From: a virus
Reading direction: 5' to 3' (one strand)
Virus record (IMG/VR): IMGVR_UViG_3300027969_000300
Span: 1-30,629 of that record
Length of the DNA stretch: 30,629 nucleotides
Of the stretch, positions 1 through 30,629 are shown piece by piece. The notes beneath the pieces are model-generated. The model was not told where the DNA came from, ran no database searches, and saw only the letters and a program-made list of their open reading frames with translations. The position numbers and the translations under genes were made by a program. How positions within the stretch are numbered: position 1 is the first letter of the stretch; the number at the start of each line of letters is the position of its first letter.

Positions 1-137
1 CTGGCTCTACAGATGGCTCTAACGTCTTCCCTGATGGTCCAGATATTGTAACTATCACTGTACGTAACCTCAGCGCAGCAAACGTAACTACATCAACTGT
101 TAACGGACGTCTATCCTGGACTGAAGCACAAGCATAA
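1..137 (+). CDS. C-terminal end of an unidentified, probably structural protein (partial)
   Basis: An open frame enters from the left edge and ends at TAA 135-137, giving about 44 visible residues. The composition, rich in Thr, Ser, Val and Asn with alternating hydrophobic residues, looks like a beta-sandwich (Ig-like) terminal domain of a virion protein. The stop is embedded in the AAGGAGG ribosome-binding site of the next gene, so both are probably on one transcript. Too little is visible to name it; position before the fibre genes suggests a structural protein. Confidence 0.6.
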   Translation, partial: GSTDGSNVFPDGPDIVTITVRNLSAANVTTSTVNGRLSWTEAQA

Positions 138-149
138 GGAGGCCTCACG

Positions 150-1922
150 GTGGCTTTAAATAAGCTAAACCATATATACGGTGAGCCTCTTGTTGTAAGT
201 TCGCTTAACGTACTTGGCAGCACTGTCCTTGACAGTACCCTTACTGTTCTAGGAGAGTCTACCTTTGCATCTGCATCTATTGGTGCGGTCACAAATACTC
301 AAATACAGTACCTAGCAGGCCTTACAAGCGACGTTCAGACCCAACTTAATGGGAAAGTTACAGCTGCCCAAGTTGCAACGCTCTACGCCCCTTTAACAGG
401 CGCTACGTTTACCGGTGCGATCTCTGCTACCGACCTAACTCTTACTAACGACTTAACCGTAGCTAATGGTGGAACCGGTTTAAGCGCAACCACTAAAGGT
501 GGAATCTTTGTAGGTAACTCTACAACCTCCTTCACTAACGTCACTGTTGGAACTGACGGCTACTTGCTTACTGCAGACAGTGCTCAAGCAACAGGTCTTA
601 AGTGGGCAGCAGCTCCTGTAAGCCTTCCAAGCCAAACATCTAACTCAGGCAAGTACTTAACCACTGATGGAACGTCTGCGTCTTGGGTCACACTAAACGC
701 CCTACCTACTCAGACTGGTAACTCGGGTAAGTTCTTAACCACAGATGCAACAACTGCTTCTTGGGCAACTCTTACAGCATCTAACCTAACTGGTGGAACT
801 CTTTCATCTACCATCTTAGGTAACTCTACTGTTTACATTGGTACTACAGCTGTAGCCCTTAACCGTACAACAGCAAACCTTGGCCTTACTGGTATATCAA
901 GCGTAGCATTTCCAGGATCAACCTCTGGTACAACAACTGTTCAGGCATCTGCAGCAGCGGGTACAACCACATTTACTCTTCCAGCAACTACAGGTACTGC
1001 GGCTCTCCAGGGAGACACTCACTATGTAGGAACTACTGCGGTTGCTCTTAACCGTGCTTCTGCTAACCAATCTCTGACAGGTATCTCAAGCGTTGCTCTT
1101 CCCGGATCTACTTCCGGAACTATTACTTTACAGCCCGCAGCAACTGCAGGTACCAACACTATTACTCTTCCAGCTGCTACTGGAACGGTTGATTTACAGG
1201 GCAATACCTTCTATGTAGGTACAACAGCTATTGCTAATAACCGTGCCTCAGCATCTCAGACACTTACTGGCGTGAGCATTGATGGTAACGCAGCTACTGC
1301 TACCTCTGTAACTAACGGCCTTACTACCTCTAATTACAGCTCTTATGCCGTACCACTATCTGGTGGAATTATGAGCGGTACTTTAACTATTGGAAATGTT
1401 GGAGACCAGATTCACCTTCACCCAGTAGCTAATGGAACTTCAGGAAAAACAACTCTTCTTAGAAATGATGGTTCTGACTTCTACATCCTTCTTGCTGATT
1501 CAAACACTACTCCAGCGTCTGCATCTTGGAATGCCTTGCGCCCGTTATTCATCAATACAACTACAGGAGTATTAAACTCAGTTAACAGCCAGAACTTTAG
1601 CGGAACAACTACTGTCCAAGGAACACTTGTTATTAACTCTGATGCTCGCTTAAAGGAGAACTTAACTCCTCTTACAAACGCCCTTGATAAGGTTAAAGCA
1701 CTTACTGGTTATAACTACAACCGTATTGGTTCTGAAAAACTTGAGATGGGAGTTGTTGCTCAAGAGGTGCAGGTTATTGCGCCAGAATTAATTATAGAGA
1801 ATGAAGAAGGAACGCTTGCTGTAGCCTACGCAAATATGGTAGCATTGCTTATTGAGGCAATTAAAGAACAATCTATTCAGATCGCTTCTCTTGAGGAGCA
1901 AGTAAAAGAACTTAGGGGCTAA
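150..1922 (+). CDS. Tail fibre with C-terminal S74 intramolecular chaperone domain
   Basis: The start is GTG, preceded by AAGGAGG at 136-142. The 590-residue protein has a fibre-like N-terminal half rich in Thr, Ser, Ala and Gly. Two 26-residue repeats begin near residues 159 and 185, and repeats of exactly 63 residues begin at 229, 292 and 355. Residues from about 497 to the end match the S74 (endosialidase-type) chaperone: it opens with Ser497-Asp498 in SDARLKEN, contains the GVVAQEVQ segment, and ends in a coiled coil. In this family the domain trimerises the fibre and then cuts itself off just before that Ser. Likely role: receptor-binding fibre or its distal part. Confidence 0.88.
   Translation: MALNKLNHIYGEPLVVSSLNVLGSTVLDSTLTVLGESTFASASIGAVTNTQIQYLAGLTSDVQTQLNGKVTAAQVATLYAPLTGATFTGAISATDLTLTNDLTVANGGTGLSATTKGGIFVGNSTTSFTNVTVGTDGYLLTADSAQATGLKWAAAPVSLPSQTSNSGKYLTTDGTSASWVTLNALPTQTGNSGKFLTTDATTASWATLTASNLTGGTLSSTILGNSTVYIGTTAVALNRTTANLGLTGISSVAFPGSTSGTTTVQASAAAGTTTFTLPATTGTAALQGDTHYVGTTAVALNRASANQSLTGISSVALPGSTSGTITLQPAATAGTNTITLPAATGTVDLQGNTFYVGTTAIANNRASASQTLTGVSIDGNAATATSVTNGLTTSNYSSYAVPLSGGIMSGTLTIGNVGDQIHLHPVANGTSGKTTLLRNDGSDFYILLADSNTTPASASWNALRPLFINTTTGVLNSVNSQNFSGTTTVQGTLVINSDARLKENLTPLTNALDKVKALTGYNYNRIGSEKLEMGVVAQEVQVIAPELIIENEEGTLAVAYANMVALLIEAIKEQSIQIASLEEQVKELRG
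624..779 (+). repeat. Two tandem 78-bp in-frame repeats in the S74 fibre gene
   Basis: Copies begin at 624 and 702 and encode 26-residue units of the form LP-Q-T-NSGK-LTTD-T-ASW. This motif is common in phage fibre shafts. The copies differ at several positions, so the duplication is not recent. Confidence 0.75.
834..1275 (+). repeat. 189-bp in-frame repeats in the S74 fibre gene
   Basis: Units start at 834, 1023 and 1212, each beginning with codons for Y-V/I-GTTA. The spacing is exactly 189 bp (63 residues). The first two units are complete, with a conserved PGSTSGT segment; the third is cut short after about 20 residues. This is a duplicated beta-structured shaft module. Confidence 0.85.
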
Positions 1923-1924
1923 CA

Positions 1925-2353
1925 ATGGCGACTACTATTTCGGGCACAACTGTTACTTTTACTGACGGCTCTACTTGGGGTGGGGCTAATGGCGCACTAA
2001 CTCCAGATGGCAATACTTCTAGAACATCTTTAGACCACAACATTGGACACATTATATTAGCTAACTGTATTTTTAATGCCAATACCGTGGGGTTTGAATC
2101 TGGAGGCCTTACGTTTTGGGCATTAAATATGCCTAACTCTTACTATCACATATATGCTGGAGTTATTAATCTTGCACCTAATGTAAATACAGCTTTTGAT
2201 GCTACTGATTCTAGACACGGCTCTCAGTCTTATTTTGCTAGGGGGTCTGGAGGAAGTACTTTAAGTGGTACTTGGAAAGCTAGAGGGCAAGCTTGCGGTG
2301 CAGGCATTAATCAAACAAATGGTTACTTTGTTTTAATGGAGCGTGTTGCATAA
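1925..2353 (+). CDS. Small adhesin-like protein, paralog 1 of 3
   Basis: A 142-residue protein with no family I can name confidently. It opens with an ISGTTVTFTDGST beta-rich start and ends with LSGTWKARG followed by a terminal ERVA. The two genes that follow have the same beginning and the same GTW/GVW-R-SG to RVA/RIA ending, so the three are diverged tandem paralogs. This ending is typical of small distal fibre or collar proteins of environmental phages. It starts 3 nt after the S74 fibre and ends in a TAATG overlap with paralog 2. Likely an alternative or accessory receptor-binding tip; function inferred from context. Confidence 0.7.
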   Translation: MATTISGTTVTFTDGSTWGGANGALTPDGNTSRTSLDHNIGHIILANCIFNANTVGFESGGLTFWALNMPNSYYHIYAGVINLAPNVNTAFDATDSRHGSQSYFARGSGGSTLSGTWKARGQACGAGINQTNGYFVLMERVA

Positions 2354-2790
2354 TGGCGTTTACTTTATCTGGAACAACCTTAACCGCAAATAGTGGGAAC
2401 GCATATACTTCACAACCTACAGCAGCAGCTATTGGTGGAAATTATTCAATCGGTTATGCGGTTGGGGCTTTTGTGATGTCTATTCAGGTAAACCCAAAGA
2501 CCCCGCAATCTTATGTAAATGACGCTGTGGCAGTAAATGGAACTGCCGGATACTTGGTTCCTTGGCCTACTTGGTACTGGAACTATGTTCAAGGGGGTGG
2601 ACCTTACACAGGTGCGGCAAATCAAGCTGTTACTGGTTTTATCACATCTGTTTCTTCTGTTGTAAACTTTCCCGCATCAAACACTAACTACACAGCTATA
2701 CCTGGTGTGTGGAGAGCTTCTGGTTGGTGTGGAGATGCGGATTATATTGATGAGCAGTACTTTTATCAGGTGTTTAGGAGAGTCGCATGA
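2353..2790 (+). CDS. Small adhesin-like protein, paralog 2 of 3
   Basis: A 145-residue protein with the same layout as its neighbours: an LSGTTLTANSG start, a variable aromatic-rich middle (WPTWYWNY) and the closing PGVWRASGW to FRRVA segment. It overlaps paralog 1 by one base (TAATG) and paralog 3 by four (ATGA), so translation is probably coupled. The middle third is the least conserved of the three, as expected if it forms the ligand-binding surface. Function is inferred from context only. Confidence 0.7.
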   Translation: MAFTLSGTTLTANSGNAYTSQPTAAAIGGNYSIGYAVGAFVMSIQVNPKTPQSYVNDAVAVNGTAGYLVPWPTWYWNYVQGGGPYTGAANQAVTGFITSVSSVVNFPASNTNYTAIPGVWRASGWCGDADYIDEQYFYQVFRRVA

Positions 2791-3170
2791 CTATGACCGT
2801 AGATGGTAACTTTATTACCTACAATGATGGAACTAAGCAGCAATCAGCAAACTTTAGAGTACTAGATGGTAACACCGCTCATAACGCTACCAATTACGCA
2901 ATTGGTACGTACCTACTTATAGACACCAAACACTATAACGGTAGGACCAGCCCTATTCCTCTAGATGGTTGGGGAAGGTATTACACTGGGCCGTCCCTGT
3001 ATGGGTCTCCTGCAAATCAGGGTTCAGGAGCAATTGCTGTTTTTAATAATGCTATGGGTTTTCTTCAAGCTTGTGCTGCATCGGGGGCTTCTGGAGGAAC
3101 AACTTTATCAGGCACATGGGTTTCAAGAGGCTCTGGGCAATCTCAGGCTTTTGTCGTACGAATAGCATAG
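2787..3170 (+). CDS. Small adhesin-like protein, paralog 3 of 3
   Basis: A 127-residue protein, the shortest of the set. It has the VDGNFITYNDGT start and the TTLSGTWVSRGSGQ to VVRIA ending. AGGAGA at 2776-2781 lies upstream. ATG at 2787 overlaps the preceding stop; a second ATG at 2793 is also possible. The shared N- and C-terminal segments with variable centres suggest three versions of one adhesin. Confidence 0.68.
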   Translation: MTMTVDGNFITYNDGTKQQSANFRVLDGNTAHNATNYAIGTYLLIDTKHYNGRTSPIPLDGWGRYYTGPSLYGSPANQGSGAIAVFNNAMGFLQACAASGASGGTTLSGTWVSRGSGQSQAFVVRIA

Positions 3171-3179
3171 GAGAATAAA

Positions 3180-3611
3180 ATGGAAAACAATCCACTAAGT
3201 AATGTAAGAGATGTAAAGCGTTTAGCAGAAGGCTCAGACCAGCGCTTTCAGTGCATCGTAGATTTAACGATGAACGGTGTTACAGAGGCAGTTGGTTACA
3301 TCGCTGATAAAGACGATGTAGCTGAAACAGGTCAATGGGTCTACGCACAGATTATGAGCGGTGAAGCTGGGGAGATTGCAGAGTATGAACCACCTGCCCC
3401 TCCAACAGATGAGTACTTAGCTGAGATGGCACGTAATGAGCGAGGCTCTAGACTGCGTTACCTAGATACAATCTTAACTAATCCACTTCGTTGGGCTGCG
3501 TATAGCGAGGAACAACAGACCGTTATTGCTAAGTACCGTCAAGATCTATTAGACGTACCTGCACAAGCAGGTTTTCCTCAGGAGATTAACTGGCCAGTAA
3601 GCCCGGTTTAA
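3180..3611 (+). CDS. Tail fibre assembly chaperone-like protein
   Basis: A 143-residue soluble protein preceded by AGGAGA at 3169-3174. The C-terminal part has the layout of tail-fibre-assembly proteins: an ARNERGSRLRYLD helix, then WAAYSEEQQ, a YRQDLLDVPAQAGFP segment and a WPV ending. These proteins help fold or attach fibres and are usually encoded right after the fibre gene, as here. The N-terminal half is less familiar. Family assignment is good; which fibre it serves is inferred from position. Confidence 0.75.
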   Translation: MENNPLSNVRDVKRLAEGSDQRFQCIVDLTMNGVTEAVGYIADKDDVAETGQWVYAQIMSGEAGEIAEYEPPAPPTDEYLAEMARNERGSRLRYLDTILTNPLRWAAYSEEQQTVIAKYRQDLLDVPAQAGFPQEINWPVSPV

Positions 3612-3612
3612 A

Positions 3613-4452
3613 ATGGCTTTCTATTCTTTTACCTACACAGTAAACAGTGTAAAGGGAAACCCTGAGCGTGAACAACATGCTCAAAAAATACATGACTATA
3701 TGGGTAAAGTCACCACTCCTTTAGGAACTCCCACTATCTCTCTTACTAATAAGAAAGAATGTTGGGAGTGGCTAGAGGCAAACCCAGACTTCAATATAGA
3801 TCTTGTAGGGTACAACCCTGGGCACTACTCTAAGTCTCAAGTTATTAGAAAGTTTTCTAAAAGAGATGGTTGGAAGTATGGGGAGATTGGCGTTTGGGCT
3901 AGTAACTTTCTTGCCTGGAAAGCATTTGTAAACTCCCCACAGGATTGTCTTATTCTATTTGAGGATGATCTTATTATACAAGATGACTTTATGCACACCC
4001 TGCACACCTACATGGATGAGCTCCCTGAGGATTGGGAGATATTCTACTTTTTTGTAGACCCATCAACACACGTATTCTACAAACCAAATGAGCATCACAT
4101 TAATAAGGACCACGTCTGTACGGTGTACCAGGATTGGTCTAATGCCTGCTATGTGATAAACAAGAAGGCGGCATCCAAACTATACTCAGAGATCCAGGTT
4201 AACCCTATTGGCTTGCCAGTTGATTGGCACATCCTAAAACGATTAGATGTCTTTAACGTATACACTGTTTTACCAACAGCCTATATTCCTTGCAGCCTTG
4301 TACCACAAATTAAATCCAGCTTTCAAAGCTCACAGAAAAGGTGGGATTTAAGCGGGCCTTACGGTGAGTGGGGTGTGGATGACAAAGGAATACCATACAG
4401 TCCTTTAGCATACGTTAACTTGTTAGAGAAAGAGTATGAAAAACATGACTGA
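3613..4452 (+). CDS. GT25-like glycosyltransferase, copy 1
   Basis: A 279-residue protein. The GEIGVWASNFLAWKAF segment, followed by LILFEDDL with the acidic Glu117-Asp118-Asp119, is the signature of glycosyltransferase family 25, where these residues bind the metal and nucleotide sugar. A later DWSNACYVINKKAASKL segment is also family-like. It lies between a fibre chaperone and another fibre gene and has a close paralog immediately downstream. It may glycosylate a virion protein or alter host surface sugars; the target cannot be read from the sequence. Confidence 0.75.
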   Translation: MAFYSFTYTVNSVKGNPEREQHAQKIHDYMGKVTTPLGTPTISLTNKKECWEWLEANPDFNIDLVGYNPGHYSKSQVIRKFSKRDGWKYGEIGVWASNFLAWKAFVNSPQDCLILFEDDLIIQDDFMHTLHTYMDELPEDWEIFYFFVDPSTHVFYKPNEHHINKDHVCTVYQDWSNACYVINKKAASKLYSEIQVNPIGLPVDWHILKRLDVFNVYTVLPTAYIPCSLVPQIKSSFQSSQKRWDLSGPYGEWGVDDKGIPYSPLAYVNLLEKEYEKHD

Positions 4453-5209
4453 CATCTTATATAAAGTTTTTCACTCAGACAAGGACACTGATAGAGAACA
4501 CCTGTGGCATAGTGCTAACCATATCTTACAGTTTATTGGAAAAGAACTTGATACCCCTACAGTTTTAATATCTGGCCCTAGGGCTCTTAAAAAGTTTTTA
4601 AATGAGAACCCCGATTTTAACGTAGATCTTAAAGGCTACGACCCACGTAAATACATGGATTCTAGATCTCAGTTTGTAGGAGCTATCTGCAGAGTGGGTT
4701 GGAGATATGGGGAGCTGGGCGTGTGGGCTAGCAACTGGCTTGCTTGGAAAAACTTTTTAAACACAGATGCTGACTACCTGATCCTTGCTGAAGACGACAT
4801 AGTTTTAATAGATGAGTGTAAAATGTTACTGGATCTATATGTAGAGCATCTGCCTGAGGGTTGGGATCAGTTTCATCTATGGGCTCCTACAGGAGACCTA
4901 TCTCTATATGACCCAAACAAGCACGGTATAGGTAATATGTATGTGGCTAAGGCATATCAAAACTGGTCTAACACTGGATATATGTTGAGCCGTAGCGGGG
5001 CACAAAAGCTTTTAGATGATGTTAAAAAAAGAGGTATCAAACTACCTTTAGATTGGCTTTGGTTTCAGGAGTCAGCCGAGTTTGATTTTAACTGCTACAC
5101 CATAACCCCACAAAGTACCCACCTATGTTATAACAGCGAAGAGGTTGGGTCCACCTTTCAATGGCAAATGAGGCGGGAAGACCTGACAAACTACGACTCT
5201 CACCTGTAA
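4436..5209 (+). CDS. GT25-like glycosyltransferase, copy 2
   Basis: A 257-residue paralog of the preceding gene, overlapping its end by 17 nt. ATG 4445 is an alternative start in the same frame. It keeps GELGVWASNWLAWKNF, LILAEDDI (Glu119-Asp120-Asp121 counted from ATG 4436) and NWSNTGYMLSRSGAQKL. Both copies also share an NPDFN-DL-GYDP/GYNP segment near residue 60. Divergence across the protein shows an old duplication, so the two may have different acceptors or sugars. Both acidic motifs are intact, so neither copy looks dead. Confidence 0.75.
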   Translation: MKNMTDILYKVFHSDKDTDREHLWHSANHILQFIGKELDTPTVLISGPRALKKFLNENPDFNVDLKGYDPRKYMDSRSQFVGAICRVGWRYGELGVWASNWLAWKNFLNTDADYLILAEDDIVLIDECKMLLDLYVEHLPEGWDQFHLWAPTGDLSLYDPNKHGIGNMYVAKAYQNWSNTGYMLSRSGAQKLLDDVKKRGIKLPLDWLWFQESAEFDFNCYTITPQSTHLCYNSEEVGSTFQWQMRREDLTNYDSHL

Positions 5210-5245
5210 GCTTAGCTAGGTATCCAGAGGCAATACACTAATTTT

Positions 5246-5256
5246 TATAGTATAGT
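5246..5256 (+). promoter_or_regulatory. Possible -10-like element before the repeat fibre gene
   Basis: The 72-nt gap after the glycosyltransferases contains two overlapping TATAGT hexamers at 5246-5251 and 5251-5256. They lie about 30 nt before the ATG, followed by AAGGAG. No good -35 hexamer is present at the normal spacing. It may be a weak or phage-specific promoter, or simply AT-rich spacer. Confidence 0.25.
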
Positions 5257-5281
5257 AAGACCCTAATCTTAAGGAGCACAC

Positions 5282-6574
5282 ATGCCAGCAGACTATCCCG
5301 GTTTAGTTCACTCATTTAGCCCTCGACAGGATCTGGTTGATACTGTTATTGCTGATAACGTAAACGCCCTACAGCTTGAGGTAGCAGCTGTTCAAACAGT
5401 TCTAGGTAGCTCAGCAAATAGCACCAACCCACTGATCTCTACCTTCTCAGGTACATGGAGCTCAGCAACATCCTCTTGGGGCACTGTGGGTGCTCGCCTT
5501 CTTAATATTGAAGCTGGTCTTGTTAACGGCGTTCCTAACGTACCTTACGTATTAAATACGGGTGGAAGCACTATTACCACCACCTCTAATAAAGCTATTG
5601 TGCTTCAAGCAGGATCAGGAAGCTTAAACCTTCTTGAATCGTATTCATCTGGAGCAGTATTAGGGTTTAACTTAAACTCTTCAGGTATCCCTAAAGTAGG
5701 AACTAACAATGTTCTGTATGTAGGTAGTACAGAGTACATCGCTTTAACTACTGCAGACACAAGTTCATCTGCATCGGCAGCAGCAAAGATCCCACTATCT
5801 ACCGTAACAACAGCCGGTGATTTAATTGTAGGTACTGGAAACGCTACCGTTGGTCGTTTAGGTATTGGCTCTTCTGGTCAGGCTTTGATTATGAGCGGTA
5901 CCTCGGTTGTATGGGGCGCACCTGTAGATGCTACTAAAATTCCTTTATCTACAGTTACTACAGCCGGAGATTTACTACTTGGTACTGGAGCTTCTACTGT
6001 TGGTCGTTTAGGTATCGGTACTAGCAGTCACATACTTACCTCTAATGGGACAACAGCTACGTGGGCAGCACCTGCTGTAACCGCAGCTCAACTTACCACA
6101 ACTAACACAGCTGTAGCGACAGCTCAAGCAGCGGCAGATGCAAAGATTCCATTATCTACAGTTACCACTGCTGGAGATTTAATCCTTGGTACTGGAGCTT
6201 CTACAGTTAGTCGTTTAGGTCGTGGAACAACTGGTCAGGCTTTAGTTATGAGTGGGACATCCGTTGTATGGGCTGCTCCAGTAGATGCTACTAAAATTCC
6301 TCTTTCAACGGTAACCACAGCTGGTGATTTAATTGTGGGAACTGGAAGCTCTACAGTAGGTCGTATTGGTATTGGATCTAACGGCCAGATACTAACAAGT
6401 AACGGAACTACCGCTGCTTGGGCAACACTGTCGACACCATATGTAAATCAAACAAACGGCACAGTAACAACAGCTGCAACCTCCTCAGCTGTAGTTCGTA
6501 ATATTCACACATCTACTTCTACTCCAGTATCCGGTAACGGTATAGATGGAGACGTCTGGCTTGTGTATACATAA
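5282..6574 (+). CDS. Tail fibre protein with A-B-A-B internal repeats
   Basis: A 430-residue protein with AAGGAG upstream. The first 45 residues (opening MPADYPGLVHSF, with a helical NVNALQLEVAAVQTVLGS stretch) are a common N-terminal attachment segment in phage fibres. Four units beginning KIPLSTVTTAGDL start at residues 169, 219, 288 and 338. Units 1 and 3 resemble each other, as do 2 and 4. A short Ala-rich coiled segment (TAVATAQAAADA) separates the pairs. It overlaps the next gene by TAATG. Likely a trimeric side fibre; receptor unknown. Confidence 0.78.
   Translation: MPADYPGLVHSFSPRQDLVDTVIADNVNALQLEVAAVQTVLGSSANSTNPLISTFSGTWSSATSSWGTVGARLLNIEAGLVNGVPNVPYVLNTGGSTITTTSNKAIVLQAGSGSLNLLESYSSGAVLGFNLNSSGIPKVGTNNVLYVGSTEYIALTTADTSSSASAAAKIPLSTVTTAGDLIVGTGNATVGRLGIGSSGQALIMSGTSVVWGAPVDATKIPLSTVTTAGDLLLGTGASTVGRLGIGTSSHILTSNGTTATWAAPAVTAAQLTTTNTAVATAQAAADAKIPLSTVTTAGDLILGTGASTVSRLGRGTTGQALVMSGTSVVWAAPVDATKIPLSTVTTAGDLIVGTGSSTVGRIGIGSNGQILTSNGTTAAWATLSTPYVNQTNGTVTTAATSSAVVRNIHTSTSTPVSGNGIDGDVWLVYT
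5786..6430 (+). repeat. Higher-order A-B-A-B coding repeat in fibre gene
   Basis: Repeat units start at 5786, 5936, 6143 and 6293. The spacings are 150, 207 and 150 bp, and pairs of units recur at 357 bp. This implies one early unit duplication followed by duplication of the pair. All spacings are multiples of three. Confidence 0.85.
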
Positions 6575-7581
6575 TGGCGGGCCGTGTTAAGGTAGCAGGT
6601 ACTTGGAGAGCAACACCTGCTGTATACACTAAGGTAGCTGGAAGCTGGCGCACAGTATCAAAAGGGTATATTAAAGTAGCCGGTACTTGGAGACTATGGT
6701 TTTTAGCCGCTATCACTGATTCATTTACTAGAAACACAAACGGTACAGGTACTTTAGGTAATACAGATACTGGAAACACTTGGAGTAACTTAAGAGGGTC
6801 TTGGTTTGCTAACGGTACCCAAGCAGCAGAAATTGCTACAGCTACGTCAGCTTATCCTCTTGCTGTAGTTGAACTGGGTTCATCAAATATGATTGTCTCA
6901 GCCAATATTACACAATCCACGGGTGTTGTTGTATGGGGCGTTGATGCTAATAACTGGTGGGCTGTAGTAAATACAAACTATAACTATAACTTTCAATACA
7001 CTGGTACCTGTACCTCTTGCAGCACCTGTTACTACTGCAGTAGTTATACTTGCGCCGGTGCCTGTGGTAACGCCGTAGCTGATACTAATAACTGCTGTAC
7101 AAATGTAACTATATATGTTTGCGACGGCTACTGCGCGGGTTATGACTCATATGGTAATTGTTATGATTGGCAATATAATTGTTATTACGAAACTTTTTGC
7201 GTTGGAGATACCTATCCATGTGGTAATGCCGTAGCAGATACAAATAACTGTGGTTGCTGCTCAACCGCGTACACATGCTGTAGTGATTATTCTTGCACTC
7301 AAACCGGCACAGCTACTCAATATCAAATTAAAGTTTTAAGGTCGGTTGCAGGAACAATAACAGAAATTAATGCTGCAAACCTATCTTCTGTGGCAACTAG
7401 CGTATCAGTTACTACCTCAGGCAATACTTTGAGCTATACGGCTTATAGCGCAGGTTCACCAATTGCCACATACTCTGCGGCGCAAACATCGCCTAACACT
7501 GGTACAAAGCCTGGTATTATTAAGGGACCTGCCACTCAAGGCTCAGATACAGTAGATAACTTTGCGGCATCACCAAACTAA
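6574..7581 (+). CDS. Adhesin-like minor tail protein with a cysteine-rich insert
   Basis: A 335-residue protein coupled to the fibre gene by TAATG. Residues 4-41 hold three copies of KVAG(T/S)WR, a short motif seen at the start of phage minor tail proteins. From about residue 48 a concanavalin/laminin-G-like beta-sandwich begins (SFTRN, WGVDANNWW). It is interrupted at residues 146-241 by a segment with 20 cysteines in 96 residues, then resumes (YQIKVLRSVAG to TVDNFAASPN). The fold assignment is by pattern only. Likely a receptor-binding tip; the insert probably projects from the sandwich and is stabilised by disulfides or metal. Confidence 0.72.
   Translation: MAGRVKVAGTWRATPAVYTKVAGSWRTVSKGYIKVAGTWRLWFLAAITDSFTRNTNGTGTLGNTDTGNTWSNLRGSWFANGTQAAEIATATSAYPLAVVELGSSNMIVSANITQSTGVVVWGVDANNWWAVVNTNYNYNFQYTGTCTSCSTCYYCSSYTCAGACGNAVADTNNCCTNVTIYVCDGYCAGYDSYGNCYDWQYNCYYETFCVGDTYPCGNAVADTNNCGCCSTAYTCCSDYSCTQTGTATQYQIKVLRSVAGTITEINAANLSSVATSVSVTTSGNTLSYTAYSAGSPIATYSAAQTSPNTGTKPGIIKGPATQGSDTVDNFAASPN
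7063..7254 (+). repeat. Duplicated CGNAVADTNNC segment inside the cysteine-rich insert
   Basis: The segment at 7063-7098 recurs at 7219-7254 with only third-position differences, encoding CGNAVADTNNC twice. The two copies sit near either end of the insert, consistent with two similar arms or an internal duplication. Confidence 0.75.
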
Positions 7582-7591
7582 GGAGCACAAT

Positions 7592-7840
7592 ATGAGCACA
7601 CCCTATGACCGTCCAGCTAGGCCTTGGGACCTGTATAATAAAAACCTGGGACGAGTAGATACTTTAGATGCCGAAGCGCGTCTTGCTATCTGCAAGGCAT
7701 GTCCATCTTTACTTCCTACGGGAAACTGTAAAGAGTGTGGCTGCTTTATGTCTCAAAAGGTAAAGTTACCAAACGCATCTTGCCCATTACATAAGTGGGA
7801 GTCAATACGAATTTCATATAAAGAAGAGATAGAGGAATAA
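7592..7840 (+). CDS. Small zinc-cluster protein
   Basis: An 82-residue protein. I start it at ATG 7592 because AAGGAG lies just upstream; the in-frame ATG at 7562 would overlap the previous gene and lacks a site. Cys34, Cys37, Cys46, Cys49, Cys51 and Cys64 form a CxxC-CxxCxC-CP pattern ending in CPLHKW. This resembles the small cysteine-cluster proteins found near structural genes of many environmental phages. Function is unknown; metal binding is likely. Confidence 0.72.
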   Translation: MSTPYDRPARPWDLYNKNLGRVDTLDAEARLAICKACPSLLPTGNCKECGCFMSQKVKLPNASCPLHKWESIRISYKEEIEE

Positions 7841-7843
7841 CAC

Positions 7844-8059
7844 ATGACAACAGAACCTACCAGAGTATTGCCACCTAATATTGTGGCATATGTTATTGAT
7901 AACACAGTTGTACAAACAATTTTTGTAGATGATCGCATGGCCGCAATTGTTTTAAGCGAACCATTGGTGCTTAATATTACAGATCGTGGAATAAACACAG
8001 TTTTACAAGGGGACATTTACGATCCAGAAACAGGCACGTTTAGCCGCCCTACTGAATAA
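7844..8059 (+). CDS. Small protein of unknown function
   Basis: A 71-residue acidic protein starting 4 nt after the previous stop. A VAYVIDNTVVQTIFVDDR beta-hairpin-like start leads to AAIVLSEPLVLNIT and a GDIYDPETGTFSRP ending. The ending resembles short tail-associated phage proteins with a YDP-TG-F-P tail. I do not recognise a function. Close spacing on both sides and AAGGAG for the next gene inside its end place it in the same transcript. Confidence 0.6.
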   Translation: MTTEPTRVLPPNIVAYVIDNTVVQTIFVDDRMAAIVLSEPLVLNITDRGINTVLQGDIYDPETGTFSRPTE

Positions 8060-8068
8060 GGAGATATA

Positions 8069-8701
8069 ATGCGTGGAGACAAGCGTGAGGGTCGATTTAG
8101 TATTGACTTTGAACGTTCCTCCAGCGTCTCTGGAGTAACTAAAGAGCTAGTACATACCGTAGGCACAACAATTGATTGGTATATCTACGATAACGTTAAC
8201 AGCATTATTGACCCTATCTATGATGTAGGGGCTGATGGTGTTGGTGGCGGACGTATGTGGAAACCAAAAATTGCTATCCCTGCAATTAACGCAAATATGG
8301 ATCAAGGCACATCTGTGTACGATCAACGAGGTTTCTATAACACAGATACTCTTAATATAGTTTTTAATATGGACGTTATAGAAAACGCTGTAAGTCTATA
8401 TGGAACTGTAGCTGAGAATATTAGACGCCTATCTACAATAACTACTAACCCTGACCTATACCTAAGAGACAGAATTGTCTTTAGAGATGGGGTATTTTCT
8501 CCAATTCGGATTGGGTTAGACGGACTTTTAGGCGATAAATATACTATTGTTAATGTTCAATGTGTTCAGGTTAACCCTGAAGAAATGGTTAACGACACTC
8601 AGTTCCAATACTATGCACTACTTAACTCTCAAAATTGGGCTCCATTCGTACATGAAGGTTACGGAGATGGATACTACGGCACGGAAGGATACGGCTACTA
8701 A
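8069..8701 (+). CDS. Virion structural protein, possible neck/head-completion protein
   Basis: A 210-residue protein with AAGGAG upstream. It is predicted beta-rich, with an [20 protein letters not shown] segment, a [13 protein letters not shown] segment and a Tyr/Gly-rich tail ([13 protein letters not shown]). The middle resembles small beta-barrel connector or head-closure proteins of actinophages, but this is a weak impression. Its position before the tail terminator candidate and sheath fits a neck role. It overlaps the next gene by TAATG. Confidence 0.6.
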
Positions 8702-8943
8702 TGCCATTAATTAAACCAACTAAAGGATCACTAGATTGGGACGTAAGTCTTAACGCTGCTCTTGACACGTTAGACGCAGAAAAAGCCCCCAAAGCTAGCC
8801 CAACGTTTACTGGAACAGTACGTCTGACAAACACCACTGCACCTACCGTCAATATGACAGGTGGAGGCATCCTCTACGTGGAAGCTGGGGCTCTAAAGTA
8901 CAGGGGTTCTTCAGGTACTGTTACCACAATTGGTCCCGCATAA
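8701..8943 (+). CDS. Small fibre-like structural protein
   Basis: An 80-residue protein coupled by TAATG on both sides. The opening ([22 protein letters not shown]) resembles N-terminal attachment segments of tail fibres. The rest ([13 protein letters not shown] to GTVTTIGPA) is a single shaft repeat of the type seen in fibre proteins. It looks like a minimal fibre, possibly a shortened descendant of a longer one or a decoration protein. Confidence 0.62.
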
Positions 8944-9152
8944 TGGCTAAGATTAAAGCCGGTGGGGCAGACCACGTTGTAAAGAAGAACAAAAAGGGCG
9001 AAATAATTGTTGATCATGCTGCTAGCGCTAAGGCTGGCAAATATGATAAGATTAACCTGACCAAGAAAGCTGGGGCCAAGACCGTCAAAGAAGGCGAGAA
9101 GGCAACTAGAGATTGGCATAAGAAGAATCCTCATACGAAAGGTAAGAAATAA
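8943..9152 (+). CDS. Small lysine-rich basic protein
   Basis: A 69-residue protein, about a quarter Lys, with several His and few hydrophobic residues. It was probably translated by reinitiation at the TAATG overlap. It is the first of four consecutive tiny basic proteins linked by TAATG. No domain is recognised. High charge suggests nucleic acid binding or interaction with an acidic virion surface. Confidence 0.62.
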   Translation: MAKIKAGGADHVVKKNKKGEIIVDHAASAKAGKYDKINLTKKAGAKTVKEGEKATRDWHKKNPHTKGKK

Positions 9153-9280
9153 TGTGCGCAGCATGCGGATGTGGTAAGAAAAAGGGCGAGCCAGGTTTTG
9201 GCAAGGGCCCTAAGTCTAAGATGGCAACAAAGAAGTGTACTTGCGGTACTTGTAAGGCATGTAAGGCAAAGAAGAAGTAA
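9152..9280 (+). CDS. Tiny Cys/Lys-rich protein with MC-x2-CGCG start
   Basis: A 42-residue protein. Cysteines are at 2, 5, 7, 29, 31, 34 and 37: an N-terminal CxxCxC knuckle, a Gly/Lys linker, and a second CxCxxCxxC cluster ending in KAKKK. Two metal-binding clusters in 42 residues is striking. Overlaps of one base (TAATG) with both neighbours and the near-identical start of the next gene argue that it is really translated. Confidence 0.6.
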   Translation: MCAACGCGKKKGEPGFGKGPKSKMATKKCTCGTCKACKAKKK

Positions 9281-9423
9281 TGTGCGCTACCTGTGGCTGC
9301 GGTAAGCCTAAAGACAAGCACGGCATGAAGACCCTATCTGCTGCCAATAAGAAGTACGACAAGAAGTCTGACTCAAAAGGTAAGTCTAAAAAAACCAACG
9401 TAGTACGAAAGAAGGGTATGTAA
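9280..9423 (+). CDS. Tiny basic protein with MC-x2-CGCG start, paralog of the previous
   Basis: A 47-residue protein opening MCATCGCGK, almost the same as the gene before it. The remainder is lysine-rich and lacks the second cysteine cluster. TAATG overlaps lie on both sides. Duplicated knuckle with a different tail suggests the N-terminal metal site is the conserved functional part. Confidence 0.58.
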   Translation: MCATCGCGKPKDKHGMKTLSAANKKYDKKSDSKGKSKKTNVVRKKGM

Positions 9424-9599
9424 TGTCTAAGTACACGGAGAAGTCTGATAAGAAGCAGGACGCCAAAGACACAAAGGGCATGAGCCCAAAGCAAAAGGCG
9501 GCCTTTCATAAGGCAGACAAAAAGCATCGCAAACCTAAGTCCCAAGAGGACGACGCCAAGATGGACAAGAAGATCATCAAGAAGATTAAAAAGAAGTAA
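9423..9599 (+). CDS. Small lysine-rich protein, last of the basic cluster
   Basis: A 58-residue protein without cysteine, very rich in Lys and Asp, ending KKIIKKIKKK. It starts in a TAATG overlap and its stop lies 7 nt before the terminator stem. It closes the transcription unit. Function unknown. Confidence 0.58.
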   Translation: MSKYTEKSDKKQDAKDTKGMSPKQKAAFHKADKKHRKPKSQEDDAKMDKKIIKKIKKK

Positions 9600-9605
9600 C
9601 GAGTT

Positions 9606-9627
9606 AGCCCCCGCAAGGGGGCTTTTT
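9606..9627 (+). terminator. Rho-independent terminator with GCAA tetraloop
   Basis: Perfect 7-bp stem AGCCCCC/GGGGGCT with a GCAA loop (GNRA type), followed by TTTTT. It directly follows the tiny basic genes and separates the fibre/accessory genes from the tail genes. Confidence 0.93.
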
Positions 9628-9702
9628 CGTTTATGATATCCTATGACGCCAGAGAAATCTGGAACCCTGCAGCTACACCCTTGCACCTCTATTGGAGGAT
9701 TT

Positions 9703-9864
9703 ATGATTAACCTTACTAATCGCATCCTGCGTGAAGAAACGGATGCCGACAAAGTTGAGTTCGTTCGTGGTGTTTCCAACCTAAATAACAACGGCGGTAA
9801 GAAAGTCGTTGGAGGTTTAGTGGCAGGATATATCATCGCGAAGTGGCTCACAAAAAATGGGTAA
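9703..9864 (+). CDS. Small protein of unknown function
   Basis: A 53-residue protein. I choose ATG 9703 because GGAGG lies at 9694-9698; the in-frame ATG at 9643 has no site and would begin almost at the terminator. The N-terminal half is charged. The C-terminal half (VVGGLVAGYIIAKWL) is a short Gly-rich hydrophobic helix that could insert in a membrane. It overlaps the next gene by 8 nt. It is the first gene after the terminator, so a promoter is expected upstream, but only a weak TATGAT at 9632-9637 is visible. Confidence 0.55.
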   Translation: MINLTNRILREETDADKVEFVRGVSNLNNNGGKKVVGGLVAGYIIAKWLTKNG

Positions 9865-10132
9865 GCCTTCATGGAAAGCAATGATGCTGCAACCTATACG
9901 CCAGCAAGAAAAGAAGCTCACCTCTGCCTATGAGCAGATAATGCGTGCAAGTGTCGCAGCGATGCCTAACTGGACACCGGAAGCTGTAAAGAGTATTAAC
10001 ATGCGCTATAAAGATGGCGGACATGTAATCACCTATTCTGATGACAGTATTCTTGATATTGAAAATGGCACCCCAGACCAAGACTTGTCCCCAGCTATTC
10101 GAAATTTTATGATAAATAGGAACGGTAAATAA
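9857..10132 (+). CDS. Unknown protein in the neck region
   Basis: A 91-residue, mildly basic protein. Predicted helices (PIRQQEKKLTSAYEQIMRA) are followed by a YKDGGHVITYSDDSILDIENGTP hairpin-like segment. It lies two bases before a probable tail terminator gene, so it may be a small connector or neck component. No family recognised. Confidence 0.55.
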   Translation: MGKPSWKAMMLQPIRQQEKKLTSAYEQIMRASVAAMPNWTPEAVKSINMRYKDGGHVITYSDDSILDIENGTPDQDLSPAIRNFMINRNGK

Positions 10133-10134
10133 CT

Positions 10135-10749
10135 ATGCCTATTTTTATTAATGAAGATGCCGCCTTAAAAAAACGTATTAGCGGCTTGACGGTATCAGAT
10201 AGCGGGAACGCCACAAGACCTGTACCTGTGTTTTACGGACACCCTGACAAAGACATTCGTAGCCAGACCTATCCATATATCACTATTGATTTGATCGGTG
10301 TATCAGAAGACCGTGAGCGTGCTCATAGAGGCTATGTACCTCTTACTTACAAACCTGAAGGTATGGATCTTGGTGACCCTACAAGCGGCGCCCAGAATAT
10401 GGTCAGCATGCCTATACCACTAGATTTATATTACCAGGTCTGTACTTGGTCACGTCAACCACGGCACGATAGACAGATAATATCTGCTATGCTTAGCCCA
10501 GTAAGAATACCATATAGATTTGGACAACTCTGGATCCCAGAAGATAGCACATGGCGTCGTATGGATCTCCTAGGGTTTACAAAAAGAGACACTAATGAGG
10601 GCGGTAAGCGCCTTTTTAGTAATGTCTACAATCTTCGTGTAAGTGCGGAAGTATTTACCGATGAGTTTGTACCAGCTTACCAAGTACTAACAGACCCTAA
10701 CATCGAGCTGACGTGGCAGACAACCTCGTTTACTACCCCCACAAACTAA
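10135..10749 (+). CDS. Probable tail terminator / tail completion protein
   Basis: A 204-residue protein. Its pattern (a short helical start, YPYITIDLIG, then PLDLYYQVCTWSRQPRHD with a helix IISAMLS, and further strands) resembles tail terminator or tail-completion proteins. These cap the tail tube and bind the neck. It is placed immediately before the sheath, the usual myovirus position. Assignment rests on gene order and general pattern, without an exact signature. Confidence 0.55.
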   Translation: MPIFINEDAALKKRISGLTVSDSGNATRPVPVFYGHPDKDIRSQTYPYITIDLIGVSEDRERAHRGYVPLTYKPEGMDLGDPTSGAQNMVSMPIPLDLYYQVCTWSRQPRHDRQIISAMLSPVRIPYRFGQLWIPEDSTWRRMDLLGFTKRDTNEGGKRLFSNVYNLRVSAEVFTDEFVPAYQVLTDPNIELTWQTTSFTTPTN

Positions 10750-10801
10750 CTACAATCCCGTTACTTTAAGAAAATAACCTAACCTAAAGGAGTAAAACTA
10801 A

Positions 10802-12568
10802 ATGGCAACATTCAGTCGCCCAGGCGTCTATGTCCAAGAAGTGTCTCTTCCACAGCAAGTTGGCTTGCCAGATACTAGCGCCTCAGTAGGCGCAATGGCA
10901 GGTGCTCTTTCTAAGGGTGATGCAACTGAACCTCAGTTGCTTCAATCTTGGGGAGACTTTGTGAAGACATTTGGCGGATTAAATGACACCTACCCATTAA
11001 CATGGGCTGCATACAATTTCTTCGCAAATGGCGGAGGATCATTGTACGTACGTCGTATCACTGGTGCTGGAGCACTTCCAGGAACCATCACATTTATTAA
11101 CCAAGCCACATCAACTTCTACGTTTACAGCCACTGTTACTGCAGCATCTGCAGCATCAGGTACAGTTACATATACAGCTGCAAACACATTTGCTGCTGGA
11201 CAGACAGTAACTATTACTGGTCTTAGCACAGCTGCATTTAACCTATCAGCTGTAACTATTGCATCTGCATCAGCAACACAGTTTACAGTAACAAATGCTG
11301 CAACTGGTACAGCCGTAACAGGTGCTACAGCTTCAGCTACAGTTACAGTTACTGCTACACCTGTATTTACACTCAGCGCTGTAAACGCTGGAACATGGTC
11401 TGGTTCATATTCAGCACAGGTAGTTCCAGCAGGTGTTGGAACCCGCTTTGGTCTTAACATCTACTATACAGTTGGTTCAGCAACAAGCCTAGTAGAATCA
11501 TTTACAGATCTAAGCATGACTTCAACTGATAAGTACTACTTTAAATCTGTAATTGATACTACATCAAGTATTGTAAGAGTTAACACATCAGGAATTTCTA
11601 CCACTGCATTCCCATACACAGCTGCTACAACACCTACTGCATTTTCTGGTGGCGCCGATGGTGCTGCTCTTGTACGTGCAGACTACTCTGCTGCATGGCC
11701 ATCATTTGACCCTATTCAGAATCCTTTGCTTGTTTATGCAGCAGATGCTCCATACGCAGCAACATCTACACTTACAGCTCAGATTCATGGCGATGCTATG
11801 ATTTATGCAGGATCTCGCGACGATGCATTTGTAATCATAGATACTCCTTCAGGTCTTTCTGTTTCAGCAGCTAAGGCTCAAGTAACAGCTACTATGGCAA
11901 TCGGTGCCGCAGCTACAACTGGAAACATTGCAGCTGCTTACTACCCATGGGTTAATATCCCAGACGGTAACAAGATTCCTGGTGCAGTTCATGCTCAGGC
12001 ACCTGGTGCTGCAATGGTTGGTCAGTTCTTAGCCACAGATAAAAGCCGTGGAGTATTCAAGACCCCAGCAGGTTTAGGTAACAAGATTGCTCTTGCAGTC
12101 TCTACCGAGCACCAGTTCACTAACGCAGAGCTTGATGATATCAATACATACGCTGACCCAATCAACGCAATTCGCAACGTCCCTGGCGCTGGAATTGTTG
12201 TTATGGGTGGACGTACTATGGATAACACACCTGGCAACCGCTATATTAACATCCGTCGTTCTCTAACATTTATTGAAAAGCAAGCTAGAGATCTTAGTGC
12301 TTTTGCTGTATTTGAGAATAATGATTCTCTTTTGTGGAATAATCTACGTACAGGAATTGGCAATTTTCTTCTCAATTATTGGCAACAAGGCGGTCTTCGT
12401 GGTAACTCTCCAACTGAAGCTTACTTTATAAAAGTTGACGAGACTACAACTACTTGGTCAGACATTCAAAATGGTCGAGTAAATATTGAAATAGGCGTAG
12501 CCCTACAATACCCAGCAGAGTTTGTTGTCATTAGAATTGGACAACTAACAGGAAACGCAACAGCGTAA
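10802..12568 (+). CDS. Tail sheath protein with an inserted Ig-like domain
   Basis: A 588-residue protein with AAAGGAG at 10786-10792. The opening FSRPGVYVQEVSLP and the C-terminal part (NIRRSLTFIEKQARDLSAFAVFENN and LLNYWQQGGLRG) are characteristic of contractile sheath proteins. These surround the tube and shorten to drive it into the cell. Residues about 109-180 form a Thr/Ala/Val-rich Ig-like insert ending in FTVTNAATGT. It is also present in the J-like baseplate protein of this window. Such inserts usually lie on the sheath exterior and are not needed for contraction. Confidence 0.93.
   Translation: MATFSRPGVYVQEVSLPQQVGLPDTSASVGAMAGALSKGDATEPQLLQSWGDFVKTFGGLNDTYPLTWAAYNFFANGGGSLYVRRITGAGALPGTITFINQATSTSTFTATVTAASAASGTVTYTAANTFAAGQTVTITGLSTAAFNLSAVTIASASATQFTVTNAATGTAVTGATASATVTVTATPVFTLSAVNAGTWSGSYSAQVVPAGVGTRFGLNIYYTVGSATSLVESFTDLSMTSTDKYYFKSVIDTTSSIVRVNTSGISTTAFPYTAATTPTAFSGGADGAALVRADYSAAWPSFDPIQNPLLVYAADAPYAATSTLTAQIHGDAMIYAGSRDDAFVIIDTPSGLSVSAAKAQVTATMAIGAAATTGNIAAAYYPWVNIPDGNKIPGAVHAQAPGAAMVGQFLATDKSRGVFKTPAGLGNKIALAVSTEHQFTNAELDDINTYADPINAIRNVPGAGIVVMGGRTMDNTPGNRYINIRRSLTFIEKQARDLSAFAVFENNDSLLWNNLRTGIGNFLLNYWQQGGLRGNSPTEAYFIKVDETTTTWSDIQNGRVNIEIGVALQYPAEFVVIRIGQLTGNATA
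11127..11340 (+). repeat. Ig-like module shared with the J-like gene (sheath copy)
   Basis: The module has a GTVTYTAAN-F-AGQ-VTITGL-FNLS layout and ends FTVTNAATGT. It matches the module at about 22936-23145. A stretch of about 28 nt near 11283 is almost identical in DNA to that at 23088. Confidence 0.8.
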
Positions 12569-12583
12569 AGGAGATAAACAAAA

Positions 12584-13240
12584 ATGGCCGATGCACCAAA
12601 AGTATACTCAAATGCACTCAGTAATGAAATACAGGATACAGGAAAACTAATTACAGATCCAGTTCGTAATTTTAAGTTTCTTGTTACCTTCTCGCCTACC
12701 AACGGCGCACCTACTACTTGGAAGGGCGGGTTTGGAACAATGGGCTTTGTATCATTGTCTGGACTTAGCGTAAACACAGAAGCTATTGCATACCGCGAAG
12801 GTGGTTACAATACCAACATGCACCAAATTCCTGGACAATCATCCTTTACTCCAATTAGTTTATCAAAAGGCGTAATGCTTAATCAAAATGGTAACTCTCT
12901 TTGGATGAAGCGTCTGTTTGCAATTATGACTCCAAGCGCTACTACAGGTATTGGATCAAACTTCCGTTGCAACCTAGACATCAAGGTCCTAAGCCATCCA
13001 AACCCAGCTGGTTGGAAAGGCTCAGATTCAACTAAACCTGATGCAACTAATGCGTATGAACAACATACGTCTTTGCGTTTTAAGGTTTATAACGCATGGA
13101 TCACATCTCTATCATACAGTGATATGGATGCAGGAGCTAACAGCCTCATGGTTGAATCAATGCAGCTTGTGCATGAAGGCTTCGACGTAAGCTACGCTGA
13201 AGACCTCACAATAGCTAAGACCGCAGAAGCACTTCCATAA
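12584..13240 (+). CDS. Tail tube protein (T4 gp19-like family)
   Basis: A 218-residue protein right after the sheath, with AAGGAG upstream. An early FKFLVTF strand, then FVSLSGLSVNTEAIAYREGG, an IPGQ turn and PISLSKGVM with a following LWMKRLF helix match the gp19/contractile-tube family. It forms the inner tube through which DNA passes. Length is slightly above the typical value owing to a loop near residues 130-155 (NPAGWKGSDS). Position between sheath and chaperone is standard. Confidence 0.9.
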   Translation: MADAPKVYSNALSNEIQDTGKLITDPVRNFKFLVTFSPTNGAPTTWKGGFGTMGFVSLSGLSVNTEAIAYREGGYNTNMHQIPGQSSFTPISLSKGVMLNQNGNSLWMKRLFAIMTPSATTGIGSNFRCNLDIKVLSHPNPAGWKGSDSTKPDATNAYEQHTSLRFKVYNAWITSLSYSDMDAGANSLMVESMQLVHEGFDVSYAEDLTIAKTAEALP

Positions 13241-13262
13241 CCACTACATATAAGGAAACAAT

Positions 13263-14087
13263 ATGAACACAGATACAGTTATAAATTCGCACACAAATCC
13301 TGAACTAGCAAACAAGTTAGCTAAGAAAGCTACAGAGTTGTCTGATCAGGAGGCAATGGTGAAAGCGGTAAAACCGCCAGTAACTTTGCCTCCTGCTACA
13401 GACGTAGATCTTCCTGGCGGTTTGTTTGATCCGTTTAACGGTCTTATTTCTAAGGCAGAAATTAGAGAACTTACAGGTGTAGACGAAGAGGCAATCTCTA
13501 AAATCGTTGACCCTGGTAAAGCTCTTCTTGCTATCTTAGAACGAGCTACAGTTAAAATTGGAGATGAGCCAGCTACTAAAGAAGTACTTGATTCTTTATT
13601 TTCTGGGGACCGAGAGATGCTTCTTCTAGCTATTAGATGCGCTACTTTTGGAAATGAAATTAAGTTAGGTCCTGGATTGTGCCCTCACTGTGAGGAAGCG
13701 CAGACCTTTAATATAGACCTTTCTAAAGACGTTGATATTAAGCGCCTTGACGACGATGCTGAGTTTATAGTAGAATGTAAAGTTGGCAAAGTTTTGGTAA
13801 CACTACCAAAGGGTTCTACACAGAAAGCTATTATTGACTCAACAAATAAAACCTCTGCGGAGCTAGACACTATTTTGTTAAAGAACTGTGTTCTAGAAAT
13901 TAATGGTCGACAGGTCATTAGCCCTGAGGAAGTTAGAAACTTAGCTATGCTTGATCGCAGAACTATTTTAAAGGAAATCGCAGACCGCAACCCGGGTCCA
14001 CAATTAGGAGCACTAAAGAAAGAATGTCAGTCTTGCGGCCAGGAGGTGCCGCTCCCGCTATCACTAGCGGATCTATTTCGAGACTGA
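13263..14087 (+). CDS. Tail assembly chaperone / T4-type baseplate assembly protein with zinc ribbon
   Basis: A 274-residue protein between tube and tape measure. A helical region (REMLLLAIRCATFGNEI) is followed by CPHC (Cys140, Cys143), a strand-rich segment and CQSC (Cys255, Cys258), so one four-cysteine zinc site is likely. The layout fits the T4 baseplate-hub-assembly-like family, whose members act as chaperones at this locus. The stop at 14085 is overlapped by a +1-frame open stretch to 14229 that completes a family-like helical C-terminus. I therefore predict two products, short and frameshifted. Confidence 0.75.
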   Translation: MNTDTVINSHTNPELANKLAKKATELSDQEAMVKAVKPPVTLPPATDVDLPGGLFDPFNGLISKAEIRELTGVDEEAISKIVDPGKALLAILERATVKIGDEPATKEVLDSLFSGDREMLLLAIRCATFGNEIKLGPGLCPHCEEAQTFNIDLSKDVDIKRLDDDAEFIVECKVGKVLVTLPKGSTQKAIIDSTNKTSAELDTILLKNCVLEINGRQVISPEEVRNLAMLDRRTILKEIADRNPGPQLGALKKECQSCGQEVPLPLSLADLFRD

Positions 14088-14229
14088 AGTTGATTACGAA
14101 CTTCTAACTGATATGTATGACTTATTAAGTCAAAACTATAAAGGTTGGACGTTAACAGAGATTCGTTCTTTATCACCTAGAGAACGACTTAACTGGTTAT
14201 ATAAAGCAGCAGATAGACTAAGGCGGTGA
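13263..14229 (+). CDS. Predicted +1 frameshift product of the tail assembly chaperone (321 aa)
   Basis: Shifting at TTT_CGA (14076-14081) skips C14079 and re-pairs Phe-tRNA on TTC. The frame then continues for 49 residues (ETEVDYELLTDMYDLL, GWTLTEIRSLSPRERLNWLY) to TGA 14227. The +1 frame is closed upstream by TAG at 14065, so it is an extension and not a separate full gene. The only ATG in it, at 14113, has no good ribosome-binding site and would give just 38 residues. G/GT-type frameshifting between tube and tape measure is known in many tailed phages; this exact site is inferred. Confidence 0.6.
14076..14104 (+). promoter_or_regulatory. Candidate +1 programmed frameshift site with a downstream stem
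   Basis: The frame-zero codons are TTT CGA GAC TGA. TTT followed by C allows the Phe tRNA to move one base onto TTC, and the next codon CGA is usually slow. A 6-bp stem GAAGTT/AACTTC with a 7-nt loop begins 7 nt after the slip codon (14086-14104). The TTT-CG context is the one used for +1 shifting in influenza PA-X. Confidence 0.5.
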
Positions 14230-14233
14230 TTAA

Positions 14234-17092
14234 ATGTCCCAAAGCACGGTACGTCCTGATGACGCTGACGACTCTGGCTTCTCCCTAAACGGATTAGATG
14301 AAAAAGAATTTGATGCTCTGCCTAAAGAGATGCTTAAGGTCTTTAAAGAAGTTGAAAAACTTGTAGAAAAGATCATGAAGGACTGGGGCAAAACTCTTGA
14401 CGAAACAAAAGAGACCGCAAAAGAAGTAGGCGATGCTGCCAGTGGTGGCTCTGGCGGAAAGATGGCCAACAGTCTTGGAAAGTTTAGTAGCCCTGCCGGT
14501 AAAGTGGGTATGGGAATTCTGGCTGTGGGAGCTGCCTATACCTCCATGGCTCCTAACACTATGGATGCTGTTACTCAGCGTATGCAGGCAGATACGTTTG
14601 CCGGTCTTAGTGGTGTACAGGGCGGATCTCGTGGCGCAATCCGTCAAGCTAACAAACTAGTTGGTGGCGGAGCTACAAGTGCTATGGGCCCTACTATGGC
14701 TCAAGCAACTCTTTTTGGCAAAGGTATGGCTGCGGGCACAGTAGGTGCTAACAACGTTATGGGGCAGATGGCTGGCTCAACCGCGTTTAGCGGCATGAGT
14801 AACCAGCAAGTTGCAGGGGCTGTAGGTAACCTTAACGGCATGTCTCTGCTTCGTATGGGAATTCAACTGCGTGATTCTAATGGTGAAATTAAAAAGAATG
14901 ATGCCCTTATTAATAAGGTTTATCAGTTCTTGTTTCGTGGACAAAAACTTACTAAAGCTGAAGCTGCTATGGTATACGCTCCACGAAGTAAATCTAATAT
15001 TACTCTTCAACAAATTTCAGAAGGCGACCCAGATCTATTTAACTTCTTAGCATCTGGTATTGTTGCTCGCGCTAGTGCTGGAAGCGACAAGAAGTTTAGT
15101 GCTGCAATGAACAGTAAAGATCCAAACAAGATGTTGGATCTTATGGGTGTAGATAAGAGTAGTCCTCTACGTTCTAATTATAAATTTAATACAAGTGAAG
15201 CAAACAAACTCCTTGCTACAGAAAAAGGATTAGTTGGCGGCTACAACACCAGTTTAAATGCTGCATCATCTCTTAATGATGCTTATACTAAAATGGCAGA
15301 AGCTCTTGGCCCTGTTAATGATGGGCTTATGAACCTTAAAGCTATCCTACAAACTTTTCCTAATGCTGGTGGTGTAGCTGGCGGCGTAAGTCAGATTGCT
15401 AGCACTGGCATGAATGCCGCAATGACAGCTATGATGATGCGTGGTGGTGGGGGTGGCGCGGGTGCGGGAAGCGCTGGTTTCTTTGGCAAAATGGGATTTG
15501 GCAAAGGTACTTCAGGAATGGCTGGAAAATTTTCTGCTAAAGGTTTTGGTGCTGGAGCAGTTGCAGGTGTTGGATTAAATGTTGCAGGAAATGCAATTAA
15601 AGGCGACTCAGAAAAAGGAAGCGCAAGATCTAGACTTGGTACCGCTGCAAAGTGGGCAGGCAATGCCGCTATATTAAACATACTTGGTCCTGAAATTGGC
15701 GTACCAGCTATGATTCTTGCCGGTATTGCTGGCGGCATCTTTGGTGGTGAGAGAGGCAATACTATGGATGTTGCTGTTGAAAAGCATACTGCTTCAGGTA
15801 CTCCAATGCCAACTGCTAGTCCGGTACCTGCTGGAACAGATGTTACATCTCCGTTTGGTCTTAGACCGGAAGCTGTAAAAAAAGCTGCTGCAGCTGGACA
15901 CAAGATCAGCTTAGACCATAAAGGTACAGACTACGGCGTTCCCTCCGGAACACCTATCAAAGCTGTATCAGATGGTGTTGTAGAGAAGACAGGAAATCAA
16001 CCTACTGGTTGGGGTAACTATGTTCTTGTCCGACACCCTGATGGTAGTAGCTCAAGATACTGTCACTTGCGTCGCATAAGTGTAAGCACAAATCAAAAGA
16101 TTAAAAAGGGAGACATCATTGGTTTGTCCGGTGGTGGTGAAAACGACCCTGGTCGTGGAAACTCAACAGCTGCGCACCTTCACTTTGAAATTGCAAACAA
16201 GACAGGTGTTCGTGTAGACCCTGAAGCTTGGTTAGCAAACGCAAAGATCCCTCTTATTGCTGGGCTTAACTCTCAAGGAAAAAGATCAGAAGTAGGAAGC
16301 ATGTTGTTTGATGAGTACAACTCACTTACTGATGCGTTTTCTCCAAACAGCCTAGACGGCTTCTTACAGGGTCAAGCAGATTATGGCGGAATTTCTTATA
16401 GTGATCTTACTAAGAACTTTAGTAAATCAGAACTTGAAGCCTTTAAAAATGTTACTGATAACTACACCGGTAAGCCAACTAAAAATAAAAAAGAATTAAT
16501 GACTATGATTGCCGCGGGTGGTTTTAGAGGACCCGCGCTTAAAACTGCATACGCAATTTCTTTAGCTGAATCTGGTGGCCGTTCTAATGCAAAAGGTGAT
16601 GTATCTTTACAAAATGAAAAATGGGGTCCAAGTGTAGGTTTGTTCCAAATTCGTTCTTTAAAGGACTGGAAAAAGTATAACGATCCTTACCGTGACGCAT
16701 CCAGACTTACAGACCCAAAGTACAATATTGAAGCTGCTTGGAAGAAAAGTAACGAAGGAACTAACTTTAAGCCTTGGTCTGCATATACTAACGGTGCTTT
16801 TGCTAAGCACCTTTCTGAAGCAGATGTTATGGCTAAGGCTGTTGGAGTAGGTGGCGGCATAGGTGGCGGCAATGATTCTATGAACGTTGGGGTCGCTTCT
16901 TCACCAGCAACCATGGGTAGTCGCAGCTCCAACGGAAGTACAATGACAGCCAATTCTAATGTTACAATTAACCTGGATATGAGAGTATCTATAGCAAGTG
17001 CTAGCCCGGTAGAAGCCGAACGTCTTGTACGGCTTGTGGGGGAAAAACTTAAAAAAGATGCTGACTTTAAAAAGATTGCGAGTAGTTTATAA
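14234..17092 (+). CDS. Tape measure protein with M23 peptidase and lytic-transglycosylase-like domains
   Basis: A 952-residue protein, preceded by an extended site (AGGCGGTGAT). The N-terminal 480 residues are helical and Ala/Gly-rich; hydrophobic stretches include about 478-506. An M23 metallopeptidase domain follows, with His562 and Asp566 (HKGTD) and HLHFE at 648-652 supplying the zinc and catalytic residues. A lysozyme/SLT-like domain begins near 755, with AESGG (Glu779 likely catalytic), GLFQI at 802-806 and a PWSAYTNG ending. It sets tail length and probably cuts peptidoglycan during injection. It is longest-but-one in the window and sits directly after the chaperone. Confidence 0.9.
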   Translation: MSQSTVRPDDADDSGFSLNGLDEKEFDALPKEMLKVFKEVEKLVEKIMKDWGKTLDETKETAKEVGDAASGGSGGKMANSLGKFSSPAGKVGMGILAVGAAYTSMAPNTMDAVTQRMQADTFAGLSGVQGGSRGAIRQANKLVGGGATSAMGPTMAQATLFGKGMAAGTVGANNVMGQMAGSTAFSGMSNQQVAGAVGNLNGMSLLRMGIQLRDSNGEIKKNDALINKVYQFLFRGQKLTKAEAAMVYAPRSKSNITLQQISEGDPDLFNFLASGIVARASAGSDKKFSAAMNSKDPNKMLDLMGVDKSSPLRSNYKFNTSEANKLLATEKGLVGGYNTSLNAASSLNDAYTKMAEALGPVNDGLMNLKAILQTFPNAGGVAGGVSQIASTGMNAAMTAMMMRGGGGGAGAGSAGFFGKMGFGKGTSGMAGKFSAKGFGAGAVAGVGLNVAGNAIKGDSEKGSARSRLGTAAKWAGNAAILNILGPEIGVPAMILAGIAGGIFGGERGNTMDVAVEKHTASGTPMPTASPVPAGTDVTSPFGLRPEAVKKAAAAGHKISLDHKGTDYGVPSGTPIKAVSDGVVEKTGNQPTGWGNYVLVRHPDGSSSRYCHLRRISVSTNQKIKKGDIIGLSGGGENDPGRGNSTAAHLHFEIANKTGVRVDPEAWLANAKIPLIAGLNSQGKRSEVGSMLFDEYNSLTDAFSPNSLDGFLQGQADYGGISYSDLTKNFSKSELEAFKNVTDNYTGKPTKNKKELMTMIAAGGFRGPALKTAYAISLAESGGRSNAKGDVSLQNEKWGPSVGLFQIRSLKDWKKYNDPYRDASRLTDPKYNIEAAWKKSNEGTNFKPWSAYTNGAFAKHLSEADVMAKAVGVGGGIGGGNDSMNVGVASSPATMGSRSSNGSTMTANSNVTINLDMRVSIASASPVEAERLVRLVGEKLKKDADFKKIASSL

Positions 17093-19044
17093 TGCCAACA
17101 TATAAATATTTTTATACAGTTGAAGCAAGCACCTCAAATGACTACCTTACTAATACTGGGGGAACGCTTACCGCAGAGCAGTACGCAGAGCTATTTGATG
17201 ATGCTAACTGGGTGTATAGCGAAGTCGATCATAAAGAAACGCATCCCACTAGAACAACAGACCTTGTAAATGGTGTCTACACTAAACCAGCCACAGAAGA
17301 TAAACCTTACGCTACAACCATTAAAGTTAAAAAAGATTTCTATATATCATATAGAATTAGATTTTATCTACAAGTAACTGGGTCGCCAGGTGGTGGATCT
17401 TTAGACGGTGTTTATTATTTAAATAACGCATGTATTAGTGATGTAACATTTAATCCAGTAACTACTGAAAATGTAAAGAAAAGTAGTAGCGGTAGTCAAA
17501 ATGCGTCGGGAGTCGAAGGGGCAAAGTCTTACTACCCAAACGTTATAGGAGCAACCAGCGGTACTAATTGGTTGGTAGTTTTTCATATAGCTAAAGATAG
17601 TTTTAAAATGGGTTTTCCTTTTTCAGTTACAGCAAAAGTAACACCTCAACAGTACATCTCTCCTACTGGCACTGTCCCTCACCCATCAGCAACTGTTGTA
17701 ACCATTGCAAATACAGACATTGCTGGTATGAGACCAGGAATTAACTGCACAAATGCTGGTCTTAAAACAGCTGTACCTGACAGCTTTGCTAATTCTTTAT
17801 CTTCTAGAGGTGCAACTTTTCCAACTGGTGGTGACTATTCAAACTTTAACTATACTTACGCAGAAGATAAGTGCACTAAAGATCCAAAGAGACTTTTTAC
17901 CGGAGTAAAATGGTTTGCTTATAAAGGCACGTCAGGATATCTTAAAGGTAAAGTAGTAGTTAGATACGCTAGAGTGTTTTCAGATAAAGACGGCAACGTA
18001 ATAAACAACAAACCTCAAGAACAAGAAGCAGATAAAACCAAATCTTATCGCATGTGCAAAAACTTAGAAAAAATTGTTGAAGAAATTGTATTATTAAAAG
18101 TAGGAAACTGTGGTGAAGAAGTAGACCCTCCTGAGACTAAAGGTGATGATGACAAAGACGCTATTATTACTAGACCTACTCAACCAACAGATGCATTAAG
18201 ATGGAACCCGCCTCCACACGTAGACTCTAGAGGTGTAGATTACTTTACTAGAGTTAATAAAGATCAATTCTTTAGCGCTAGCGGTCAAACAATAGACCCT
18301 AGTGCTTTTAGAAACATAATAAATACATATGTAGGTTCTCGACCTGAACGTGGTCGCATTTTTCAAGACAAGACTACTGCTAAAGCGATGAACTTAATAG
18401 AAGGCGTATCTTTAAATAAAAAAACTGGTAACGCTTTGCAATGGGGATTTAGATTTATGTATAATCCAGAAATGATTAGCTATGACAACTCTGATAAATC
18501 CGGAGTTGACTGGACGTATGGATCTAAAGATAAAGGTACCCTTCTTACTGGAAGTCAAACTATTAACTTCGATCTATTAATTAATAGAATACCTGACATG
18601 AGCTACCTACTAAACATAGATAAAGAAATTGCAAACGCTCCAAACAATCAATCAAGATACGATATTTTAAGTGTTAATGGTGCGTACGGTAGAGACCTAC
18701 AACCTTACGAAAAAGAAGGAATATTAAAACGCGGTACAGAATATGATATTGAATTTTTGTATCGTGTCTTAACAGGAGATCCTAAAGCAAACTCTTTATT
18801 GTTAGAAAAAGGAAGTACACAGCTCACAGCGGATATAGGCTACACTACAATGGTACCTGTGTGGTTAATTCTGCACGAAAACATGAGACTATTTGGAGCA
18901 GTATCTAGCATCAGCGTAACCCATAGAATTTTTAATCAAAATATGGTTCCTATGCTAAGTCGTTTGTCAATTGGTTTCCAACGTTACCCTGCTGTGGATG
19001 GGAAACCTCCTAACACAAGTTCAACCCCAAGTACTACACCATAA
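17092..19044 (+). CDS. Baseplate/tube-adaptor protein with a large unassigned N-terminal region
   Basis: A 650-residue protein, coupled to the tape measure by TAATG. Residues from about 430 on (WGFRFMYNPEMISYD, INFDLLINRIPDMSYL, PVWLILHENMRLFGAVSSIS) resemble the tube-adaptor proteins of contractile injection systems. These join the tube to the hub, and the LysM-like gene follows them, as here. The first 430 residues are beta-rich and contain an acidic linker (GDDDKD) but match nothing I know. They are likely a decoration or an extra wedge-binding part. Confidence 0.65.
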   Translation: MPTYKYFYTVEASTSNDYLTNTGGTLTAEQYAELFDDANWVYSEVDHKETHPTRTTDLVNGVYTKPATEDKPYATTIKVKKDFYISYRIRFYLQVTGSPGGGSLDGVYYLNNACISDVTFNPVTTENVKKSSSGSQNASGVEGAKSYYPNVIGATSGTNWLVVFHIAKDSFKMGFPFSVTAKVTPQQYISPTGTVPHPSATVVTIANTDIAGMRPGINCTNAGLKTAVPDSFANSLSSRGATFPTGGDYSNFNYTYAEDKCTKDPKRLFTGVKWFAYKGTSGYLKGKVVVRYARVFSDKDGNVINNKPQEQEADKTKSYRMCKNLEKIVEEIVLLKVGNCGEEVDPPETKGDDDKDAIITRPTQPTDALRWNPPPHVDSRGVDYFTRVNKDQFFSASGQTIDPSAFRNIINTYVGSRPERGRIFQDKTTAKAMNLIEGVSLNKKTGNALQWGFRFMYNPEMISYDNSDKSGVDWTYGSKDKGTLLTGSQTINFDLLINRIPDMSYLLNIDKEIANAPNNQSRYDILSVNGAYGRDLQPYEKEGILKRGTEYDIEFLYRVLTGDPKANSLLLEKGSTQLTADIGYTTMVPVWLILHENMRLFGAVSSISVTHRIFNQNMVPMLSRLSIGFQRYPAVDGKPPNTSSTPSTTP

Positions 19045-19059
19045 AGGAGATAATAAACT

Positions 19060-19344
19060 ATGGCTATAGAACGTGTATCTAGATATTACGATGGTCCTTT
19101 GTCTCAGACAGAACACAAATATACTGGAGAATATGTAATTTCTGTTTACAGAAAATTTTCTACAAAAACGGATGTTAAATACGTTATGCATACATGGGAA
19201 GAAGGAGATAGCTTTGGAATCCTTGCTGAAGCTTTTAACATAGGTCCTAAGTATTGGTGGGAGATTTTAGAAATCAATCCAGAAATATTAGACCCTTTTG
19301 AGATCGTTCCTGGAACAAACGTAAGGATCCCTTATGTTAACTGA
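19060..19344 (+). CDS. LysM-like baseplate protein (gp53 / tail protein X-like)
   Basis: A 94-residue protein with AGGAGA upstream. The core EEGDSFGILAEAFNIGPKYWWEILEINPEI to PGTNVRIP has the LysM pattern. Small LysM-like proteins stand at this place in myovirus and contractile-injection clusters and staple baseplate parts together. Here the domain most likely binds protein, not peptidoglycan. It overlaps the next gene by 11 nt. Confidence 0.8.
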   Translation: MAIERVSRYYDGPLSQTEHKYTGEYVISVYRKFSTKTDVKYVMHTWEEGDSFGILAEAFNIGPKYWWEILEINPEILDPFEIVPGTNVRIPYVN

Positions 19345-20191
19345 TATAGAAAGTCCTGGGTGGATACCGTTTGTTTGGCAATCTTCTGGTCAGCTAGTTG
19401 ATTTTTCTGTTACTTTTCCAAAAGCTAAAGATCTAGACATTAGACTTATAGGTGCTGAGCTGTATCAAGCTAGCGGTGAACACGATATGCTTATTCTTCA
19501 CTTTAAGGGAAACCCTGATCCTAAACAAAATTCCATACTATCTAAAGACCCTGTTATTTTTACTTTTAGGTCTCAAAAATTAAAATCTACTTGGAACGGA
19601 TACGTAACTCAAATAGAGCAATCTAATACAGTTACTGGTGGAAACACAGACATTATTTGTATAGGACCTTCCTTTTACCTTAAAGATACGTCTCAAAAAA
19701 TATACAAAAACGTAACAGCAGATCAGGTAGTTTCTCGTATTGCTTCTAAGCATAACTTACAAGCCGTTACACAAAGACATCCAAGAGTAAAAGATAGCAT
19801 AGTGCAGGCTGGACAAAGTGATTGGCAGCTTCTACGTCGTCTTGCCAAATCAACCGGGTTTGTTTTGCGCTGCGAAAACACCTCCCTTCTTTTTGTATCT
19901 GTAGATAAAATATACAAAGATAAGAAACAATCCGCCCCATACTTTTATTATATTGGTAGCGACGATAACTCTGGCAGTACCACTAAAGAACTAAGAATGC
20001 TTGGAACTTGTTTTGGGTTTAAACCAATAGTTTCTGACAGTTCTCCGGATACTGGAGTTCGTGTAGACCGAGTGATTACAGGTATGCATACACAGAATGG
20101 AGCTGTGCTTAGCACTACTCACAAACACAAATCTAAGTCCGTAGGAAATGCGGGAGTTGTAGTGCCTAGCCAGGAGTACTTCTTGCAATGA
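19334..20191 (+). CDS. Baseplate hub protein, N-terminal half (gp27/gpD-like)
   Basis: A 285-residue protein. Residues about 126-176 (VTADQVVSRIASKHNLQA, then SDWQLLRRLAKSTGF) are the recognisable core of late-control-D/gp27/VgrG hubs. In these proteins a pseudo-hexameric ring joins tube and spike. The reading frame ends at a TGA overlapping the next ATG (ATGA), and the next gene carries the remaining hub part. The hub is therefore encoded by two genes instead of the usual single one. Confidence 0.82.
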   Translation: MLTDIESPGWIPFVWQSSGQLVDFSVTFPKAKDLDIRLIGAELYQASGEHDMLILHFKGNPDPKQNSILSKDPVIFTFRSQKLKSTWNGYVTQIEQSNTVTGGNTDIICIGPSFYLKDTSQKIYKNVTADQVVSRIASKHNLQAVTQRHPRVKDSIVQAGQSDWQLLRRLAKSTGFVLRCENTSLLFVSVDKIYKDKKQSAPYFYYIGSDDNSGSTTKELRMLGTCFGFKPIVSDSSPDTGVRVDRVITGMHTQNGAVLSTTHKHKSKSVGNAGVVVPSQEYFLQ

Positions 20192-20802
20192 AAAATTTCT
20201 CGAATGATAGCCCTTCTTTAGATTCCTCAGCTTCTTTTCAAACACACCACGTATATGAGGTAGCCACATCTTTTGCAGATGCTCAACACATTGCCACAGA
20301 TTATTCTAATGCAAACAAGTATCAACATAAAGCTGTGGTAAGTATTGTTGGCCACGCACCACTACGTCCATACGACCCCATATATCTTGACGGTCTTCCT
20401 AATGGTATGTCTGGGTATTGGACCGTGCTAACAGTTAAGCACATATTTGGCGGTAGGCCAGCTGACTATATGCAAGAACTTATTGTTGGCACAGACACAT
20501 TAGGAGATACAAATCCAGATGCTGCTAAAAACTCTTCGTATAGAGATGTACAATCAGAGCTTGCAGGACAATCAATAGATAACGCCGACGCTGTTCTTAC
20601 GGAATACTATCTATCTCCAAACTCTTCCTCATTGGAATCGTTAAACGGATCTACAAAATTAACTCGGGTTACATCTGATTCTACGGTAGGTGTTCCAGCG
20701 GTAAGCGGCATGAGCCCATTTGCTGACACCCCACCCGACATATCTCAAGTAACAAATGTGTTAAAATGGACAGCTACTAGTAGTGGAAGGGTTATTAAAT
20801 GA
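20188..20802 (+). CDS. Baseplate hub protein, C-terminal half
   Basis: A 204-residue protein. The segment AVVSIVGHAPLRPYDPIYLDG, followed by GYWTVLTVKHIF and YMQELIVGTDTLGD, matches the final beta-barrel part of gp27/gpD hubs. The last 90 residues are low-complexity Ser/Thr-rich. Translation is probably coupled to the preceding half through ATGA, and to the spike gene through another ATGA. Split or separate hub subunits could assemble as a heteromer. Confidence 0.7.
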   Translation: MKNFSNDSPSLDSSASFQTHHVYEVATSFADAQHIATDYSNANKYQHKAVVSIVGHAPLRPYDPIYLDGLPNGMSGYWTVLTVKHIFGGRPADYMQELIVGTDTLGDTNPDAAKNSSYRDVQSELAGQSIDNADAVLTEYYLSPNSSSLESLNGSTKLTRVTSDSTVGVPAVSGMSPFADTPPDISQVTNVLKWTATSSGRVIK

Positions 20803-21425
20803 CAGCACCTTATTCAAATTACGGTGAAGATCCTCAAGGGCGTCTTCGTTTCTTTGGGTTATACTCTGCTATTGTTGCTCCCGGTGTAGACCCGCTAGGA
20901 AGAAACCGCGTACTACTTCAAATCAGTATGCCTACTGGCGGTGAAGTATCTAACTGGGCTGAAGGCTGTTTACCTATTACTTCAAATTCAAACCACCCAG
21001 ATCATCTACCCCATACAGCAGCAGAAATTGCTGCGCTGCTAACCACTCAAGCAACATCTACACCAGATGCATATGGAAGCACAGATATTCCACCGTTAAC
21101 TATTGTGGCTAAAGCGGGTGCGGGTCAGTTAAACCATGCCTATTCAAGATCAACTACTCTAAAGCCGGCCAAAGAAATGATAGCGGCTGTTGGAAAAAGC
21201 TATGTTGTCAAGAACGCACCTACATCAAAGACTGACGTTAATGAAAAAAGTCTGTACACTACAGAGAGCGGTCTTAGTGCACCAGGACTTACCAGCTCAG
21301 ACACATCAATAAAGGTTCCTGAGCACACGTTTCACAGAAACCTTCCTGTGGTAGGGCAAAAGGTTTGGGTTATGTTTGTAGCCGGAGACCCTGAGTTTCC
21401 CGTATGGATTGGAGTACAGGCATGA
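20799..21425 (+). CDS. Baseplate spike protein with interrupted OB-fold (gp5/gpV-like)
   Basis: A 208-residue protein. The first part (YSAIVAPGVDPLGRNRVLLQI, WAEGCLPI) and the last part (VVGQKVWVMFVAGDPEFPVW) are the two halves of the OB-fold of spike proteins of the gp5/VgrG type. About 110 residues separate them (63-174), more than a normal loop. No lysozyme domain or long beta-helix follows, so this is a short spike or the collar to which a separate tip binds. Confidence 0.8.
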   Translation: MTAPYSNYGEDPQGRLRFFGLYSAIVAPGVDPLGRNRVLLQISMPTGGEVSNWAEGCLPITSNSNHPDHLPHTAAEIAALLTTQATSTPDAYGSTDIPPLTIVAKAGAGQLNHAYSRSTTLKPAKEMIAAVGKSYVVKNAPTSKTDVNEKSLYTTESGLSAPGLTSSDTSIKVPEHTFHRNLPVVGQKVWVMFVAGDPEFPVWIGVQA

Positions 21426-21811
21426 CAACAAGTATTGCGTATCCGTACACAATTGATCCCAATGGATTAGTTTCTGCAACAAGTAATAGCACTAAGTTGT
21501 ATCTAGATAGGGTTTTAACTTTAGTCAGTACTTATATGGGGCAGCGTCCTATGATGCCAGACTATGGTGTAGACTGGTCTGGAGCTCTTTTTGAAAACGA
21601 TAACGTAGCAAGAATAGCTATACCTATAGCTATTAGAGGAGCTGTTGCTAAATGGGTACCTGAGGTACAGGTATCAGACGTAAATATAAACTTTGATGAG
21701 CTTGAAGGTATTGAAAACGTTACTTTAGGACTACTACTTCCTGACAATACGTTTTCAACACTTAACATTAATACAGCAACATTTAATATGGACGGAACGG
21801 TTACCTACTAA
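21422..21811 (+). CDS. Baseplate wedge protein (gp25-like)
   Basis: A 129-residue protein. I choose ATG 21422, which forms ATGA with the spike gene stop; the upstream ATG at 21404 would overlap more deeply without a site. The pattern, with LYLDRVLTLVSTYMGQRPMMPDYGVDW, IRGAVAKWVPEV and a final strand pair, matches the GPW/gp25 family. This family nucleates wedge-to-sheath assembly. The position before the J-like gene is standard. Confidence 0.88.
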   Translation: MTTSIAYPYTIDPNGLVSATSNSTKLYLDRVLTLVSTYMGQRPMMPDYGVDWSGALFENDNVARIAIPIAIRGAVAKWVPEVQVSDVNINFDELEGIENVTLGLLLPDNTFSTLNINTATFNMDGTVTY

Positions 21812-21812
21812 A

Positions 21813-23582
21813 ATGCAAATTGACTATACATCTAGAGACTTTGAGTCTATCAAAGAAGACCTTATAACGTTAATTAGAACTAAGACAAATAGTGACTGGG
21901 ACCCTACAGACTATTCAGATCTTGGTTATGTGTTAGTAGAGGCGTTTTCCTATATGGGTGACATTATGTCTCACTACTTAGATCGCATTGCAAATGAAAC
22001 CTCTATTGATACCGCTATTCAACGCAACACTCTACTGTCTTTAGCTAAGCTGTATGGCTATAAGCCGTCCGGACCAACTCCAGCAGAAGTCTACGTAACA
22101 TTTACAAACGTATCTACAGCTGCTGTTGACATTCCAGTAAAAACACAAGTACTTGCACCACTATCTTACGGACCTTACTCTGTAGTGTATTTTGAAACAA
22201 CTGAGTCAGCATCAGCTTTAGGTCCCGGCCTATCTATTACCTTAAAAGCTCAAGAAGGTATAACAGTAAACACAGACCGTCCAGACCTTATTGACAGCAC
22301 ATACAACAAAGCATTGCCAGCAAACCTAGGTACATCTAGCGGAACTGAGAATCAAGTATTTTTAATTGTAGATTCAAATGTTATTGACTCTTCAATTAGC
22401 GTATATGTAGGACAGTCATCTGCGTTTAGCTTATGGAATTATGTAAGTTCTCTTTTAGAGTACGGTCCTACAGACACAGTGTTTACTACAGAACGTAATA
22501 GTGACGGCACCTTAAGCATTGTTTTTGGTGATGGAATTAACGGCTCAATCCCACCAGCCAGTCAACTAATCAGCTCTACATATAAAACAAGTGTGGGTGC
22601 TGCAGGAAACATTAAGTCAAACTCTATTTCAGAACTAACTTTTATTCCTGGCAATACAGAGACTCAAGCTTTAACATACCTTACTGTAAGTAACGTAGCT
22701 CCAGCTTACGGAGGAGCAGATGCAGACAACACCAGTCAAATAAGAACAAAAATTAAAGCAGCAGTCTCTGCTAGACGTCGTGCTGTTACACTAGATGATT
22801 ATGCTGATCTAGCTTTATTAGTAAGTCAAGTAGGAAAAACAAAGGCGCAGTCATCTGTTTACTCATCTGTAAACCTATACCTACAAACTCAAGAAGATAA
22901 TAGTGCTGCTCCAGGATACCCTCAAGCTACAATTGCCACCGCTTCTGGATCAGGAACTGTAGTCACGTACAATACCGCGTCTCCGCATGGTCTTTCTGTA
23001 GGAAACGTTGTAAATATTTCTGGACTGTACCTAACACAGTATAATCTTTCTGGAGTTGCTATTGCCGCCGTACCTACCACTACATCATTTACAGTAACAA
23101 ACGCTGCAACAGGTACTTGGAACGCTGTCACAGCAAATGGTCGTACTGGATTGGTTATTAAAACAACTCCTACAAACAACTGGTATGCAATTCAAGCTTC
23201 TGTACTGCAATATATGGCAGATAAGATTCCTGCTGGAGTAACATTAAACATACTTCCTCCTACCTACGTACCTGTTTATGTAGACGCTGCAGTTACTATT
23301 CAAGATACCTACAAGCAATCTGACATTAAACTAGCAGTTTATAAAGCATTACTTGGAGCTAATGGGTTGTTCCAATACTCTAAAAATGTGTTTGGTGGAA
23401 CTGTTCCTCTTTCTTCCGTAATTACAGCTATTCAATCTATACCTGGAGTTATATCTACCTCAGTTACTAAATACAATAAAGATGGAGGAGCAAGTGCAGC
23501 TAGCTTTACGGTAGAATCAAATGAAATTTTATACCTTACTTCATCTAACTTGGTGAGTTCTGTAACCGGTGGAATTGCTTAA
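21813..23582 (+). CDS. Baseplate J-like wedge protein with an inserted Ig-like domain
   Basis: A 589-residue protein. The N-terminal IDYTSRDFESIKEDL, DLGYVLVEAFSYMGD and LLSLAKLYGYKPSGPTPAEV segments, then FGDGINGSIPP and SARRRAVTLDDYADLA, are standard for J/gp6-like wedge proteins that form the baseplate ring. Residues about 372-445 interrupt the fold with an Ig-like module related to that in the sheath. After it the J-type C-terminal domain resumes (VPVYVDAAVTIQ, VPLSSVITAIQSIPGV). It is followed by the I-like gene, as expected. Confidence 0.9.
   Translation: MQIDYTSRDFESIKEDLITLIRTKTNSDWDPTDYSDLGYVLVEAFSYMGDIMSHYLDRIANETSIDTAIQRNTLLSLAKLYGYKPSGPTPAEVYVTFTNVSTAAVDIPVKTQVLAPLSYGPYSVVYFETTESASALGPGLSITLKAQEGITVNTDRPDLIDSTYNKALPANLGTSSGTENQVFLIVDSNVIDSSISVYVGQSSAFSLWNYVSSLLEYGPTDTVFTTERNSDGTLSIVFGDGINGSIPPASQLISSTYKTSVGAAGNIKSNSISELTFIPGNTETQALTYLTVSNVAPAYGGADADNTSQIRTKIKAAVSARRRAVTLDDYADLALLVSQVGKTKAQSSVYSSVNLYLQTQEDNSAAPGYPQATIATASGSGTVVTYNTASPHGLSVGNVVNISGLYLTQYNLSGVAIAAVPTTTSFTVTNAATGTWNAVTANGRTGLVIKTTPTNNWYAIQASVLQYMADKIPAGVTLNILPPTYVPVYVDAAVTIQDTYKQSDIKLAVYKALLGANGLFQYSKNVFGGTVPLSSVITAIQSIPGVISTSVTKYNKDGGASAASFTVESNEILYLTSSNLVSSVTGGIA
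22936..23145 (+). repeat. Ig-like module shared with the sheath gene (J-like copy)
   Basis: It encodes GTVVTYN-SPHGLSVGNVVNISGL-YNLSGVAI ending FTVTNAATGT. Its last strand shares nearly identical DNA (starting 23088) with the sheath module (starting 11283). Confidence 0.8.
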
Positions 23583-23594
23583 GGGGAAAATTAA

Positions 23595-26500
23595 ATGGCA
23601 AAATACGGTACTAGACGATATGCGTCTGGGTTTAAGTACGGTGAACTATCTACTGTAGGTGTTTACTATGAGTCAAACCTCATCGCAACTTCTTTAGACT
23701 ACAACATTATTCAAATTACTTGGGGAAATATTATCCCCGACCCAGCAGATCCGGCAATTACTCACTGGAAATTAGTGAAAAGTTATGTTGGAAGTTTAGA
23801 CAACCCAGATGATGGACAACTTGCAGTTGGTGGGTCGTATCTAGGTGGTGGGTTTACAAATAGTTATACTGATATTCTTTCTATTACCGACACAACAGAA
23901 ATTCATTACTCATTATGGATATTTAATGGCCTTAACTGGATTAACTGTGGGCAAGATTATGAAACTGCTGTTGCTCAAACTAGCACTATAGATATTGTTA
24001 CTAGGTGGGTACCAAAAGCTTGGCTTAACCCTACAGTTGCAAATATTGGTGACGGTGTAGGTGAGAATGAGGACAACACTCTTTATAAAGTATTAAGTAT
24101 GTACTCTTTTATGTACGATCAACTGCGTGCTCAAGCATACCTTTTAGGTAGGGTAGCAAATCCTATTTATACCCCATCTGTTTTATTGAGATATGGGGTT
24201 ACAGATCTTGCGCTTACATATGAGCCTTCTTTAGGAGACAGCTATCATCGTTCTTTGTATGGTTCAGGAAACAATATTAATGCAATTAAAGGAACTAAGT
24301 CAGGAATAAACGCATATGTTACCGCATTAACACATTGGAATTCTGATATTGTTAACGGCAATAATTTAATGTTGGACTACAACGACTCTTCCTTTGAAGA
24401 AAGCTTAGGACGTTGGGCAGCATCTAGTGGGACTTTAGCACAAAAAACATATGCCGTAGAAACAGGAGTACCGGTTCCTGCTAAGACACAGGTATTGTTT
24501 GACCCTATTTTTAAACCTAGACTGCTTGGCTTTGCTCAGCTTACTACCGCTGCTACTACAGCGGTCACACTAAGCTTGCCAAACACCGGAGACAACGTAA
24601 CTCTATATGGTATATCTGTTAAAGAAAACACTCGTTATCTATTTAGCGGTCAAGTACTTCACAGAGACAATGCTGCAAACGTTACCGCCACTATTACCTG
24701 GTACAACATGTTTGGAACATCTTTAGGAAGCACAGCAGCGGCAACAGCATTAACTACGACTACAAGTTGGAAAGAGTTTACAACATCTTCTGACTCTGGG
24801 AGAAACGGTCGTCTATCTCCTATTGGCGCTAAGTTTGCTAAAGTAACTATTACTGTAACCCCATCGTCCGCATCATCTAGTAGGTACGCGCTTGATCTTC
24901 TTCAATTTGCTGAAGCTTATAGAAGCCTTGAATATCAAGACGCAAAACTTATTAGGGTAGAAGCTGTAGGGGATAAAGAAAACTACTTAGCCAACGGTAA
25001 CTTTGAATCAGGTTTATTTGGATGGAATGCATACAGTGGGTCTTTAGCTATTGATAAAAACATAACCTCTGGTGTTACAACTTACGGTGTGCACGGAACA
25101 CAGTGCCTTAAGTTTACAGCTACAGCCGCTAATGCTGCGATTGTTTCTGATTGGGTTGCTGTTGATCCAGGTAAAGTTCTTACCTTCAGTGCATATGTTC
25201 TGGGCACTTCTACAGACACAGCTGTAGCAAAAGTTGAGTTCTCTCAGTACGTGTCTGAAGAAGAACAGACTAGAATTTTTTCAGATGCGGAAGGACAGTA
25301 TTACCCTACTACGCATTATACAGTAGAGTCTAGCGCAATGACGCTATCTCTTACAGAAAAGAAACAAATATCTGTAACATCTACTACTCCTGCATATACT
25401 AAAGATTCTGGATACCCCTTAGTTAAGGTAAGTATTTATTTTCCTGGAGCAGTTAACACCAGAGTTTACTATGTTGATGGCGCAATGATTGAGCATACAG
25501 ATACAGCCAGCAGATTCTTTTCTGGTATCGGTGGCATTGCTCCTACAGACCCTACTACCCAACAATACTATTCTCCTGACTATACTCGTTGGGAAACAAA
25601 GAATATAGTTAACTATATGTCTAACCCTGGGTTTGACGTTAACACTACTGATTGGTCATCTACAGGAACACTAACAAGAGTTACTACGGATGCTTCTCTT
25701 GGATCTTTGTTTGGAACACACTTTGGTAAAGTAGTGTATACAACAAGCACAGCAATCACAGGGGTAGCATACCTACCGTATGCTGCAGAAGGTGGAGAAG
25801 ATTTTATTGTATCTGCGTATGTAAGAGGACCTGCTGCAACCTACACTATAAACGGCACAAGTTATACAGTAGGAGCAAGTGACACCACAGTGTGGCATAA
25901 AATTTCTGGGTTATATAAACTTACTGCAGCAGCTACTAGTTTATCTTGGACAATATCTGTTGTTGCCACTACTCCAGCAGTTGCTACATACTTCCACATA
26001 GATGCAACGCAGGCAGAGTACGGACGTATACCAAACCGTTATGTAGATTCAGCTGACGGTACAAATACCACAACACTGCTTAATCCAATAAACGGCGCTA
26101 AAAATATGTACGCTATTCAAGGAGAAAGCACTTACTCAAGTAAGTCTAACTTCTTGTACAACTATCCTGTTAAAGTATCTCGTTTAAAAAACACACTTAC
26201 AAACTTTATTGGTCATGGAAGCACCTTCTCTATTAAGACTGGCCACGAAAGTTACGGCTATCAAGATTTAACAGAATCTTTAATTCCTAATAATTCCTTT
26301 GAAACAAGTCTTGGATCTTGGGTTGTAGTAAACTCTACTCTTAGTAGGGAAATTTCTAGAGGCTTAGAGTTTAACGAAGATGTTACCCACGGCCAAGCCT
26401 ATGCAAAAGTAACAACTGCAGGGTCTGCAGGAAGCGTTCCTTTTGGAATAAAGACATCAAAGGTATACATCTCTGATAGCGCAAGCTACTACGCTTCTGT

Positions 26501-26765
26501 TGCTTTGCGACCAAACGCTGCAAATGCGGCGGGAACCTTTGCTTTGAAGGTAGAATTCTTCAACGCTCAAGACGTATCTGTGTACAGTAAGACAAATACT
26601 AAGACCTTTACCACTACCACACGCTGGGCATACCTGGCAGACACATATTCGATTGCCAACATTGCGGGAGCAACGTACGCGATACTAACAGTAACCGCTA
26701 CACCAACAGGTGGTTATGTATCCGGTCAGAACTTCCACATTGACAGAGTAGTGTTTAGAGAGTAG
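23595..26765 (+). CDS. Baseplate I-like protein extended by four carbohydrate-binding-like modules
   Basis: A 1056-residue protein. Residues to about 250 (LYKVLSMYSFMYDQLRAQAYLL, LLRYGVTDL) fit the gpI-type tail protein that follows J. After this come modules that each open with an N-x-F/S-FE/D-x-G-W pattern, near residues 254 (DSSFEESLGRW), 461 (NGNFESGLFGW), 669 (NPGFDVNTTDW) and 895 (NNSFETSLGSW). Such starts are typical of galactose-binding-like (CBM4/9-type) beta-sandwiches. The protein therefore combines a baseplate anchor with an array that may bind sugars on the host surface. Confidence 0.78.
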   Translation: MAKYGTRRYASGFKYGELSTVGVYYESNLIATSLDYNIIQITWGNIIPDPADPAITHWKLVKSYVGSLDNPDDGQLAVGGSYLGGGFTNSYTDILSITDTTEIHYSLWIFNGLNWINCGQDYETAVAQTSTIDIVTRWVPKAWLNPTVANIGDGVGENEDNTLYKVLSMYSFMYDQLRAQAYLLGRVANPIYTPSVLLRYGVTDLALTYEPSLGDSYHRSLYGSGNNINAIKGTKSGINAYVTALTHWNSDIVNGNNLMLDYNDSSFEESLGRWAASSGTLAQKTYAVETGVPVPAKTQVLFDPIFKPRLLGFAQLTTAATTAVTLSLPNTGDNVTLYGISVKENTRYLFSGQVLHRDNAANVTATITWYNMFGTSLGSTAAATALTTTTSWKEFTTSSDSGRNGRLSPIGAKFAKVTITVTPSSASSSRYALDLLQFAEAYRSLEYQDAKLIRVEAVGDKENYLANGNFESGLFGWNAYSGSLAIDKNITSGVTTYGVHGTQCLKFTATAANAAIVSDWVAVDPGKVLTFSAYVLGTSTDTAVAKVEFSQYVSEEEQTRIFSDAEGQYYPTTHYTVESSAMTLSLTEKKQISVTSTTPAYTKDSGYPLVKVSIYFPGAVNTRVYYVDGAMIEHTDTASRFFSGIGGIAPTDPTTQQYYSPDYTRWETKNIVNYMSNPGFDVNTTDWSSTGTLTRVTTDASLGSLFGTHFGKVVYTTSTAITGVAYLPYAAEGGEDFIVSAYVRGPAATYTINGTSYTVGASDTTVWHKISGLYKLTAAATSLSWTISVVATTPAVATYFHIDATQAEYGRIPNRYVDSADGTNTTTLLNPINGAKNMYAIQGESTYSSKSNFLYNYPVKVSRLKNTLTNFIGHGSTFSIKTGHESYGYQDLTESLIPNNSFETSLGSWVVVNSTLSREISRGLEFNEDVTHGQAYAKVTTAGSAGSVPFGIKTSKVYISDSASYYASVALRPNAANAAGTFALKVEFFNAQDVSVYSKTNTKTFTTTTRWAYLADTYSIANIAGATYAILTVTATPTGGYVSGQNFHIDRVVFRE

Positions 26766-26775
26766 ACTGTTTTAT

Positions 26776-27042
26776 ATGGGCACTTTATTAATTTCCGCAT
26801 TGGCTACAGCGTGTATCCTGTCTGCCGTAGAAGCATTTCTATTCTCATTAAACAAGTGGCGTGGGTTGTTAGGTATTTTCTTTAACACACTCTTTTGTCT
26901 ACTACTAGGAGTCTCACTTAAGGAACTGGTACCCTTTGTACTTGGGTCTACCTTTGCAGGTCTTACCCTCTCCTTGATGGTTGAGCAAATCTTTACAGGC
27001 TTACCGAAGGGCAATTTGCCAAAGCGCATACCTCCGCGATAG
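26776..27042 (+). CDS. Small membrane protein with three predicted membrane segments
   Basis: An 88-residue protein with hydrophobic segments at about 3-25, 30-50 and 52-75 and a basic C-terminal tail (LPKGNLPKRIPPR). No strong ribosome-binding site; GAGAG lies 12 nt upstream. Size and topology would suit a holin, but no endolysin is adjacent, so this is only a possibility. It stands at the boundary between tail and replication genes. Confidence 0.6.
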   Translation: MGTLLISALATACILSAVEAFLFSLNKWRGLLGIFFNTLFCLLLGVSLKELVPFVLGSTFAGLTLSLMVEQIFTGLPKGNLPKRIPPR

Positions 27043-27045
27043 AAT
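27016..27045 (+). promoter_or_regulatory. Candidate sigma-70-type promoter for the replication genes
   Basis: TTGCCA (27016-27021) and TAGAAT (27040-27045) each match the -35 and -10 consensus at five of six bases, with an 18-bp spacer. They lie just before GAGGAGA and the ATG at 27064. The elements overlap the end of the membrane protein gene. Confidence 0.4.
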
Positions 27046-27063
27046 ATCTATAGAGGAGACATT

Positions 27064-27993
27064 ATGCAATCACCATATTCAAACCCCTACTTGTCGATGC
27101 GGGCAAGAGGGCTATTCGCATACTATGCAGAGCTTGGCCGAGTTGTATCGGCTGACGAGCTCTCTGCCGTCATGCCCGAAGGTAGAGACTCAATCCAAGG
27201 TGCGATCAACGAATTAAAAGCAAACCTATATATTAAGACCACCAGAGAGTGGAACGGCACTAAGTGGTTTAGCTCTATGAAGTTCACAGAAGGGGCAAAA
27301 AAGCTCTTAAGTCTGAATACCGGCTTTTCAGGGCTCTTGTACATTGACAGTGATGCAACTACTAATACTAGTACTACTACTAGTAACAATCCTATAGTAG
27401 AACTACTACGTAGTTCTACTATATCGAGGACTGCGTCCTCGAGGAATGAAAGAGGTAATGAGATGGGATGGGATTTAGATGGAGAACAACCTAAGCCAAA
27501 GAAGCGCTTTCGAATTGACGCAGAAGATGATTCAAGTGGCGCTGTAGGCAAGGTCGAAGACAAGAAGGCTTTGCGCCAGGCTAAGTACGGGGCAAAGGAT
27601 CTAGAGTCTGATCCACTTCAGAATCGCTCTAACAAACCTGAGGCGGACTGGAGCACTAAAGATCTTGTAGCAGAGTTTGGGGCTTTACTAAACCGTAGTC
27701 AAGCTCGTGATGTCCCTATGCAGCTTAACACTCAGCATCTTTCTATCTGGATCAACAAGATGGTTGGCGAAGGCGTAACTAGACAACAGATGCTTCTAGC
27801 TATTAGAATGTTCTTTGAGGACCCACGTCATCTTAACGACCCAGGTATTGGCGTTCAGATCTGGCGCAGGTTCATAGCGTACTACCCAACCGCACACGGC
27901 TTGGTTACCCGCGAAGAGTTACCTACATCCTATGTGGATGAAGAGTTCAAGGCTCAGCAAGATAAGATGCTCAGACTACTAGGAGGCAAGTAA
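27064..27993 (+). CDS. Winged-helix replication initiator-like protein
   Basis: A 309-residue protein with GAGGAG upstream. Residues about 8-85 (ARGLFAYYAELGRVVSADELSA, IQGAINELKANLYIK) form a winged-helix DNA-binding domain of the type in phage replication initiators. A Ser/Thr/Asn-rich linker at about 98-130 is encoded by the inverted-repeat cluster. The C-terminal domain (STKDLVAEFGALLN, IWINKMVGEGVTRQQMLLAIRMFF) is helical and may contact helicase or loader. The gene is followed by a DnaC-like loader and DnaB-like helicase, supporting a role in origin recognition. It overlaps the next gene by TAATG. Confidence 0.7.
   Translation: MQSPYSNPYLSMRARGLFAYYAELGRVVSADELSAVMPEGRDSIQGAINELKANLYIKTTREWNGTKWFSSMKFTEGAKKLLSLNTGFSGLLYIDSDATTNTSTTTSNNPIVELLRSSTISRTASSRNERGNEMGWDLDGEQPKPKKRFRIDAEDDSSGAVGKVEDKKALRQAKYGAKDLESDPLQNRSNKPEADWSTKDLVAEFGALLNRSQARDVPMQLNTQHLSIWINKMVGEGVTRQQMLLAIRMFFEDPRHLNDPGIGVQIWRRFIAYYPTAHGLVTREELPTSYVDEEFKAQQDKMLRLLGGK
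27366..27385 (+). repeat. Two direct copies of palindrome TACTAGTA
   Basis: TACTAGTA occurs at 27366-27373 and 27378-27385. The spacing is 12 bp, close to one helical turn. They lie within the replication gene just before the longer inverted repeats. Confidence 0.75.
27393..27423. repeat. Perfect 14-bp inverted repeat (AT-rich) in the initiator gene
   Basis: Arms TATAGTAGAACTAC (27393-27406) and GTAGTTCTACTATA (27410-27423) are perfect complements with a 3-base centre TAC. It is not followed by a T-run, so it is not an ordinary terminator. It could be a protein-binding site or cruciform at a replication origin. Confidence 0.9.
27424..27442. repeat. Perfect 8-bp inverted repeat (GC-rich) abutting the previous one
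   Basis: Arms TCGAGGAC (27424-27431) and GTCCTCGA (27435-27442) flank TGC. It begins at the base after the 14-bp repeat ends, so two hairpins stand side by side. Confidence 0.88.
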
Positions 27994-28166
27994 TGGAGTG
28001 CATTGCTAAAACTTCTACTGGTAATCCTTGCAAGGTTAAAGGCGAGGAGAGCCGTAACGGATTGTGTCATGTTCATGACCCAAACGGCAAGTATCAAGTC
28101 CAACACCCAAAGTTCGCAGAGGCAGTTAAAAAAATACAGGAGGCAAGTAATGTACGACTTAAATAA
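27993..28166 (+). CDS. 57-residue Cys/His mini-protein
   Basis: A short protein starting in a TAATG overlap with the initiator gene; AGGAGG lies at 27981-27986. Cys3, Cys13, Cys25 and His28 (ECIAKTSTGNPCK, LCHVH) match the small zinc-binding pattern C-A-T-x-G-x-PC...C-x-x-H found in many phage and bacterial mini-proteins. Its end overlaps the loader start by 17 nt. Function unknown. Confidence 0.65.
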   Translation: MECIAKTSTGNPCKVKGEESRNGLCHVHDPNGKYQVQHPKFAEAVKKIQEASNVRLK

Positions 28167-28791
28167 GATCGCACCTACCATCCGTCACCGGATCCTACGA
28201 GCCAATCTGCCTATGAAGTCTATCGGTATGGAGCTCTCAGACCTCAATAACGGCCCTGCTGTGGATAAGGTCAAAATCTGGCTGGAGCAGGTTAGATCAG
28301 GAGTGGTCATTAAAAGCCCTGGAAGCCCCTTTAGCGGGCTTGGACTCCTACTGGTAGGGTTACCAGGTCACGGCAAGACAACCCTAGCCTCTGTGGCGGT
28401 TCAGGAGCTTATTCGAACAATGCCGTTTGACCTAGAACAGCCTGGTTTATTCTTGGACTACCCAAAGTTCCTACGACTTGAGAAGAGCGCATTCGACGAC
28501 AACAGTCTAGAAGATGACCTAAAAAAGATCTACGGGGATGATCGCCATTCAATACCTTTGTTTATCTTAGATGATCTTGGTAAAGAATATAAAACTCAGG
28601 CCGGTTGGTCAGAGAATGTTTTTGATGCTTTGATCCGTGCACGATTTAACGCAGGTCTTCCAACAATTATTACTACAAATGTCCGTACAGAAAGTTGGAG
28701 ACGTACGTATGGTGAAGCAATGGCAAGCTTTGCCCATGAAGCATTCATGTGGGTTGAGGTAGAATCAGAGAATGGAGACTTACGTAAATGA
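28150..28791 (+). CDS. DnaC/IstB-like AAA+ helicase loader
   Basis: A 213-residue ATPase. I start it at ATG 28150, with AGGAGG at 28138-28143; an in-frame ATG at 28003 would read through the mini-protein and give an unnatural N-terminus. Walker A is GLPGHGKT (70-77), Walker B FILDDL (138-143), and a TIITTN segment fits sensor 1. It most likely opens and loads the DnaB-like helicase encoded two genes on. It overlaps the SWIM gene by ATGA. Confidence 0.85.
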   Translation: MYDLNKIAPTIRHRILRANLPMKSIGMELSDLNNGPAVDKVKIWLEQVRSGVVIKSPGSPFSGLGLLLVGLPGHGKTTLASVAVQELIRTMPFDLEQPGLFLDYPKFLRLEKSAFDDNSLEDDLKKIYGDDRHSIPLFILDDLGKEYKTQAGWSENVFDALIRARFNAGLPTIITTNVRTESWRRTYGEAMASFAHEAFMWVEVESENGDLRK

Positions 28792-29084
28792 AATTACCTG
28801 ACATGTATTGGATGATCACGCAGCTTTTTCTATCTGACACTGGTGTGCACGAAGTGCATGTCCATCAGAGCACACACAAGTTGCGTTGCAACTGTCCTGG
28901 GTATACAACACGCAGTCAATGTAAGCATACTCGTTTTGTAAAAGAGAAGATGGCAAACAACGGTGGCACATACCCTGTAGAAATCTCAAACAAAGTTGAT
29001 AGATACAGTAGTGAGATGGCTGCCGAGGATCCAGTGGCTTTTAGAGAATTGCTGGTAAACTACGGCAAGATCGTAGCACTGTAG
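28788..29084 (+). CDS. SWIM-type zinc finger protein
   Basis: A 98-residue protein. Cys34, Cys36, Cys45 and His47 in CNCPGYTTRSQCKH give the CxCx(n)CxH SWIM zinc motif, which binds DNA or proteins. Preceded by strands EVHVHQSTHKLR, the usual context of the motif. Small stand-alone SWIM proteins occur in replication modules of other phages; the role here is inferred from position. Confidence 0.7.
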   Translation: MKLPDMYWMITQLFLSDTGVHEVHVHQSTHKLRCNCPGYTTRSQCKHTRFVKEKMANNGGTYPVEISNKVDRYSSEMAAEDPVAFRELLVNYGKIVAL

Positions 29085-29086
29085 GA

Positions 29087-29503
29087 ATGCGCGGGGGCGA
29101 TATTTCTAACGAGATACCTATGAGGGTACTCGTATCCTTAGACTGCATACTTGCTAGGGAACTAAAGTTTAATAGGGTGCTTGGTATTCAAGTTCCTTAT
29201 GAAGAAGTTACTTACAGCCGTCAAGCCCTATCAAGCTTCTGGCGGTTCAGAGATAAAAATGAGTACACCTTAGAGTTAGTAGGGTTCGAACACTCTCAGG
29301 AACAGATGGACGATGTGTTAGAAGATCTAGACAACCTAGGTACTAACCCATTTAATTATTCAAGAGCTTATCCGGTAGTTGCTGATCTTGTAGCAGAGCT
29401 TCCGTACAGACCGGAAATAAAATATGTAATTGATGTCAGCTCTCGTGGTATGCGCTACGGGCACTGGTTTCTAGACGAGGGAGCAATGCATGGCAGCAAA
29501 TAA
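29087..29503 (+). CDS. HAD-like or unknown protein
   Basis: A 138-residue protein. ATG 29087 has AGGA immediately before it, too close for normal use; ATG 29120 (MRVLVSLDCI) is an equally good start. The SLDCIL beginning and the KYVIDVSSRGMRYGHWFLDEG ending are loosely like HAD-superfamily phosphatase relatives in phages. The usual DxD motif is not present (LDCI), so if related it may be inactive. Overlaps the helicase by 14 nt. Confidence 0.5.
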   Translation: MRGGDISNEIPMRVLVSLDCILARELKFNRVLGIQVPYEEVTYSRQALSSFWRFRDKNEYTLELVGFEHSQEQMDDVLEDLDNLGTNPFNYSRAYPVVADLVAELPYRPEIKYVIDVSSRGMRYGHWFLDEGAMHGSK

Positions 29504-30629
29504 TGAAGAGCGCTTGCTCTCCAAAGCCATACGCAGTAGGGATATAAGACCCCTTATTGAGTACGGTGTACAGGAGGACTGGTTCTTTAATGATCTTAAC
29601 CGACAGGTCTGGAAGTTCGTTGCTAAGCATAACGAGAAGTATGGTGAAGTACCTACTGCCGTTACTGTAAAGGAAAACTTTCCTACCTATACGTTGCATG
29701 CCGTAGAAGATAACATCGAGTATCTCTTAGATCAGTTGGTAGAGTATCGCAAGCGTCAGAAGACTATTGATACTCTGCTAGAGGCACAACAATCTGTACA
29801 GCTAGGTGATCACAACGCAGCTATTCAGACTATGAGTTCTGCGGTGCAGTCGCTTCTTAACGACAACACCAGAGAGTCTAACGACGAGAACCTTAGCGAG
29901 AACCCACTAGAACGTTACGATGAATACTTGAGTATCAAGACTCGTCCTAACGGTTTACTTGGTATCTCTACAGGGTTTAAGACTATCGATGACATTACTG
30001 CCGGATTACTTAAGCAACAGCTGTGGACTATAGTGGCCCCGCCTAAGACAGGTAAGTCTGTGCTAGCTATGCAGATGGCTATCCGTGCACAGGATGAAAA
30101 CCTTAAGGTTATGTTTCAATCGTTTGAGATGACGGCTAGAGAAATGAAGACACGTTACGACGCTATGCGTGCCCACATTTCACACAGTCGTTTGATCCGT
30201 GGTGCTCTGCGCACAGAGGAAGAAAAGCGTTACATGGATCATCTAAGTGAGCTCCGTCAAGAGTTCTGGATGCCAGATAACATTGCAGCACGAACCATCA
30301 CTGGTCTGTCTGCAAAGATTGAGAAGTTCAAACCGGATATCGTATTCGTTGATGGTATGTACCTGATGATGGATGAAGAGACCGGAGAGACTGAGAGCGA
30401 ACGCTCACTACGTAGTCTTACTCGTAACATGAAGCGTGTAGCTCAGCGTTATGATGTGCCTGTTGTGGTGAGTACTCAAGCACTGCGTTCTAAAATGCGT
30501 GGGGGAAAAGTAACTGCTGATTCTATTGGCTATACATCTTCTTTCTTGCAGGACTCAGACATTGTGTTAGCACTACAGCGACAGGACGAAGAAGATGATT
30601 CATCTAGATCTTTAACTGTTGCAGCAAGT
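29490..30629 (+). CDS. dnaB: DnaB-like replicative helicase (partial, cut by window end)
   Basis: The start is ATG 29490 and the frame is open to the window end, giving 380 residues. The N-terminal helical domain (ERLLSKAIRSRDIRPLIEYGV, QEDWFFNDLNRQVWKFV) is DnaB-like. The RecA-type core has Walker A APPKTGKS (183-190), the Walker B aspartate in IVFVDG (Asp288), and VVVSTQALRS, typical of DnaB motif H3. It unwinds DNA at the phage fork and fits the loader upstream. Only the C-terminal end is missing. Confidence 0.92.
   Translation, partial: MAANNEERLLSKAIRSRDIRPLIEYGVQEDWFFNDLNRQVWKFVAKHNEKYGEVPTAVTVKENFPTYTLHAVEDNIEYLLDQLVEYRKRQKTIDTLLEAQQSVQLGDHNAAIQTMSSAVQSLLNDNTRESNDENLSENPLERYDEYLSIKTRPNGLLGISTGFKTIDDITAGLLKQQLWTIVAPPKTGKSVLAMQMAIRAQDENLKVMFQSFEMTAREMKTRYDAMRAHISHSRLIRGALRTEEEKRYMDHLSELRQEFWMPDNIAARTITGLSAKIEKFKPDIVFVDGMYLMMDEETGETESERSLRSLTRNMKRVAQRYDVPVVVSTQALRSKMRGGKVTADSIGYTSSFLQDSDIVLALQRQDEEDDSSRSLTVAAS

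Follow-up and report, generated by a model that had tools for sequence, protein, structure and literature searches.

The window analyzed here is the entire 30,629-bp IMG/VR record. Its last part carries a replication-initiator-like gene, a putative cluster of hairpins inside this gene and loader and helicase genes downstream of it, with the following features:

27064..27993, plus strand: replication-initiator-like gene, 309 aa, assigned from predicted-structure domains together with the PHROG and HTH_36 matches of its relatives
27357..27392, strand not applicable: ACT/AGT array rich in TpA and containing two TACTAGTA palindromes, a candidate unwinding or initiator-binding stretch that varies between lineages
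27393..27423: hairpin H1, a 14-bp perfect inverted repeat with a TAC loop (C-GTA-G on the minus strand)
27424..27442: hairpin H2, an 8-bp perfect inverted repeat rich in GC, with a TGC loop (C-GCA-G on the minus strand)
27450..27455, plus strand: internal Shine-Dalgarno-like (SD) AAGAGG, from SD energy
27463..27993, plus strand: probable internal start (M134) of a C-terminal-only product of 176 aa, from conservation of the start codon and of the SD
27993..28166, plus strand: ORF of 57 aa between the initiator and loader genes, from the ORF list
28150..28791, plus strand: DnaC-like helicase loader (phrog_50, E 8e-25)
29490..30629, plus strand: DnaB-like replicative helicase, cut at the window end (PF03796, E 3.5e-29; phrog_19, E 2e-59)

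The first-pass annotation had placed loader and helicase genes after the initiator-like gene, and the Pfam and PHROG profile matches bear this out, the loader gene coming before that of DnaB. A small ORF located between these two genes (28788-29084) shows a CxC...CxH spacing and a weak match to the SWIM zinc finger (E 0.066). Elsewhere in the window, 14234-17092 encodes a protein of tape-measure size that contains M23 peptidase and SLT_3 lysozyme-like domains, and two similar ORFs are adjacent (3613-4452 and 4436-5209), the former matching phage glucosyltransferase/glycosyltransferase PHROGs. An ORF of 335 aa (6574-7581) starts with repeated KVAGTWR-type motifs, has only weak matches, in its first part, to PHROGs of unknown function, and contains a Cys/Tyr-rich insert of about 95 residues with repeated CGNAVADTNNC.

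The initiator-like protein of the window has by itself no significant match in Pfam or PHROG, and its family was assigned through the other members of the family, the window protein alone being insufficient. The proteins of its relatives match HTH_36 (the PF13730 match being weak) as well as PHROGs annotated as replication initiation protein, O-like and DnaD-like loader. A fold search in the PDB retrieved only generic winged helices (best E 0.09), and a viral fold search gave weak matches that include a replisome organizer and a RepA-like initiator. The AlphaFold model, of modest confidence (mean pLDDT 61), predicts a winged helix (residues 12-74), a disordered stretch (85-166) and a helical C-terminal part (163-306). 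In this model, the hairpins and boxes encode part of the disordered linker (approximately residues 101-126), which agrees with the earlier proposal that the cluster encodes a linker between the winged helix and the C-terminal domain.

The two TACTAGTA palindromes of the window (27366-27373 and 27378-27385, starts 12 bp apart with 4 nt between them) precede H1, whose arms (27393-27406 and 27410-27423) pair at 14 of 14 positions, and H2 follows without any gap (arms 27424-27431 and 27435-27442, 8/8 paired). This confirms the series of two palindromes and two abutting perfect inverted repeats reported initially. H1 is beyond chance expectation: the longest arm (loop of 3-8 nt) did not exceed 12 bp in 300 dinucleotide-preserving shuffles of the window, compared to 14 bp observed, and a 14-bp stem arose in 6 of 20,000 draws when codons were redrawn with the protein held fixed. 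Folded as DNA, the minus strand has a z of -8.0. Neither a terminator nor a sigma-70 promoter was found above chance in the cluster, and the lack of support for a terminator, already mentioned in the first-pass annotation, extends to the whole region, which is devoid of terminator-like sites.

Three protein-based scans, using peptide patterns that lie outside H1/H2, retrieved 174 gene copies (109 distinct), the relatives of the initiator-like protein spanning 40-99% protein identity; a loader-based scan yielded additional carriers of H1. The scan of bacterial and archaeal genome contigs gave no relatives, and the winged-helix similarities retrieved from cultured phages were too weak (best E 0.03) for these phages to be counted as such. 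H1 reaches at least 10 bp in 103 of the 109 distinct genes, and four of the 109 (L024, L059, L137 and L156) end before the linker. On a tree of 106 genes computed without the linker columns, H1 and H2 are found at the equivalent position in 104 genes, L020 and L022 being the only two relatives devoid of them. It had been predicted that the palindromes would be conserved while linker residues vary, and relatives that keep the gene without its palindromes had been named as evidence against an origin. The prediction holds for H1 and H2, the peptides encoded over them differing among relatives (PIVELLRSSTI, AIYKDTNVSLYI, NIDTVTNVTVSI), and fails for the TACTAGTA boxes; relatives of the second kind do exist, as L020 and L022, beside the 104 genes that carry both hairpins. 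The linkers of L020 (103-1005) and L022 (5001-5936) contain longer TACTAGTA arrays that are themselves palindromic. Since the peptides vary along with the stems, it is the DNA that constrains the protein.

The conservation of H1 and H2 also goes beyond this prediction, as their position, symmetry and loop rule are kept while the stem sequence turns over: there are 21 distinct H1 stems and 28 distinct forms of H2, which adjoins H1 or sits within a few bases of it. In the 104 carriers on the tree, 1470 of 1470 H1 stem cells are Watson-Crick and none is G-T; as stem length was set by perfect pairing, the informative part of this count is that 10-15 bp are reached in every carrier with no stop at a G-T. 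The tree requires at least 78 double changes of pair state, or 47 (22 + 25) if they are counted inside each loop class. Among the eight distinct 15-bp H1 stems, changes affect both members of 9 of the 15 pairs and never a single member of a pair, with a covariation score of 0.538 compared to 0.151 after shuffling (0/500). Close relatives (L248, L249 and L250) combine H1 and H2 forms differently, TISRTASS or TILGKNFP being encoded after a similar H1, which suggests that the two hairpins turned over separately or were recombined.

This turnover bears on two other explanations. The palindromes could be bound as duplex DNA by a protein dimer (the initiator or a repressor), in keeping with their perfect dyad symmetry, the winged helix of the protein and the TACTAGTA repeats. 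However, a double-stranded site is expected to conserve sequence and not symmetry, whereas such a variety of H1 stems and H2 forms accompanies similar winged helices and an unchanged loop identity. We therefore consider dimer sites improbable for the hairpins; this reading may apply to the TACTAGTA boxes. Alternatively, H1 and H2 could be quasi-palindromes devoid of selected function, made perfect by template-switch mutation where the linker tolerates changes. This would account for the missing mismatches and would suit a linker modeled as disordered, but leaves unexplained that 104 of 106 genes share the same place, the H1-H2 order, the loop rule and a single copy, and it appears more improbable still.

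The loop rule concerns all carriers: the H1 loop is always TAC, TTC or TAAC closed by C-G, which reads C-GTA-G, C-GAA-G or C-GTTA-G on the minus strand, i.e., GNA or GNNA. H2 loops are GNA, GNNA or CNNG in 19 of the 28 distinct forms. All H1 (on the minus strand) and most H2 display loops of the GNA/GNNA mini-hairpin type closed by C-G. Such loops give extraordinarily stable DNA mini-hairpins (PMC4686876). In the promoter hairpins of phage N4, the loop-closing G-C pair, the 5′ G and the 3′ A of the loop are required for extrusion at physiological supercoiling (PMC4496689). Taken together, the loop rule and the absence of G-T pairs favor DNA hairpins. It should however be emphasized that arm-to-arm template-switch correction could also remove mismatches and G-T pairs, which weakens the argument based on their absence. 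To our knowledge, no RNA loop family covers the H1 loop rule, and an Rfam search gave no family at the gathering cut-off (best E 0.13, under the gathering score).

Just downstream of the hairpins lies the probable internal start, a feature absent from the first-pass annotation. The M134 codon is ATG in 101 of the 106 genes and GTG in the other 5, the SD duplex energy has a median of -8.8 kcal/mol at M134 compared to -2.2 kcal/mol at other internal Met codons, and the SD is stronger than in synonymous shuffles (p 1e-4, on rows that are not independent). H1 ends mostly 27-43 nt upstream of this start, and L020 and L022 retain the SD and the ATG despite having no hairpins. An MxW motif is also conserved in the protein, and part of the conservation of the start site may therefore result from protein selection. 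Given the conserved SD and ATG/GTG, the initiator gene likely encodes a second, C-terminal-only product without winged helix.

The same conservation provides a competing reason for hairpins located upstream and makes a regulatory RNA role of H1 and H2 the main rival of an origin. They would fold in the transcript and control or protect translation of the C-terminal-only form, or stabilize the downstream loader-helicase mRNA once the transcript is cleaved in its UA-rich stretch. The strength and conservation of the internal start, its short distance from H1 and the fold of the coding strand as RNA (z -5.1) are all consistent with such an element. In contrast, G-U pairs are completely missing from the 1470 stem cells although they would be near-neutral in a 14-15 bp RNA stem, the loop rule fits GNA/GNNA loops of minus-strand DNA, L020 and L022 keep the start without the hairpins, and Rfam provides no family at its cut-off. 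Overall, an mRNA element seems unlikely to us, without being negligible.

Two H1 patterns, searched exactly in 2.9 million viral contigs, occur 85 times, always in homologs of the initiator-like gene and once per contig. A comparable adjacent hairpin pair elsewhere in the genome is absent in 12 of the 13 larger relatives, the exception being one pair in G012. Because of this single copy per genome, a mobile palindrome (REP-like element) was rejected. Other types of sites, i.e., an N4-type promoter hairpin for an injected RNA polymerase, a recombination or telomere-resolution site, or a transcription terminator, are the least probable explanations that we considered. N4 promoters do follow the same C-GNA-G loop rule (PMC4496689), but there is one site per genome, and the region of the cluster has no terminator-like site. 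Furthermore, three relatives of about 100 kb (G010, G012 and G018) have no ORF of vRNAP size (none >1300 aa, the longest being 1249 aa), on which ground the N4-type promoter was rejected; the integrase/resolvase site was rejected since a Pfam tyrosine integrase or serine resolvase was found in none of nine records. Identical ends of 93-94 bp in G010 and G012 and of 123 bp in G011 indicate that these genomes, of about 100-102 kb, are circular or circularly permuted.

Base composition was compared in 13 genomes. The genome-wide maximum of TpA steps lies inside the initiator-like gene in 11 of them, including G007, the record of L022 that lacks H1/H2, while the peak in the gene ranks second in G022 and fifteenth in G018; several of these genomes are closely related, and the independent count is therefore smaller. 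In the window, the peak in the gene is equaled by one other. The rank of the gene for nearest-neighbor duplex stability goes from 1 in some genomes to >60 in others. The Thr, Ser and Ile codons located upstream of H1 show a strong bias to ACT, AGT and ATA (the rows being related, p-values are descriptive), and the TACTA/TAGTA cluster represents the genome-wide peak in 9 of 13 genomes and in the window, but not in G009-G011 and G018. The gene contains a single ACTAGT or none in 9 of 13 genomes, and TACTAGTA boxes were rejected as universal iterons since they are single or absent in most lineages. These non-universal repeats are thus the lineage-variable part of the cluster and, judging from the sequences compared, H1 and H2 are its conserved core. 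The GC-skew minimum had been proposed as a check of the origin. The raw cumulative minimum indeed coincides with the start of the gene, or lies no more than about 350 bp away from it, in G003, G004, G007, G008 and G022. However, no change of skew occurs at the gene at fourfold-degenerate sites in any of 14 records; the raw switch thus reflects protein composition, and skew was dropped as support.

The best explanation of the cluster, and in our opinion a reasonably probable one, is that it constitutes the core of an intragenic replication origin carrying DNA hairpins. The cluster lies inside an initiator gene, between its DNA-binding and C-terminal segments, and loader and replicative helicase genes follow. 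The architecture of the initiator, this synteny, the pairing kept despite turnover, the loop rule, the single copy and the TpA peak favor an origin. The absence of a skew switch at fourfold sites, the two relatives without hairpins, the lack of a universal iteron, the TpA rank of 15 in G018 and the variable duplex stability weigh against it. Origin activity, protein binding, extrusion, resistance to single-strand binding protein (SSB) and strand choice are all inferred from sequence. At such an origin, the winged helix of the initiator would probably bind near the TpA-rich ACT/AGT stretch of its own gene, and this stretch, presumably among the easiest to unwind in the genome, would melt under negative supercoiling. 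H1 and H2 could then extrude as DNA hairpins, their minus-strand C-GNA-G and C-GNNA-G loops conferring unusual stability. By analogy with N4, the extruded hairpins might persist against SSB on one strand and would thereby indicate to the DnaC-like loader the strand that is to receive DnaB.

More tentatively, the locus could represent a phage origin of a type not described before, where two GNA/GNNA hairpins, defined by structure and free of sequence constraint, would serve in the frame of the initiator as a strand-specific mark for helicase loading and would be overlapped by an internal start giving a form without DNA-binding domain; this is possible rather than probable. In an open-access library, no publication was found to describe paired DNA hairpins with compensating changes in the initiator gene of a phage, an absence limited to that library and not proof of novelty. 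Compensating changes commonly identify RNA structures, and a DNA structure kept in this way inside a coding frame, throughout a phage family without any cultured member among the relatives retrieved, would be unusual. If true, it would provide a sequence-independent origin signature for uncultured phages and a natural test of the part played by cruciform extrusion in initiation. G-T substitutions would be a clean way to separate DNA from RNA structure, and the likely second protein of the initiator gene is a possible built-in regulator.

The hairpins share with those of the N4 vRNAP early promoters the C-G closing pair and the 5′ G and 3′ A of the loop; N4 hairpins are extruded at physiological supercoiling, and the one on one strand withstands SSB, which melts only the hairpin of the opposite strand (PMC4496689). 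They differ in that N4 hairpins are promoters present in several copies, and no ORF for a giant virion RNA polymerase was seen in the relatives checked.

The first-pass annotation had likened the cluster to the origin of lambda, which lies in the middle of gene O and is followed by the loader gene P, and for whose iterons hairpin/cruciform folding has been discussed (PMC7466680). The layout is indeed similar, with a mid-gene origin in the initiator and a loader gene after it. However, the lambda origin combines conserved 18-19 bp iterons with an AT-rich tract, hairpins in O (with loops of 3-8 nt) reach 7 bp at most, and no sequence or profile homology to lambda O was found, the relatives having only weak PHROG matches to O-like families. 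SPP1 gene 38 and the rep gene of pSK41 are nearer precedents. In SPP1, compared here by its described layout, oriL lies inside gene 38 and the order is gp38 initiator, gp39 loader and gp40 DnaB, as for the origin candidate and the gene order found here; in the consulted parts of that source, oriL is described with direct repeats and an AT-rich unwinding element, and without a conserved hairpin pair (PMC6316719). The staphylococcal rep genes of pSK41 (RepA_N) and pPR9 are close in domain layout. In pSK41 Rep, a winged helix at the N-terminus and a DnaD-like domain at the C-terminus are separated by a linker that the protein can do without and that is encoded by the origin, with Rep boxes in mid-gene; this is a direct precedent for an origin placed in dispensable linker sequence. 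pPR9 rep has a phage-like N-terminal domain of the PF13730 type (PMC5703833). These genes are plasmid-borne and rely on Rep-box repeats, whereas the phage family described here carries compensating hairpins.
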